64,000 bases of DNA from Allobosea sp. (GTDB taxonomy: Bacteria > Pseudomonadota > Alphaproteobacteria > Rhizobiales > Beijerinckiaceae), in contig NZ_JAFKFX010000024.1 of NCBI RefSeq assembly GCF_017308075.1, forward strand, positions 62,001 to 126,000, read 5' to 3'. This document shows, one piece after another, positions 1-64,000 of this stretch; positions within the stretch are counted from its first letter, which is position 1; each line of letters begins with the position of its first letter. The notes beneath the pieces were generated by a model, which saw only the letters and a list, made by a program, of their open reading frames with translations, did not search any database and was not told the origin of the DNA. The position numbers were made by a program, and so were the translations under genes.

Positions 1-110
1 AGGGCCTTGCCGCGCGCGAGCAGGTAGTTGCGGCCGTAGCCGTCGCGCACGCGCACGGTCTCGCCCATCTGGCCGAGCTTGGCGACGCGTTCGAGCAGGA
101 TGACTTCCAT
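1..110 (-). CDS. rplI: 50S ribosomal protein L9 (N-terminal part, cut by window edge)
   Basis: The first 36 residues are visible, beginning [19 protein letters not shown] and continuing with [16 protein letters not shown], the conserved N-terminal RNA-binding domain of L9, which binds 23S rRNA domain V. The rest of the gene lies beyond position 1. The ATG at 110-108 has a good ribosome binding site (AAGGAG about 8 bases upstream). It is the last visible gene of the operon rpsF-rpsR-DUF2232-rplI, the usual order in Hyphomicrobiales, so it is probably co-transcribed with S6 and S18. Confidence 0.93.
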
Positions 111-146
111 GGTTCTTCTCCTTGATGTTTCGTCGAGAGGTCGATG

Positions 147-1091
147 TCAGGCGGTAGGCGGCGTCGACGATCCGCGCCGGCGCAAGTCGATCAGCGCGTC
201 GGCGATGCCGAGCAGCGCGAGGAAGGGGAACACCGTGATCAGCATGACCAGCAGCGCCAGATAGACCGCGAACAGGGTCGGCATCCGCCAGGCCTTGCCG
301 CGGCTGAGATCGTGCACCGCCGCCAGGCCGGCCAGGCCGAAGGCCGCGATCAGCGCGCCGGTGACGGCCGCGCCGGCCAGGCCGACGAAGCCGCCCATCA
401 GGCTCACCACGAAGCCGGCGATGAGCGCCGCGACCGCCTTGGCGGGCAGGCGGGTCGCCGGAATGAAGGGCCAGGGCCGCGGCAGCCGCCCGGAAAGCTG
501 CACCGCCTTCGCCGCCAGCCAGAGATTGGCGACGATCATCGGAACGAAGGAGGCGCCGGCGGCGGCCGGAACGAGCGCCGCGAGGCGGGCGGCGAGGTCG
601 GCGGCGTCGATGCCGTTCGGCAGGCGTACGGAAGGGCCGACGCCCTCGCCGCCGCTGAGCACGAGCTGCAAGCCGCGCGTCATTATGCTGCGATAGGTCT
701 CGTAGTCGGGTGCGATCGCGAGGGCGCCGCCAACCGTCACCAGCGTGGCGACCGCGGCGATCCAGACCAGCAGCCGTCCGAGCGGATACCACTCGCTAGA
801 CCCCTCGCCGTCGGTGCGCGCCAGTAAAGCAAGATAGGCGATCCACCAGGCCGGCAAGGCGGCGCCGATGGCGAAGGCGAGGCCGAGCGGCACTTTCAGC
901 ACGACCGCGACTGCAGCGGTGCCGCAAGCCGTCGCGACCAGCCCGGCCCGATGGTTCCAGCCGAGCGCGGCGATGAAGACCGGGAGCGGCGCGACATAGG
1001 ACAACAGCAGCGCCAGCGGCGATCCGGTGATCACCACTGTGAACAGAAGGGCTGAAACCAGCCCCGCGCCGATGCCGACGATGGGTAGCAT
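147..1091 (-). CDS. DUF2232 family polytopic membrane protein
   Basis: A 314-residue, very hydrophobic protein with about seven to eight predicted membrane segments, including residues 3-23, 28-45, 50-66, 70-90, 106-126, 178-197, 220-255 and 275-300. It ends in a short basic tail (DLRRRGSSTPPTA). Its length, hydropathy pattern and place between rpsR and rplI match the DUF2232 proteins of Rhizobiales. The molecular function is unknown; family members have been compared with small integral-membrane transport or scaffold proteins. It is separated from rpsR by 179 bases that contain a strong hairpin, so its expression may be lower than that of the ribosomal genes. The family call rests on context and topology, not on a catalytic motif. 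Confidence 0.8.
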   Translation of the reverse strand: MLPIVGIGAGLVSALLFTVVITGSPLALLLSYVAPLPVFIAALGWNHRAGLVATACGTAAVAVVLKVPLGLAFAIGAALPAWWIAYLALLARTDGEGSSEWYPLGRLLVWIAAVATLVTVGGALAIAPDYETYRSIMTRGLQLVLSGGEGVGPSVRLPNGIDAADLAARLAALVPAAAGASFVPMIVANLWLAAKAVQLSGRLPRPWPFIPATRLPAKAVAALIAGFVVSLMGGFVGLAGAAVTGALIAAFGLAGLAAVHDLSRGKAWRMPTLFAVYLALLVMLITVFPFLALLGIADALIDLRRRGSSTPPTA

Positions 1092-1231
1092 GTCCGTCCT
1101 GCTGTCCCGCTGCTCTCGCGCGCTTTCCGTCAGATCGGAACAGGCTCGCGGCAGGGTGAGAGGGCTTTTCGCCTCAACATACCCGGAGGGGTTTCACCGC
1201 CGGGCGACCAGTAGTTCATCAGTTTGGCAGA

Positions 1232-1255
1232 CCGGTGGCGCCGAGGCGCCACCGG
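1232..1255 (-). terminator. GC-rich hairpin after rpsR, possible attenuating terminator
   Basis: A perfect 11-bp inverted repeat (CCGGTGGCGCC at 1232-1242, complement at 1245-1255) lies 16 bases beyond the rpsR stop codon. There is no T-run after it on the minus strand, so it may be a pausing or RNA-stabilising hairpin that lets part of the transcription continue into the DUF2232 and rplI genes. Confidence 0.45.
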
Positions 1256-1270
1256 GAGATGTTCAGCCGC

Positions 1271-1516
1271 TCAGCGGATGACGTAGGGCAGCAGGCCGAG
1301 GAAGCGGGCGCGCTTGATCGCCTGGGCGAGCTCGCGCTGCTTCTTGGCCGAGACGGCCGTGATGCGCGACGGCACGATCTTGCCGCGCTCGGAGATGTAG
1401 CGCGAGAGCAGACGCACGTCCTTGTAGTCGATCTTCGGAGCGCCTTCGCCCGAGAACGGGCAGGACTTGCGGCGGCGGAAGAAGGGGCGGCGGGCGCCGG
1501 CAGATGCGGTCGACAT
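1271..1516 (-). CDS. rpsR: 30S ribosomal protein S18
   Basis: 81 residues. The core contains [54 protein letters not shown] and [12 protein letters not shown], which is diagnostic for S18, the partner of S6 on the 30S platform. The ATG at 1516 is preceded by GGAGG inside the end of rpsF, and only three bases separate the two genes, so they are translationally close. Length is normal for the family. Confidence 0.97.
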
Positions 1517-1519
1517 GGA

Positions 1520-1969
1520 TCAGGCCTCCCCGGCGGGGGTTTCGGTGGCTTCGTCTTCGCGGCGCGGACGCTCGCGGCGCGGGCCGCGGTCGAAACGGTC
1601 GCCGCCCGGACCGCCACGGTCGAAACGGTCGCCGCGCTCGTCACGGTCACGCTTCTGGAGCATGACCGACTGGCCGTCCTCGAGCGCCTCGACGCGGATG
1701 GTCATGAAGCGCAGCACGTCTTCGTTGATGCGCATCTGGCGCTCCATCTCGGCCACGGCGGCCGGCGGGGCGTCGATGTTCAGCAGCGAATAATGCGCCT
1801 TGCGGTTCTTCTTGATGCGGTAGCCGAGGGACTTGACGCCCCAGTACTCGACCTTGGCGACCGAGCCGCCATTCGCCTCGAGGATCCCCTTGAACTGTTC
1901 GACAAGGGCCTCGACCTGCTGCGCGCTGACATCTTGTCGCGCGAGCAGAACATGCTCGTACAATGCCAT
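1520..1969 (-). CDS. rpsF: 30S ribosomal protein S6 with long charged C-terminal tail
   Basis: 149 residues, starting [15 protein letters not shown]. The S6 ferredoxin-like fold covers residues 1 to about 100 ([31 protein letters not shown]). The start at 1969 is chosen because AAGGAAGG lies at the right distance upstream and the fold begins there, although the frame stays open further upstream. After residue 110 comes a low-complexity Arg/Asp/Gly tail with two copies of GDRFDRG, about 40 residues longer than E. coli S6 before processing. Such tails are common in Alphaproteobacteria. S6 binds S18 and 16S rRNA. It is the first gene of the ribosomal operon and is divergent from fabD. Confidence 0.96.
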
Positions 1970-2313
1970 GAGTGGCCTTCCTTCTTTCACCTGCTTCGTC
2001 CGGCGCGGAGCCCTTCGAGCCCTGGATAAGGCCCGACAGGATTTCATCGAAGGCGGAGACACGGGATGGTGGCTGCCCGGAAGAGCAGCCGAGCGGAGCG
2101 GTTCCGGAAGGGAGCGCTCCGCCATCCGTTCAGCCTCCGGCCGAACAAGCAAGGGGCTCGTTACAGGCAGATGGCGCTTTACGCAAGCCGAAAACACCGC
2201 AAAATAGCCGCGCAAGTCGAGTTTTGGCCCGTCCGAGCCTTGACTTGGCTGCCCACCGGGTGCGACTGCGCCGCGCAACGTTAACCAGGCGCGATCTTCA
2301 GGACCAGCAGGAC
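1970..2313. promoter_or_regulatory. Divergent intergenic region between rpsF and fabD
   Basis: 344 bases that must hold the promoters of the rpsF operon (minus) and of the fabD operon (plus). A weak minus-strand candidate is TTGCGT, 17 bases, TAACGA (complement of about 2165-2195). On the plus strand TTGACT at 2240-2245 has no good -10 at the right distance. No RNA gene or conserved small ORF is evident. Confidence 0.35.
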
Positions 2314-3261
2314 ATGGCGACGGCTTTCATCTTTCCAGGGCAAGGTTCACAGGCGGTCGGCATGGGCAAGAGCCTTGCCGAGGCCTTTCCGGTGGCCCGC
2401 GCCGTTTTCGACGAGGTCGACGCAGCTTTGGCGCAGAAGCTTTCGGCGCTGATGTGGGAAGGGCCGTCCGAGGAACTCACCCTGACCGCCAACGCTCAGC
2501 CCGCGCTGATGGCGGTGAGTCTGGCCGCGATCCGGGTGCTCGAGGCCGAGGCCGGCCTCTCGCTGGCGCGCGACGCGACCTTCGTGGCCGGGCATTCGCT
2601 CGGCGAGTATTCGGCGCTGGCGGCGGCCGGCACTTTCTCGATCTCCGATGCGGCACGCCTGCTGCGCATTCGCGGCGACGCGATGCAGAAGGCCGTCCCG
2701 GCGGGTGAGGGAGCGATGGCCGCCCTGCTCGGCGTCGATCTGGATCAGGCCCGTTCCATCGCTGCCGATGCCGCCGAGGGGCAGGTCTGCGAGGCAGCCA
2801 ATGACAATGGCGGCGGCCAGGTCGTGCTCTCCGGAGCCAGGGCTGCCGTCGAGCGTGCCATCGCGCTCGCTGGCGAGCGAGGCGTGCGCCGCGCCATGCT
2901 GCTTCCAGTGTCGGCGCCCTTCCATTGCGCGCTGATGCAGCCGGCGGCCGAGGCGATGCAGGCCGCCCTGGCGGAGGTCGCGATGGCGGCGCCGGTCGTG
3001 CCCGTGATGGCCAATGTCGGGGCGGCTCCGCTTTCCGATCCCGCCGCGATTCGCGCCTCGCTGGTGGCGCAGGTCACCGGCACGGTGCGCTGGCGCGAAT
3101 GTGTCGAGGCCATGGCCGGGGCCGGCGTGACGCAATTCTTCGAGGTCGGCTCCGGCAAGGTCCTCGCCGGGCTGGTCAAGCGCATCGCAGCGGGGGCTGC
3201 CGCCTCTTCGATCGGCTCGCCTGACGATGTCGCGAGCTACAAGGCCCAGCGTGGCGTCTAG
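2314..3261 (+). CDS. fabD: Malonyl-CoA:ACP transacylase
   Basis: 315 residues. It moves malonyl from CoA to acyl carrier protein to make the extender unit of fatty acid synthesis. [14 protein letters not shown] at 5-18 is the family N-terminus. GHSLGEYSA carries the nucleophile Ser95, and SAPFHCALM carries the catalytic His204. [13 protein letters not shown] is also typical. The start at 2314 is where homology begins; the frame is open further upstream but that part is non-coding spacer. It opens the cluster fabD-fabG-acpP-fabF, with 76 bases to fabG. Length is normal. Confidence 0.96.
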
Positions 3262-3337
3262 GACTGTTGCGACGATGAGGGCCGGCTCCTCGCATGGGCC
3301 GGCCGACATGACGGCAGAATGCCGAAAAGGAGGAAGA

Positions 3338-4075
3338 ATGCTTGATCTGACCGGGAAGAAGGCGCTGGTGACCGGCGCCACCGGCGGGCTCGGCGGTGCC
3401 ATCGCCCGGCGGCTGCACGCGCAGGGCGCGGCCGTCGCCTTGTCGGGGACCCGGGTCGAGGCGCTGGAGGCCCTGGCGAAGGAGCTGGGCGAGCGCGTCG
3501 AGATCGCGCCCTGCAATCTCGCCGATCGCGATTCGGTCGAAGCCCTCGTGCCGGCGGCCGAAGCCAAGCTCGGCGGCCTCGACATTCTCGTCAACAATGC
3601 CGGTGTCACGCGCGACAATCTGTTCATGCGCCTGAAGGACGAGGATTGGGATCTGGTGCTCGCGGTCAACCTGACCGCCGCCTTCCGGCTCTCGCGTGCC
3701 GCGGTGAAGAGCATGATGCGCCGGCGCTATGGCCGCATCGTCTCGATCGGCTCGGTGGTCGGCACCTCCGGCAATCCCGGCCAGGGCAATTACGCGGCGT
3801 CGAAGGCCGGGCTGATCGGCATGTCGAAGTCGCTGGCCTCCGAGGTGGCCAGCCGGAACATCACCGTCAACGTCGTCGCGCCCGGTTTCATCGAGTCGCC
3901 GATGACCGAGGTGCTGAACGAGAAGCAGCGCGAGAGCATCCTCGCCGACGTGCCAATGGGGCGTTTGGGTGTGGGTGACGATGTCGCCGCGGCGGTGGCC
4001 TATCTGGCGAGCTCCGAAGCCGGCTACGTCACTGGCCAGACTATCCATGTCAACGGCGGAATGGCAATGATCTGA
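3338..4075 (+). CDS. fabG: 3-oxoacyl-ACP reductase
   Basis: 245 residues, a classical short-chain dehydrogenase that reduces 3-oxoacyl-ACP with NADPH in the fatty acid elongation cycle. Visible are the cofactor motif TGATGGLGG (12-20), NNAG (86-89), and the catalytic residues Ser138, Tyr152 and Lys156 in YAASK. The C-terminus YVTGQTIHVNGGMAM is characteristic of FabG rather than of general SDR enzymes. The start at 3338 follows a very strong ribosome binding site (AAAAGGAGG); upstream in-frame codons have none. A 253-base spacer separates it from acpP, which may have its own promoter. Confidence 0.96.
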   Translation: MLDLTGKKALVTGATGGLGGAIARRLHAQGAAVALSGTRVEALEALAKELGERVEIAPCNLADRDSVEALVPAAEAKLGGLDILVNNAGVTRDNLFMRLKDEDWDLVLAVNLTAAFRLSRAAVKSMMRRRYGRIVSIGSVVGTSGNPGQGNYAASKAGLIGMSKSLASEVASRNITVNVVAPGFIESPMTEVLNEKQRESILADVPMGRLGVGDDVAAAVAYLASSEAGYVTGQTIHVNGGMAMI

Positions 4076-4328
4076 GTGGGTTGCGATGGTTTTCCGGAAC
4101 GTTTCGATGCTTCTGGAGAACTCTCGCCAGCCTATTACGAGTGTGTTAACTACCCAGCCGGCGGCGCGACGATCGCCAGCCGGGGGGCTTGACGCCAACC
4201 CGGTTGTTGCGTTTGTGCAGCCATGAACACCCGACCGGCGCCCGCGGAGGCGCGAGGGCCGGCCGGGAAACCGATTTCAACGACGCGTCGCTGTCAGCGG
4301 TGTGTTTTCAAGGTTTGAGGATAGACCC

Positions 4329-4562
4329 ATGAGCGATGTCGCCGAGCGCGTGAAGAAGATCGTGATCGAGCACCTCGGCGTCGACGCCGACAAGGTCGTC
4401 GAAGGCGCCAACTTTATCGAGGATCTCGGTGCGGACAGCCTCGACACCGTCGAGCTGGTGATGGCGTTCGAGGAAGAGTTCGGCGTCGAGATCCCTGACG
4501 ATGCCGCCGAGACGATCGTGACGGTCGGCGACGCCGTCAAGTTCCTGTCGAAGTCCGCCTGA
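4329..4562 (+). CDS. acpP: Acyl carrier protein
   Basis: 77 residues, acidic. [18 protein letters not shown] contains Ser37, the site of 4'-phosphopantetheine attachment. The protein carries acyl intermediates of fatty acid, phospholipid and lipid A synthesis and is therefore the partner of FabD, FabG, FabF, FabZ, LpxA and LpxD encoded in this window. The start [12 protein letters not shown] is the conserved one. The spacer before it (4076-4328) contains GC-rich inverted repeats and probably a separate promoter, as expected for a very highly expressed gene. Confidence 0.97.
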
Positions 4563-4615
4563 GCGGCTCAGAGTCCAGCGCGCGAACCAGCGTCTTGACC
4601 GAGCGAGGAATACCG

Positions 4616-5881
4616 ATGCGACGTGTTGTCGTCACCGGACTTGGCATGGTGACCCCGCTTGGCTGCGGGGTCGATGCGACCTGGTCCCGCCTGATCGCTG
4701 GCGAGAGCGGCGCCGGCCCGATCACGAGCTTCGATGCTTCGGATCTCCCCGCCCGCATCGCCTGCAACATTCCGCGTGGCGATGGCTCCGCCGGCACCTT
4801 CAATCCCGATGATTGGATGGAGTCGAAGGAGCAGCGCAAGGTCGACGACTTCATCGTCTTCGCCATGGCTGCCGCCAGCCAGGCGCTGGGCGATTCGGGC
4901 TGGAAGCCGGAATCCTACGAAGAGCAGATCCGTACCGGTGTCGCCATCGGCTCCGGCATCGGCGGCCTCGGCGGCATCTATGACGGTTCGCTGCTGCTGA
5001 AGGAGCGCGGACCGCGCCGTCTCTCGCCCTTTTTCATCCCGGGCCGGTTGAGCAACCTTGCAGCCGGCTATGTCTCGATCGAGCACGGGCTGAAGGGCCC
5101 GAATCACGCCGTCGTCACCGCCTGTTCGACCGGAGCGCATGCCATCGGTGATGCGGCCCGCATGGTGGCGCTCGGCGACGCCGAGGTGATGGTCGCCGGC
5201 GGCACCGAATCGGCGATCAACCGCCTCGGCATTGCCGGCTTCTGCGCCTGCCGTGCACTTTCGACCAATTTCAACGACACGCCCGAGAAGGCTTCCCGGC
5301 CCTATGACAAGGACCGTGACGGCTTCGTCATGGGTGAGGGCGCCGGCGTCGTCGTGCTGGAAGAGCTCGAGCACGCGCTTGCCCGTGGTGCCCGGATCTA
5401 CGCCGAGATCGTCGGCTATGGCATGTCGGGCGATGCCTATCACATCACTTCGCCGTCCGAGGACGGGGACGGGGCCTATCGTTGCATGCAGGCGGCGCTG
5501 AACCGTGCCGGGCTGCGCGCTTCCGATGTCGACTACATCAACGCCCATGGTACCTCGACACAGGTCGGCGACGAGATCGAGCTGCGCGCCGTCGAGCGCC
5601 TGCTCGCGAACGCGCCGCAACGCCCGGCGATGTCCTCGACGAAGTCGGCGACCGGCCATCTGCTCGGCGCTGCCGGGGCGATCGAGGCGATCTTCTCCAT
5701 CCTGGCCATTCGTGACCAGGTTGCGCCGCCGACGATCAATCTCGACAATCCCTCGGTCGAGACCGAGATCGATCTCGTGCCGCACAAGGCCAAGCAGCGG
5801 AAGATCGACGTCGCGCTGTCCAATTCCTTCGGCTTCGGCGGCACCAACGCATCCCTGGTGATGCGGCGTTTCGTCGACTAA
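4616..5881 (+). CDS. fabF: 3-oxoacyl-ACP synthase II (KASII)
   Basis: 421 residues. It condenses malonyl-ACP with acyl-ACP. The thiolase-fold catalytic triad is visible: Cys170 in VVTACSTGAHAIGDA, His310 in NAHGTSTQVGD and His347 in KSATGHLLGAAG. The Cys-His-His arrangement identifies FabB/FabF; GFCACRALSTNFND and the length favour FabF. The start MRRVVVTGLGMVTPLG follows GAGGAA by six bases; a TTG codon seven codons upstream is less likely. It lies 53 bases after acpP. Confidence 0.96.
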   Translation: MRRVVVTGLGMVTPLGCGVDATWSRLIAGESGAGPITSFDASDLPARIACNIPRGDGSAGTFNPDDWMESKEQRKVDDFIVFAMAAASQALGDSGWKPESYEEQIRTGVAIGSGIGGLGGIYDGSLLLKERGPRRLSPFFIPGRLSNLAAGYVSIEHGLKGPNHAVVTACSTGAHAIGDAARMVALGDAEVMVAGGTESAINRLGIAGFCACRALSTNFNDTPEKASRPYDKDRDGFVMGEGAGVVVLEELEHALARGARIYAEIVGYGMSGDAYHITSPSEDGDGAYRCMQAALNRAGLRASDVDYINAHGTSTQVGDEIELRAVERLLANAPQRPAMSSTKSATGHLLGAAGAIEAIFSILAIRDQVAPPTINLDNPSVETEIDLVPHKAKQRKIDVALSNSFGFGGTNASLVMRRFVD

Positions 5882-6017
5882 GTCGGGGAAAGCGCGCTTT
5901 CGCCATAATTTTCGCTAGCCTGTCGCGACCGCGCTGCCAGACTATCGGGCGCGGCCGAGAGGTCGATTCCATGCCGGCAAAACGGCTCGTGATGTCGGAA
6001 GATCAGGCGTAAGCACT

Positions 6018-7331
6018 ATGAATCAGCCGCCCCGCGTTGCGCCGAGGAGCCCAAACGAGGCGTTGAAGCCGGTAGCGCCTCCTTCGCCGCCGCCGAAGGT
6101 GCGTCGCCGCCGGCGTTCGCCTTTCATCGCGATGCTCAGCGGGCTGTTCACCGCAGCGCTCGTACTCGCCGGCCTCGTCGGTGGCGGCATCGCCTTCGTC
6201 GAGAGCCGCAGCCGTGCGCCGGGGCCGCTCGCCAATGATCGGGTGCTGATCATTCCGCGGGAGAGCGGGCTGACCGAGATCGCCGAGCTGCTCCAGCGCG
6301 AGGGGCTGATCGAATATCCCTGGGCCTTCCGCCTCTCCGCGCTGCTGTCGGGCAACTGGACCAAGCTCAAGGCCGGCGAATACCTGTTCAAGGCCCGCGT
6401 CAGCCAGCGCGACATCATCGACATCATTGCCGAAGGCAAGGCGGTCGAGCATTCCGTGACCATTCCCGAGGGCCTGACCAGCGAGCAGATCATTGCGCGC
6501 CTGAAGGAGAACGAGCTGCTCACCGGCGAGATCATCCAGGTTCCGCGCGAGGGCGCGATGCTGCCGGACACCTACAAGTTCCAGCGCGGCTCGACCCGGC
6601 AGGCCATGGTCGATCGGATGACGCGCGACCAGCGCCGCATCCTCAACGATATCTGGGCGCGCCGTCCTGCGGATCTGCCGATCAAGACGCCTCAGGAACT
6701 CGTCATCCTGGCCTCGATCGTCGAGAAGGAGACCGGGCGAGCCGATGAGCGCACCCGCGTCGCAGGCGTCTTCATCAACCGGCTCAACCGCAAGATGAAG
6801 CTGCAATCCGACCCGACGATCGTCTATGGGCTGGTCGGCGGCAAGGGCACGCTCGGACGCGGCATCCTGCGCACCGAGATCAGCCAGGCGACGCCCTACA
6901 ACACCTATGTGATCGACGGCCTGCCGCCGGGGCCGATCGCCAATCCCGGCCGCGCCGCGCTCGAGGCCGTGGTCAACCATTCGCGGACAAAGGATCTCTA
7001 TTTCGTCGCCGACGGCAGCGGCGGCCACGCCTTCGCCGAGAGCTTGGAGCAGCACAACCGCAATGTCGCGCGCTGGCGCCAGGTCGAGGCCGGCCGACGC
7101 GAGGCCGGCAAGCCGGCGCCCGAAGCGAGCATCGACAAGGCCGAGCCGCCGCCATCGCCGGACTCGCGCACCGAAGCGCCGGGCGGGGCGCGCTCCCAGT
7201 CGGCGCAGGGCGGCGCCGAGGGCACGCGGGCGCGCGCCTTCGACGCGTCCGAGGGGACCGATCGCGACCCGCTCCTCAATCGTAGCTTCGACCTGAACAG
7301 TCCCAAGGTCGTACCCGCTTTGCGGCCCTGA
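6018..7331 (+). CDS. mltG: Endolytic murein transglycosylase MltG
   Basis: 437 residues. It cleaves nascent peptidoglycan strands in the periplasm and is thought to set glycan length. An N-terminal Pro/Arg-rich cytoplasmic stretch (1-36) is followed by one membrane segment (about 37-61), a LysM-like subdomain (about 75-145) and the YceG catalytic domain. The catalytic Glu236 lies in ASIVEKETGRADER; FINRLNRKMKLQSDPTIVYG and TPYNTYVIDGLPPGPIANPG are family signatures. A poorly conserved, Ala/Gly/Arg-rich tail of about 80 residues follows the catalytic domain. Position after fabF is conserved in bacteria, here with 136 bases between. Confidence 0.93.
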   Translation: MNQPPRVAPRSPNEALKPVAPPSPPPKVRRRRRSPFIAMLSGLFTAALVLAGLVGGGIAFVESRSRAPGPLANDRVLIIPRESGLTEIAELLQREGLIEYPWAFRLSALLSGNWTKLKAGEYLFKARVSQRDIIDIIAEGKAVEHSVTIPEGLTSEQIIARLKENELLTGEIIQVPREGAMLPDTYKFQRGSTRQAMVDRMTRDQRRILNDIWARRPADLPIKTPQELVILASIVEKETGRADERTRVAGVFINRLNRKMKLQSDPTIVYGLVGGKGTLGRGILRTEISQATPYNTYVIDGLPPGPIANPGRAALEAVVNHSRTKDLYFVADGSGGHAFAESLEQHNRNVARWRQVEAGRREAGKPAPEASIDKAEPPPSPDSRTEAPGGARSQSAQGGAEGTRARAFDASEGTDRDPLLNRSFDLNSPKVVPALRP

Positions 7332-7414
7332 CCGGGGCTTTCCACTTCTCGCGCTTGTCGTCGTGACAAGCCCTGTCTAGGGTCCGGCCGCATTCGCGGC
7401 AGGAATTACGCACC

Positions 7415-8296
7415 ATGGCAATCGAAAGCATGACGGGTTTCGCCCGCGAGGCCGGGACCGTCGCCACCCACGCCTTCGCCTGGGAGGTGCGCAGCGTCAA
7501 CGGCCGTGGCCTTGATGTCCGCGTTCGCGTGCCACCGGGCTTCGAGCAGTTCTCGGAGGCGGCGCGCAAGCAGATGTCGGCGGCCTTTTCGCGCGGCACG
7601 CTGCACGTCAATCTCGCCATCACCAGCGCGGCGGCCCCGGCGCGGCCGCGCATCAACCAGGACGCGCTCGCCGGATTGCTCGATGCCGCCGCCCGGGTGC
7701 CGCTGCCGGCCGGCATGGCGCCGGCCTCGCTGGACGGCCTGCTCGCCATTCGCGGCGTCGTCGAGATCGCCGAGGAGGCGGAGGATACCGCCTCGGTGCT
7801 CGAGAAGCCGGTCCTGGCGGCGCTGGACCGGCTGGTCGGCTCGCTCAAGCAGGCGCGGCTCGGCGAGGGGCAAGCGCTCGAGAGCGTCCTTGCGGGCCAT
7901 CTCGGCACCATCGCCCGGTTGACCGGCGAGGCCGAAAGCCACCCGGCCCGCAGCGTCGAGGCGGTGAAGGCCCGGCTCGCCGGCCAGGTCGCGGCCCTGA
8001 TCGAGACCAGCCATACGCTCGACCCGCAGCGCCTGCATCAGGAGGCGGCATTGCTCGCCGTCCGAGCCGATATCCGCGAGGAGATCGACCGGCTGCACGC
8101 TCATGTCGCCGGCCTGCGCGAACTGCTCGCCCAGGGTGGGCCGATCGGCCGCAAGCTCGATTTCCTGGCACAGGAGTTCGGTCGCGAATCCTCGACGCTC
8201 TGCGCCAAGGCCGGCGATCCCGGCCTGTCGCGCATCGGCCTCGATCTGCGCACGACGGTCGACCAGCTGCGCGAGCAGGTCCAGAACGTGGAATGA
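7415..8296 (+). CDS. yicC: YicC family endoribonuclease
   Basis: 293 residues. The N-terminus AIESMTGFAR is the hallmark of the YicC family, followed by the YicC-like N-domain (WEVRSVNGRGLDVRVRVP) and the C-terminal DUF1732 domain (REEIDRLHAHVAGLRELL, KLDFLAQEFGRESSTLCAK). E. coli YicC acts as an endoribonuclease involved in small-RNA decay; the role here is inferred from the family. The last four bases overlap the start of gmk (ATGA), a conserved yicC-gmk coupling. Confidence 0.92.
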   Translation: MAIESMTGFAREAGTVATHAFAWEVRSVNGRGLDVRVRVPPGFEQFSEAARKQMSAAFSRGTLHVNLAITSAAAPARPRINQDALAGLLDAAARVPLPAGMAPASLDGLLAIRGVVEIAEEAEDTASVLEKPVLAALDRLVGSLKQARLGEGQALESVLAGHLGTIARLTGEAESHPARSVEAVKARLAGQVAALIETSHTLDPQRLHQEAALLAVRADIREEIDRLHAHVAGLRELLAQGGPIGRKLDFLAQEFGRESSTLCAKAGDPGLSRIGLDLRTTVDQLREQVQNVE

Positions 8297-8949
8297 TGGC
8301 GATGGTCGATCTCGTCCGCCCGGCCCGTCGCGGCCTGATGCTGATCCTGTCGTCGCCCTCCGGCGCCGGCAAGTCGACCCTGACGCGCACGCTGTCGCAG
8401 AAGGAGACCAATCTCGACCTCTCGGTGTCGGTGACGACGCGGGCGCGGCGCCCCTCCGAGATCGAGGGGGTGCATTATCACTTCATCGAGCGCGAGGTCT
8501 TCGACGGCCTGCGCCAGCGTGACGAGCTGCTAGAATCCGCCGAGGTTCACGGCAATGGCTATGGCACCCCGCGCAAGCCGGTCGAGGAGGCCTTGAAGGC
8601 CGGCCGCGACGTGCTCTTCGACATCGATTACCAGGGCACGCAGCAAATCCTCGAAAAGGCCCGCGAGGACGTCGTGGCGATCTTCATACTGCCGCCTTCC
8701 ATGGCCGAGCTGCGCTCGCGCCTGGTGCGCCGGGCCGAGGACGCGCCCGAGGTGATCGCCAAGCGCCTCGCCAATGCCCGCGACGAGATCGCGCGCTGGA
8801 GCGTCTATGATTACGTCATCATCAATGACGATCTCGGCGCCGCCTATGAATCCGTGCGGGCCATCCTCGTCGCCGAGCGCCTGAAGCGTGCGCGCGCCAC
8901 CGGCATGGCGAGCTTCGTCGAGCAACTGCTCGACGAGCAGACGGCCTGA
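8293..8949 (+). CDS. gmk: Guanylate kinase
   Basis: 218 residues. It phosphorylates GMP to GDP with ATP. The P-loop SSPSGAGKSTL lies at about 20-30. VSVTTRARRPSEIEGVHYHF and HGNGYGTPRKPVEE form the GMP-binding region, and LFDIDYQG is the Walker B-like segment. The ATG at 8293 overlaps the yicC stop; a second ATG at 8302 is also possible. It is the last gene of the plus-strand block and converges with rsmA across a GC-rich hairpin. Confidence 0.95.
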   Translation: MMAMVDLVRPARRGLMLILSSPSGAGKSTLTRTLSQKETNLDLSVSVTTRARRPSEIEGVHYHFIEREVFDGLRQRDELLESAEVHGNGYGTPRKPVEEALKAGRDVLFDIDYQGTQQILEKAREDVVAIFILPPSMAELRSRLVRRAEDAPEVIAKRLANARDEIARWSVYDYVIINDDLGAAYESVRAILVAERLKRARATGMASFVEQLLDEQTA

Positions 8950-8956
8950 GGAGCCG

Positions 8957-8984
8957 GCGGCAGCGCTGATTGCGCCGCTGCCGC
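8957..8984. terminator. Bidirectional hairpin between gmk and rsmA
   Basis: A 9-bp inverted repeat (GCGGCAGCG at 8957-8965, complement at 8976-8984) with a 10-base loop lies exactly between the convergent gmk and rsmA stop codons. It lacks a long T-run, so it is a plausible but not classical terminator for both strands. Confidence 0.55.
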
Positions 8985-9848
8985 TTACAGCGCTTCCGCC
9001 AGCGCGTTCGCCAGTCGCACGAAGCCCGAAACCGGGACCTCCTCGGCCCGCGCCGTCGGCGACAGCCCGGCCGCCTCGATGATCGGCGTCGGCTCGGCCA
9101 GCACCGGTTTCAGGCTCTGCCTGAGCATCTTGCGACGCTGTCCGAAGGCCGCGAGCGTAATGCGCTCGAGCAGGCGCCGGTCGCAGGGCTCGGGCCGTTG
9201 CCGCGGGATGAGCTGCACGATCGAGGAGGTGATCTTCGGCGGCGGCACAAAGGCGCTCTTGGGCACGTCGAACAGGATCTTCGCTTCGCAGCGCCAGCCG
9301 GTGAGCACCGCCAGGCGGCCATAGGCGGCACGCTGCTCGGGCGTCGCGACGATGCGTTCGGCGACCTCGCGCTGGAACATCAGGGTCAGCGAGCTCCACC
9401 AGGACGGCCAGGGCTCGGCGCTGAGCCAGCCGACGAGCAGCGGCGTTCCGATATTATAGGGCAGGTTGGCGACGATGCGCGCCTCCTGGCCGTGCAGCAA
9501 GGCCGACAGGTCGACGGCGAGCGCATCGCCGTCGACGACTTCGAGACGCCCGGGATAATGTGCCGCGATCTCGGCCAGCGCCGGCAGGCAGCGCCGGTCG
9601 CGCTCGATCGCGATCACGCGCTCGGCGCCGTTCGCCAGCAAGGCCCGTGTCAGTCCGCCTGGGCCGGGGCCGATCTCGACGACGGTCTGCCCGGAGAGCG
9701 GCCCTGCGGAGCGCGCGATGCGGCCGGTCAGGTTGAGGTCGAACAGGAAGTTCTGCCCGAGCGCCTTCTGCGCCATCAGGCCGTGGCGCTCGACCACCTC
9801 GCGCAGCGGCGGCAGCCCGTCCTGGGCGAGGCTTTCGGGCGCGCTCAT
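8985..9848 (-). CDS. rsmA: 16S rRNA (adenine1518/1519-N6)-dimethyltransferase
   Basis: 287 residues. It dimethylates two adjacent adenines in helix 45 of 16S rRNA during 30S maturation. ALGQNFLFD at about 29-37 and [14 protein letters not shown] (SAM motif I) are visible. The catalytic [11 protein letters not shown] motif and the C-terminal [15 protein letters not shown] segment complete the KsgA/RsmA family signature. The ATG at 9848 overlaps the pdxA stop by four bases (ATGA), which decides the start over upstream alternatives. It ends the lptF-lptG-lptD-pdxA-rsmA operon. Confidence 0.95.
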
Positions 9849-10864
9849 TTCCGCTGTTTCCTCTCGGCCTCTGCCATCCTGCCCGCGAGCTTGAGTGCCG
9901 CGCAAAGACTGTCGGGTCGGGCAATGCCCTTGCCGGCGATGTCGAAGGCGGTGCCATGGTCCGGCGACGTCCGGATGAAGGGCAGGCCGAGCGTGACGTT
10001 GACGCCCTCGTCGAAGGCGATCGTCTTGATCGGGATCAGGGCCTGGTCGTGATACATGGCGAGCGCGACGTCATAGCCGGCGCGTGCGCGTTCATGGAAC
10101 ATCGTATCGGCCGGGTAGGGCCCGCTCGCTTCGATGCCGAGCGCACGCAGCTCCGCGACCGCCGGGGCGACCACGGCGTCGTCCTCGCGCCCGAGCGCAC
10201 CGCCCTCGCCGGCATGCGGATTGAGACCGCTCAGGGCCAGTCGCGGCCGGGTGATGCCGAAGCGCCGCGCCAGGTCGGCGGCGACGATCCTGCCGGTCGC
10301 GACGATCAGTTCGGTCGTGAGAAGGGCTGGCACCGCCGCGAGCGGGACATGGATGGTCACGGGAACGACCGCGAGCCCCTCCGACCAGATCATCATCACC
10401 GGTTGCGGCACGGTCTTGCCGCCGCGCCCGGCGAGCTCGGCGAGGAATTCGGTGTGGCCGGGGTGGCTGAAGCCCGCGGCATAAAGCACGCTCTTGGCGA
10501 TCGGATTGGTGACGAGCGCTGCGGCCCAGCCGTCATTCACGGCCGCGACCCCGGCTTCGATCGCCGCGATCACGCCGGCTGCATTGGCCGGGTCGGGTTT
10601 GCCCGGTGTCGCAGGGCGCGCGCCCGCGATCTCGATGACCGGCACGGCTTCGTCGAAGATCGCCTCGGCCTGGTCCCAGTCGACGCTGCGGATCGGGACT
10701 GGCAAGCCCAGCCGATCCGCGACGGCCTGGAGGCCGATGGCGCTGCCGAGATAGGCGAAGGCCGGCAGATGCTGCTGCTTACGCAACAGCCAGGCCATCA
10801 CGCTCAGCTCCGGGCCGACCCCGGCTGGATCGCCCTGGGTCAGGGCGAGCAGATGGTTGCGCAA
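9845..10864 (-). CDS. pdxA: 4-hydroxythreonine-4-phosphate dehydrogenase
   Basis: 339 residues. It oxidises 4-phosphohydroxythreonine in the DXP-dependent route to pyridoxal phosphate. [12 protein letters not shown] at the N-terminus, [21 protein letters not shown] and [12 protein letters not shown] carry the metal-binding His and Asp residues of the PdxA family. The start is TTG at 10864, supported by GGAGGGAGG eight bases upstream. Only 45 bases separate it from lptD; the surA gene that often occupies this gap is absent. It overlaps rsmA by four bases. Confidence 0.94.
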
Positions 10865-10909
10865 GCGCGGCCTCCCTCCGGAGCGATGGCGAGACCGCGG
10901 CTGGTTTCG

Positions 10910-13438
10910 TCAGTTGCTGGCGACGCCGTCGCCCGCACTGCTCGTGCCGAGATTCTGCGAGTAGCTGACCTCACCCAGCGTGCGCAGCTCCAGCCGGAAC
11001 ATCACGGTCCGGGTGTCGTTCTTCGCGCCCGCCTGCCGGTCGGCATAGGATTGCGAATAGGTCACGTCGAAGATCGTGCACTCATCCTGGTATCTCAGGC
11101 CAGCCGACAGCGCGGCCGTCTGCAGCGGTCCGGTCTTCGGGTAGATCGGAGCGGCATAGGACGCCGGGTAGAGCTGGTGCAGCCCATAGGCGTCGCGATA
11201 GCGCTCACGGTCATATTTGTACTTGTCGAGGTCGAACAGCACGCTGCCGCGGACGCTCCAGTACTGCGCGAAGCTGAACGACTGGCTCAGGCTGAGGCCT
11301 TCGCGGCGCCGCGGAATCCCGAGCTCGGGCTGCGGCTCATAGCGGCTGTAGCCCAGCGTCGTCGAGAAGATGCTGTGCGAGTACGAGGCCGAGGCGTCGA
11401 TGCGCTGCGCTTCCCAGTTCGACTCGTCGAAGCGCGCGCCACCCTGGAGCAGCAGGCCCTTGAACGGCTGGTACTGCGCGCGGGCGACATAGTCCGAACG
11501 GCGCGTGTCGAGACCCGATTCCAGGCCGGTATTGAGCATGTCGCCGGTGGCGTAGGAGTTGCGTCCACCGAGATGGTAGGACTGGCCGAACAACAGGTTG
11601 GCGTAGGAATCCTTGCCGAACGTGCCCGAATAACGCAGGCCGATATTGGCGCGGCTGCCGCCCTCGACGCGGTCATAGCCGGAGAACTTGTTCCACTCGA
11701 ACAGGTTCGTGTCGTCGAAGACCATGCTCTGCGCATCTTCGTTGGCGATGCGCAGGCTGTTGGTCTCGTTCGGCCGGGCCACGACCTGGGCGACCGGCTC
11801 GAGGATATGGGTGCCCCAGGACGTCGTGGCGACGAAGGGATAGCGATAGAGCAGGCCGACGGCCGGCATCGCGCGCCCGAACACCTCGTCCGAGGGGTCG
11901 GCGATCGTGGTGACGTGGTAGTTCGTATAGCTCGTCGTGTTCGGATTGATCGAGAACACATCGGCCCGGAGCGAGGCGTAGGGCATCCACACCTGACCAA
12001 ACGAGTCGGTGAAGTTGCGGCGCCAAGCCACTTCCGCCGTCGCACGCGCAATGTTCCCGGCGAGGCCGCGGATCAGGCAGCTGTCCTTCTGGTAGACCGC
12101 GCAGCCATCGAACAGCGAGTATTTCGGCGTGTTGATGAGATAGGTGTTCTGGTTCGGGATCTGCTTGAACGCCGCCGCTTCGCGCGACAGATGCGTGATG
12201 TTGACGGTGAAGGAGAGCTCGCCGCCGATCATCGAGGGCTTGTGGAGCCGCTTGTTGTAGTCGATCGCGGGCGCCACGATGGGCTGCTGCTTCTGCCAGT
12301 CGAGATAGGTCAGCGGCTGGAAATAATAGCCGCGCATGTCGAACCAGGCATTGGCGCTCTGGCCGTTCAGCGCGACCGTCGAGGTCGATTCCTGCAGGAA
12401 GCTGCCGCTGGTGATGCTCTCGCTGCGGATCCGGTAGTTCTTGTAGAAATATCGGTCGGTCGAGCCGGCGACATCCCAGCTGAAGGTCCAGCGTGGATTC
12501 AGGAAGACCTTGCCGGATGTCTCGATCGAGCCGCGGAACTTGTCGTTGCCGGCGCCGAACGGGCTCGGGAGGAACGCAGCCTTGTCCTGCTGAAAAATGC
12601 CCGCGGCGCGGATGTTGTACGAGCCGTTGGAGAAACGGTGGCGCCATTCCGCCTCGCCGAGCAGGCCCTGGCGGGTGAGATAGGTCGGCGTCAGGGTGAC
12701 GTCGTAATTCGGCGCGAGATTGATGAAATAGGGCAGGCCGACGCCGTAGCCCAGGGCCGAGGTGTTGACGAATTTCGGCGACAGGAAACCGGTCTTGCGC
12801 TTAACCGTCGCGTCCGGCCCCGACATGTAGGGGATATAGGCGATCGGGACGCCGGCGAACTCCAGCCGGGCGTCCTCGTAATAGATCATCTGCTCGGATT
12901 TCTTGTGGATGATCCGAGCGGCGCGAACCTGCCAGAAGGGTGGCTTTTCCGGATTTTCGGCACAGGGCTCGCAGGCGGTGTAGATTCCCTTGTCGAAGAC
13001 GAAGACCTCGCCATCCGTGCGCTCGGCGCGCGGTGCGGAGAAGCGCGTCTTGTCGGTGTTCACGACGCGCAGGGAATCGATGAAGCCGTCGCGGAAATCG
13101 TCGGTCAGGTTGAAGCGGTCGCCGGTGATGACGGTGCCGTTCGCTTCGGTGATGCGGGCATTGCCGTTCGCGACGACGCGCTTGCTGATCCGGTCGTAGA
13201 CGACGCGGTCCGCTTCGATGGTGCGGCCCTGGTAGAGAATCTGGACGTCGCCGACGGCCGAGACGGTATTCTTGTCCTTGTCATAGACGAGTTCGCGCGC
13301 GTCGACGACCATCCGCTCCTGCGGCTTGGCGGCTTCCTGCGCCCAGGCGAGGTCCGGTCCAGCGAAAACCGGCGCGAGCGTCGTCGCCAGCGCGGTCGCT
13401 GCAGCAAGGCGCGCAATGCGTCTCACGCCGGGAACCAT
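10910..13438 (-). CDS. lptD: LPS-assembly outer-membrane protein LptD
   Basis: 842 residues. It forms, with LptE, the outer-membrane translocon that inserts lipopolysaccharide in the outer leaflet. A signal peptide (about 1-33, ending DLAWA) is followed by an OstA/LptA-like domain (about 44-150; VSAVGDVQILYQGRTIEADR, ANGNARITEANGTVI). The rest is a large beta-barrel with many alternating aromatic strands. YENxP-type signatures are replaced by RLEFAGVPIAYIPYMSGPD, typical for alphaproteobacterial LptD. It sits between lptG and pdxA in the LPS transport operon. Two Cys clusters (CEPCAEN near residue 158 and DECTIFDV near 790) may form the inter-domain disulfides. Confidence 0.94.
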   Translation of the reverse strand: MVPGVRRIARLAAATALATTLAPVFAGPDLAWAQEAAKPQERMVVDARELVYDKDKNTVSAVGDVQILYQGRTIEADRVVYDRISKRVVANGNARITEANGTVITGDRFNLTDDFRDGFIDSLRVVNTDKTRFSAPRAERTDGEVFVFDKGIYTACEPCAENPEKPPFWQVRAARIIHKKSEQMIYYEDARLEFAGVPIAYIPYMSGPDATVKRKTGFLSPKFVNTSALGYGVGLPYFINLAPNYDVTLTPTYLTRQGLLGEAEWRHRFSNGSYNIRAAGIFQQDKAAFLPSPFGAGNDKFRGSIETSGKVFLNPRWTFSWDVAGSTDRYFYKNYRIRSESITSGSFLQESTSTVALNGQSANAWFDMRGYYFQPLTYLDWQKQQPIVAPAIDYNKRLHKPSMIGGELSFTVNITHLSREAAAFKQIPNQNTYLINTPKYSLFDGCAVYQKDSCLIRGLAGNIARATAEVAWRRNFTDSFGQVWMPYASLRADVFSINPNTTSYTNYHVTTIADPSDEVFGRAMPAVGLLYRYPFVATTSWGTHILEPVAQVVARPNETNSLRIANEDAQSMVFDDTNLFEWNKFSGYDRVEGGSRANIGLRYSGTFGKDSYANLLFGQSYHLGGRNSYATGDMLNTGLESGLDTRRSDYVARAQYQPFKGLLLQGGARFDESNWEAQRIDASASYSHSIFSTTLGYSRYEPQPELGIPRRREGLSLSQSFSFAQYWSVRGSVLFDLDKYKYDRERYRDAYGLHQLYPASYAAPIYPKTGPLQTAALSAGLRYQDECTIFDVTYSQSYADRQAGAKNDTRTVMFRLELRTLGEVSYSQNLGTSSAGDGVASN

Positions 13439-13474
13439 GAACTCAATCCAAAATTAACCATAGGCACCGTACTA

Positions 13475-14563
13475 TTAGCCATCTTCCTGATGAAGGAGGG
13501 CGAGGGCGCCGAGCAAGCTGCCCACGATTGCGGGCAGCCATGCGGCCACCGGGGCGTTGACGATTCCCGATGAGCCCAACTCCTCAGATAGTTGTGTCGC
13601 CACATAGAGCATGAACCCGGCCGCCACGCCACCTACCACCAGTTTGGTGACACCACCAAATCGGAAAAATCTTAAGGAAACGGATGCTGCTAGGAGAATC
13701 ATGGCGATGAGCAGCAGCGGGCGCGCTTTCAGCGATTCATAGCGCAATTCATAGCGCGTCGTATCGAGTCCGGCCTTGCGCGTCCGCTCGATCACCGTCG
13801 GCATCGACCAGAAGCCGACCGAGTCCGGTGGAGTGAAACTTTGCCGCACCTGCTCGGGCTCCAGATTCGTTGCGACGAGGTATGTCGAGTAGCTCTGTGG
13901 CTCTTCCATGACCGAGGTGACCCTCGCATCCGTCAGCTCCCAGTAGCCGTTATGCAGGACCGCCTGCCGCGCCTCGATCCGTTCGCTGAAGCCGCCATCG
14001 GGGGCGTAGTTGAAGAAGGCGACCTGCGCCAGGCCGACGCCGTCCTCCAATGCGGCCGCGGCGCGGATGATCGCCTGACCGTCGAGGCTGCGCTGGCGGA
14101 TCCAGATCTCCTTGCCGCTGGCCAGTTGCCCGGTTCGCGCGAACAGCGAAGCTTCCAGCTTGGTGGCGCGCTGCTTCAGCTCTGCCGCGACGGGATTGTA
14201 GATCCCGATCGAAATCAGGCCGACCAGCCCCGCCACCAGCGCCGCCGGCTGCAGGAACTGCCAGGCGGAGATGCCGACCGAGCGTGCCACGACGAGCTCG
14301 AGCTTGCGGCTCAGATTCAGGAGGGCGAACATCCCGCCGAACAGCACGGCGAAGGGAAAGATCTGCTCGGCGACCGAGGGGGCGCGGTACAATGCGAGCT
14401 GGATGATGCTCGGCGTGGTTGCAAGCGGGGAATCGCCGGCGCGGCGCATCAGCTCGACGAAATCGAGCGTCAGGATCAGGAAGAAGAACGTCCCGAACAC
14501 GCTCAGAATGGCGCGGAAGAAGCGCTGCGTGAGATAGCGCCCGAAGGTCTTGAACAACAGCAT
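13475..14563 (-). CDS. lptG: LPS export ABC transporter permease LptG
   Basis: 362 residues of the YjgP/YjgQ family. Three N-terminal membrane segments (about 12-35, 55-78, 98-120) are followed by a periplasmic beta-jellyroll region (about 130-265) and three C-terminal segments (about 275-355). With LptF and the ATPase LptB it extracts LPS from the inner membrane. The start ATG shares one base with the lptF stop codon (TGATG), so translation is coupled. It is the second YjgP/YjgQ gene in the operon and precedes lptD, which is why it is called LptG rather than LptF. Confidence 0.92.
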   Translation of the reverse strand: MLLFKTFGRYLTQRFFRAILSVFGTFFFLILTLDFVELMRRAGDSPLATTPSIIQLALYRAPSVAEQIFPFAVLFGGMFALLNLSRKLELVVARSVGISAWQFLQPAALVAGLVGLISIGIYNPVAAELKQRATKLEASLFARTGQLASGKEIWIRQRSLDGQAIIRAAAALEDGVGLAQVAFFNYAPDGGFSERIEARQAVLHNGYWELTDARVTSVMEEPQSYSTYLVATNLEPEQVRQSFTPPDSVGFWSMPTVIERTRKAGLDTTRYELRYESLKARPLLLIAMILLAASVSLRFFRFGGVTKLVVGGVAAGFMLYVATQLSEELGSSGIVNAPVAAWLPAIVGSLLGALALLHQEDG

Positions 14564-15753
14564 CAGCTTCGCCGAAAGCGCGCCGAAAGGGCGAGGAAAG
14601 GTGCTGCGAGCGGCTCTGTCAGCCGGTCCATGACTACCCGAGCGCGGGCGCCGAAGGCGATCATGCTCGCAGAGATCGCGATCGTGACCAGTGGCAGAAG
14701 GTAGAGCAGGACGACGGCGAAACCGGAGCGGACGCTGGCGGTCCAGGCGGCATAGGCTCCGATCCGGATCGCTCCGACCAGCAAAATCGCGAGCTGAATC
14801 GCGACGGCGCGGCCCTGGCGGGTGGTGCGTGCCTCGCCGAGAAAGGCGAAGGCGACGAGCATGAAGGCGATCGGATAGAGCGGCGCGGACAGGCGGTTGT
14901 GCAGTTCGGCGCGGAAGCGGCCTTCCTGGATCTTGTAATAGGGCTCGTTCGGGTCCTGGGTCAGCAACGCCCAGGTCGTCCGCTCACGTGGCTTGTAGAT
15001 CACCTTGTCGCCATCGCCGCCGCCGGCGCCGTCGGAATCGCCCGACAGCGCCGAAAGATTGAGCGCGTAGCGCTCGAACGAGATGATTGAGCTCGAGTTC
15101 CGGTCGCGGCTCTCGCGCTGGATCGTGCCCTTCTCCAGCATCAGGAAGCTGTTGCCGTCGGCTTCCGCCGTCTGGCCGCGCTCGGCGATGTAGACGGCGG
15201 GCTGGTTCGGATCGCGCCGGTCCTGCATGAAGATGCCGAGCAGGGCCTGTCCGGAGCGCTCGCGGTAGTGGAAGGTTACGCCGGAATCGAGCGCGACGAA
15301 CTGGCCTTCCTTGACGACATTGGCGACGAAATCGGCCCGGATCAGGGTGATCAGGTCGCGCAGCGAGCGGAAGCCGGCCGGCATCACCGACAGCGACATC
15401 CAGCCGACCAGCGCCGCCGTCACCAGCGTCAGCACGACGAAGGGCCGGGTCAGGCGCTTGGGCGCGACGCCGGTCGCGTTCATCACGATCAGCTCGGAAT
15501 CGCTGTTGAGCTTGTTCAGCGTGTAGAGCGTCGCCATGAACAGCGCGACCGGCGCGATGCCGGCGATCAATGCCGGCAGCGAGAGCAGGGTCACGGTGAA
15601 GAAGATCATCACCGTCTGGCCCTTGCCGGTGATGAGATCGACTTCGCGCAGGGCCTGCGTCACCCAGATCACGCTGGTCAGGCCGACGAGCAGAATGACC
15701 GTCGCCGCCGCGGCAATCTTGAGGATGTAGCGGTCGAGCAGTCCAAAACGCAC
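14563..15753 (-). CDS. lptF: LPS export ABC transporter permease LptF
   Basis: 396 residues from the GTG at 15753; a GTG nine codons upstream (15780) would give 405. The later GTG is preferred because RFGLLDRYILKIAAA is the usual LptF N-terminus and AGGATCG lies upstream. The topology is as in LptG: three membrane segments at each end around a periplasmic jellyroll domain (about 120-275). It is the first gene of the minus-strand LPS operon, divergent from pepA across 179 bases that should contain both promoters. Confidence 0.92.
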   Translation of the reverse strand: MRFGLLDRYILKIAAAATVILLVGLTSVIWVTQALREVDLITGKGQTVMIFFTVTLLSLPALIAGIAPVALFMATLYTLNKLNSDSELIVMNATGVAPKRLTRPFVVLTLVTAALVGWMSLSVMPAGFRSLRDLITLIRADFVANVVKEGQFVALDSGVTFHYRERSGQALLGIFMQDRRDPNQPAVYIAERGQTAEADGNSFLMLEKGTIQRESRDRNSSSIISFERYALNLSALSGDSDGAGGGDGDKVIYKPRERTTWALLTQDPNEPYYKIQEGRFRAELHNRLSAPLYPIAFMLVAFAFLGEARTTRQGRAVAIQLAILLVGAIRIGAYAAWTASVRSGFAVVLLYLLPLVTIAISASMIAFGARARVVMDRLTEPLAAPFLALSARFRRS

Positions 15754-15932
15754 GCGGTTCGATCCTGGGCAGGCGGGCACAAGGGCGAAGGCGCTGCCCT
15801 TGGACGGCTCGCCTCGAAGCTCCTATGGTATAGCTTCGATCGTGGCGCAAACGGGAATCGTTTGTGGCCTTCCCGCGCCATTGCCAGTTCATCCCGCCCC
15901 TTCCGCCCGCCCTCCGCCAATGTGAGCCGTCG

Positions 15933-17426
15933 ATGTCGCAGCGCCTGAAGCTTGAGATCAAAGCCATGAACGCCATTGCCGGGGAGGACCTCGTCGTCCT
16001 TGTCTCGGACAAGCTGATCCCTGCGCCGGCGGCGGAGGAGTGGCTGGGCGAGGGCGGTCGCAGCCTGATCGCCCGAGCGGCGGCGGCCGAACGCTTCAAG
16101 GGCAAGGCGCTGTCCGGCCTGACGATCCTGGCGCCGGAGGGGGCAGACTATGAGCGGCTGATCCTTGTGGGGGTCGGGCCCGAGGGCGAGCGCGACAAGC
16201 TCGACTTCGCCCTTCTGGGCGGAGCCATCGCCGGCAGACTTGGCCATGGCCGCAGCGCCGACATCATCGCCGCCCTGCCGGGAGGCGATGTCTCCGCCGC
16301 CGAGATCGCCGAGATCGGCCTCGGGCTGCGGCTGCGCTGCTATGCCTTCAACCAGTACAAGACCAAGAGCCGCGATGCCGAGCAGAGCGAGGCGAAGACC
16401 GCGATCCTGCGTGTCGCCGACTCCTCCGCGGTCAAGAAGGCGCTGAAGGCGCGCGAGGCGATCGCCGGTGGCGTCGAGCTGGCTCGCGATCTCGTGAACG
16501 AGCCGCCGAACGTGCTCTACCCCGAGGAGTTCGCCGAGCGCGCGGCGAGGCTCGAGAAGCTCGGCGTCGAGGTCGAGATTCTCGACGAGAAGCAGCTGAA
16601 GAAGATCGGCATGCGGGCCTTGCTCGGCGTCGGCCAGGGCTCGCGGCGCGAGAGCCGCGTCGTGGTGATGCGCTGGAACGGTGCTGGCAAGGGCGAGCAG
16701 CCGGTCGCCTTCATCGGCAAGGGCGTGACCTTCGACACCGGCGGCATCTCGATCAAGCCGGCTGGCGGCATGGAGGACATGAAGGGCGACATGGCCGGCG
16801 CCGCCTGCGTCACCGGGCTGATGCACGCGCTCGCCGCCCGCAAGGCGAAGGTCAACGCGGTCGGCGTCATCGGTCTCGTCGAGAACATGCCGGACGGCAA
16901 TGCTCAGCGCCCGGGCGACATCGTGACGTCGCTCTCCGGCCAGACCATCGAGATCATCAACACCGATGCCGAGGGGCGGCTCGTTCTCGCCGACGTGCTC
17001 TGGTACACGCAGGACCGCTTCAAGCCGCTCTTCATGGTCAATCTGGCGACGCTGACCGGAGCGATCCTGGTCGCGCTGGCACAGGAGAATGCCGGCCTGT
17101 TCTCGAACAATGACGAACTGGCCGAGCGGCTTTTCGTCGCCGGCAAGGCGACCGGCGAGACGGTCTGGCGCATGCCTCTCGGTGCCGCCTACGACAAGAT
17201 GATCGATTCCAAATTCGCCGACATGAAGAACTCGGCTGGCCGTCATGGCGGCTCGATCACCGCGGCGCAGTTCCTGCAGCGCCATGTCAACGACACGCCC
17301 TGGGCTCATCTCGACATCGCGGGTACCGGCATGGGTTCGCTCTCGACCGAGATCAACCGCTCCTGGGGCTCTGGCTGGGGCGTACGCCTGCTCGACCGGC
17401 TGGTGGCGGACCACTACGAGGCTTGA
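15933..17426 (+). CDS. pepA: Leucyl aminopeptidase (M17)
   Basis: 497 residues. It is a cytoplasmic, dizinc, hexameric aminopeptidase. The N-terminal macro-like domain spans about 1-160. The catalytic domain holds the metal ligands in [28 protein letters not shown] and the M17 signature [30 protein letters not shown] and the C-terminal ATG-like GTGMGSLS are conserved. The start [12 protein letters not shown] is chosen by homology and length; the frame is open 23 codons upstream. It often sits between lptF and holC in Alphaproteobacteria, as here. Confidence 0.95.
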
Positions 17427-17473
17427 TTCGCATTATCAGCCCGCGCGCATAAGCTGCTGGAAAAGCCGGCATC

Positions 17474-17926
17474 ATGGCCGAGATCTGGTTCTACCACCTG
17501 CAGTCTCGTCCGCTCGAGCAGGTCTTGCCGACGCTGCTCGAGCGCTCGCTGGCGCGCGGCTGGAAGGTGGTGGTCGAGTGCTCCAGCCGCGAGCGTCTGG
17601 CTGCGCTCGACGACCGGCTCTGGACCTATGCGGACGATTCCTTCCTGCCGCACGGCACCGCAGGTGAACCGGATGCCGCCGGCAATCCGATCGTGCTCAC
17701 CACCGATGCCGGCAATCCGAATGCGGCGCAGGTCCGTTTTTGCGTCGATGGCGTCCGCATTCCCGACGCATTGGACGATTATGAGCGCGTCATCCTGATG
17801 TTCGACGGTGATGATCCGGAGGCACTCGCCTCCGCCCGCGAGGACTGGAAGAAATTGCGAGCGCGGGGCCTGGCTGCGACCTATTGGCAGCAGGATGAGA
17901 CCGGCCGCTGGGAGAAAAAAGCGTGA
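17474..17926 (+). CDS. holC: DNA polymerase III chi subunit
   Basis: 150 residues, beginning AEIWFYHLQSRPLEQVLPTL, the characteristic HolC N-terminus. LWTYADDSFLPHG, PIVLTTDAGNPN and YERVILMFDGDD are also family motifs. Chi links the clamp loader to single-strand binding protein. It lies 47 bases after pepA, the usual neighbour. Its stop codon overlaps the GTG start of the next gene (GTGA). Confidence 0.92.
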   Translation: MAEIWFYHLQSRPLEQVLPTLLERSLARGWKVVVECSSRERLAALDDRLWTYADDSFLPHGTAGEPDAAGNPIVLTTDAGNPNAAQVRFCVDGVRIPDALDDYERVILMFDGDDPEALASAREDWKKLRARGLAATYWQQDETGRWEKKA

Positions 17927-18333
17927 AAATCTCCGTGATCGTCGCTCTGGCCATCGGCCTGGGCGGCTGCGCCGTCGACATGGGCGGCTTTTCCTTCGTC
18001 TCGGACGAGCGCGGCACGCGCACCAGCAGTGCCACGGCCCGCATCTCGACGCAGGAGGCGATGCTGACGCCGGATGGCGAGTGCGCTGCCGATGTCTCGC
18101 TCGATCCCGCGACGCGACCGCTGCCGAAGGAGATCGCGCCCGGTATCACCGAATGCGAGCTGGTCAGGCTGAAGGCCAAGCGGCCGACCGACGTGCTGAT
18201 CGGCGAGAGCGGCAAGGGCCAGCGCGAGGTCCAGGTACTCTATAACGAGCCGGGCGGACGCGAGATCTACATGTTCACCGACAACCGCCTGAGCCGGATC
18301 GTCAAACCGGGCCAGCCCGAGCAGCAGGGCTAG
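17923..18333 (+). CDS. Small putative lipoprotein, function unknown
   Basis: 136 residues. The start is GTG at 17923, overlapping the holC stop codon. A short signal sequence ends in a lipobox-like LGGC with Cys16, so the mature protein should be a lipid-anchored periplasmic protein of about 120 residues. Three further cysteines (near 53 and 77, plus the lipidated one) and a C-terminal segment YNEPGGREIYMFTDNRLSRI are visible; the latter resembles small outer-membrane-associated lipoproteins in which a conserved GxREIYxFxDxxLxxI strand occurs. I recognise no catalytic motif. The gene is probably translated by coupling to holC. Confidence 0.75.
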   Translation: MKISVIVALAIGLGGCAVDMGGFSFVSDERGTRTSSATARISTQEAMLTPDGECAADVSLDPATRPLPKEIAPGITECELVRLKAKRPTDVLIGESGKGQREVQVLYNEPGGREIYMFTDNRLSRIVKPGQPEQQG

Positions 18334-18481
18334 CACGCTCCGGCCGGCTCGTAAGATCATTCCGGCTGGAGCGAAGCGGAACGCCGGAAGCCATCAAAGG
18401 TCTCCGGGGGCTCACCGATGGATTCCGGAAAAGTGCCGCGACGCGGCTGGTCCGGAGTGACCATGCAGCCGCGGCATTGCC

Positions 18482-20356
18482 TCAGGCGCTCTCCAGTTCC
18501 TCGCTGAGCGACAGCCATTCCTCTTCGGCCGCGCCGAGCGCCTCGGCGAGCTCGGCGCGCTGGCGCGAGAGCTGCAGCGCCTTGTCCGGATCGCGCGCAA
18601 AGGCCGCGCCATTGCCGAGCACCTCGTCGACCTTCTCGATCAGCCCGGTGAGCTTGGCGATGCGCGCCTCGGCGAGGTTGAGCTTCTGGCGCAGTGGTCC
18701 TTGCGCCGCGCGCTTCTGGGCGTTGCCCTTGCGCTCGTCGGCCTTGCCGGGGACGGGGGCTTCCTGAGCGGGTTTCTCCCGTTTCGCCTGCTTCTCCTTG
18801 CCGAGCACGAAGCTGCGATAATCCTCCATGTCGCCGTCGAAGCTCTTCACCGTGCCGTCTGCGACCAGCCAGAGCCGGTCGGCGCAGGCCTCGATCAGGA
18901 ATCGGTCATGGCTGACCAGGATCACAGCGCCGGGATAGTCGTTGATCGCCTTGACCAGCGCGGTGCGGCTGTCGATGTCGAGATGGTTGGTCGGCTCGTC
19001 GAGGATGAGCAGATGCGGGCCGCCAAAGGTGGCGATGCCGAGCATCAGCCGGGCCTTCTCGCCGCCGGAGAGATTCTTGACCGGCGTGTCGGCCTTGGCT
19101 GCGGGGAAGCCGATCTGCGCCGTGCGGGCCCGCACCCGGGCCTCCGGCTCGTCCGGCATCAGCTGGCGGATATGGCCGACCGGCGTGTCCTCCATGCGTA
19201 GCTCGTCGAGCTGGTGCTGGGCGAAATAGGCGGTCTGGAGCTTGGACGAGCGCTTCATCTCGCCGGAGAGCGGGGCGAGGCGGCCGCCGATCAGCTTGCA
19301 GAAGGTCGACTTGCCGTTGCCGTTCGAGCCTAACAGGGCGATGCGATCGTCCGGCGCCAGCGTCAGGTTGAGTCGCTGCAGCACCTTGCGCTCGCCATAG
19401 CCGGCGCTGGCACTTTCGAGCACCACCATCGGCGGCGAGAGCGGCCGTTCCGGCTCCGGAAAAGAAAATGGCTGGACGTCGCGATCCTGGATGACCGCGA
19501 TCTCCTGCATCTTCTCGAGGCGCTTGACGCGCGACTGCGCCTGTCGCGCCTTGGTCGCCTTGGCCTTGAAGCGGTCGACGAAGGCCTGGAGATGCTTGCG
19601 TTCGGCATCCTGCTTGTCGCGCGCCTTGGCGAGATGAGCCTGCTTCTCGGCGCGCAGCTTCTCGAAGGCGCTGTAGCCGCCGCGATAGATCGTCAGCTTG
19701 CCCTGGTCGAGATGCAGGATGTGGTCGACGCAGGTATCGAGCAGTTCGCGGTCATGGCTGACGACCAGAACGGTATGCGGGTAGCGCTCAAGATAGTCGT
19801 AGAGCCAGAGCGTGCCTTCCAGGTCGAGATAGTTGGTCGGCTCGTCGAGCAGCAGAAGGTCGGGCTCGGAGAACAGCACCGCGGCGAGTGCGACGCGCAT
19901 GCGCCAGCCGCCCGAGAAATCCGAGCAGGGGCGCTGCTGGGCTTCCTCGTCGAAGCCGAGGCCGTGCAGCACGGTCGCGGCGCGGGCCGGGGCAGAATGG
20001 GCGCCGATATCGGCGAGCCGGGTCTCGATCTCGGCGATGCGCATCGGGTCGGTCGCGCTCTGCGCCTCCTTCATCAGGGCGGCGCGCTCGGTGTCGGCGG
20101 CGAGGACGACGTCGATCAGCTTCTCGGGCCCGCCCGGCGCCTCCTGCGCCACCCCGCCGATCCGCATGCCCCGTGGCAGGCTGACGCTGCCGCCTTCCGG
20201 AGAGAGGTCGCCGGTGATGATGCGGAACAGGGTGGTCTTGCCGGTGCCGTTGCGGCCGACCAGCCCGACGCGCGCGCCTGCCGGCAGTGCCGCGCCGGCC
20301 TTGTCCAGCAGCAGCCTGTCGCCGAGCCGGTAGGTGATGTCGCTGAGGGTGAGCAT
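18482..20356 (-). CDS. ABC-F family ATPase (YheS/Uup type)
   Basis: 624 residues with two ABC domains on one chain and no membrane segments, the ABC-F layout. Domain 1 has Walker A GRNGTGKTTL (about 34-43), signature FSGGWRMRVAL and Walker B LLLLDEPTNYLD. A charged linker (about 235-300) separates it from domain 2, which has GSNGNGKSTF, LSGGEKARL and LLILDEPTNHLD. The C-terminus (about 540-624) is a Lys/Glu-rich coiled coil. ABC-F proteins act on the ribosome to relieve stalled translation; closest in layout to E. coli YheS. It is transcribed alone and converges with the lipoprotein gene. Confidence 0.92.
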   Translation of the reverse strand: MLTLSDITYRLGDRLLLDKAGAALPAGARVGLVGRNGTGKTTLFRIITGDLSPEGGSVSLPRGMRIGGVAQEAPGGPEKLIDVVLAADTERAALMKEAQSATDPMRIAEIETRLADIGAHSAPARAATVLHGLGFDEEAQQRPCSDFSGGWRMRVALAAVLFSEPDLLLLDEPTNYLDLEGTLWLYDYLERYPHTVLVVSHDRELLDTCVDHILHLDQGKLTIYRGGYSAFEKLRAEKQAHLAKARDKQDAERKHLQAFVDRFKAKATKARQAQSRVKRLEKMQEIAVIQDRDVQPFSFPEPERPLSPPMVVLESASAGYGERKVLQRLNLTLAPDDRIALLGSNGNGKSTFCKLIGGRLAPLSGEMKRSSKLQTAYFAQHQLDELRMEDTPVGHIRQLMPDEPEARVRARTAQIGFPAAKADTPVKNLSGGEKARLMLGIATFGGPHLLILDEPTNHLDIDSRTALVKAINDYPGAVILVSHDRFLIEACADRLWLVADGTVKSFDGDMEDYRSFVLGKEKQAKREKPAQEAPVPGKADERKGNAQKRAAQGPLRQKLNLAEARIAKLTGLIEKVDEVLGNGAAFARDPDKALQLSRQRAELAEALGAAEEEWLSLSEELESA

Positions 20357-20510
20357 GGGCTGGCTTTAGGCAAACTTGCCAGGGCGATGCAAACCAGAAA
20401 TGGGGCAGGGCGGCCCAGTCACGAATTCGACATATTCCGGCCACGCTGGGGCCCGCCGCCTACCGCACCCAGGAAATCGATGTAACGCCCTGATTCGCAA
20501 AGAACAATCC

Positions 20511-20687
20511 ATGCAGATCGGCTTCCTCGTCCCGTATCGGCGTCGCGTTTCGCTCATGGCTGTCTTCGTCATCCTCCTGGCCTTGGTGGTCGGCAGTGCC
20601 GCCGCGCTCGCGGCGCTCGCCCCGTCTCCGCATCCATTCCGTGGTATTACGACGCCGTCCTCCGCGCCGGTTGCTGACTTTAGGTAA
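20511..20687 (+). CDS. Possible 58-residue single-pass membrane protein
   Basis: An ATG-initiated ORF beginning [18 protein letters not shown] with a basic N-terminus (YRRR), one membrane segment (about residues 15-38) and a Pro/Ser-rich tail ending in ADFR. The ribosome binding site is weak (AAAGAA), and I recognise no family. It lies in the 393-base gap between the ABC-F gene and the chemoreceptor gene, in the same direction as the latter. The positive-inside layout is reasonable, but it could be chance. Confidence 0.33.
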
Positions 20688-20693
20688 AGTTAA
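20679..20693 (+). promoter_or_regulatory. CtrA-like binding site upstream of the chemoreceptor gene
   Basis: TTTA, seven bases, TTAA followed by C differs by one base from the CtrA consensus TTAA-N7-TTAA. It is 57 bases upstream of the preferred GTG start of the chemoreceptor gene. CtrA controls motility and chemotaxis genes in many Alphaproteobacteria, which fits the downstream gene, but a single near match is weak evidence. Confidence 0.35.
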
Positions 20694-20749
20694 CCTACTT
20701 CAGGTTGTATCTCTCCCGATTAGCGTTAGATCGGGCGGGGAAAACAGCG

Positions 20750-22888
20750 GTGTACAGCCTTAGGGTACGGCTTCCCGCCGCTATGCTCGCGCTTGCCTGC
20801 CTCGCTGCGGTGACGGTCGGTGTTTCAGCCTATCTCGCCGTCACCAGCTGGGCCCGGGAAGCGTCGCGCGCCCGGCTCCATGCGCTGGCCGAAAGCCATT
20901 CGCGCGCCATCGAACGGCGGCTGGTGTTGCTGCGCTCGGAGCTGGCCGTCCAGGCGCGCAGCGCCTTTACGGTGGCGGCGCTCGACGAGCTCGGCAAATG
21001 GCTGGAACTGGGGCCGCATGACCTGAATGCCGTTCTCAGCCATTATCAGGGCGATGGCATGCGGCCGCTGCCGGAGCGTCTGGCGTTGAACGGCCACGGC
21101 CACCAGCACGGCTACTCCTGGCGCCATGTCCGGATCCACGAGACCTATGCCGCCGCGCTGAAGCAATTCAACTACGCCGACATCTACCTTGTCTCGATGA
21201 AGGGACGGGTCGTCTACAGCGCCACCAAGGGGCCGGAGTTCGGCCGCCTTCTCAGCGATCCGGAGTTCGTCGGCAGTGGTCTTGCACAGGTGGTCGAGGA
21301 GGCGCGCCACCAGCCGGCAGGCACGCAGATCCTGCGGGATTATGCCCCCTATGACCTGATCGGCGGCGAGCCGCGCGCCTTCCTGGCCGCCCCCTTCTAC
21401 GATATCGAGCTCGATGCCACCGAGCAGGTCGGCACGCTCGTCATCGCCGTCAATTCAGGGTTGATCGACGATGTTCTCAGCGCCAACGCCGCCGGGCGCG
21501 GCGAGATCGGCGTCTATGTGGTCGGCGAGGACGGCTTCACGCGCTCGAGCCCGGCAGCCCGCCGCGAGGCATCCGCCCCGAGCGATTCGCTCGACCAACG
21601 CCGACTCCCCAGCCGCGGGGATGATGGGCTGCTCCGCATGACCAGTCATGACGGAACCGCGCTCGTCGCCACCGGGCGCTCGATCGCGGCCGGCGACTGG
21701 CGTTGGCAGCTCTGGCTGACCGAGCCGGAGCGCGCGGCCTTCGCCGTCGTCGGCAAGATCCGCGGTGCGATCGTCACCGCCGGCCTGCTCGTCCTGGCGC
21801 CGCTGCTCGGCTTTGCGATCCTGCTCGGCTGGTCCGTGGCGCGTCCGATCGGCGGCCTCTCCGATGCGCTTGCCGGCATTGCCGCCGGCCGCACCGACCA
21901 GGCGATTCCGGGTGCGCAGCGCCGCGATGAGATCGGTGGCATCGCCGCTTCGATCGGCACGATACGCGAGACCCTGCAACGCGAGACGCAATGGCGCGAG
22001 GCGCAACAGGAGACGCGCCGCGCCGAGGCCGAGCGGCATCGCCGCAGTCTGCTTGGTGAGCTGGCGGGCGAGCTCGAGCAATCGGTGCGCACCGTCAGCA
22101 CCTCGGTGGCGACCGCGGCCGGTGCGCTCGCGGCGACCGCCAACCAGCTCAGCGAGAGCGCCGGCGCGGCGAGGACCGGCGCTGCCGATGCCGAGCTGTC
22201 GACCGGGAATGCGATCGCCCGTGTCCATTCGATCGAGCGCGCGGCCCAGGATCTGCTCGGCGCGGTCGAGAGCCTGTCCGGCGAGGTCAGTCGTTCCGAT
22301 GTCACGGCCGGGCAGGCGAGGCGGCACGCCGATGATGTCAGCGAGGTCGTCGACGGGCTGGCGAGCGGCGCGGCCCGGGTCTCGGAGGTGGTCGGCCTGA
22401 TCTCGGCGATCGCCGGACAGACCAATCTGCTCGCCCTCAACGCGACCATCGAAGCGGCGCGTGCCGGCGAGGCTGGCCGCGGCTTCGCGGTCGTCGCCGC
22501 CGAGGTGAAGTCGCTTGCGGCCCAGACGGCCGGTGCGACCGAGGATATCGCACTGCAGATCGACGCCATGAACAAGGCGACGGCGGCGACCGTCGACGGC
22601 ATGGCCGGCATCCATGCCATGGTGCAGGAGTTGAGCGAGGCGACGCGGCGTACCGCGCAGACCATGCTGCGCCAGCATGAGGCGACCCATGCGATCGCCG
22701 CCGACGTCGTCGCCGCGACACGGGAGATCGTCCAGATCGGTCAGGCGACCGGCCAGCTTTCGCTCGCCTCGCGCCACACCGCCGGCTCGGCCGATGCGGT
22801 GCTGGCTGCGGCAGATGAGCTGACCGGGCTGGCGCAGGCGCTGGAAGGGCGCGTCGACCGGCTGATCGCAGAGCTTCGCGTCGCCTGA
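20750..22888 (+). CDS. Methyl-accepting chemotaxis protein
   Basis: 713 residues from the GTG at 20750, which follows GGGCGGGG; a TTG at 20705 would add 15 residues before the membrane anchor. Membrane segment 1 is at about 10-31. A periplasmic sensor domain of about 300 residues, possibly of Cache type, follows up to membrane segment 2 (about 341-363). A HAMP domain ([20 protein letters not shown]) is at about 364-416. The signalling domain contains the conserved hairpin tip [20 protein letters not shown] followed by [17 protein letters not shown]. There is no C-terminal CheR-tethering pentapeptide (it ends LIAELRVA). The ligand cannot be read from the sequence. Confidence 0.93.
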
Positions 22889-22927
22889 ACGCTTGTCGAC
22901 GCCCGGCGCTTTGGCTAACGCTGGCGC

Positions 22928-23428
22928 ATGCGTACCGCCTTCTACACCGGCTCCTTCGATCCCGTCACCAACGGCCATGCCGACGTCATCGCGGCAGCGG
23001 CGAAGCTGTGCGACCGGCTCGTGCTCGCGATCGGGGTCCACCCCGGCAAGAAGCCGGTGCTGTCCGTCGAGCAGCGGGCCGAGCTGCTGCGTGTCGTCGC
23101 CGAGCCGCTGGCCCGGGCGGCCGGCGCGCGCGTCGAGGTCGTGACCTTCGACGATCTCGCGGTCGACGCCGCGCGCAAGGCCGGAGCCAGCATCATCATT
23201 CGCGGCCTGCGCGACGGCACGGATCTCGACTACGAGATGCAGATGGTCGGCATGAACGCGGCGATGGCGCCGGAGCTGCAGACCGTGTTTCTGCCGGCGA
23301 CCCCGCTGACCCGCCATATCACCGCCACCCTGGTGCGTCAGATCGCTGCGATGGGCGGCGATATCTCGGCCTTCGTGCCGGCGCCGGTCGAACACGCGCT
23401 GAGGGCTGCCTTCGCCACCGAGAGGTGA
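22928..23428 (+). CDS. coaD: Phosphopantetheine adenylyltransferase
   Basis: 166 residues. It adenylates 4'-phosphopantetheine in coenzyme A synthesis. The nucleotidyltransferase motif T-x-G-H is at 14-17 in [28 protein letters not shown] is the second signature, and [17 protein letters not shown] is the equivalent of the ISSxxVR motif. Length is normal for CoaD. It lies 39 bases after the chemoreceptor gene, with no functional link apparent. Confidence 0.96.
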
Positions 23429-23548
23429 GGGCGCTGTCCAGCGTTTAAGGCACTCGCCGGGTTGCAATTTCGCGACCGGGATGGTGTTTCTGGAACCTTG
23501 CCGACTCGCTGCGCCGGCCGGCGCAATCTCCTCCTGAAGAGCCCTGCG

Positions 23549-24880
23549 ATGCGCCTCTCCCGCTATTTCCTGCCGATCCTGCGCGACACGCCCAAGGAGG
23601 CCGAGATCGTCTCGCATCGGCTGATGCTGCGTGCGGGCATGATCCGCCAGCAATCGGCCGGCATCTATTCCTGGCTGCCGCTCGGTCTGCGCGTCCTCAA
23701 CAAGATCAGCGCCGTGGTCCGCGAGGAACAGAATCGCGCCGGCGCCGTCGAGATCCTGATGCCGACGATCCAGTCGGCCGATCTCTGGCGTGAGAGCGGG
23801 CGCTACGACGCCTATGGCAAGGAGATGCTGCGGATCAAGGATCGGCACGACCGCGAGATGCTCTATGGCCCGACCAATGAGGAGATGGTCACCGAGATCT
23901 TCCGCTCCTATGTCAAGTCCTACAAGGACTTGCCGCTCAACCTCTACCACATCCAGTGGAAGTTCCGGGACGAGGTCCGTCCGCGCTTCGGCGTGATGCG
24001 AGGCCGCGAGTTCCTGATGAAGGACGCCTATTCCTTCGATCTCGACCAGGCCGGCGCGCGCCATGCCTACAACCGGATGTTCACCGCCTATCTGCGCACC
24101 TTCGCGCGCCTCGGCCTGAAGGCGATCCCGATGCGTGCCGATACCGGCCCGATCGGCGGTGACCTCAGCCATGAGTTCATCGTGCTCGCCTCGACCGGCG
24201 AGAGCCAGGTCTTCTGCCACCAGGATTACCTGAACTTCGAGACGCCGGTCGTCGACACTGATTTCGACAGCGTCGCCGGGCTGCAGGGCGTCGTCGACAA
24301 GTGGACCAGCCTCTACGCCGCCACCGAGGAGATGCACGACGAGGCGGCTTTCGGCGCCATTCCGGCCGACAGGCAGGTTTCTGCCCGCGGCATCGAGGTC
24401 GGCCATATCTTCTATTTCGGCACCAAATATTCCGAGCCGATGGGCGCGACGGTCGCCGGCCCGGACGGGCGCGAGACCCCGGTCCATATGGGCTCCTACG
24501 GCATCGGCCCGAGCCGGCTCGTCGCCGCGCTGATCGAGGCCGGCCATGACGAGGCCGGCATCGTCTGGCCCGACGAGATCGCCCCCTTCGACATTGCGGT
24601 GCTCAACCTGAAGACCGGCGATGCCGCGACCGACGCCGCCTGCGAGCAGCTCTACAAGGGCCTCGCCGCCAAGGGCTACGACATGCTCTATGACGACCGC
24701 GACGAGCGGCCGGGCGGCAAGTTCGCCACCGCCGACCTGATCGGCATGCCCTGGCAGGTGATCGTCGGGCCGAAATCCCTCGCCGAGGGCAAGGTCGAGC
24801 TCAAGCGCCGCGCCGGCGGCGAGCGCGAGCTGGTCTCGCTGGAGGCGGCGCTGGCCCGCTTCCCCGGCAAAAGCGCGTGA
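23549..24880 (+). CDS. proS: Prolyl-tRNA synthetase (short alphaproteobacterial form)
   Basis: 443 residues from the ATG at 23549 ([19 protein letters not shown]); the upstream in-frame extension is not conserved in type. Class II motifs are visible: [33 protein letters not shown] (motif 2) and [14 protein letters not shown] (motif 3). The C-terminal anticodon-binding domain holds [20 protein letters not shown]. At 443 residues it lacks most of the roughly 180-residue editing insertion of the E. coli enzyme (572 residues), as is usual in Rhizobiales. It is followed by lolC with 13 bases between. Confidence 0.95.
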
Positions 24881-24893
24881 ACGGAGCGTGGCG

Positions 24894-26192
24894 ATGAGCA
24901 CGGCCAGCGAGGCGGCGCCCGTCGCAGCGGTGCCCACCGGCACGAAGCCCTTCGCCGGCTTCGAATGGCTGCTCGCCGGCCGTTATCTGCGCACGCGCCG
25001 CCGCGAAGGCTTCGTCTCGGTGATCGCCGGCTTCTCGTTCCTTGGCATCCTGCTCGGCGTTGCCACGCTGATCATCGTGATGTCGGTGATGAACGGCTTC
25101 CGCAAGGAGCTGCTGGAGAAGATCGTCGGCGTCAACGGCCACATCTTCGCCACCCCGATCGACCGCCCGCTCGATGACTACGAGGCGGTGGCGCAGCGCC
25201 TGCGCAAGGTGCACGGCATCAAGTTCGCGATCCCGCTGGTCGAGGGGCAGGCGCTCGCCTCCTCGCAGGTCGGCAATGGCGGCGTGCTGGTGCGCGGCAT
25301 CTCGGAGGAGGACATCAAGTCGATCCCCTTCGTCGCCAACAACATCAAGCAGGGCACGCTCGACGGCTTCGGAACGGCTGGCGGCGTCGCCATCGGTCGG
25401 CGGCTTGCGGCCTCGCTCGGCCTGCAGGCCGGCGACACCATCACCATCGTCACCCCGCGCGGAGCCTCGACACCCTTCGGCACGGCGCCGCGGATCAAGG
25501 CCTACCCGGTCACGGCAGTGTTCGAGATCGGCATGTCGGAGTTCGACGCCTCCTTCGTCTTCATGCCGCTCGGCGAGAGCCAGGCCTATTTCAACCGTGA
25601 CGGCGACGTGAACGTCATCGAGATCTTCATCGACGATCCCGACCGGACTCAGGCGGTGCGCGATGCCATCGAGGCGGACGCTCCGCGCCCTCTGGTCCTG
25701 TCCGACTGGCGCCAGCGCAACCGGACCTTCTTCAACGCGCTCGAGGTCGAGCGCAATGTGATGTTCATCATCCTGACCCTGATCGTGCTGGTCGCGGCGC
25801 TGAACATCGTCTCCGGCCTGATCATGCTGGTGAAGGACAAGACCGAGGACATCGCGATCATGCGCACCATGGGGGCCTCGCGCGGCACGGTGCTCCGCGT
25901 TTTCCTGATCACCGGCGCGACGATCGGCGTGGTCGGGACCCTGGGCGGATTGCTGCTCGGCGTCGCCTTCGCCAACAACATCAAGTCGATCATGGGGGCC
26001 ATCAACTGGATCACCGGGGCCAATCTCTGGGATCCGACCGTGCGCTTCCTCAGCGACATCCCCTCGGTGATCGATTGGCGCGAAGTCGCCAGCGTCGTCG
26101 GGATGGCGCTCGTCCTGTCGCTGCTGGCGACGCTTTATCCGGCCTGGAAGGCGGCGCGGCTCGACCCCGTCCAGGCCCTGCGGATGGGCTAG
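24894..26192 (+). CDS. lolC: Lipoprotein-releasing ABC transporter permease (LolC/LolE family)
   Basis: 432 residues. One membrane segment near the N-terminus (about 45-70) is followed by a large periplasmic domain (about 70-280). Three C-terminal segments (about 285-310, 330-360, 395-420) follow, in the FtsX/MacB-type fold. With LolD it releases outer-membrane lipoproteins from the inner membrane to LolA. DKTEDIAIMRTMGAS is the coupling-helix region that contacts LolD. The ATG at 24894 is chosen because GGAG lies seven bases upstream; a GTG two codons earlier is too close to it. Only one LolC/E-type gene is present here, so the permease may be a homodimer. Confidence 0.93.
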   Translation: MSTASEAAPVAAVPTGTKPFAGFEWLLAGRYLRTRRREGFVSVIAGFSFLGILLGVATLIIVMSVMNGFRKELLEKIVGVNGHIFATPIDRPLDDYEAVAQRLRKVHGIKFAIPLVEGQALASSQVGNGGVLVRGISEEDIKSIPFVANNIKQGTLDGFGTAGGVAIGRRLAASLGLQAGDTITIVTPRGASTPFGTAPRIKAYPVTAVFEIGMSEFDASFVFMPLGESQAYFNRDGDVNVIEIFIDDPDRTQAVRDAIEADAPRPLVLSDWRQRNRTFFNALEVERNVMFIILTLIVLVAALNIVSGLIMLVKDKTEDIAIMRTMGASRGTVLRVFLITGATIGVVGTLGGLLLGVAFANNIKSIMGAINWITGANLWDPTVRFLSDIPSVIDWREVASVVGMALVLSLLATLYPAWKAARLDPVQALRMG

Positions 26193-26201
26193 GGGCAGGC
26201 C

Positions 26202-26891
26202 ATGGCAACCGAGACCCCTGCGCTCTTTCTGTCCCAGATCGAGCGCTTCTATCCGCAGAGCGACGGGCCGCTGGAAATCCTGCGCAAGGCCGATTTCGCG
26301 ATCTGGCCGGGCGAGCTCGTCGCGCTGGTCGCGCCGAGCGGTACCGGCAAGTCGACGCTGCTGCATGTCGCCGGCCTGCTGGAGAGCCCCGATGCCGGCG
26401 AGGTCTTCATTGGCGGCGTCGCGACCTCGCAGCTCGACGACAAGGGCTTGACCCGGCTGCGACGCACCGAGATCGGCTTCGTCTACCAGTTCCACCATCT
26501 CCTGCCCGAGTTCTCGGCGCTGGAGAACGTCGTGCTGCCGCAGCGCATTCGCGGCCTCGGCAAGCAGGAGGCTTCCGAGCGGGCGACCGAGCTCCTGACC
26601 TTCCTGGGCCTGGGGGACCGGCTCGACCATCTGCCGAGCGAATTGTCGGGCGGCGAGCAGCAGCGCGTCGCCATCGGCCGCGCCGTCGCCAATGCGCCGC
26701 GCGTGCTCCTGGCCGATGAGCCGACAGGCAATCTCGACCCGCACACCTCGCTGCACGTGTTCGGCACGCTGGTGGCGCTCGCGCGTGCTTCGGGCCTCGC
26801 GGCACTGATCGCGACCCATAATCTCGACCTCGCCTATCGCATGGACCGGCGCGTCACCATTCGCGACGGGCTGGTCGTGCCGCTCGACTAG
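26202..26891 (+). CDS. lolD: Lipoprotein-releasing ABC transporter ATP-binding protein LolD
   Basis: 229 residues. Walker [13 protein letters not shown] is at about 44-55, Q-loop [16 protein letters not shown] at about 95-110. The signature [15 protein letters not shown] and Walker [14 protein letters not shown] follow. It powers lipoprotein release together with LolC, nine bases upstream. The pattern FxALENVxLPxRI after the Q-loop is typical of the LolD/MacB subgroup. Confidence 0.95.
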
Positions 26892-26947
26892 GATCAACTC
26901 AGATCGCGGCGCGCTGAGCGGTACGAGGCAGGGCTCTTTGCGCGGAC

Positions 26948-27895
26948 TCAGGGCGATCGCGCTTTCCGGCGCGGCGCCACGACGATCAGGCCGGCGATGA
27001 CGATCACCGCGATGCCGGCCCAGGTCGCCGGCGCCGGAAAGTCGCCGAAGATGACAAGGCCCAGCGCCGTCGCTCCGACCAGTTCGAGATAGACCAGCGG
27101 CGACAGCGTCGAGACCTGGGCGAAGCGGAAGGCGCTGATCGTCATCAGATTGCTGGCGGCCGAGATCAGGCCCATGAGCAGGATGAGTATGATGCCCTCG
27201 CGGTCGGGCATGCTCCATTGGAAGATCACGAAGGGCGTCAGCATGGCGATGCCGAGCGCGAGCTGCAGCGTCAGGGTCGAGAGCGGCGAGGAGGCCTTCG
27301 CCGTGGCACGCGTCATCACGAGATAGCAGGCCATCAGCGCGCCCGAGGCCAGGGCGATCAGCGTGCCGCTGCTCGTCTCGGCGCCGGGGCGGACGACCAG
27401 GAGCGCGCCGCCAAAGCCGAGCCCGACGGCCGCCAGCCGGCGCCAGTCGAGTCGCTCGCGCAGGATCAGGGTCGCGAGCAGGGTGGCGACGATCGGGGCG
27501 ACGAAATAGGCACCGAGCGCATCGGCGAGCGGGACATGCGTGATCGCCATGTAATAAAGCGTCATGGCGCTGACGAGGAAGGCGGTCCGGATGATCTGCG
27601 GCAGGAGCTGCCCGGGCGCGATCAGCGGCTCCGGCGAACGCCATTGCGCGATGGCGACGACCGGAAGCAGGAAGCCGAGCGCGGCGACATAGCGAGCCCA
27701 GCTCAGGAAGGGTGCCGAATGCGCACCGCTGAGATATTTGGCGATCGCGTCGGAACTCGGGATGATCAGCATCGAGCCCGCCATCAGCGCAATGCCCAGT
27801 GCGGCGCTGCGTCGCTGATCGGAGCCGTTCGGCTGAGGGGCCTCGCCCGCCACCGCGGTGGCTGCGCGCGAGACCGATTTCTGATGCGTATCCAT
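26948..27895 (-). CDS. EamA/DMT-superfamily transporter
   Basis: 315 residues from the ATG at 27895 (MDTHQKSVSRAAT). Ten predicted membrane segments form two EamA halves (about 30-165 and 180-310), with the motif RERLDWRRLAAVGLGFGGALLV closing the first half. The family exports small metabolites; the substrate cannot be read. The frame stays open 28 codons further upstream but without a clear ribosome binding site there. It is a single gene convergent with lolD, and its upstream region borders the LexA-box promoter at 28045. Confidence 0.87.
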   Translation of the reverse strand: MDTHQKSVSRAATAVAGEAPQPNGSDQRRSAALGIALMAGSMLIIPSSDAIAKYLSGAHSAPFLSWARYVAALGFLLPVVAIAQWRSPEPLIAPGQLLPQIIRTAFLVSAMTLYYMAITHVPLADALGAYFVAPIVATLLATLILRERLDWRRLAAVGLGFGGALLVVRPGAETSSGTLIALASGALMACYLVMTRATAKASSPLSTLTLQLALGIAMLTPFVIFQWSMPDREGIILILLMGLISAASNLMTISAFRFAQVSTLSPLVYLELVGATALGLVIFGDFPAPATWAGIAVIVIAGLIVVAPRRKARSP

Positions 27896-28044
27896 AACCC
27901 GATCCCGAGCGCCGCCTTCGCTCCGATGAAGACGAGCGCCGCGCCGGGCTTGGCCCGGACTCGAACCAGACGCAAGCATCCGGAGCGGGTAAGTTTTTGT
28001 TAACCGCGGTCACTTGCCCAGCAGATGGAAATAACCCATCGGCA

Positions 28045-28087
28045 TTGACCAGAACAAAAAGTGAACTAATCTGAACATAGATCGAAC
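28045..28087 (+). promoter_or_regulatory. SOS promoter with two tandem LexA boxes (GAAC-N7-GAAC)
   Basis: A -35 TTGACC (28045-28050), a 16-base spacer and a -10 TAATCT (28067-28072) form a promoter. Box 1 (GAAC 28052-28055, N7, GAAC 28063-28066) fills the spacer. Box 2 (GAAC 28073-28076, N7, GAAC 28084-28087) covers the expected transcription start. GAAC-N7-GAAC, read GTTC-N7-GTTC on the other strand, is the known alphaproteobacterial LexA site, and the lexA promoter in this window has the same motif. The four half-sites are 11, 10 and 11 bases apart, all on one helix face. The ribosome binding site of the downstream 36-codon gene begins three bases after box 2. Confidence 0.82.
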
Positions 28088-28100
28088 ACAGGAGATCGAC

Positions 28101-28211
28101 ATGCTGATCGCTCGCAAGCTGATGGCCGGTGCCGCCGAATTCTTCGCCCTCGCGCTCTTCGTCGGAATGATCTGGGTCTGGGCTGCGCTGGCAGCTGGCC
28201 CGAGCGTTTGA
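28101..28211 (+). CDS. 36-residue SOS-controlled single-pass membrane protein (SidA-like candidate)
   Basis: The ATG is preceded by AGGAG with a six-base spacer, an ideal ribosome binding site, directly after two LexA boxes. The product begins MLIARKLMAG and has a basic N-terminus (Arg5, Lys6), then one membrane segment at about residues 12-32 (AEFFALALFVGMIWVWAALA) and a short tail GPSV. The layout predicts the N-terminus inside and a very short periplasmic end. Known SOS-induced small inner-membrane proteins include SidA of Caulobacter, a 29-residue division inhibitor acting on FtsW/FtsN, and TisB of E. coli, a toxin. The SidA role is a hypothesis from size, topology and regulation; I have not compared sequences. 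dnaE starts 133 bases downstream in the same direction. Confidence 0.8.
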   Translation: MLIARKLMAGAAEFFALALFVGMIWVWAALAAGPSV

Positions 28212-28344
28212 GGTCGATGTCGCCCGACCTGCCGGCATTGCCGCGGCACTGTCCAGGTCGTGCCGCTTCGGCGTCCACAGTCCGGGCCATGTGATGTCTC
28301 GACCCTGGAGCGGCGCTGCGCGATAACCCGCCCGAGAGGGCATC

Positions 28345-31300
28345 ATGAGCGACCGGAAGAACGATTCGCAGGTTGAGGACGAGGTCGGATTCGTCCACCT
28401 CCATGTCCATTCGAGCTATTCCCTGCTCGAAGGCGCGATCCAGGTCGGTGCGCTCGCCAAGCTCGCGGCCGGCGACGGTCAGCCGGCCATGGCCCTGACG
28501 GACACCAATAATCTGTTCGGCGCGCTGGAGTTCTCCGAGAAGCTCGCCGGCGTCGGCGTGCAGCCCATCGCCGGGGTGCAGCTCAGCGTCGATTTCGGCG
28601 ATGACGACACTGGCGGTCGCAAGCCGGTCCAGCCGGTGATCGGCCATCTCGTCCTGCTCGCCATGAACGAGGCCGGCTACGGCAATCTGATGAAGCTGGT
28701 GAGCCAGGCCTGCCTCGCCGCCGGCGCCGGGCAGCCGGTGGTGACCATCGCGCAGCTCGCCGAATCCGGGGAGAATCTGATCGCCTTGACGGGCGGTGCG
28801 GGCGGCCCGCTCGACCTTGCCTTGCGTGCCGGCCAGCAGGCGCAGGCGCAGGCGCGATTGCAGAGCCTGCAGGCGATCTTCGGCGACCGGCTCTATGTCG
28901 AGCTGCAGCGTCATGAACGCGAAGACGGTCCCTCGGTCGAGGCTGCGCTGCTCAGGCTCGCCTATGATGCCGACCTGCCGATCGTCGCCACCAACGAACC
29001 CTATTTCGGCAAGCCCGCCGATTTCGAGGCGCACGACGCCCTGCTGGCGGTGGCGGCCGGACGGCTGCTCTCCGACCATGAGCGCCGCCGCGTCACGCCC
29101 GAGCATTATTTCGCGACGCGTGCAGAGATGAAGCGCCGCTTCGCCGATCTTCCGGAGGCGCTGGCCGCGACGGTCGAGATCGCGCGGCGCTGCTCCTGGC
29201 GCGTCGGCACCCGCAAGCCGATCCTGCCGCGCTTTGGCGAGGAGGGCCGAGACGAAGCCGAGGAGCTCGAAGCGCAGGCTCGCGCCGGCCTTGCCGCCCG
29301 CCTGGCCAAGCACGGGCCGGCCGCGAACTTCACCGCCGAGGATTACGACAAGCGGCTCGATTTCGAGCTGTCGATCATCACCCGGATGAAGTTCCCGGGC
29401 TATTTCCTGATCGTGTCCGACTTCATAAAATGGGCCAAGGACCATGGCATTCCGGTCGGCCCCGGCCGTGGCTCGGGTGCCGGCTCGCTGGTCGCCTATG
29501 CACTGACCATCACCGACGTCGACCCGCTGCGCTTCGGCCTGCTGTTCGAGCGCTTCCTCAACCCCGATCGCGTCTCGATGCCGGACTTCGACATCGACTT
29601 CTGCCAGTACCGGCGCGAAGAGGTGATCGAATACGTCAAGCACCGCTATGGCGAGGAGCGCGTCGCCCAGATCATCACCTTCGGCACCTTGCAGGCGCGC
29701 GGCGTGCTGCGCGACGTCGGCCGCGTCCTGGAAATCCCCTATGGCCAGGTCGACAAGCTGACCAAGCTGGTGCCGCAGAACCCGGCCAAGCCGATCACGC
29801 TGCCAGAGGCCATCGCCGGCGAGCCGAAGCTGCAGGAGGCCGCGGCCGAGGAGCCGGTCGTCGGTCGTCTGCTCGAGATCGCGCAGAAGCTCGAGGGTCT
29901 GCACCGCCACGCCTCGACCCACGCCGCCGGCGTCGTCATCGGCGATCGGCCGCTGGAGCAGCTCGTCGCGCTCTCGGTCGATCCGCGGACCGGCATGCGC
30001 GTCACCCAGTTCAACATGAAATGGGTCGAGCAGGCCGGACTGGTGAAGTTCGACTTCCTCGGCCTGAAGACGCTGACGACGCTGACCATCGCCGTCCAGC
30101 TCATCGCCCAGCGCAATATCGCGGTCGATCTGGCGCAGCTGCCCTTCGATGACCCGCCCACCTACGCCATGCTGGCGCGCGGCGAGACCGTCGGCGTGTT
30201 CCAGGTGGAATCGGTCGGCATGCGCAAGGCGTTGGTCGAGATGAAGGCCGACCGGATCGAGGATCTGATCGCGCTGGTGGCGCTCTACCGCCCCGGCCCG
30301 ATGGACAACATCCCGACCTATTGCCGCCGGAAGCTCGGGCTGGAGGAGCCAACCTATCTCCACCCCGGCATGGAGCCCTACCTCTCCGAGACGCATGGCA
30401 TCATCGTCTATCAGGAGCAGGTGATGCAGGTGGCGCAGGCGCTCTCGGGCTACTCGCTCGGCGAGGCGGATTTGCTGCGCCGCGCCATGGGCAAGAAGAT
30501 CAAGGCGGAGATGGACGCCCAGCGCGACCGTTTTGTGAAGGGCGCCATCGACAACGGCATCAAGAAGGAAATCGCCTCGGAGATCTTCGACCTGCTGGCG
30601 AAGTTCGCCGATTACGGCTTCAACAAGAGCCATGCCGCGGCCTACGCGGTCGTCGCCTTCCAGACCGCCTATCTCAAGGCGAATTTCCCGGTCGAGTTCA
30701 TGGCGGCGTCGATGACGCTCGACATCGGCAATACCGACAAGCTCTCCGAATTTCGTCGCGAATCGGAGCGGCTCGGCATCAAGGTCGAGCGGCCCTCGAT
30801 CAACCGTTCCGGTGTCGATTTCGACGTGGCCGATGGTGCGATCCGCTACGCGCTCGGCGCGATCAAGGGCGTCGGGCGCGCCGCGGTGGAATCGATCGTC
30901 ACGGCGCGGGCCAAGCAAGGCCCTTTCCGTGACCTGGCCGATTTCGCCCGCCGGATCGATACCCGCCTGGTCAATCGCCGCACCATCGAGGCGCTGATCT
31001 GCGCCGGCACGCTCGACGAGATCGAGCCGGAGCGCGCCAAGGCGATGGTCGCGGTCGACGGCATGCTTGCGCTCTCGAACCGCGTTCGCGACGAGGCAGC
31101 GGCCGGACAGCTCGACATGCTCGGCAACGGCGGGAACGCGGAAGCCTTCCGCATTCCGCCCTTCGAGCCCTGGGCTCCCGCCGAGCGCCTGCAGCGCGAG
31201 CACGATGCTGTCGGCTTCTTTCTCTCCGGCCACCCGCTCGACGATTACGAGCATGTGCTGAAGCGGCTGCGGGTGCAGAGCTATGCCGACTTCGCCCGCG

Positions 31301-31815
31301 CCGTGCGCGCCAGCGGCACATCGATCGCCAAGGTCGCCGCCTCGGTAATCGACAAGTCGGAGCGGCGGACCAAGTCCGGCAACAAGATGGGCATCGTCCA
31401 GCTCTCCGATCCCACGGGCCAGTTCGAGGCGATCCTGTTCTCGGAAGGCTTACAGCGTTATCGCGACCTGCTCGAGCCCGGCGCGGCGCTGGTGATCAGG
31501 CTCTCGGCCGTGCTCGACGGCGAGGAGGTGCGCCCGCGCATCGAGGATGTCGAGCGGCTCGACGAACTCGCCTCGCGCCAGAAGCAGGATCTCTGCATCT
31601 TCCTGCGTGACGACAAGGCGCTCGGCTCGATCGCCGAGCGGATCAAGTCTCGCGGCGATGGCGCCCGCGCCGTCGGAAAGGTCTCGCTGGTGATGATCCT
31701 CGACGACGGCGCCCAGGAGGTCGAAGTCGAGCTGCCCGGCCGCTATCCGATCAACCAGCAGGTCGCGAATGCCGTCCGCGCCGCGCCAGGCGTGATCAAC
31801 GTCGAATTGCGCTGA
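28345..31815 (+). CDS. dnaE: DNA polymerase III alpha subunit
   Basis: 1156 residues, the replicative polymerase. The PHP domain at about 10-280 starts FVHLHVHSSYSLLEGA. The polymerase active site has GPGRGSGAGSLVAYAL at about 372-387 and the catalytic aspartates in MPDFDIDFCQ at about 412-421. The fingers region holds YRPGPMDNIPTYCRRK and GIIVYQEQVMQVAQ. KSHAAAYAVVAFQTAYLKA, a helix-hairpin-helix region and an OB-fold (about 985-1060) follow. It is the DnaE1 type, not the error-prone ImuC/DnaE2, since it keeps the long C-terminal region and the clamp-binding part. It lies 133 bases after the small LexA-controlled gene, so read-through from that promoter is possible. Confidence 0.96.
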   Translation: MSDRKNDSQVEDEVGFVHLHVHSSYSLLEGAIQVGALAKLAAGDGQPAMALTDTNNLFGALEFSEKLAGVGVQPIAGVQLSVDFGDDDTGGRKPVQPVIGHLVLLAMNEAGYGNLMKLVSQACLAAGAGQPVVTIAQLAESGENLIALTGGAGGPLDLALRAGQQAQAQARLQSLQAIFGDRLYVELQRHEREDGPSVEAALLRLAYDADLPIVATNEPYFGKPADFEAHDALLAVAAGRLLSDHERRRVTPEHYFATRAEMKRRFADLPEALAATVEIARRCSWRVGTRKPILPRFGEEGRDEAEELEAQARAGLAARLAKHGPAANFTAEDYDKRLDFELSIITRMKFPGYFLIVSDFIKWAKDHGIPVGPGRGSGAGSLVAYALTITDVDPLRFGLLFERFLNPDRVSMPDFDIDFCQYRREEVIEYVKHRYGEERVAQIITFGTLQARGVLRDVGRVLEIPYGQVDKLTKLVPQNPAKPITLPEAIAGEPKLQEAAAEEPVVGRLLEIAQKLEGLHRHASTHAAGVVIGDRPLEQLVALSVDPRTGMRVTQFNMKWVEQAGLVKFDFLGLKTLTTLTIAVQLIAQRNIAVDLAQLPFDDPPTYAMLARGETVGVFQVESVGMRKALVEMKADRIEDLIALVALYRPGPMDNIPTYCRRKLGLEEPTYLHPGMEPYLSETHGIIVYQEQVMQVAQALSGYSLGEADLLRRAMGKKIKAEMDAQRDRFVKGAIDNGIKKEIASEIFDLLAKFADYGFNKSHAAAYAVVAFQTAYLKANFPVEFMAASMTLDIGNTDKLSEFRRESERLGIKVERPSINRSGVDFDVADGAIRYALGAIKGVGRAAVESIVTARAKQGPFRDLADFARRIDTRLVNRRTIEALICAGTLDEIEPERAKAMVAVDGMLALSNRVRDEAAAGQLDMLGNGGNAEAFRIPPFEPWAPAERLQREHDAVGFFLSGHPLDDYEHVLKRLRVQSYADFARAVRASGTSIAKVAASVIDKSERRTKSGNKMGIVQLSDPTGQFEAILFSEGLQRYRDLLEPGAALVIRLSAVLDGEEVRPRIEDVERLDELASRQKQDLCIFLRDDKALGSIAERIKSRGDGARAVGKVSLVMILDDGAQEVEVELPGRYPINQQVANAVRAAPGVINVELR

Positions 31816-31847
31816 CGGACGGCAGGACGAAGCAGAGGCTGCCCTGG

Positions 31848-31963
31848 CCTTCATCCTGAGGAGCAGCCGGAGGCTGCGTCTCGAAGGATGTTCCCGGAGG
31901 CTCAGCAACCAGCTGGGCCATCCTTCGGGACGCGTTCCCGTTGCGCACGCTTCAGGATGAGGG
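31848..31963. repeat. Nested inverted-repeat intergenic element
   Basis: Outer arms TCATCCTGAGG (31851-31861) and its near complement TTCAGGATGA (31951-31960) enclose inner arms CGAAGGATG (31882-31890) and CATCCTTCG (31919-31927). From memory this pattern resembles dispersed palindromic intergenic repeats common in Rhizobiales genomes, with segments like CTTCATCCTGAGGAGC and TCTCGAAGGATG; I cannot count copies here. It lies between dnaE and the FkbM gene and may also help terminate the dnaE transcript. Confidence 0.65.
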
Positions 31964-32057
31964 GGGAGAACGGCCGGAAGCGGTTTCTTGAGCTTGCGCC
32001 GTAAGCTGCTGCTGGCTCAGAGTGTTTGCAGAAGACGATGACGTCCGGGGGGACTTG

Positions 32058-32780
32058 ATGAAGCAGTATGTCGCGCGCATTCCGATGAGCCTTGCCGTGC
32101 CGGACGCCATGCATTGGGCGATCAAGGACGTGCTCGAGGGCGAATACGAGGCGGGCTTCGACGGGGGCGGCCTCGACATTCTCGATATCGGCGCCAATGT
32201 CGGTTCCTTCGCGCTCTGGGCGACGGCCCGTTGGCCGGGCAGCGTCGTCACCTCCTATGAGCCACATCCCGGCACCTTCGAGTTCCTGAAGCGCAACACC
32301 GATCGGCGTCGCGACATCCGGCCGGTCAATGCGGCGCTGTTTCCCGGCGGCCTGAAGACGGCAAGCTTCGTCAGCCGCTTCGCCGGCGACGGCGAATCGG
32401 GCCTCGCCTCCTATGCCGGCGACACCTTCGTCGATGGCGCCATGGTCGAGCGCTACGAGGTCGCGGTGGTCGATCCGGCGAGCCTGCCCTCGGCCGATAT
32501 CGTCAAGATCGACATCGAGGGCGGCGAGGGCGACGTCCTCGACCATCTCGACCTGTCGAAGACGTCGCTGGTGCTGCTCGAATATCAGAACCGCAAGAAC
32601 CGGCTGCAGCTCGAAGCCCGGCTCGCTGCGGATTTCGACCTCGTCGACACCGTGGAGCATATCTGGGACCCGCTGCTCGAACAGGGCTGCTATCGACAGG
32701 ACCTCGCCGGCGACGTCTATGGTCGCATGTTCGCGGCCCGCAAGGGTATGACGCGGATGACGAGGTCGGCGACGCCGTGA
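32058..32780 (+). CDS. FkbM family SAM-dependent methyltransferase
   Basis: 240 residues from the ATG at 32058, which follows GGGGGGA at a good distance; an alternative start 12 codons upstream lacks this. SAM motif I is ILDIGANVGSFALWA (about 41-55), and YEPHPGTFEFL is the acidic loop binding SAM ribose. IVKIDIEGGEGDVLDHL is the FkbM signature. Such enzymes methylate hydroxyl groups of sugars or polyketides; the substrate is unknown. It stands alone, flanked by repeats, with no glycan genes nearby, which suggests a mobile or accessory history. Confidence 0.83.
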   Translation: MKQYVARIPMSLAVPDAMHWAIKDVLEGEYEAGFDGGGLDILDIGANVGSFALWATARWPGSVVTSYEPHPGTFEFLKRNTDRRRDIRPVNAALFPGGLKTASFVSRFAGDGESGLASYAGDTFVDGAMVERYEVAVVDPASLPSADIVKIDIEGGEGDVLDHLDLSKTSLVLLEYQNRKNRLQLEARLAADFDLVDTVEHIWDPLLEQGCYRQDLAGDVYGRMFAARKGMTRMTRSATP

Positions 32781-32847
32781 CGGCGGGCCGATCGGGCGCG
32801 GCGCCGCCCGTCAGGGCGCGAAAGCGCGCGGTCGGAGGGAGAATTCA

Positions 32848-33525
32848 GTGATCGATGCCGGGACGGCGCTCGTCGTCGTCGATGTCCAGAACGATTTCTG
32901 CGCTGGCGGCAGCCTCGCAGTGCCCGGGGCCGACGAGATCGTGCCGCTCGTCAATGCGCTCGCCGCCCGTTTCTCGACGGTCGTCCTCACCCAGGACTGG
33001 CACCCGGCCGGCCATGCCTCGTTTGCCTCCAGCCATACGGGGCGCGCGCCCTTCGAGGAGGTCGAGATGCCCTATGGTCCGCAGGTGCTCTGGCCGGATC
33101 ATTGTGTGCAGGGGCAGGATGGCGCCGACTTTCATCCGGCACTTGAACTGAGCGCCGCACAGGCCGTGATCCGCAAAGGTTTTCACCATGCGGTGGACAG
33201 CTATTCCGGTTTCGTCGAGGCCGATGGCCGCACGCCGACCGGCCTCGCCGGCTATCTCCGCGAGCGCGGCGTCGGGCGTATCGTCATCGCTGGGCTCGCC
33301 ACGGATTTCTGCGTCAATTGGACGGCGCAGGATGCGGTCCGAGGCGGCTTCGAAGCGATCGTCGTCGAGGAAGCATGCCGCGCAATCGACCTCGAAGGCT
33401 CGCTGGCGCGCGCCTGGGCGGCAATGACGGCACTCGGCATCCGGCGCGCGTCCATGGCGGAAATCGCCGCCATAGCATCGGACCGAAAAGTGGACTCCAC
33501 TTTTCGGAAAACTCCGATGCGATAA
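32848..33525 (+). CDS. pncA: Nicotinamidase (pyrazinamidase)
   Basis: 225 residues. It hydrolyses nicotinamide to nicotinate in NAD salvage. The catalytic triad is Asp12 (VVVDVQNDFCAGGSL), Lys110 (AVIRKGFHHAVDSYSGF) and Cys155 (AGLATDFCVNWTAQDA). Metal ligands are Asp50, His52 and His85. The start is GTG at 32848 with GGAGGGAG nine bases upstream. The last 15 or so codons (DRKVDSTFRKTPM) are read from a palindromic repeat at 33475-33520, so the normal C-terminus has apparently been replaced or extended by the repeat; the catalytic core is unaffected. Confidence 0.92.
   Translation: MIDAGTALVVVDVQNDFCAGGSLAVPGADEIVPLVNALAARFSTVVLTQDWHPAGHASFASSHTGRAPFEEVEMPYGPQVLWPDHCVQGQDGADFHPALELSAAQAVIRKGFHHAVDSYSGFVEADGRTPTGLAGYLRERGVGRIVIAGLATDFCVNWTAQDAVRGGFEAIVVEEACRAIDLEGSLARAWAAMTALGIRRASMAEIAAIASDRKVDSTFRKTPMR
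33475..33520. repeat. Perfect nested palindrome overlapping the end of pncA
   Basis: Outer arms GCATCGGA / TCCGATGC (33475-33482, 33513-33520) flank inner arms CCGAAAAGTGGA / TCCACTTTTCGG (33483-33494, 33496-33507) with a one-base centre. From memory, similar palindromes with an AAAAGTGGA/TCCACTTTT core are dispersed in Methylobacterium-Bosea type genomes. It can fold into a long hairpin and may terminate or stabilise the pncA mRNA while also coding for its last residues. Confidence 0.75.
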
Positions 33526-33530
33526 CAAAA

Positions 33531-33578
33531 AGCTAGATCACCGTAACGGCGTCCGAACGGACGCGCGGCGATCTAGCT
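33531..33578. repeat. Second nested palindrome between pncA and the GGDEF gene
   Basis: Outer arms AGCTAGATC / GATCTAGCT (33531-33539, 33570-33578) and inner arms GCGTCCG / CGGACGC (33549-33555, 33558-33564) form a two-part cruciform. It lies between the convergent stops of pncA and the diguanylate cyclase gene and could act as a bidirectional terminator or belong to another dispersed repeat family. Confidence 0.6.
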
Positions 33579-33590
33579 GCGGTTCCGCCT

Positions 33591-34757
33591 TCAGCGCCAA
33601 GCCGTCGCCGGATGGAGCTCGGCTCGGTCGCGGCCGAGGCGTTTTGAGCGATAGAGCGCTTCGTCGGCCTGCTCCAGCAGTGCCTGCAAGCGATTCTCCG
33701 CTGCGTTTCCTTCGGCGATGCCGATGCTGAGCGTCGGCTTCACCCTGGCCTTGCCCCAGGCCTTCAGGGCCCGGTCGAAGGCGTCGCGGATGCGATTGGC
33801 GACGCCGATCGCCTCGGCCGCCGTCAGATGCGGGAGCACCACGACGAATTCATCGCCGCCATGCCGCGCCAGAATATCGCTCGCCCGCAGCTCGCTGCGC
33901 GCCGCATCGGCGAAGATCAGCAGGATCTGGTCGCCTGCGGCGTGGCCATGGGTGTCGTTGAGCCGCTTGAAATGGTCGATGTCGATGAGCAGGACCGCGA
34001 ATCTGTGCGGCCGCTTGGCTGCCTCCGCCGTCAGTTCCTCGATTGAATGCTCCAGCCCGTTTCGATTCAGGGTGCCGGTCAGTGCGTCCTGCTGCGCGAG
34101 CGAGACGAGAGCGTTGCGATGGCGCTCGGTGACCAGCAGCAGGAGGGCGCAGCCGCGCAGCAGCAGGAAGGCGGTGCCGGTGACCGCCAGCCAAGGCTGT
34201 GCGGCGTTGGGCGTGAAGAGTTCGGGGCCGAGCTGGCCGGAAGCGGCAAGATAGCCATTGAGGGCAAAGACCGTCACCGTCGGCGCAAACAGGCCGACGA
34301 GGATCGCACCGGAGATCAGCCGCTCGCGCCCCAACAGATTGAGGCCTTCTCGCACCACGGCCGCGTCGCAGCAGGCCGCGAGTACCGACATCAGGATGAC
34401 GCGATTGGCAAAGCCTTCCGGCCCGCTCCAAAGCAGCAGCAGGATCCCGGCGACCGCGACGGCGCCGAAATAGACTGGCAGGCGGGGCGGGCGCCTCGCG
34501 AAATCCCTGATGCTGTAGAGCGTCAGCAGATAGCCGGTCCAGCTGGTGAGATTCGCGAGTGGGATCGAGACCGGATCTGGAAGCGAGCCGCGCAGCGCGA
34601 TCCCGACCACGCCGATTCCGACCAGCAGATTGCTCAAGCCCCACCAGAGCGGCCAGCGCTCGAAGCGCCCGGTGGCGAAGGCGAGCAGTTGTACGAAACC
34701 AAGGAGAGTGCAGGTGATCGCGCCTGCCAGATAAATCGTCCTCAGGTCTAGAACCAA
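33591..34757 (-). CDS. Membrane-bound diguanylate cyclase (GGDEF)
   Basis: 388 residues. The N-terminal half (1 to about 210) has about seven membrane segments and no soluble sensor domain. The GGDEF domain (about 220-385) contains DALTGTLNRNGLE and DHFKRLNDTHGHAAGD. The active-site motif GGDEF is at 300-304, and the product-inhibition I-site RASD at 291-294 lies exactly five residues before it, so the enzyme should make cyclic-di-GMP under feedback control. The start is TTG at 34757. The upstream region is AT-rich with a 16-bp palindrome that overlaps a possible -35. Confidence 0.92.
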   Translation of the reverse strand: MVLDLRTIYLAGAITCTLLGFVQLLAFATGRFERWPLWWGLSNLLVGIGVVGIALRGSLPDPVSIPLANLTSWTGYLLTLYSIRDFARRPPRLPVYFGAVAVAGILLLLWSGPEGFANRVILMSVLAACCDAAVVREGLNLLGRERLISGAILVGLFAPTVTVFALNGYLAASGQLGPELFTPNAAQPWLAVTGTAFLLLRGCALLLLVTERHRNALVSLAQQDALTGTLNRNGLEHSIEELTAEAAKRPHRFAVLLIDIDHFKRLNDTHGHAAGDQILLIFADAARSELRASDILARHGGDEFVVVLPHLTAAEAIGVANRIRDAFDRALKAWGKARVKPTLSIGIAEGNAAENRLQALLEQADEALYRSKRLGRDRAELHPATAWR

Positions 34758-34963
34758 GCGTCCAGGTCCATCTCTGCTGCCTGCGGACTCCCTAGCCTAG
34801 CTGAGTGAATCCTTGGTTCACGCGGCGTCAGCGAACGGCAATCCGTCGCGGTAGTCCGGTGGTGCCCTCGCTGCTGTCCGATGAGCGTGCGGCAGCCCGC
34901 CTGCGGACAATGGCGCGGTCGATCATTGTCGAGCTTTAATGCGATAATTGATAAATGCAATAA

Positions 34964-34979
34964 TATCAATATATTGATA
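34964..34979. promoter_or_regulatory. Perfect 16-bp AT-rich palindrome, likely operator
   Basis: TATCAATATATTGATA is fully self-complementary. It overlaps the proposed -35 of the GGDEF gene and lies upstream of the rpsB leader. The symmetry and position suggest a dimeric repressor or activator site; I do not recognise the regulator. Confidence 0.5.
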
Positions 34980-35172
34980 GTATATGTTGATTGTTCAGTT
35001 TATCGGCCGGTTTCCTGTAAACGGTCGGCTGAGCCCATTGTCTCTGTCTCTTTTGAGACGTCGACCGAGCCGTTCCGGCTTGGCTGCGCCTTGCAATTGC
35101 GCGGAGTCCGCTGTAAGGCGCAGGCCATTCCACATGGGGAGCATCACCTCGGCATACGAGGCGTTCCGGTGA

Positions 35173-35191
35173 CCGGCCAGCCCATGGCCGG
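35173..35191 (+). promoter_or_regulatory. Leader hairpin before rpsB
   Basis: CCGGCCA (35173-35179) pairs with TGGCCGG (35185-35191) around a five-base loop, 42 bases before the rpsB start codon. Bacterial rpsB mRNAs often carry autoregulatory S2-binding leaders; this hairpin could be part of one, but the match to a known structure was not tested. Confidence 0.35.
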
Positions 35192-35233
35192 CTCATTCGC
35201 TCCCCAGAGGCTCAACCGGAAGGACAAGACACC

Positions 35234-36238
35234 ATGGCTCTGCCCGATTTCTCCATGCGCCAGCTGCTCGAGGCCGGCGCCCACTTCGGCCACCAGGCTC
35301 ACCGCTGGAACCCGAAGATGTCGCCCTATATCTACGGGACGCGCAACAACATCCACATTCTCGACCTGTCGCAGTCGGTGCCGATGCTCTCGCGCGCCCT
35401 CCAGGCGGTCAGCGACACTGTCGCGCGTGGTGGTCGCGTGCTTTTCGTCGGCACCAAGCGCCAGGCCCAGGACGCCATTGCCGACGCCGCCAAGCGTTCG
35501 GCCCAGTACTATGTCAACTCCCGCTGGCTCGGCGGCATGCTGACCAACTGGAAGACCATTTCGGCCTCGATCCAGCGCCTGCGCAAGGTCGATGAGCTGC
35601 TGAACGGCAGCGGCACCGGTCTGACCAAGAAGGAGCGCCTGATGCTGGCTCGCGAGCGTGACAAGCTCGAGAAGGCGCTCGGCGGCATCAAGGACATGGG
35701 CGGCACGCCCGACATGATCTTCGTGATCGACACCAACAAGGAGCAGCTGGCGATCAAGGAGGCTCAGCGCCTCGGCATCCCGGTCGCCGCCATCGTCGAC
35801 TCGAACTCTGATCCGGACGGCATCACCTTCCCGGTTCCGGCCAATGACGACGCCGGCCGCGCCATCCAGCTCTATTGCGACCTGATCGCCCGTTCGGCCA
35901 TCGACGGCATCTCGCGCGCCTCGGGCGACCACGGCATCGACCTCGGCGCCGCCGAGGCCCCGATCGTCGAGACCGCTCTCGCCGATTCGGCCGTCGACGC
36001 CGCCCCGGCTTTCGAGCTGCTGACCGCGCCGCGCGGCGCTCCGGACGATTTCATGAAGCTCTCGGGCATGGGCCCGGAGATCGTGCAGAAGCTCAATGAT
36101 GGCGGCATCTTCCACTTCTGGCAGCTCGCTGCCATGAGCCCGGCCGATGTCAGCAAGGTCGATCACGATCTGAAGCTCGCCGGCCGCATCGAGAGCCAGG
36201 GCTGGGTTGCCCAGGCGCGCGATCTCGCCGACGCCTGA
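35234..36238 (+). CDS. rpsB: 30S ribosomal protein S2 with C-terminal helix-hairpin-helix-like extension
   Basis: 334 residues. The S2 core (1 to about 230) shows [47 protein letters not shown] and [16 protein letters not shown] linker follows, then a domain at 273-334 starting [19 protein letters not shown], which looks like a compact helix-hairpin-helix fold. E. coli S2 has 241 residues, so this is about 90 longer, as in other Rhizobiales. GGAAGGAC precedes the ATG. It heads the translation/envelope cluster, followed by tsf. Confidence 0.96.
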
Positions 36239-36405
36239 TTTTTCGGGATGGCGGCGCGTCATCGGCGTGTCGCACTTCCACACTGACTAGAGCCGAAGCA
36301 GCGCCGGCGGCCGGAAACGGAGCGTCGGCGTTTGCCGATCGGAACCAGAACCAGAATTGCGGCACGCCATCGGGCGACGCCGCCAAGACAGCAAGGACGA
36401 CGCAA

Positions 36406-37329
36406 ATGGCTGCGATCACCGCCGGCATGGTGAAGGAACTCCGCGACAAGACGGGCGCGGGCATGATGGACTGCAAGGCCGCGCTCTCGGCCACCGACGG
36501 CAACATGGAAGCCGCCATCGACTGGCTGCGCGCCAAGGGCCTGTCCAAGGCCGCCAAGAAGGCCGGCCGCGTCGCCGCCGAGGGTCTCGTCGCCGTCGTC
36601 GTGCGCGGCACGAGCGGCGTCGTGGTCGAGGTCAACTCGGAGACCGACTTCGTCGCCCGCAACCTCGAATTCCAGGCGCTGGCCCGCACCATCGCCGATG
36701 TCTCGCTCGAGCGCGGCGGTGATGTCGAGGCGCTTGCCAGCCATCACTATCCGGGCGGCGGCACGGTCGCCGACGCCATCGCCAACGCCATCGCCACGAT
36801 CGGTGAGAACATGACGCTGCGCCGTGTCGCTCAGGTCTCGGTTTCGGCCGGCACCATCGGCTCCTATGTCCATGGCGCGGTCACCGACGGTCTCGGCAAG
36901 ATCGGCGTCATCGTCGGTCTGGAAACCTCGGGCCAGGGCGACGATCTTGCCGCGCTCGGCCGCCAGGTCGCCATGCACATCGCCGCCAGCAACCCGGTCG
37001 CGCTCGACCTCGCCTCGGTCGACCCCGCCGTGCTGGAGCGCGAAAAGGGCATCCTGGCCGAGAAGAACGCCGGCAAGCCCGAGCACGTCCTCGCCAAGAT
37101 CGTCGAGAGCGGCATGAAGAGCTACGCCAAGGAATACTGCCTGCTCGAGCAGGCCTATATCCATGACGGCTCCAAGTCGGTCGCCCAGGCGCTCAAGGAG
37201 GCCGAGGGCAATGTCGGCGGCCCGATCAAGATCACCGGCTTCGCGCGTTTCGCGCTCGGTGAGGGCATCGAGAAGGAAGAGCAGGATTTCGCGGCCGAGG
37301 TCGCCGCCGCCGGCGGCACCGCCGGCTGA
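36406..37329 (+). CDS. tsf: Translation elongation factor Ts
   Basis: 307 residues. It exchanges GDP for GTP on EF-Tu. The UBA-like N-domain (1 to about 55) has [20 protein letters not shown]. The core has SETDFVARN at 78-86, which contacts EF-Tu, and [19 protein letters not shown]. It follows rpsB by 167 bases with an AAGGA ribosome binding site and is followed by a strong intrinsic terminator, so rpsB-tsf form a unit. Confidence 0.96.
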
Positions 37330-37351
37330 AAACCCGGTTGATAGAGAACAG

Positions 37352-37379
37352 AAAGGCCGCGCCTTGCGCGGCCTTTTTT
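37352..37379 (+). terminator. Rho-independent terminator after tsf
   Basis: An 11-bp perfect stem (AAAGGCCGCGC / GCGCGGCCTTT) with a three-base loop is followed by a run of six T (37374-37379). It lies 22 bases after the tsf stop codon and is the clearest intrinsic terminator in the window. Confidence 0.93.
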
Positions 37380-37436
37380 GCAAGAAGCTGAGATCGCTCC
37401 GAATCCGAGAGTGGCAGCACGAAACGGAGAGCCCCG

Positions 37437-38144
37437 ATGAGACCTAAACGCGTGCTTGTGAAGCTCTCGGGCGAAGCCCTGGCCGGCGCGACCGGAAATG
37501 GCCTCGACGGCGCGACGCTGACCGCGCTGGCGGCGGATATCTCGGCTGCGGCGCGCGAAGGCGTCGAGATCGGCATCGTCGTCGGCGGCGGCAATTTCTT
37601 CCGTGGCGTCCAGGGGCTGAACAAAGGCCTCGACCGCACCAGCGCCGACTCGATCGGGATGCTCGGTACGGTGATGAACGCGCTCGCGCTCGAACATGCG
37701 ATCGAGACGGCCGGCGCGCCGGCCCGCGCCATGTCGGCGGTGCCGATGCCCTCGCTTTGCGAGAGCTATGCGCGCAAGCGGGCGCTCGACCATCTCAGCA
37801 ATGGCAAGGTCGTGATTCTCGGCGGCGGTACCGGAAATCCCTATTTCACCACCGATACCGGCGCGGCGCTGCGCGCGGCCGAGCTCGATTGCAGCCATCT
37901 GCTGAAGGCGACGCAGGTCGACGGCGTCTACACCGCCGATCCGAAGACGGATCCGAATGCCGTGCGTTTCGATCGGCTGACCCATGTCGAGGCGATCACG
38001 CGCGATCTGAAGGTGATGGACACCGCCGCCTTCGCGCTCGCCCGCGATGCCGGGCTGACCATCGTCGTCTTCTCGATCGCCGAGCCCGGCATGCTGGCCG
38101 CGGTGCTGCGCGGTGAGGGCAGGGCGACCTACGTCACCCCCTGA
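37437..38144 (+). CDS. pyrH: Uridylate kinase (UMP kinase)
   Basis: 235 residues of the amino-acid kinase fold. KRVLVKLSGEALAG at the N-terminus, IVVGGGNFFRGV, FTTDTGAALRAAEL and KATQVDGVYTADP are the signature blocks of bacterial UMP kinase, which makes UDP and is allosterically controlled by GTP and UTP. It lies after the tsf terminator, so it needs its own promoter within 37380-37436. A VOC gene on the other strand separates it from frr, an insertion into the usual pyrH-frr pair. Confidence 0.96.
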   Translation: MRPKRVLVKLSGEALAGATGNGLDGATLTALAADISAAAREGVEIGIVVGGGNFFRGVQGLNKGLDRTSADSIGMLGTVMNALALEHAIETAGAPARAMSAVPMPSLCESYARKRALDHLSNGKVVILGGGTGNPYFTTDTGAALRAAELDCSHLLKATQVDGVYTADPKTDPNAVRFDRLTHVEAITRDLKVMDTAAFALARDAGLTIVVFSIAEPGMLAAVLRGEGRATYVTP

Positions 38145-38168
38145 TCGCGCAGATATAGCGAGCGCGCC

Positions 38169-38582
38169 TCAGTAGTTCGGCCACAGGCCGGGCGTCGCCA
38201 GCTCGAGCATATGGCCGTCGGGATCGCGGAAATAGAGGCTCCTGCCGCCGCGCTCCCAGCTCATCCGCCCTTCGATCGCGATCCCCTGCTGCTGCAGCCG
38301 CTCGTCCCAAAGGGCGAGCTCGGCGGCCTCTACAGCGAAGCAGATATGCAGGGGGCCGTGCCCGTCATGCGGCGGGATGCTTCCCCCGGCGGAGGATTGC
38401 GTTCTGAGCGACTGGCCGCGCAGGAACAGCAGCAGCACGCTTTGGCCGCCGACGTCATAGGCGCACAAGGTGCCCGTCTCGAGCATCGGTGCCAGGCCGA
38501 GCTTGCCTTCATAGAAGTCACGGGCGCGTCCGAGGTCGTCGACATAGAGCGCGGTTTCGATGATGCGGCTGAGGCGGGGCAC
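38169..38582 (-). CDS. VOC (glyoxalase/bleomycin-resistance) superfamily protein
   Basis: 137 residues with the paired beta-alpha-beta modules of the vicinal oxygen chelate fold. The N-module has [21 protein letters not shown] and the C-module ends [16 protein letters not shown], where the Glu is a typical metal ligand; His in PLHICFAVE is another. Metal-dependent dioxygenase, glyoxalase or resistance roles are all possible. The start is GTG with GAGGAG eight bases upstream. It is inserted on the opposite strand between pyrH and frr, which are usually adjacent. Confidence 0.85.
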
Positions 38583-38848
38583 GGGCTCGCTCCTCGGTGG
38601 TTCGCGACAAAAGGGCCGATGGACTAGCGCTGCTGTCCAGATCGGCTATGAAGCAAAGGGCGGCTTGCTTGCCGCCGCAAGGCTTCGCGGGCGGGTGCAG
38701 TACCGGCCTTGGCGAGGCTCCTGTCCAGTTTGCTCCGGCAAGATGCCGCCGAGGCACGAAATCCTTGACCCTGTGCGAGCCGCTCGCCATGGTCGCGCGC
38801 ATTTCCGGTTCGGTCCTTTGCCGGGTTTCGACAAGGTTTTTGAAGACG

Positions 38849-39412
38849 ATGGCCCAAACCACTTTCGATCTCGCCGATCTGAACCGCCGCATGGACGGCG
38901 CCGTCCAGTCCTTCAAGAGCGATCTCGCTTCGCTGCGCACCGGTCGCGCCTCGGCCAATGTGCTCGATCCGATCACGGTCGAGGCTTACGGCGCGCGTAC
39001 GCCGCTGAGCCAACTCGCCACCGTCAGCGTGCCGGAGGCGCGCCTGCTTTCCGTGCAGGTCTGGGATCGCAGCATGGTCCAGGCGGTGGAGAAAGCGATC
39101 CGGGAATCCGATCTCGGGCTCAACCCGCAGACGGAAGGGCAGGTGCTGCGCATCCGCATCCCCGAATTGAACGAGCAGCGCCGCAAGGAGATGGTCAAGG
39201 TCGCGCATAAATATGCCGAAGAGGCCAAGATCGCCGTCCGCCATGTCCGCCGCGACGGAATCGATCTGCTCAAGAAGCTCGAAAAGGACGGTCACCTGCC
39301 CAAGGACGACGTGACGCGCCAGTCCGATCAGGTGCAGAAGGCGACCGACAAGCATATCGGCGAGATCGATCAGGCGCTGGCGTCGAAGGAAAAGGAAATC
39401 CTGCAGGTCTGA
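38849..39412 (+). CDS. frr: Ribosome recycling factor
   Basis: 187 residues. [20 protein letters not shown] and [17 protein letters not shown] are in the N-terminal half. [20 protein letters not shown] and [19 protein letters not shown] are in the C-terminal half of the long three-helix domain. With EF-G it splits post-termination ribosomes. The start [12 protein letters not shown] follows only a weak ribosome binding site. The open frame upstream (from 38597) is not conserved in type. It is followed by uppS 57 bases later. Confidence 0.96.
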
Positions 39413-39469
39413 GTTTCGGCGCAGGGCGGCAATCATCGACGGACGGGCACGGCCCGAAGAGGCATAGGA

Positions 39470-40237
39470 ATGTCAGACGGCCCGCGCCCGCTATCGCCCG
39501 GCATCGAATCAGCCCCGGCCCATGTCGCGATCATCATGGACGGCAATGGGCGCTGGGCGCAGATGCGTGGCCTGCCGCGGCAGGAAGGCCACCGCCGCGG
39601 GCTCGAGGCCTTGCGGCGCACCGTCCGCAATGCCGGCGATCTCGGGATCCGGGTCCTCACCCTCTATTCGTTCTCGACCGAGAATTGGCGCAGGCCGAAG
39701 GCGGAGGTGTCCTTCCTGCTCGGCCTGCTTCGCCGCTTCGTCGAGAACGATCTCGCCGAGCTGCATGAGGCCGGCGTACGTGTCCGCATCATCGGCAGCC
39801 GGGCCGATCTCGCGCCGGATCTGCGCCTGCTGATCGAGCGTGCCGAGAGCATGACCGCCGGCAATCAGGGGCTGACCCTGGTGGTCGCCTTCAACTACGG
39901 CTCACGCGACGAGCTCGCCCGCGCCGCCCGCGCGCTCGCCGCCGATGCCGCCGCCGGCCGGCTGGACCCGCAAGCGATCGACGAGGACATGCTGGCCGCC
40001 AGGCTCGACACCGTCGGCTTGCCCGAGCCGGATCTGGTGATCAGGACGTCCGGCGAGACGCGCATCTCGAATTTTCTGCTCTGGCAGGCGGCCTATGCCG
40101 AGTTCGTCTTCACCCCGGTGCTCTGGCCGGATTTCGACCGCAAGGCCCTCGAGGAGGCCGTGGCCGAGTTCCACCGCCGTGAACGTCGCTTCGGTGGCGT
40201 CACCGAGCCGACCGCCTGCAATGTGGGGGTCGCGTGA
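39470..40237 (+). CDS. uppS: Isoprenyl (undecaprenyl) diphosphate synthase
   Basis: 255 residues, a cis-prenyltransferase that makes the C55 lipid carrier for peptidoglycan and O-antigen. The catalytic Asp is in [56 protein letters not shown] and [14 protein letters not shown] are the conserved regions. The stop codon overlaps the GTG start of cdsA by four bases. Confidence 0.96.
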
Positions 40238-41061
40238 GTGAGCGCTCCGGCGACATCGTGAAGGGCGTCGCGTCCGAGCTGCGCCTGCGCGTACTGTCCG
40301 CGCTGGTGCTGGCCGCCATCGTCTTGTCGGTGACGCTGCTGGGCGGGCCGGTCTTTCGCCTCGTCTGGGTGCTGGTCGCCGGCGTGGTCGCCTATGAATG
40401 GCTTGCCATCGTCGGTGCGCGCAATCCGATCGCCGGCGGCGTCGGCGTGGTGCTCGCCGGTTTCGCGCTCGGCTTCGCGCCGCTGAGCGATCCGGCCCTG
40501 GCGGGCGTCTCGGCGGTGCTGGCGTTTGCCGGGGCGGTCACGACCACGCGCGTCGAGGATCGGCGTGCGCTGGAGGCCTGCGGCGTCGCCTATGCGCTGT
40601 GCTTTGCCCTGGTGACGCCGGCGCTGCGCCAGGTGCCGGAAATCGGGCTGTTCCTGATCGGCTGGACCTTCGCCGTGGTCTGGTTCACCGATATCGCCGC
40701 CTATTTCACCGGCCGGGCCCTTGGTGGCCCGAAACTGATGCCCAGCGTCAGTCCGAAGAAGACCTGGTCGGGCGCGCTCGGCGGCGCGCTGGCCGGCACG
40801 GCCGGAGGCATGGCGGTGTGGGCTTTGATGCCGGCGACGGCTGGTCTGGGCTTCGGCGTCGTTCTGGCGATTTCGCTGGCCGCTTCTGTCGTCAGCCAGG
40901 CCGGCGACCTGTTCGAATCGGCGATCAAGCGGCGCTTCGGTACCAAGGATTCGAGCCGGCTGATCCCGGGTCATGGTGGGTTCCTCGACCGCCTCGACGG
41001 CTATTGGGCGGTGCTGGTCTTCGCGGGCATGCTGCTTTATCTGGCCCGCCTGGGGCACTGA
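40234..41061 (+). CDS. cdsA: Phosphatidate cytidylyltransferase
   Basis: 275 residues, seven to eight membrane segments. It makes CDP-diacylglycerol for all phospholipids. The C-terminal signature [18 protein letters not shown] followed by [16 protein letters not shown] is diagnostic. The start is GTG, coupled to the uppS stop (GTGA). [16 protein letters not shown] is also typical. It precedes dxr by five bases. Confidence 0.95.
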
Positions 41062-41066
41062 TCGCC

Positions 41067-42248
41067 ATGCGCCGTCACGTCACCATTCTCGGAGCGACCG
41101 GCTCCGTCGGCCGTTCGGCCCGCGAGGTCATCGCCGAGAATCCGGAACGTCTTGCTGTTGCCGGGGTGGTCTCCGGCCGCGACGTCGCCGGTCTTGCCCG
41201 GGTCGCGCGCGAAAGCGGCGCAAGCTTCGCCGCCATCGCCGATGAGGGCCGGGCCGGGGAACTGCGCGATGCGCTCGCCGGCAGCGGCATCCGCCATGGC
41301 GCGGGGCGCTCGGCGGTGCTCGATGCGGTCGCGCTCGATAGCGATATCGTCGTCAGCGCGATCTCGGGAGCAGCCGGCCTCGAGGCGACCTTCGCCTCGC
41401 TTCTGCCCGGACGCCTGGTGGCGCTGGCCAACAAGGAGAGCCTGGTCTGCGCGGGCGCGGCGGTGATGGCGCAGGCGTCCAGGCTCGGAGCGCGGATCCT
41501 GCCGCTCGATTCCGAGCACAACGCCCTGTTTCAGGTGCTCGGCGATGAACCGATATCGGCTGTCCGCTCGATGACCCTGACCGCGTCGGGCGGGCCGTTC
41601 CGGACCTGGTCGGCCGAGCGGATCGCGGCAGCGACCCCGGAGCAGGCGCTCGCTCATCCGAATTATGCGATGGGCGCCAAGATCACGATCGATTCCGCCA
41701 GCATGATGAACAAGGGGCTCGAACTGATCGAGGCCCGCTTCCTGTTCGGGCTCGGCGCCGATCAGGTCGATGTCCTGGTCCACCCGCAGCAGATCGTGCA
41801 CGGGCTGGTGAACTTCCGCGATGGCTCGGTGAGCGCCGGCATGGCCATTCCCGACATGCGCGTCGCCGCGGCCCATTGTCTCGGTGTCGACGACCGGCTC
41901 CATGCGCCCGCAGATCGCTTTCTCGATCTCGCGAACTGTGCACCGCTTGCTTTCGAACGCCCTGATCTCGCCCGCTTTCCCGCGCTTGCTCTCGCCATGG
42001 CAGCCTTGGCGCAAGGCGGCGCCGCGCCGGCGGTTCTGAACGCTGCGAACGAGGTCGCGGTGGCGGCGTTTCTGGCGCGGCAGCTTCCGTTCTGGGCGAT
42101 TCCGGCCCTGGTCGAAGCCGTCTGCGAGCACGCCGGCGGTGCGCGGGGCGCGGCTCCGGAGAGCGTCGCCGCCGCGCTCGATATTGACCAAGAAGCCAGA
42201 ATCCGGGCGCGGGCGCTCTTGTCGGAGGGCCGCTTCGCTGTCACCTAA
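41067..42248 (+). CDS. dxr: 1-deoxy-D-xylulose 5-phosphate reductoisomerase
   Basis: 393 residues, second step of the MEP isoprenoid pathway, feeding uppS. The NADPH motif is ILGATGSVGRSA (about 7-18). ANKESLVCAG and PLDSEHNALFQVL are visible, and TLTASGGPFR and NYAMGAKITIDSASMMNKGLE form the metal- and substrate-binding part. The ATG at 41067 is where homology begins; the open frame extends far upstream inside cdsA. The stop shares a base with an ATG upstream of rseP. Confidence 0.96.
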   Translation: MRRHVTILGATGSVGRSAREVIAENPERLAVAGVVSGRDVAGLARVARESGASFAAIADEGRAGELRDALAGSGIRHGAGRSAVLDAVALDSDIVVSAISGAAGLEATFASLLPGRLVALANKESLVCAGAAVMAQASRLGARILPLDSEHNALFQVLGDEPISAVRSMTLTASGGPFRTWSAERIAAATPEQALAHPNYAMGAKITIDSASMMNKGLELIEARFLFGLGADQVDVLVHPQQIVHGLVNFRDGSVSAGMAIPDMRVAAAHCLGVDDRLHAPADRFLDLANCAPLAFERPDLARFPALALAMAALAQGGAAPAVLNAANEVAVAAFLARQLPFWAIPALVEAVCEHAGGARGAAPESVAAALDIDQEARIRARALLSEGRFAVT

Positions 42249-42271
42249 TGACGGCAAGTCGGGAGAGTTTT

Positions 42272-43420
42272 ATGGATATTCTGGGATCGGTCTGGCACGC
42301 GGGGGGCTTTCTGCTCGGCTACCTCGTGCCCTTCCTGTTCGTCCTGACCATCGTCGTGTTCGTCCATGAGCTCGGCCATTTCCTGGTCGGTCGCTGGTGT
42401 GGCGTCGACGTCAAGACCTTCTCGATCGGCTTCGGGAGGGAGCTCTTCGGCTTCAATGACCGCCATGGCACGCGCTGGCGCTTCGCGCTGATCCCGCTCG
42501 GCGGCTACGTCAAGTTCTCTGGCGATGCCGATGCCTCGAGCACGCCGGATGGCGAGGCGGTGGCCAGCATGAGCCCCGAGGAGCGCGCGCGCTCCTTCCC
42601 GGCGCAGTCGGTCGGCGAGCGCACGGCGATCGTCGCCGCCGGACCGATCGCGAATTTCCTGCTGGCGATCGCGATCTTTGCCGGTACCGCCTACAGCTTC
42701 GGCAAGCCCGTGCTGGCGCCGCGCGTCGATGTCATCACGCCGGGCGGAGCGGCGGAGCGCGCCGGAATCAAGGCCGGCGACCTCATCCGGAAGGTGGACG
42801 ATCGCGAGATCAAAAGCTTCGCTGACCTGCAGCGCCTGATTTCCATCCGCCCGGGCGAGTCATTGCCTCTGACCCTCGAGCGGGACGGGGCGACCATGCT
42901 CCTGACCGTGACGCCTGATCTCGTCGAGACCGCCTCGGCCTTGGGCAAGCAGCGCCTCGGCATCATCGGCGTGCAGGCTTCGTCGAAGCCGGGCGACTGG
43001 ACCACGCAGCATTTCACTCTGCTTGAATCGCTGAGGCTCGGGGTGAGCGAAACCTGGTTCGTGGTCGAGCGGACCTATGACTACATCGCCAAGCTCATCA
43101 AGGGTAAGGAGTCGACCGACCAGCTTTCCGGACCGATCCGGATCGCCCAGGTTTCCGGAATGGTCGCATCGAGCGGTGGCCTGCTCGCCCTGATCAATCT
43201 GGCCGCGATTCTCTCGGTCTCGATCGGATTGATGAACCTGTTCCCGGTGCCGATGTTGGATGGCGGCCATCTGATGTTCTACGCGGTCGAGGCCGCACGC
43301 GGCCGGCCTTTGAGCGAAAGGGCGCAGGAGATCGGCTTCCGGGTCGGCCTCGGCCTGGTGCTGATGCTGATGCTGTTCGTGACCTGGAACGACCTCGTCC
43401 ACGTCCGCTCGCTGCTCTGA
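42272..43420 (+). CDS. rseP: Site-2 zinc metalloprotease RseP
   Basis: 382 residues from the ATG at 42272, which has GGGAGAG five bases upstream; an ATG at 42248 overlaps the dxr stop but lacks this. The zinc motif HELGH is at 32-36 and the second motif LFPVPMLDGGHLMF is near the C-terminus, both inside membrane segments. One PDZ domain (about 125-210; ERAGIKAGDLIRKVDDREI) lies between. The family cleaves anti-sigma factors and signal-peptide remnants in the membrane; in Caulobacter it is called MmpA. It precedes bamA. Confidence 0.93.
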   Translation: MDILGSVWHAGGFLLGYLVPFLFVLTIVVFVHELGHFLVGRWCGVDVKTFSIGFGRELFGFNDRHGTRWRFALIPLGGYVKFSGDADASSTPDGEAVASMSPEERARSFPAQSVGERTAIVAAGPIANFLLAIAIFAGTAYSFGKPVLAPRVDVITPGGAAERAGIKAGDLIRKVDDREIKSFADLQRLISIRPGESLPLTLERDGATMLLTVTPDLVETASALGKQRLGIIGVQASSKPGDWTTQHFTLLESLRLGVSETWFVVERTYDYIAKLIKGKESTDQLSGPIRIAQVSGMVASSGGLLALINLAAILSVSIGLMNLFPVPMLDGGHLMFYAVEAARGRPLSERAQEIGFRVGLGLVLMLMLFVTWNDLVHVRSLL

Positions 43421-43721
43421 GCGGCGGCCGTTAACGGAACGCGCCGAATCCGACCTTTCCGGTTGTGATATCCCTGCCACTCTGCCGCGCCGGATTATGG
43501 CATTTTCTAGCCGTTTCCGGTCGCGGGACCCGATTTTCCCGGGGGCTGCGCGTGACCTGACGGCAACGAACGGCGTAAAAACACTTTGTTAACGACAATG
43601 CTGGTTTGCGTCCCGCGGGAAACTTTGTAGAAGCGTTTGGTCTTCAATGTCGCCTCGCTCCCGTTGTTCGCGGGGGTCCCCTTGCGGGGGTGGGTGACCC
43701 AAGAATGGAATAGGCGACCCG
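43421..43721 (+). promoter_or_regulatory. Intergenic region upstream of bamA
   Basis: 301 bases. No ORF of interest is seen. The segment around 43575-43640 is relatively AT-rich (TTTGTTAACGACAATG) and is the likely promoter area; TTGCGT with TAGAAG 16 bases later is one weak candidate. A G/C-rich inverted repeat (GGGGTCCCC and nearby G-runs) lies at about 43673-43705, close to the start codon. This spacing suggests bamA has its own promoter. Confidence 0.35.
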
Positions 43722-46250
43722 ATGACGTCGACGCTTCAGAGCCGGTCCTTGAGAATGCGGCTCTCTCGATCAGTCGGACTTTCGGCCTTTATGCTGGCCG
43801 TAAGCGGTGGCGTGGTGTTTGCGCAGGCCGTGATTGTCCAAGGAAACAGGCGCGTCGATGCGGAGACGATCCGCTCCTACGTGACCGCGCAGGGTTCCGG
43901 GAACCCGGCGGAGATTCGTCAGAATCTCCTCTCGACCGGACTCTTCTCCAATGTTCAGGTCAGCCGCCGCGGCTCGCAGACCGTCGTCTCCGTCCAGGAG
44001 AACGACTCGATCAACCGCGTCGCCTTCGAGGGTAACCGTCGCCTGAAGAGCGATGTCCTGCTCGGCCAGGTCCAGTCCAAGGCCAACGGCCCGATGAGCC
44101 AGGCGCTGATCGACGCCGACGTCGAGCGCCTCAAGGAAGTCTACCGTCGTGCCGGCTATGGCTCCGCGACCATTTCCGGCCGCATCCAGCCGCTGCCGAA
44201 CGGCCGTTCGGACGTCGTTTTCACCATCGTCGAGAGCGGCAAGACCGGCATCAAGGAGATCAATTTCTCCGGCAACGGCGTGTATTCGTCGTCGCGCCTG
44301 CGCAATCTGATGACCTCGACGGAATCCAATTTCCTCAGCTTCATCAAGACCTCGGACGTTTATGATCCGGATCGGGTCGCCGCTGACCTCGAATTGATCC
44401 GCCGCTACTACCTGAAGAACGGCTATGCCGATTTCAGGATCGTGGCGAACGATGCGCGCTTCGACGACGCCAAGGGCGGCTGGGTGATCGACATCACCGT
44501 CGACGAGGGGCAGCAGTACCGCGTCGGCAACGTCTCGGTGGATTCCCATCTGCGTGACGTCGATCCGGCTGCGCTGCAGCGGCTGGTCAGCACCTCGTCC
44601 GGCGATACCTACAATGCCGAGGCGGTCGAGCGTTCGCTGGTCAACCTGACGACCGAGGTTTCGCGCCGCGGTTACGCCTTTGCCCAGGTTCGTCCGCGTG
44701 GCGAGCGGGATGCCAACGGCCAGCTGATCGGCATCACCTATGTCGTCGAAGAAGGTCCGCGCGTCTATGTCGAGCGGATCAACGTGCGCGGCAACACCCG
44801 GACCCGCGACTATGTCGTGCGCCGCGAGCTCGATCTCGGCGAAGGCGACGCCTACAACAAGGTCTTCATCGACCGCGCCGAGCGTCGTCTCAACAATCTC
44901 GGCTTCTTCAACAAGGTCCGTATCACCAACGAGCCGGGCAGCGCGCCCGATCGCGTGGTCGTCAACATCGACGTCGAGGACAAGGCGACCGGCTCGTTCT
45001 CGATCGCCGGCGGCTATTCGACCTCGGACGGCATGATCGGCGAGGTCTCGCTGTCGGAATCGAACTTCCTCGGCCGTGGCCAGTATGTCCGTATCGCCGG
45101 CACCATGGGCCAGCGGACGCAGGGCATCGATTTCTCGTTCACCGAGCCCTATTTCCTCGGTCGCCGCATCGCGGCGGGCTTCGATCTGTTCTCTAAGTTC
45201 AACGACAACTACAATATCGGCCGTTTCGAGAGCCGTGTGACGGGCGGGCAGGTGCGCTTCTCCTTCCCTATCACGGAGGAGTTCTCGATCACGCCGCGCT
45301 ACTCGATCTATACGACCGAGATCAAGATTCCGAACACGGCCAGCCGTCCCTACAACGACTGTACCTATCCGATCGACGGGATCACGCCCGGTACGCCGAG
45401 CGGCCCGACGGCCAACAACATCTATAACTGCTTGACCAATGGCGAAGCGTCGATCGCGGTGAAGGAAGCCGCCGGCACGACCCTGACCTCTCTGGTCGGC
45501 CTCAACTTCAACTATAACTCGCTCGACAACTATCAGAGCCCGCGCAACGGCTTCGTGGCCGAGATCAAGCCGGAATTCGCCGGTGTCGGCGGCGACTCGA
45601 AGTTCCTCCGCGTCAGCGCCGATGCGCGCTACTACAAGGAGTTCCTCGAGGACTTCGTCGGTATCGTGCGTGTCCAGGGCGGTCACGTCCAGGCGACCGG
45701 CGACAATCTGCGCATGATGGACCACTACTTCCTCGGTCCGTCGCTGGTGCGCGGCTTTGCGCCGTCGGGCATCGGTCCGCGCGACGTGCTCAACGACCCG
45801 ACGGCCAACGCGCTCGGCGGCACCACCTATTTCGGTGGCTCGCTCGAGGTGCAGTTCCCGATCTTCGGCCTGCCGCGTGATCTTGGCCTGAAGGGCGCGG
45901 TCTTCGCCGATGCGGGCACGCTGTTCGATTATGATGGCGGCTCGAAGGGGATCACCAACCCGGGCTTCCTCGGTTGCCCGAACGGATCCGAGGCGCGGCA
46001 GTTCAACGTCGTGACCAACTCGGCCTATCAGAACAACGTGGCCTGCGTGCGCGACAAGAACGTGATCCGCTCCTCGGTCGGCGTCAGCTTGCTCTGGCAG
46101 TCGCCGCTGGGTCCGATCCGCTTCGACTACGCCTACGCCTTGTCGAAGGATGACGGCCAGTGGGGCACCAACCCCATCACCGGCATCTCCGGCAAATATG
46201 GTGGCGACCGTCTGCAGGCCTTCCGCTTCTCCGGCGGCGCCCGCTTCTGA
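43722..46250 (+). CDS. bamA: Outer-membrane protein assembly factor BamA
   Basis: 842 residues. The signal peptide (about 1-35, ending VVFAQA) is followed by five POTRA domains (about 36-435; FEGNRRLKSDVLLGQV, NVRGNTRTRDYVVRRELDLG mark individual ones). The C-terminal 16-strand barrel contains the VRGF-type motif in LVRGFAPSGIGPRD and ends with the aromatic-rich FRFSGGARF that serves as its own beta-signal. It inserts outer-membrane proteins, including LptD. Between rseP and lpxD, as in most Proteobacteria; skp is absent. Confidence 0.96.
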   Translation: MTSTLQSRSLRMRLSRSVGLSAFMLAVSGGVVFAQAVIVQGNRRVDAETIRSYVTAQGSGNPAEIRQNLLSTGLFSNVQVSRRGSQTVVSVQENDSINRVAFEGNRRLKSDVLLGQVQSKANGPMSQALIDADVERLKEVYRRAGYGSATISGRIQPLPNGRSDVVFTIVESGKTGIKEINFSGNGVYSSSRLRNLMTSTESNFLSFIKTSDVYDPDRVAADLELIRRYYLKNGYADFRIVANDARFDDAKGGWVIDITVDEGQQYRVGNVSVDSHLRDVDPAALQRLVSTSSGDTYNAEAVERSLVNLTTEVSRRGYAFAQVRPRGERDANGQLIGITYVVEEGPRVYVERINVRGNTRTRDYVVRRELDLGEGDAYNKVFIDRAERRLNNLGFFNKVRITNEPGSAPDRVVVNIDVEDKATGSFSIAGGYSTSDGMIGEVSLSESNFLGRGQYVRIAGTMGQRTQGIDFSFTEPYFLGRRIAAGFDLFSKFNDNYNIGRFESRVTGGQVRFSFPITEEFSITPRYSIYTTEIKIPNTASRPYNDCTYPIDGITPGTPSGPTANNIYNCLTNGEASIAVKEAAGTTLTSLVGLNFNYNSLDNYQSPRNGFVAEIKPEFAGVGGDSKFLRVSADARYYKEFLEDFVGIVRVQGGHVQATGDNLRMMDHYFLGPSLVRGFAPSGIGPRDVLNDPTANALGGTTYFGGSLEVQFPIFGLPRDLGLKGAVFADAGTLFDYDGGSKGITNPGFLGCPNGSEARQFNVVTNSAYQNNVACVRDKNVIRSSVGVSLLWQSPLGPIRFDYAYALSKDDGQWGTNPITGISGKYGGDRLQAFRFSGGARF

Positions 46251-46295
46251 CATCCCCCGGCAGGGCGCCTCGCGCGCCCTGCGACGGACCATCTC

Positions 46296-47360
46296 ATGGC
46301 AGATCCCAGTTTCTTTCCCGTGGCGACCTCGTTGTCCTTCAACGAGGTCGCTTCGCTTTGCGGCGTCAACCTGCCCGAAGGGGCCGACCCGGCGCGACGC
46401 ATCGAGGGGGCGGCCCCGCTCGAGACGGCCGGCGCCAGCGATGCGGCCTATATGGACAACCCGAAATATGTCGCGGCGCTCGCCAGCACCTCGGCCGGGA
46501 TCTGCTTCGTCTCGCCGCGCTTCGCCGATCGCGTGCCGGCCGGCACCGTAGCCTTGGTGACGCCGGCGCCCTATCACGCCTTCGCCAGGCTGCTCGCGAC
46601 CTTCCATCCGCAGGCGCTGCGGCCGGGCTCGATGTTCGGCGCCGCCGGAGTCGCGCCGGGTGCATTCGTGCATGCCACGGCGCGGCTGGAGGCCAATGTC
46701 ACCGTCGATCCCGGCGCCGTGATCGGGCCTGGTGCCGAGATCGGTGCCGGCAGTATCATCGGCCCCCATGCGGTGATCGGAGCGCAGGTCCGGATCGGCC
46801 GGGATTGCAGCATCGGTGCCGGTAGCAGCCTGCAATGCGCGCTCGTCGGCAACCGCGTCATCATTCATCCCGGGGCACGGATCGGCCAGGACGGTTTCGG
46901 CTTCGCCATGAGTCCGAAGGGGCACATGAAGGTGCCGCAGGTTGGCCGGGTCATCATCCAGGATGATGTCGAGATCGGCGCCAACAGCTGCATCGACCGT
47001 GGCGCCAGCCGCGACACCGTGATCGGCGAAGGCACCAAGATCGATAACCTCGTCCAGATCGGCCACAACTGCGTCATCGGCCGCCATTGCGTCATCGTCT
47101 CGCAGGTCGGCATCGCCGGCTCGAGCACGCTGGAGGATTTCGTCGTGCTGGGCGGGCAGGTCGGCCTTGCCGGCCATCTGACCGTCGGCATGGGCGCGCA
47201 GGTGGCGGCTCAGAGCGGCGTCGCGGGCGATGTTCCGCGCGGCGCGCGCTATGGCGGCTATCCGGCCCAGCCGGCTTTGAGCTGGGCGCGGGAATCGGCG
47301 CTGCTCAAGCAGCTCGTCGCCAAACGTGGCAAGACGACGGGCAGCGGCGAAAGCGATTGA
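46296..47360 (+). CDS. lpxD: UDP-3-O-(3-hydroxyacyl)glucosamine N-acyltransferase
   Basis: 354 residues, third step of lipid A synthesis. The N-terminal uridine-binding domain (1 to about 105) is followed by a left-handed beta-helix of hexapeptide repeats ([20 protein letters not shown] and more, to about 320). The catalytic His is in [12 protein letters not shown]. The acyl donor is an acyl-ACP. It follows bamA by 45 bases and precedes fabZ and lpxA, the conserved lipid A cluster. Confidence 0.96.
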
Positions 47361-47449
47361 TCTGCGGCCGGCTTCCGGCAGTGCAGCTTTCATGGCACAG
47401 AATGAGCGACCGGGGCACGGCCCGTAGGCGCTTGGGGAGAAGTAACACG

Positions 47450-47908
47450 ATGACGGAAGCGGCGAAATCGCTCGGCGTGGCCGATATCCAGAAGATCATG
47501 GCCTGCATTCCGCATCGCTATCCTTTTCTGCTGGTCGACCGTGTCATCGAGATGGATGGCGATGCTTCCGGCATCGGCATCAAGAACGTCACCGTCAACG
47601 AGCCTCAGTTCACCGGCCATTTTCCCGGCCGTCCCGTCTTTCCGGGCGTGCTGATGATCGAGGCCATGGCCCAGACCGCAGGTGTGCTGGTGGTCAGCTC
47701 GCGCGGCGAGGACGAGGCTGCGGTCTCGACCGTGCTTTTCACCACGATCGACAAGGTCAAGTTCCGCAAGCCCGTCGTTCCCGGCGACAGCCTGCGCTTC
47801 CACCTCACCAAGATCGCGCGGAAGCGCAATATCTGGTTCTATCGCGGTGAGGCCAAGGTCGACGGTGTGCTCGTCGCCGAGGCCGAACTCTCCGCCATGG
47901 TGATGTGA
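47450..47908 (+). CDS. fabZ: 3-hydroxyacyl-ACP dehydratase
   Basis: 152 residues, hot-dog fold. IPHRYPFLLVDRV is followed by the catalytic His57 in GHFPGRPVFPGVL and Glu71 in IEAMAQ. It dehydrates 3-hydroxyacyl-ACP in elongation and competes with LpxA/LpxD for the same substrate, which explains its place between them. The ATG at 47450 has GGGGAGAAG upstream; the frame is open far upstream inside lpxD. Confidence 0.97.
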   Translation: MTEAAKSLGVADIQKIMACIPHRYPFLLVDRVIEMDGDASGIGIKNVTVNEPQFTGHFPGRPVFPGVLMIEAMAQTAGVLVVSSRGEDEAAVSTVLFTTIDKVKFRKPVVPGDSLRFHLTKIARKRNIWFYRGEAKVDGVLVAEAELSAMVM

Positions 47909-47972
47909 GACGCGACGCAGTCTGATCCGCGCCGCCGCTTTCGACCGAACCCAAGTTCACAGGTCCCTTTAC

Positions 47973-48782
47973 ATGAGTGCCACGATCCACCCGATGTCGG
48001 TCGTCGACCCCGCTGCACGGCTGGGTGAGGGCGTCATCGTCGGCCCGTTCTGCACCGTCGGCCCGCAGGTCACGCTCGAAGACGGGGTCGAGCTGATCAG
48101 CCATGTCGCCGTCGCGGGCGTCACCAGCATCGGCGCCCGCACCAAGGTCTATCCCTTCGCCTCGATCGGCCATCCGCCGCAGGATCTGAAGTACAAGGGT
48201 GAGCCGTCGATCTTAACTATCGGCGCCGATTGCGTGATCCGCGAGGGTGTCACGATGAACCCCGGCACCGAAGGCGGTGGCATGAAGACCGTGATAGGCG
48301 ATCGCGGCCTCTTCCTGGCCAATTCGCATGTCGGCCATGACTCGATCATCGGCAGCAACGTCATCTTCTCGAACAATGTGATGTGCGCCGGGCACGTCAC
48401 GGTCGGAGATTTCGTCATCGTCAGCGGCGGCACCGGCCTGCATCAGTTCATCCGGGTCGGCGACCATGCCTTCATCGGCGGCGGCGCCGGGGTGATGCAT
48501 GATGTCATCCCCTTCGGCATGGTGCGCGACAACCCGGCCCATCTGGCCGGTCTCAACCTGGTCGGCCTGAAGCGTCGCGGTTTCTCGCGTGAGCAGATCC
48601 ATGAGCTGCGCCGCGCCTATCGCCTGCTGTTTGCCGATGAAGGCACCTTGTCGGAGCGGGTTGAGGACGTCGCCGGCGAGTTCGCCTCGCATCCGTTGAT
48701 CCACGAGATCCTCGATTTCATCCGCAGCGGCGGCGAGCGGGCGATCTGCGTGCCGCACGACGTCAACGCACCGGACCGGTGA
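47973..48782 (+). CDS. lpxA: UDP-N-acetylglucosamine O-acyltransferase
   Basis: 269 residues, first step of lipid A synthesis. Hexapeptide beta-helix from about 5 to 190 with IHPMSVVDPAARLGEGVIVG at the start. The catalytic His122 (E. coli His125) is in SHVGHDSIIGSN. The C-terminal helical part starts NLVGLKRRGFSREQIHELRR. The stop codon overlaps the GTG start of lpxI (GTGA). Confidence 0.96.
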   Translation: MSATIHPMSVVDPAARLGEGVIVGPFCTVGPQVTLEDGVELISHVAVAGVTSIGARTKVYPFASIGHPPQDLKYKGEPSILTIGADCVIREGVTMNPGTEGGGMKTVIGDRGLFLANSHVGHDSIIGSNVIFSNNVMCAGHVTVGDFVIVSGGTGLHQFIRVGDHAFIGGGAGVMHDVIPFGMVRDNPAHLAGLNLVGLKRRGFSREQIHELRRAYRLLFADEGTLSERVEDVAGEFASHPLIHEILDFIRSGGERAICVPHDVNAPDR

Positions 48783-49648
48783 CCCCGGGCTCGGCCGAAA
48801 CGGCGGGCAGACGGGCCGGGCTGCGCCTGGCCATCCTGGCCGGTAGCGGCGAATACCCGGCCCATGTCGCCCGCAACGCGCTCGCGGCCGGGGCGGAGGT
48901 TTATGTCGCGGCGCTTTCGGGCGCGGCGAACATCGCCGATTTTCCCGGCTGCGAAGCGCAGGAATACCGGCTCGGCCAGCTCGGCCGCCTGCTCGGCGCG
49001 CTCAAGCACCGCAACGTCACCGATATCGTGATGATCGGGGCGTTGCCGCGACCGAGTTTCGGCGCGCTGGCGCCAGAACTCTCGACCCTGAAATACCTGC
49101 CGCATTTCGCGCGCGCCTTCCAGGGCGGCGATGACCATCTGCTTCGGGGCGTCGTGAGCTTCTTCGAGGGGCAGGGGTTCCGGGTCGGGAGCCCGGCGGA
49201 GATGGCTCCGGAGATCGTCGCGCCGCTCGGCGCTCTCGGGCGGATCGTCCCGACTCCAATTGCCCGCAGCGCCTTGCTGCGCGGCTTCGACCTGCTGGCG
49301 GCCTTGTCGCCCTTCGATATCGGCCAGGGCGCAGTCCTCGCCGATCATCGCGTGATCGCGGTCGAGGCGGCCGAGGGAACCGATGCCATGCTCGAGCGTG
49401 TCGCCGGACTGGTGAGGGCAGGGCGCCTCAAGCTGGCAAAGGGCGATGGTGTCCTCGTTAAAGCGCCGAAGCACGGCCAGGACCTGCGCGTCGACATGCC
49501 CGCGATCGGGCCCGAGACCGTCGCGCGGCTCGCCGAGATCGGCCTCGCCGGAATCGCGGTGAAGGCCGGAGGCGTGCTCGTCGGCGATCGTGCCCGTCTG
49601 GCCGCGAGCGCCGATGCCGTGGGCATCTTCATCGAGGGCGTGCCTTGA
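48779..49648 (+). CDS. lpxI: UDP-2,3-diacylglucosamine pyrophosphatase LpxI
   Basis: 289 residues. It hydrolyses UDP-2,3-diacylglucosamine to lipid X, replacing LpxH in most Alphaproteobacteria. LAILAGSGEYPAHVARNA at the N-terminus, TDIVMIGALPRPSF, GDDHLLRGVV and GTDAMLERVAGL are family motifs (former DUF1009). Start GTG, coupled to lpxA; stop overlaps the TTG start of lpxB. Confidence 0.95.
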   Translation: MTPGSAETAGRRAGLRLAILAGSGEYPAHVARNALAAGAEVYVAALSGAANIADFPGCEAQEYRLGQLGRLLGALKHRNVTDIVMIGALPRPSFGALAPELSTLKYLPHFARAFQGGDDHLLRGVVSFFEGQGFRVGSPAEMAPEIVAPLGALGRIVPTPIARSALLRGFDLLAALSPFDIGQGAVLADHRVIAVEAAEGTDAMLERVAGLVRAGRLKLAKGDGVLVKAPKHGQDLRVDMPAIGPETVARLAEIGLAGIAVKAGGVLVGDRARLAASADAVGIFIEGVP

Positions 49649-50823
49649 GCACGCCGCCCTTCCGGCTTTTCGTCGTCACAGGCGAGGCCTCTGGCGACGC
49701 GCTCGGTGCGCGTTTCGTGCAGCAGCTTCGCCACCGGCTTGCAGGGCGCCCGCTCGATCTGCGCGGCGTCGGAGGCGAGGTTCTGGCGGCGGAAGGCTTG
49801 GCGAGCATCTTCCCCCAGGAGGACATCGCGGTGATGGGCTTCGGCCCGGTCGTCGCCCGCCTGCCATTGCTGCTGCGTCGCATCTCTGACGCGGCGCAGG
49901 CTGCTGCCGCCTTCGCGCCCGATCTGATGCTGACGATCGACGCGCCTGACTTCAGCCTGCGCGTCGACAAGAAGCTGCGCCGGCTCGATCCTGCCGTGCC
50001 GATCGCGCACTGGGTCTGCCCGAGCGTCTGGGCCTGGCGCCAGGGCCGGGCGCGGCGCATGCGCCCGCATGTCGACAGGATCCTGGCGCTCCTGCCCTTC
50101 GAGCCGGAGGCGCTTGCGCGTCTCGGCGGACCCGACACCGTCTATGTCGGGCATCCGCTGATCGAACGGCTGGCGGAGCTGCGCCCCGGCCCGGATGAGG
50201 CCAGGGTTCGGGCCGACGCGCAGGCGCCGCTTATCCTCGTCCTGCCGGGCAGCCGTGGCTCCGAGATCCGCCACCTCATGCCCGCCTTCGGCGAGACGAT
50301 TGCGCGCATCGCCCGGGCATTGCCGCGGGCACGCTTCGTCTTGCCGGCCGTGCCGCGTCTGGTCGAAGCCGTTACCGGGATCGTCGCAAGCTGGCCCGTG
50401 AAACCCGAGATCGTGACGGGGGAGGCGGCCAAGCTCGCGGCCTTCCGTCAGGCGCGCGCGGCACTCGCCGCCTCCGGAACGGTGACGCTCGAGCTCGCCC
50501 TGGCGCAGGTGCCGACCGTCGCCGCCTATCGTGGTGCCGGCTGGGAGGCGGCGCTGGCCCGCCGCCTGATCAAGCTGCCGACGGTCATCCTGCCGAACCT
50601 CATTCTCGGCGAGAACGTCGTTCCCGAGTTCATCCAGGACGATGTGACGCCGGACGCGCTGGCCCTGGCTCTCACCGCGGTGATCGGCGACGGTGCGGCG
50701 CGCGACCGCCAGCTCGACGGTTTCGCCGCGCTCGAGCACAGGATGCGCAGCGCCGGCCCGAGCCCGGCCGCCAATGCCGTCGATGCGGCGCTGGCGCTGC
50801 TGCGGCAGCAGCCGGCATCGTAG
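49645..50823 (+). CDS. lpxB: Lipid-A-disaccharide synthase
   Basis: 392 residues, a GT-B glycosyltransferase (GT19) that joins lipid X with UDP-diacylglucosamine. FVVTGEASGDALGARFVQQL, WVCPSVWAWRQGRARRM, LPGSRGSEIRHLMP and ASGTVTLELALAQVPTVAAY are diagnostic. The start is TTG at 49645 overlapping the lpxI stop (TTGA), the third coupled non-ATG junction in this block. It ends the lipid A cluster. Confidence 0.95.
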   Translation: MSTPPFRLFVVTGEASGDALGARFVQQLRHRLAGRPLDLRGVGGEVLAAEGLASIFPQEDIAVMGFGPVVARLPLLLRRISDAAQAAAAFAPDLMLTIDAPDFSLRVDKKLRRLDPAVPIAHWVCPSVWAWRQGRARRMRPHVDRILALLPFEPEALARLGGPDTVYVGHPLIERLAELRPGPDEARVRADAQAPLILVLPGSRGSEIRHLMPAFGETIARIARALPRARFVLPAVPRLVEAVTGIVASWPVKPEIVTGEAAKLAAFRQARAALAASGTVTLELALAQVPTVAAYRGAGWEAALARRLIKLPTVILPNLILGENVVPEFIQDDVTPDALALALTAVIGDGAARDRQLDGFAALEHRMRSAGPSPAANAVDAALALLRQQPAS

Positions 50824-51022
50824 CGCGGGATCGCCGAATTCGCCGCGGATCGGCAGTCCGCGGCGGTCAAGCCCACTGCCGCGACGGCCATCATCGTGCC
50901 CGGAATCGCTGGCCTGAGCTCTGTCGCCGCTCCGTCTCTTCTTGCTGCCTTGTTTTCCGCAAAGCTTCGCGCGCAAGGAGAAGGACAGCTTCCGCGCCCT
51001 GCAAGAGCGTGCTGAACCTCTC

Positions 51023-51051
51023 TTGCGGAACACATGGCGAACAGGTATGTT
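51023..51051 (+). promoter_or_regulatory. lexA promoter with LexA box
   Basis: TTGCGG (51023-51028), 17 bases, TATGTT (51046-51051) form a good sigma70-type promoter. The LexA box GAAC (51028-51031), N7, GAAC (51039-51042) fills the spacer, so bound LexA would block RNA polymerase: classical autoregulation. A further near-match, GTTC-N7-GTTT, is at 51052-51066. Start of transcription should be near 51058, about 42 bases before the lexA start codon. Confidence 0.85.
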
Positions 51052-51099
51052 GTTCGTGCTTTGTTTCGATTCCGATGCGAAAGGCTGGGCGGCGAGATC

Positions 51100-51831
51100 A
51101 TGCTGACACGCAAACAGTTCGAACTGCTTCGCTTCATCCATGAACGCCTGCGCGAATCCGGCGTCCCGCCCTCCTTCGACGAGATGAAGGATGCGCTCGA
51201 CCTGCGCTCCAAATCCGGCATTCACCGGTTGATCATGGCGCTGGAGGAGCGCGGCTTCATTCGCCGGCTACCGAACCGCGCCCGGGCACTCGAAGTCATC
51301 AAGATGCCGGACGGAATCGGCGGTGCGCCGGGGCAGCGCGCCCGTTTCAGCCCGTCCATCGTGCAGGGCGGGCTCGGCCAGACTCCGCCTGCCCCAGCCG
51401 CCAACCTCGCCAAGCCGCGGCCCGCCACCGCCGAGGAGAACGGACGCACGACCGTTTCCATCCCGGTGATGGGCCGAATCGCCGCTGGCACGCCGATCTC
51501 GGCGATCCAGGATCGCAGCCACAGCGTCTCCATGCCGGCCGACATGCTCGGCGGCGGCGAGCACTACGCGCTGGAGGTCCGCGGCGATTCGATGATCGAG
51601 GCCGGCATTCTCGACGGTGACACCGTCGTCATCCGCAAGCAGGACACCGCCAACACCGGCGATATCATCGTCGCCCTGATCGATGACGAGGAGGCGACGC
51701 TGAAGCGCCTGCGCAAGCGCGGCTCCTCGATTGCCCTGGAGGCCGCCAACCCGGCCTACGAGACCCGCGTGCTCGGCCCGGACCGCGTCAAGATCCAGGG
51801 TCGGCTCGTCAATCTGATGCGGCGCTACTGA
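51100..51831 (+). CDS. lexA: SOS repressor LexA
   Basis: 243 residues from the ATG at 51100; the upstream in-frame ATG at 51034 lies inside the operator and promoter and is rejected. The winged helix-turn-helix (1-65) starts [20 protein letters not shown] and has [18 protein letters not shown] as recognition region, the alphaproteobacterial type that binds GAAC-N7-GAAC. A linker follows. The autocleavage site is Ala129-Gly130 (MGRIAAGTP), with the Ser164 (RGDSMIEAG) / Lys202 (EATLKRL) dyad of family S24. RecA filaments trigger cleavage after DNA damage. It controls at least its own promoter and the one at 28045. Confidence 0.96.
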
Positions 51832-54128
51832 AGCAAGCTGGTGTCCTCCGACTGCTCGGCCGTTGCAGCGGCGGGCAGCGAGGTGGCAGGGGCGCGTCCC
51901 GGCTCCGGTGACGAAGGCGTGTCGACGGGAGCAGGCCGGGCCCGGGTCCAGGGCCGCAGGCGCGTCGCGTCCTCTGCGGTGTAGGCGCGCCAGTTTCCGC
52001 CAGGCGAGGAGCCCAGCGCCGTCGCCCCGTCACGCGTGAGCGCAGCCCGGTCGATCAGCCGGGCGGTGCAGCTGCCATTGGCATGGAGCGGCGTCACGAC
52101 GAGATCGGCGCGCTGGCAATCCTCGACGATCGCGATGCGGTCGCGAGTGTAGGCGACTTTGCGGCCGTCCCTGAGGCGGATCACGCAGCCGCGCGCATCG
52201 CAGGCGGCGCCTTCTCGCAAGGCCGGATCGTCCGGGGAGCGGGAATCCCCGTCGGCATGGAGCCATTGCGCCAGGACGAAACGGCTCGGCTTGCCTGCGA
52301 GGACGAGCCGCCCTTCGGGGCCGCGTACCAGAATGCCGGAACCGTCGCGCTCGATCAGGATGTCCGGCCGCGTCGGGTCCGTGGCGAGCGCCAGACCGGC
52401 GCAGAGCGGCAGTGCCGCCAGGTAGCGCAAGGCCGTCGTCCACAAGGTCAGCCAGAGCAGCGCCAGGGCGAACAGGGCGAGCGCCAGGGCGTCGAAGGCC
52501 GGCAGCACCACTGTCGAGCGCTCGATCCCGGCAACCCAGTGGGCGAGCCGCAGGACGAGGCCGGAGGCCCAGCCCATCAGGGCCCAGGCGGGCCAGTCGA
52601 GCCCGAAGGGATAGGCCAGCACGCCGAAGACCGCGGCCGGCATGACGATCAACGAGACGAAAGGCAAAGCGAGTGCGTTGCCGAGCAGGCCGAACGGGTT
52701 GAAGGTCTGGAAATGATAGACGCCGAAGGGTGCCGTCGCCGCCGTCGCCAGCAAGGTGGTGACGACGATGCCGACCGCGGAGAGCCAGAGCGGCCGCAGC
52801 GGCCAGGGCCAGCTCGCAGCGGCCGGGTCGGGTGAGCGCTCCTGCCAACGCTCGGCGAAGGCGATCAGCGCGGCGACCGCGCCGAAGGACATCTGGAAGC
52901 TCGGCCCGAGCAGCGCTTCGGGCTCGCGCAGCAGCACGATGATCGCGGCGAGCGCGAGATTCCGCATGCTGAGGGCCGGTCGGTCGACCAGGATGGCGCC
53001 GAGCATCACCAGGGTCATGATCAAGGAGCGGACCGTCGCGACCTCGGCGCCCGAGAAAACGCAATAGGCGGTGGCGCCGAGCATGGCGGCGAGTGCGGCG
53101 AGCTTCTTGATCGGCCAGAAGAGCGCGAGGCCGGGCGACAGCGCCAGCAGTGCCCGCGCCAGCCAGAAGATCGTGCCGGCCGCCAAAACCATGTGCAGGC
53201 CGGAGATCGAGACGATGTGGTAGATGCCGGCGGCGCGCAGATCGTCATTTGTCGGCTCAGTGATCAGGCCGCGCTTGCCGGTGACCAGGGCGGCCGCCAT
53301 CGCGCCCGCCTGCCCGCCGCCGATCGTGGCGATGCGCTCGGTCAGCGCATTGCGCGCCTGGTCGATGGCGATGCTCCAGGCGAGCTGCCGCGACGGCCGA
53401 GAAGGCGCCGGTGCCAGCGCGACCTTTCCGGCAATGCTGCCGACCGCGCCGATGCCGCGGAAGAAGGCGTCGCGGGCGAACTCATAGCCGCCGGGACGCG
53501 CCGGTCCAGGCGGCGGCAGGAGCCGCGCGGTCGCCATGATGTGATCGCCGGGCTTCAAGGTCGTCGCGGTGGTGCTGATGCGGACGCGCCTTGGGCGCTG
53601 CTGCGGCTCGACGCCCGGCAGGTCGGTGACCAGGACGACCAGACGGACGCCCTTCTCGCGCTGCTCCAGCGTCTCGACGAAACCGGTGATCTTGCCGACA
53701 TGGAGCCGGGAGAGCGCCGGTGCCGCGATGCTCGCCGCCCGCCAGGCTCCGGCGCCGAAGCCGGCAAAGAGTGCGCCTAGCGTGATGCAGACGAGCATGG
53801 CGCGGCGCCTGTGGCGCAATAGCAGCGCGGCGAGCGCGGACAGGGCGAGGCCGGCCAGCGGCGCCGCCGGGCTCGGCTCACGATCGGCGAGGAAATACAG
53901 GACGACGCCGAGCCCGAGCGGCACCGGAAGCCAGTTGAAGAGGCGCCGCCGCTCGATCTCGGTTTCGAGCATGGCGCGGAGCGGGGCGTACCAGTTCGAC
54001 GGGGTCCACACCGGGCTCAGCGACAGCCGATACGCCCACCTTGCCCCGCCCCGCCAGGCGAGGGCGCGCGCGGAGGCCTTTCGGCGACGCCCGGGCGGTG
54101 CGGAAAGCATCGGCCTCCCTTTCGCCAC
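51825..54128 (-). CDS. comEC: ComEC/Rec2-related inner-membrane DNA channel protein
   Basis: 767 residues. A DUF4131 region (about 65-230) is followed by the Competence domain with about ten membrane segments (about 270-560), including [17 protein letters not shown] and [14 protein letters not shown]. The C-terminal soluble part (about 580-767) lacks the HxHxDH metallo-beta-lactamase motif of Bacillus ComEC; instead it has a short domain with two Cys-containing loops ([20 protein letters not shown]), as in other Alphaproteobacteria. The role is DNA uptake across the inner membrane. The gene ends seven bases inside lexA on the other strand. The exact start is uncertain because several in-frame starts exist. 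Confidence 0.88.
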
Positions 54129-54260
54129 CGGAACAGGAAGACGCTTAACGGCGGCCGCAAAGCCATGTTACAGCGACCGCGCCGGTTGTCAGCCCCGGCC
54201 GAGACCGCCCATGAGCCGGCTCTCGCCCTTCATCCGCCCGTTCCGTCGGAGTCCTTCTTC

Positions 54261-55679
54261 ATGAGCGATGAGGTCGTCACGCGCTTTGCGCCGTCGCCTA
54301 CCGGATTCCTCCATATCGGTGGCGCCCGCACCGCCCTGTTCAACTGGCTCTATGCCCGCCGCCATGGTGGCAAGATGCTGCTGCGCATCGAGGATACCGA
54401 TCGCGAACGCTCGACCGATGCCGCCATCGCCGCGATTCTCGACGGCCTATCCTGGCTCGGTCTCGATTGGGACGGGCAGACCGTCTACCAATTCCAGCGT
54501 GCCGCCCGGCATCGCGAGGTCGCCGAGCAGATGCTCGCAGCCGGCAAGGCCTATTATTGCTATGCGACCCCGCAGGAACTTGACGAGATGCGCGAGAAGG
54601 CCAAGGCCGAAGGCCGGCCGATGCGCTATGACGGGCGCTGGCGCGACCGCGATCCGGCGACCGCACCGGCCGGCGCCAAGCCGGTCATTCGCCTGAAGGC
54701 CGAGCAGACCGGCGAGACTGTGGTCGAGGACGAGGTCCAGGGCCGCGTCGTCTGGCAGAACGAGAACCTCGACGATCTCGTCCTGCTGCGCTCGGACGGC
54801 AACCCGACCTATATGCTCGCCGTGGTCGTCGACGATCACGATATGGGCGTCACCCATATCATCCGCGGCGACGACCACCTCACCAATGCCGCGCGGCAGA
54901 CGCAGATCTATCAGGCGATGGGCTGGAAGGTGCCGAGCATGTCGCACATCCCGCTGATCCATGGGCCGGACGGTGCAAAACTGTCGAAGCGCCACGGTGC
55001 GCTCGGCGTCGACGCCTATCGCGCCATGGGCTATCTGCCGATCGCGCTGCGCAACTATCTGCTGCGTCTCGGCTGGAGCCATGGCGACCAGGAGATCTTC
55101 TCACCCGAGGAGATGATCTCGTTGTTCAACCTGTCCTCAATCGGCCGCTCCCCGGCGCGGTTCGACTATGCCAAGCTGGAGAGCCTGAACGGGCTCTATA
55201 TGCGCCAGTCGGAGGATCGCGAGCTGCTTGAAGCGCTGAAGGCGATCCTGCCCGAGATCGGTCCGGCCCGTGGACTGCCCGCCGAACTCGACCCGGCGCT
55301 CGAACGCCGCTTCCTGGCGGCGATGCCTGGGCTCAAGGAGCGGGCCAAGACTTTGGTCGAACTGCTGGACAGCGCCTTCTATCTCTATGCCCAGCGCCCG
55401 TTGGCCCTTGAGCCCAAGGCCGCGGCGCTGCTCGACGATGCCGCGCGGGAGCGGATGCCGAAACTGGCAGAGAAGCTCGCAGCGCTGCCGGACTGGGCTC
55501 CCGCGGCGCTCGAAGCGGCCGTGCGGGAATTCGCCGAGGCGAGTGCCGTCAAGCTCGGCCAGGTCGCGCAGCCGCTGCGGGCCGCGCTGACCGGGCGCAC
55601 CACCTCTCCCGGCCTCTTCGACGTCATGGCGGTGCTGGGGCGCGAGGAAGCCCTGGCGCGGCTCTCCGACATCGCCTGA
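54261..55679 (+). CDS. gltX: Glutamyl-tRNA synthetase
   Basis: 472 residues, class I. The HIGH-type motif is in [20 protein letters not shown] (about 6-25) and the KMSKS-type motif is [11 protein letters not shown] (about 240). [10 protein letters not shown] and [19 protein letters not shown] are typical. The ATG at 54261 begins exactly at the conserved N-terminus. Many Alphaproteobacteria have a second gltX copy elsewhere. Divergent from comEC, followed by gltA. Confidence 0.95.
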
Positions 55680-55989
55680 GCGGGCATGGCGGAGGCAGCA
55701 GTGCCGCAGTGCGGGATCGCACGGTCACCGCCATGTTTCTCGCTGTTGAACGCCTCTCGGAAATGGTCTAGCAACGCGGCGTGGCGGCTGCTCCCCAACG
55801 GAAGCAGTCGCGGCCAAAAATGCTTTAAAATCAGTCTGATGAACGCTTTTTCGCCGCAGCGGCATCCTCATATCCCGCCCTGGAGCCGGCATAGTGGAGC
55901 TTCGGGCGGCGCCTGATGACCAGTGATCGGTCGGAACGACATTCGGCCGCCGAGATGATTTGAGATCGAGCCTGAAAGGATCGGCATCC
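55680..55989 (+). promoter_or_regulatory. Intergenic region between gltX and gltA
   Basis: 310 bases. An imperfect hairpin (GCGGCTGCT with AGCAGTCGC, about 55783-55815) may terminate gltX. An AT-rich segment follows (AAAAATGCTTTAAAATC, about 55817-55833) and may hold the gltA -10 (TAAAAT). No small ORF with a good ribosome binding site is seen. Confidence 0.35.
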
Positions 55990-57279
55990 ATGAGCGGAAC
56001 CACGAGTCAGTTGAATGTCGACGGCAAGACCGTCGACATGCCGGTCAAGTCTGGATCGATCGGGCCTTCGGTCATCGACATCAGCAAGCTCTACGCTCAG
56101 ACCGGGATGTTCACCTACGATCCCGGCTTCACCTCGACCGCGAGCTGCGAGTCGCAGATCACCTATATCGACGGCGACGAGGGCGTTCTGCTCTATCGCG
56201 GCTACCCGATCGAGCAGCTCGCCGAGCATGGCGACTTCCTCGAGACCTGCTATCTGCTGCTTTATGGCGATCTGCCGACCGCGGCCCAGAAGGCCGATTT
56301 CGACTATCGCGTCACGCGCCACACCATGGTGCATGAGCAGATGGCCCGCTTCTTCCAGGGCTTCCGCCGCGATGCGCATCCGATGGCGGTTCTGGTCGCC
56401 TCGGTCGGTGCGATGTCGGCCTTCTATCACGACTCCACCGACATCTCGGACCCGCAGCAGCGCATGATCGCGTCGATGCGGATGATCGCCAAGATGCCGA
56501 CGCTGGCGGCGATGGCCTACAAGTACACGATCGGCCAGCCCTTCGTGTATCCGCTGAACTCGCTCGACTACAGCTCGAACTTCCTGCGGATGTGCTTCGC
56601 CGTGCCGGCGGAGGACTACAAGGTCAATCCGGTGCTGTCGCGCGCGCTCGACCGGATCTTCATTCTGCACGCCGACCATGAGCAGAACGCCTCGACCTCG
56701 ACCGTGCGCCTCGCCGGCTCCTCGGGCGCCAATCCGTTCGCCTGCATCGCCGCCGGCATCGCCTGCCTCTGGGGCCCCGCCCATGGCGGCGCCAACGAGG
56801 CCGCTCTCAAGATGCTCGAGGAGATCGGCACGGTCGAGAACATCCCGAAATACATCGCCAAGGCCAAGGACAAGAACGATCCGTTCCGCCTGATGGGCTT
56901 CGGGCACCGCGTCTACAAGAACTACGATCCGCGCGCCAAGATCATGCAGAAGACCACGCATGAGGTGCTGAACGAGCTCGGCATCAAGGACGATCCGCTG
57001 CTCGACGTCGCGATGGAGCTGGAGCGGATCGCTCTCTCCGACAGCTACTTCATCGAGAAGAAGCTCTATCCGAACATCGACTTCTATTCGGGCATCACGC
57101 TCAAGGCGATGGGCTTCCCGACCTCCATGTTCACCGCGCTGTTCGCGCTGGCGCGTGCCGTCGGCTGGATCGCGCAGTGGAAGGAGATGATCGAGGATCC
57201 GTCCCAGCGCATCGGCCGTCCGCGCCAGCTCTACACCGGCGCGCCGAAGCGCGATTACGCACCGATCGGCCGGCGCTGA
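55990..57279 (+). CDS. gltA: Citrate synthase (type II)
   Basis: 429 residues. It condenses oxaloacetate with acetyl-CoA. The catalytic residues are His265 ([11 protein letters not shown]), His306 ([14 protein letters not shown]) and Asp364 ([16 protein letters not shown]). The N-terminal beta-rich part typical of hexameric, NADH-sensitive type II enzymes (about 1-60) is present. The start at 55990 has AAAGGA eight bases upstream; an earlier in-frame start at 55960 is less supported. A strong hairpin follows the stop. Confidence 0.96.
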
Positions 57280-57302
57280 TCGACACGCATCGCAATTGCC
57301 AG

Positions 57303-57332
57303 GGCCGCGACGGGCAACCGTCGCGGCCTTTT
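57303..57332 (+). terminator. Rho-independent terminator after gltA
   Basis: GGCCGCGACGG (57303-57313) pairs perfectly with CCGTCGCGGCC (57318-57328) around a GCAA tetraloop, followed by four T. It lies 23 bases after the gltA stop. Confidence 0.88.
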
Positions 57333-57683
57333 CCGTTCAGGCGCGGCCTGACCGCAGGACAGTGACATGGCAGAGCCCGCCGGGTCGATGTGAAGCCGCG
57401 GCGGGAAGATGTCTGACGACGAGAAGCGTCCGATCGAGTGACAGGGCCGCTAATGGCTGAGGGAAGGAGCCGAGAGCGCCGATGTCGGCTTCGACCGTGG
57501 CGGCCGCACCGGCGAGGGAACTGCCATTTCGGCCGGGTCGAGCGAGCCTCCGCCAGCGCGTACCGGTTGCTTCAGCATGAACGGGCCGAAACGTCGCGCC
57601 AGCTGTGCCCCTCAAGGCCATCTCGATCGACGAAGTCGCCTACGGCGGCACACGCGCTATCGGCGCTGCCGCTGACCCGCCAG
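57333..57683. other. Region without recognised gene between gltA and moeA
   Basis: 351 bases. Short open frames exist on both strands (for example complement 57337-57621) but none has a convincing ribosome binding site or a recognisable protein pattern. The region may be a gene remnant or spacer between two convergent transcription units. Confidence 0.5.
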
Positions 57684-58895
57684 TCAGCGCAGCCGGATGA
57701 TCCGGCAGGGATCACCGGCCTTGGCCGGCTCGGCGAAGACCGGCCGGATGACCAGCGCCTCGGCCCGGGCGAGGTTCGCCAGCATCGAGGAATCCTGTTT
57801 GGGGAAGGGTTTCACCCGGCGCTCGCCGGCTTCCGTGACGAAGGCCGAGCGCAGATAGTCCTGGCGCTCGTCATTCGCCGGCAGGTCGACGGCGAGAATC
57901 GCAGGCTCGCCGCGGTCGCGCTCCGGCTCGGCCATGCCGAGCAGGGCCTCGATCAGCGGCGTGACGAAGAGGTGGCCGCAGACGATCGAGGAGACCGGGT
58001 TGCCCGGCAGGCCGAGGGCGACCATTGGGCCGAGCCTCCCCATCATCATCGGCTTGCCCGGCCGCATCGCGATCTTCCAGAAGCCGAGATCCATGCCTTG
58101 CGCCTTGAGCGCGGCCTGGACGAGGTCATGTGCGCCGACAGAGGCGCCGCCGAGCGTGACCAGCACATCGGCCTTCGCCGCCTTGGCCGCCTCGATGCGG
58201 GCCGCGAGATCGGGATGGTTGTCGCGGGCGATGCCGAGATCGAGCGCCGTGCCGCCGGCCTGCTCGACCAGGGCGGCCAGCGCATAGCTGTTGGAGGCGA
58301 CGATCTGGTCGGGGCCGACCGGCTCGCCCGGCAGGACGAGCTCGTCGCCGGTGGCGAGAATCGCGACCACGGGCTTGCGACGCACCGGAAGCTCCGGATG
58401 CCCCATCGCGGCGGCGAGGCCGAGCGCAGCGCTGTCGAGCCGGCGGCCGGCCGCGAGCAGAACCTCGCCGCTGCCGAAATCGAGCCCGGCGGCGCGCACG
58501 AACTGGCCCTTGCCCGCCGCCTTGGTGACCCGGATCACCGGGCCGTCGACACCCTCTGCGTTCTCCTGGATCAGGATGGCGTCGGTGCCTTCCGGCAGCG
58601 GCGCGCCGGTGAAGATACGGACCGCCTCGCCGGGAGCGACCGAGCCGGCAAAGCCGCGGCCGGCGGCGGATTCGCCGATCACCCGCAATTCCTTGCCGGG
58701 CTGGAGATCATCTGCGCGGGCGGCATAGCCGTCCATCGCCGAATTGGCGAAGGGCGGCTGGGTGCGTAGCGCCGCGATATCTGCCGCCAGAACCCGGCCT
58801 GCGCAACGCGCCAGCGGCAGCATTTCCGTGCCGGTGGTTCCGGGAACGCTGTCGAGCAGCGCGCGCAGCGCGACGGCAACCGGTGTCAGGCTCAT
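57684..58895 (-). CDS. moeA: Molybdopterin molybdenumtransferase MoeA
   Basis: 403 residues. It inserts molybdenum into adenylylated molybdopterin. [13 protein letters not shown] at about 46-58, [25 protein letters not shown] and [11 protein letters not shown] form the MPT-binding core. [12 protein letters not shown] and the C-terminal beta-barrel (domain IV, about 325-403) complete the family. Its start overlaps the moaC stop by four bases. Last gene of the trpG-trpD-trpC-moaC-moeA unit. Confidence 0.95.
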
Positions 58896-59380
58896 CTCTG
58901 CCCTTCCGCAACTTCGTAGACGCCGGACTTGCCGCCGGATTTGTGGACGAGCTGGATCGCTTCGATACGCATGCCGCGATCGACCGCCTTGACCATGTCG
59001 TAGACCGTCAGGCAGGCGACGCTGACGGCGGTCAGCGCTTCCATCTCGACGCCGGTCTTGCCGGTGAGGCGCACCTCGGCCCGTACGCGCACGCCGGGCA
59101 GGGCCTCGTCGATGGAGAGATCGACCGCGATCTTGGTCAGCAGCAACGGGTGGCAGAGCGGGATCAGCTCATGGGCGCGCTTCGCCGCCATGATGCCGGC
59201 GAGGCGCGCGGTGCCGAGCACGTCGCCCTTCTTGGCGTCGCCGGCGCGCACGATCGCGAGCGTTTCCGCCTGCATCACGACGCTGCCTTCGGCGATCGCG
59301 GTTCGGGCCGTCTCCGCCTTGTCGCCGACATCGACCATATGGGCCTGGCCCTGGCTGTCGAGATGCGAAAGCCGGCTCAC
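58892..59380 (-). CDS. moaC: Cyclic pyranopterin monophosphate synthase MoaC
   Basis: 162 residues. It completes, after MoaA, the first step of molybdenum cofactor synthesis. [31 protein letters not shown] and [20 protein letters not shown] carry the active-site residues of MoaC. Start GTG at 59380, overlapping the trpC stop (GTGA); the end overlaps moeA by four bases. The trpC-moaC-moeA linkage is common in Alphaproteobacteria. Confidence 0.96.
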
Positions 59381-60189
59381 GCCGCCGCCTCCGCGCCCTT
59401 TCCGGTCAGCAGCTGGCGGGTCGCGCCGGCGACATCCTGCTGGCGCATCAGGCTCTCGCCGACGAGGAAGGTGTTGACGCCGCAGCCCTGCAGCCGGGTG
59501 ATGTCGGCATGGCTGAAGATGCCGCTCTCGCCGACAAGATGCCGGTTGGCCGGGACCAAAGGTGCCAGGCGTTCGGTCACGCTGAGGCTGACCTCGAAGC
59601 TGCGCAGATCGCGGTTGTTGATGCCGACGAGGCGGGTGTCGAGCTTCAGCGCCCGCTCGAGCTCGGCCTCGTCATGGACTTCCGCCAGCACGGCCATGCC
59701 GAGTGCCTTGGCGGTTTCAGTCAGCTCGCGGGCCGCGGCATCGTCGACCGAGGCCATGATCACCAGGATGCAGTCGGCGCCCCAGCTACGCGCCTCGAAG
59801 ACCTGATAGGGCTCGAACATGAAGTCCTTGCGCAGGCCCGGTAGGCCCGAAGCCTCGCGCGCCTGCGCGAGATACTCCGGCTGGCCCTGGAAGGAGGGGG
59901 TGTCGGTCAGCACCGAAAGGCAGGCGGCGCCGCCTTCGGCATAGGCCCTCGCCAGGGCCGGCGGGTCGAAATCCGGCCGGATCATGCCCTTGGACGGGCT
60001 CGCCTTCTTGATCTCGGCGATCAGCGCCGGCAGCCCGGCCTTACGCTTGGCTTCGAGCGCGCCGAGGAAGTCACGTGCCGGTGGCATGGCGGCGGCGCGG
60101 CGTTCGATCTCGGCCTGCGGCACGGTGCTGCGCGCTGTGGCGATCTCTTCGCGCTTATAGGCCTCGATCCGCTTCAGAATGTCCGACAT
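59377..60189 (-). CDS. trpC: Indole-3-glycerol phosphate synthase
   Basis: 270 residues, TIM barrel. [15 protein letters not shown] (about 57-71) holds catalytic Lys, [20 protein letters not shown] the next strand, and [14 protein letters not shown] and HLVGESGIF the phosphate-binding end. It is a single-function TrpC without the TrpF fusion of E. coli. The ATG at 60189 is seven bases after the trpD stop; an open frame upstream overlaps trpD and is rejected. Confidence 0.96.
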
Positions 60190-60196
60190 GGCCGCC

Positions 60197-61210
60197 TCAG
60201 GCGTTCGAGCTGGCGACGAGCGTGGCGAGTACGCCCTTGGCCTTGCCGCTGTCGAGCGCCTGATAGGCCTGGGCCAGCCCGTCACCGAGCGTTGCGGCCT
60301 TGCCGGCGACGACCAGCGCCGCTGCGGCATTGAAGGCGGCGATGTCGCGGAAGGCGCTCTTCTGGCCGTCGAGCACGTCCTGCAGGGCCTTGGCGTTCTG
60401 CTCCGGCTCGCCGCCGCGCAGATCCTCGGGCTTGGCCCGGGCGATGCCGACATCCTCTGGGGAAATCGAGAAACTCTCGATCTTGCCGTCCTTCAGCGCA
60501 ACGACGCGGGTCGGGCCGGTGGTGGTGATTTCGTCGAGCCCGTCCGAGCCGTGCACGGCCCAGATCGATTGCGAGCCGAGCGAGGCGAGCACCTCGACCA
60601 TCGGCTGGAGCCAGGTCTCGGAAAAGGCCCCGACCAGCTGCTGCTTGACCCCGGCCGGGTTGGAGAGCGGCCCGACCAGGTTGAAAATGGTGCGGGTGCC
60701 GAGCTCGGTGCGCACCGGCGCGACATGGCGCATCGAGGCGTGATGGGCCGGCGCGAACATGAAGCCGACGCCGGCATCGCGGATGCTGCGCTCGATCCCG
60801 GCCGGCTCGAGCCCGACCTTGACGCCGAGCGCCGTCAGCACATCCGCCGCGCCGGAGCGCGACGAGGCCGCGCGGTTGCCATGCTTGGCGACCGGAACGC
60901 CGCAGGCCGCGGTGATGATCGAGGCCAGGGTCGAGACGTTGTAGGACCCCGACGCATCGCCGCCGGTGCCGACGATGTCGATCGCATCCGCGGGCGCGGA
61001 GACCGTGAGCATGCGGGCGCGCATGGCGCTGACCGCGCCGGCGATCTCCTCGGTGCTTTCGCCGCGCACGCGCAGCGCCATCAGGAAGGCGGCGGCCTGA
61101 GCATTGGTGACACCGCCCGAAAGCATGGTCTCGAAGGCGTCGCGGGCCTCCTCGCGGGAAAGCGAGGCGCCGGTCGCGACCTTGGCGATGAAGGGCTTGA
61201 AGTCTTCCAT
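60197..61210 (-). CDS. trpD: Anthranilate phosphoribosyltransferase
   Basis: 337 residues. It transfers phosphoribosyl to anthranilate. [17 protein letters not shown] (about 79-95) binds [22 protein letters not shown] (about 106-123) the anthranilate and pyrophosphate, and [12 protein letters not shown] follows. It is not fused to TrpG. The ATG at 61210 ([11 protein letters not shown]) is chosen by homology. It lies 14 bases after trpG. Confidence 0.96.
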
Positions 61211-61224
61211 GGGAACTCGATCGA

Positions 61225-61842
61225 TCAGGCTGTCGCGGAAAGGGCGGCGGTGTCGGACGCGGCCGACCATCGTTCGGCGAGATCGAGGAAATTGCGCAGG
61301 ATCGTCGCGCCATGCTCCGAAGCGATGCTCTCCGGATGGAACTGCACGCCATGCACCGGCAGCTCGCGATGCGAGAGCGCCATGATCATGCCGTCGCCGG
61401 ATTCCGCCTCGATCGAGAGAATCTCGGGGCAGGTTTCACGCTTCACCACCAGCGAATGATAGCGCGTCGCCTCGATCGGACCGTTGATGCCGTGGAACAG
61501 GCCGCGCGCGCGATGCGTCACGGTCGAGACCTTGCCGTGCATCGGCAACGGCGCACGCACGACTTCGCCACCGAAGACCTGTCCGATCGTCTGCAGGCCG
61601 AGGCAGACGCCGAAGAGCGGCACCTTGCCGGCGCCTTCGCGCACGAGATCGAGGCAGATGCCGGCCTCGTTCGGCGTGCACGGGCCGGGCGAGAGCACGA
61701 TCGCGCCATGCCCGCCGGAGAGCGCTTCAGCGACCGTCAGCGAGTCGTTGCGGCGAACCTCGACCTCGGCCCCGAGCCCACCGATCAGGTGGACCAGGTT
61801 CCAGGTGAAGCTGTCGTAATTGTCGATCAGCAGGATGCGCAT
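61225..61842 (-). CDS. trpG: Anthranilate synthase glutamine amidotransferase subunit
   Basis: 205 residues, class I amidotransferase. [29 protein letters not shown], the nucleophile in [11 protein letters not shown] and the His-Glu pair in [15 protein letters not shown] are visible. It supplies ammonia to TrpE, and often also to PabB. Rhizobiaceae have a fused TrpEG; a separate TrpG here argues against that family. trpE is not in the window. No obvious Trp-codon leader peptide is seen in the 143 bases upstream. Confidence 0.95.
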
Positions 61843-61985
61843 CGCCGTCCGGGGCCGTCCCCACCCGTTGTCATTGCGATTGCACATGGCCCCGAACGCG
61901 CGTGCGGGTCAAGCATGAGGGCGCGAAGCCGGTCGGATCTCGCCCTCGGCAGATGTCGGCCGCGGCTGCGTGCGCTCCCTTCGCG

Positions 61986-62516
61986 CTATCTCTTGCGGCG
62001 GTAATGCGCGGTCATGAAGCCATGCCACTGCCCGTCCGGGCCGAGTGCGCGCGAGGAGAGCGTATGATGGTCGTCGCTCTCGATCTCGAGGATGTCCTGA
62101 TACCTCGCCGTCTTGGTCGGATCGCTGAAATCAGGCCCTTCGGTGTCGAGAGTGAGGATCTTGCCTGAAGCGTCGAGCTTGCCGGAATAGACCCATTGGT
62201 TGGACATCATCGATCCGATGAAGCTGCCGACGAACACGTTCTTCAATGCGTCGTAGCCGAGGGTGAGCCGGGTCTGCGCCGGCGAGCCGTCCGGCATCTT
62301 GCCCTCGCCGTCGCCGACGATCCAGAGGCCGCCGAACGAGGTCGTCCGATGCGTCCCGCTCGATTTCATCGGCGGCTGGTCCGGGCCCATCAGGCAATCG
62401 GCCTCATAGGTCCACTCGCCCACGAGCTTGTGCAGCCATTCATGCTCCTTCTGCGGCACGGCCGGTGTGCAGCCTGCGGCATCCTGCGGCTTGTCGGCGT
62501 CGGTTGTGCTGGACAT
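61986..62516 (-). CDS. DUF1579 family protein
   Basis: 176 residues from the ATG at 62516, which has AAAGGAGG nine bases upstream. EHEWLHKLVGEWTYEADC, FGGLWIVGDGEGKMPDG, YDALKNVFVGSFIGSMM and HTLSSRALGPDGQWHGFM are the DUF1579 pattern, a small beta-barrel of unknown function. These genes often cluster with VOC and DoxX-like genes, as here. No signal peptide. Confidence 0.82.
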   Translation of the reverse strand: MSSTTDADKPQDAAGCTPAVPQKEHEWLHKLVGEWTYEADCLMGPDQPPMKSSGTHRTTSFGGLWIVGDGEGKMPDGSPAQTRLTLGYDALKNVFVGSFIGSMMSNQWVYSGKLDASGKILTLDTEGPDFSDPTKTARYQDILEIESDDHHTLSSRALGPDGQWHGFMTAHYRRKR

Positions 62517-62619
62517 GGCGGCATTCCTCCTTTGCTGGTGCCCTTTCGAAAGCACTGCCAGCGAGATTGCCTCGGCCGTTCGTCAGCCTGCGACAGGATG
62601 GAACGCAATCCGCAGATCG

Positions 62620-63039
62620 TCAGGTGTCTTGGCGCAGCGGGAACAGGCGGCGGAGCCGGCCATCCCGGAGGTACAGCCCGCCCCAGGCGATCAGGCCGAG
62701 ATAGAGGCCGAAGAAGAGATGGCTGAAGAGCGGGCTGCCGACACGCAGATGCGTCGCCATGGCGCCGCCGAGCAGGCCGGTCAGCAGGATGGCGCCGAGA
62801 ATGCTGGTTCGCGGCAGCGCGTAGAGCAGGGCGATCGCCAGCGTCATCACGCCAAGCCCGCGCGCCAGCTCGGGCGAGCCGGAATAGCCGAGCTGCTGCA
62901 TGGTCTTGGTCACCACCGAAAGCGGTGCGAGCTTGATGCCGCCGTCGAAGATCAGGAAGGCGACGACGAGTCCGCTCATGGCACGGCCGATCCAGAGCGC
63001 CGCCGGCGGGGTGGCTGCGATTTCGGCTTCCGACTGCAT
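62620..63039 (-). CDS. DoxX-like four-helix membrane protein
   Basis: 139 residues from the ATG at 63039, with GGAGAGAACC just upstream. Four membrane segments (about 14-36, 58-78, 83-101, 106-125). RAMSGLVVAFLIFDGGIKL and the second-helix segment ELARGLGVMTLAIALLY are typical of DoxX-like family proteins. Function unknown; some relatives are linked to redox stress. The two charged ends face the cytoplasm. Confidence 0.8.
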   Translation of the reverse strand: MQSEAEIAATPPAALWIGRAMSGLVVAFLIFDGGIKLAPLSVVTKTMQQLGYSGSPELARGLGVMTLAIALLYALPRTSILGAILLTGLLGGAMATHLRVGSPLFSHLFFGLYLGLIAWGGLYLRDGRLRRLFPLRQDT

Positions 63040-63158
63040 GGTTCTCTCCGGAACGGCATGGCGCGACGGGGCATGGCTTCGCCGGCCCGGCGCGCGAAAG
63101 GCGGCCGGCGAAAGTTTCGTGGAACTGGCATGCGGCGTCGGCTTCTCGCCGCTCGTCG

Positions 63159-63584
63159 CTATTTGACCGCCGAGACCAGCGCCCAGAGGAAGCCGAACGG
63201 GTCGCGGTACTGGCCGTAGCGGTCGCCCCAGAACATCACCTCGACCGGGGTGACGACCTCCATGCCGGCATCGACGCCGCGCCTCCACCAGAAGTCGATA
63301 TCGTCGACGCGCAGGGTGAGCGTGCAACCCTTCGGCGCCTCCCAGGGATAGCCATATTCCGGATAGGGGTCGCTCAGCATCAGCGAGCCGCCATTGACGT
63401 AGAGGTGGATGTGCATGGTCCGCCCCTTCTCGTCGAGCGGCTGGCGGGCGACCTCCTCGGCTCCGAACGCCTTCTGGTAGAATTCCGAGGCCTTCACCGC
63501 GCCGTCGACGCTGAGATAGGGGACGACGCCGCCGCGGGTCTCGGGTTGGGCTTGGGGCTGTTTGGCTTCTGCTGGCTGCGACAT
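63159..63584 (-). CDS. VOC family protein (PhnB/YdhR-like glyoxalase superfamily)
   Basis: 141 residues. GVVPYLSVDGAVKASEFYQKAFGAEE starts the fold; HIHLYVNGGSLMLSDPYPEYG and VMFWGDRYGQYRDPFGFLWAL are typical of the PhnB-like subgroup. No catalytic function can be assigned. The ATG has AAGGGAG upstream. A tandem 18-bp repeat lies 12-48 bases before the start codon and is a likely operator. Confidence 0.85.
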   Translation of the reverse strand: MSQPAEAKQPQAQPETRGGVVPYLSVDGAVKASEFYQKAFGAEEVARQPLDEKGRTMHIHLYVNGGSLMLSDPYPEYGYPWEAPKGCTLTLRVDDIDFWWRRGVDAGMEVVTPVEVMFWGDRYGQYRDPFGFLWALVSAVK

Positions 63585-63596
63585 GGCGAAACTCCC

Positions 63597-63632
63597 TTCA
63601 CTTGGATTGCAAGCTTCACTTGGATTGCAAGT
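63597..63632. repeat. Tandem 18-bp direct repeat, operator-like
   Basis: TTCACTTGGATTGCAAG occurs twice in direct succession (63597-63614 and 63615-63632). Each copy contains the small inverted pair CTTG...CAAG around GATTG, extended to ACTTG/CAAGT in the second copy. Placed just upstream of the VOC gene on the minus strand, it looks like a double binding site for a dimeric regulator. Confidence 0.55.
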
Positions 63633-63722
63633 CGAGTTCGAATTCCCCGGCCGATCCTGCCGCGTTCCGAGGCCGGAACGATGGCGAGCCGGCAGGGAGG
63701 CGTGGCTGGGCGGATCAGGGCC

Positions 63723-64000
63723 TCATTCGGCTCCCTTGAGTTCGATCGCGTTGCCGTCGGGGTCCCGGACATAGATCGCCTGGCCTTCGCCCTCGGCGCC
63801 GTAGCGCGAGCCGGCCGCGACGACGGCAACACTATGGCGCTCCAGATGGGCGCGCAGGCTCGCCTCGTCGAACGGCCTGATCCCCAGGCAGATATGGTCG
63901 ACATTGCGGCCCTCAGGGCCCGGCGCGGCCCCGCCGGTGCGGCCGAGCGGGCCGGCGACATCGACGAGGTCGATCAGCGAGCGGCCGGCGCGCAGCTGCA
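63723..64000 (-). CDS. VOC family protein (C-terminal part, cut by window edge)
   Basis: The last 91 residues are visible, with the start beyond position 64000. RSLIDLVDVAGPLGRTGG, RNVDHICLGIRPFDEASL and the C-terminal IYVRDPDGNAIELKGAE are typical of the second half of a glyoxalase/fosfomycin-resistance-like VOC protein; His in VDHIC and Glu in AIEL are likely metal ligands. It precedes the tandem repeat and the other three genes of the group in the same direction. Confidence 0.85.
   Translation of the reverse strand, partial: QLRAGRSLIDLVDVAGPLGRTGGAAPGPEGRNVDHICLGIRPFDEASLRAHLERHSVAVVAAGSRYGAEGEGQAIYVRDPDGNAIELKGAE

Follow-up and report, generated by a model that had tools for sequence, protein, structure and literature searches.

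The window analysed here (64,000 nucleotides of Allobosea sp., contig NZ_JAFKFX010000024.1, positions 62,001 to 126,000) encodes, directly upstream of dnaE and behind two LexA-type boxes, a micropeptide of 36 residues with one predicted membrane helix; our best explanation, drawn from sequence and from analogy with Caulobacter and given a probability of about 0.7, is that this micropeptide is a SidA-type SOS division inhibitor and, most likely, orthologous to SidA by position. The assignment is based on the slot before dnaE and downstream of lolD, which is the same in both lineages, on the operator, on the one-helix design and on a weak profile match. The literature that we searched, which did not cover the 2011 SidA paper, reports no SidA relative outside Caulobacter, so as far as that literature shows a SidA-type gene is probably new for this lineage. 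The more interesting result is the slot itself, that is, an operator and a micropeptide before dnaE across the order and in parts of the class; it bears on how most Alphaproteobacteria halt division upon DNA damage.

A micropeptide gene behind paired LexA-type boxes

The ORF at 28101–28211 (forward strand) runs from an ATG start to a TGA stop, encodes 36 residues and follows the ribosome binding site AGGAG (28090–28094, forward strand) with a six-base spacer. Among the 422 ATG-initiated ORFs of 25–60 residues in the window, it is the only one that combines a membrane-helix score of at least 2.0 with a strong ribosome site. AlphaFold predicts a single helix (residues 2–31; mean pLDDT 93.8), for which a membrane location is predicted; by a crude test (hydrophobic moment of 0.03 over the most hydrophobic 18-mer), this helix is evenly hydrophobic and not amphipathic.

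We searched for the micropeptide in 61 genomes (its own and 60 relatives), 37 of which belong to the same genus and 24 to other families. It is present before dnaE in all 37 genomes of the genus (E-values of 9.7e-4 or better); in the other families, 11 of the 24 genomes contain at best weak matches (E-values from 0.015 to 0.9), and three of the four such places that were read are located before dnaE (L039, L041 and L043). For 34 of the 37 genus sequences we calculated pN/pS: the value for the micropeptide's own frame is 0.35, against 1.38 and 1.90 for the two alternative frames; among 35 codons, the variable columns number 22, 16 and 32 at codon positions 1, 2 and 3, respectively. In an alignment of 20 genus sequences (hand-chosen, and not every distinct one), the invariant residues are R5, G10, E13, L17, F20, M23, W27, A28 and A29. 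This ORF is a genuine gene and encodes a one-helix micropeptide with a predicted inner-membrane location: it is found in every genus genome searched, is under purifying selection in its own frame only, and keeps both boxes in 31 of the 37 loci (vide infra); its conservation, the own-frame selection and its uniqueness among the 422 ORFs rule out a chance ORF. The micropeptide has no match among the Pfam and NCBIfam models, so a known family is also ruled out; tblastn searches with two peptides against plasmids and with one peptide against phages gave no match, and these origins were rejected. Two genus genomes contain second, weaker matches to the micropeptide (L034, G006:C11:157470-157568; L040, G035:C24:36449-36547); the stretch read at each contains no dnaE and no box was seen directly upstream, so these are perhaps paralogues or unrelated helices.

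The promoter region begins with a candidate −35 element, TTGACC (28046–28051, forward strand); TTGAC is found 2–4 nt ahead of the first GAAC in all 37 genus loci, and a generic sigma-70 scan found no promoter at the TTGACC site. Two exact matches to the LexA-type motif GAAC-N7-GAAC follow on the forward strand: box 1, GAACAAAAAGTGAAC (28052–28066), lies in the promoter spacer, and box 2, GAACATAGATCGAAC (28073–28087), lies 21 bp beyond it and would overlap the probable transcription start. Allowing one mismatch, 31 of the 37 genus loci have the pair, always with the 21-bp spacing, three have one box and three have none; counting exact boxes only, 12 loci have two and 25 have at least one. A 38th member of the genus (L143) contains the ORF and no exact box. 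Over the whole window, the three exact matches to the motif (1.2 expected) are at chance level, with 13 of 100 shuffles reaching three; when positions 28001–28100 are shuffled, at least one box is obtained in 167 of 20,000 trials and at least two in 2 of 20,000. The occurrence of two boxes in the 100 bp upstream of the ORF therefore exceeds chance, and the local shuffles together with conservation in the genus and the controls for the order and the class (below) rule out chance boxes at this locus.

The one further exact box in the window, GAACACATGGCGAAC (51028–51042, forward strand), ends 57 bp before the start codon of the lexA repressor gene (51100–51831, forward strand; TIGR00498, over the cut-off). 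Genome-wide, the motif has 122 matches and the reversed motif has 70, so many single matches are noise. We inspected 15 places in the genome chosen for A/T-rich boxes; in four of these the box precedes ssb, rmuC, an imuA-like gene (E 6.7e-9, below the family cut-off) and the gene for a ligase-associated DNA-damage helicase, with the orientation of the box reversed relative to the gene at rmuC and the helicase gene. In other bacteria, ssb, imuA and rmuC belong to the SOS response. The occurrence of the motif before these genes and before lexA makes LexA the likely user of GAAC-N7-GAAC in this genome. Two pairs of boxes in opposite orientation, 16–17 bp apart, are located elsewhere in the genome (L262, G000:C40:163665-163696; L266, G000:C35:30183-30213) and are possible unlisted LexA targets. 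A further box, GAACAAAATAAGAAC, which may be there by chance, lies approximately 300 bp from the start of a Cas9 gene (L255, G000:C28, 2–1204, reverse strand; TIGR01865, E 2.6e-70, over the cut-off). The initial annotation had described a very short gene with an AGGAG site and a six-base spacer, one membrane helix in its product, and a promoter with two LexA-type boxes of the kind also found at lexA; each of these features holds, the helix as a prediction, and the ORF and its box pair are kept in close relatives as described above.

The next gene downstream, dnaE (28345–31815, forward strand; the alpha subunit of the replicative DNA polymerase III, identified with Pfam and with NF004226 over the cut-off), starts 133 bp after the micropeptide ORF. 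The conserved upstream neighbors, recognized also by synteny, are genes for a lolC/E-type lipoprotein-release permease (24888–26192, forward strand; TIGR02212, over the cut-off) and a lolD-like ATPase (26202–26891, forward strand; TIGR02211 is the best match, with 234 of 308 bits and thus under the cut-off). Between lolD and the micropeptide gene lies an EamA transporter gene on the reverse strand (26948–27979); it occupies the corresponding position in 7 of the 37 genus loci, which suggests that it was inserted later, in a single branch. Within the stretches examined, LolD is encoded at 30 of the 37 genus loci, at 25 of 30 Caulobacteraceae loci and at one of the five loci from named Caulobacter genomes.

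The slot before dnaE in the order, the class and Caulobacter

The micropeptide is missed by homology searches because it is very short and variable in sequence and has no Pfam or NCBIfam model; however, its slot makes it recognizable, since a LexA box before dnaE provides ready candidates across the order. We identified dnaE with a protein search and examined the preceding 450 bp, without using the peptide as a query, and a script recorded one-helix ORFs of 25–60 codons within 120 bp of an exact box. In the order outside the genus, 46 of 67 upstream regions contain an exact box, in 45 cases with such an ORF; as controls, the reversed motif gave no boxes, and the antisense strand gave 10 boxes and no ORFs. 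In the class sample, an exact box is found in 16 of 88 regions and a box with the ORF in 15 (controls: no boxes with the reversed motif; six boxes and no ORFs on the antisense strand). The two boxed loci that the script left without an ORF, L057 and L195, also encode the peptide, so the counts become 46 of 46 and 16 of 16. Neither sample is random: the order set consists of 27 of 30 loci and 40 hand-picked from among the matches listed of 296 (left out were our own genome, one genome of the same genus and L054, which is counted in the class set), and the class set combines the 30 best DnaE matches, minus the one from our own genome, with 60 loci hand-picked, mostly one per family, from among the matches listed of 383, less L110, which was too short. 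The class set includes five loci from our own order; 12 of its 16 boxed loci are outside that order, in nine families. In the remaining 72 of the 88 class regions no exact box was found, that is, the feature is either absent or unrecognised there. The box with the micropeptide slot is thus common in the order and scattered in the class.

The ORFs from the order (n = 45) have a median length of 32 residues, a median start 35 bp past the box, and a distance to dnaE that ranges from 17 to 295 bp. Similar one-helix ORFs precede dnaE at L196 and L201 without an exact box, which means that counts based on exact boxes underestimate the family. At five loci (L055, L161, L164, L169 and L205), an additional, oppositely oriented box is found 18 bp past the sense box; pairing at the micropeptide promoter therefore recurs, with a geometry unlike the direct 21-bp pair of the window.

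Whether Caulobacter sidA has the same neighbor had been raised in the initial annotation, and the named Caulobacter genomes agree with it: in all five, a LexA box and a 29-residue one-helix ORF lie directly before dnaE, with the ORF ending 29–47 bp from it. A search of the family Caulobacteraceae with the 29-residue peptide gave matches in 75 of 119 genomes; in the best 30 of the 75, the ORF has 29 residues (30 in one), dnaE is 1–43 bp further on, and the box is exact in 21 and has one mismatch in nine (labels L180 and L225 denote the same place). We take sidA of C. crescentus to be locus CC_1927. In published work, SidA is described as an inner-membrane protein of 29 residues that is induced in the SOS response and acts on FtsW (PMC4211646), sidA is listed as CCNA_02004 (PMC10769358), and C. 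crescentus dnaE is listed as CC1926 (PMC1839093). With this length, the LexA box and the adjacent locus numbers, the 29-residue ORF before dnaE is taken to be SidA, by length, operator and slot rather than by sequence.

Profile comparisons connect the peptides stepwise. The genus profile matches the order profile (E 2.7e-11; none of 200 column shuffles reaches the score), and the order profile matches the Caulobacteraceae profile (E 9.8e-5, probability 58%; reached by none of 200 full shuffles and three of 200 core shuffles). The order alignment consists of 33 of the 45 ORFs plus L055 and L072; it omits 10 near-identical ORFs as well as L205 and L217, the two that diverge most. A pooled profile from order, part of genus and class peptides (54 rows, one double, Caulobacteraceae excluded) matches that of Caulobacteraceae without gaps over 25 columns (E 2e-6, probability 89.5%), and none of 150 shuffles in either control reaches this match. 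Compared directly, the genus and Caulobacteraceae profiles match no better than by chance, since a score at least as high is obtained in 24 and in 37 of 200 shuffles; in whole-genome scans, the order profile found the slot ORF in none of five Caulobacter genomes and the Caulobacteraceae profile found it in none of 25 genomes. W27 and the C-terminal part of the micropeptide are not common to the Caulobacter peptide. The case for orthology is carried by slot and operator, with a sequence match that is weak but supported.

Proposed function and alternatives

By analogy with SidA, we propose that LexA would occupy the two boxes, which are 21 bp or two helical turns apart and fill the promoter, and so shut it off tightly; upon DNA damage, RecA-driven cleavage of LexA would release expression of the micropeptide, which would enter the inner membrane with its basic N-terminus inside. 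As in Caulobacter, the helix may then bind to FtsW, the synthase of the septal wall, and perhaps to FtsN as well, so that the FtsW-FtsI-FtsN complex, or late divisome, would be held inactive until the damage is repaired.

Because dnaE is always the next gene in the genus loci, the boxes could instead serve dnaE, with the ORF as a leader that tunes dnaE expression and a peptide that itself does little. The absence of a terminator-like site between ORF and dnaE in the window is compatible with this explanation, as is the gap of 1–43 bp in the 30 Caulobacteraceae loci, which is too short for a separate dnaE promoter. However, the helix is conserved at the level of amino acids, with invariant E, F, M and W residues, and the one-helix design is kept across families even though the distance to dnaE in the order varies over the range given above; moreover, co-transcription with dnaE and a function of the peptide are compatible, so we regard the leader as improbable. 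We assign a similarly low likelihood to an SOS micropeptide with another target, for example a different membrane protein, that has its slot and operator in common with SidA by descent; the chance-level match between genus and Caulobacteraceae and the absence of W27 and the C-terminal part from the Caulobacter peptide would fit such a protein, but the common slot and operator and the match of the pooled profile favor SidA-type function. Least likely is a TisB-like membrane toxin, which would reduce membrane energy and growth instead of targeting the divisome: the micropeptide is small, SOS-boxed and has one helix, but that helix is not amphipathic, and the gene has a fixed single chromosomal slot in common with the SidA-like Caulobacter ORF.

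If the SidA-type assignment is correct, the question arises why a division brake remains linked to the gene for the replicative polymerase. More tentatively, and with the odds somewhat against it, the SidA-type checkpoint could be an old alphaproteobacterial feature rather than one peculiar to Caulobacter, held in the lolD-dnaE slot through much of the class, with a promoter that may also feed Pol III; one operator would then couple the brake to the supply of the polymerase during damage.

Comparison with known systems

TisB of E. coli is a short, SOS-induced, amphipathic and depolarising membrane peptide under antisense RNA control; the window peptide resembles it as a short membrane peptide with SOS-type control. 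The initial annotation had named both SidA and TisB as analogues, and SidA is the better fit because the window helix is evenly hydrophobic, whereas TisB is amphipathic. SulA of E. coli is a soluble inhibitor of FtsZ; the likeness is at the level of function alone, that is, SOS-induced inhibition of division, which for the window peptide is predicted. SulA (PF03846) has no match in the micropeptide and none in its own genome, which rules out identity with SulA and leaves the role of SOS division inhibitor open for the micropeptide. DidA of Caulobacter is reported to be a small one-helix division inhibitor of 71 residues that is induced by damage independently of SOS and binds FtsN (PMC4211646); the window peptide is likewise small with one helix but differs in length and in having a LexA-type operator. 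Compared with SidA, an FtsW inhibitor that also contacts FtsN, the window peptide has 36 rather than 29 residues, a tryptophan-rich C-terminal half and a GP tail; its boxes are paired, 21 bp apart, and dnaE is 133 bp away rather than the 29–47 bp of the named Caulobacter genomes. The two have in common a very short one-helix membrane protein with a basic N-terminus, a LexA-type box, the slot before dnaE and, in the gapless profile alignment, the register of an S/A-x-x-x-F-x-x-M core.
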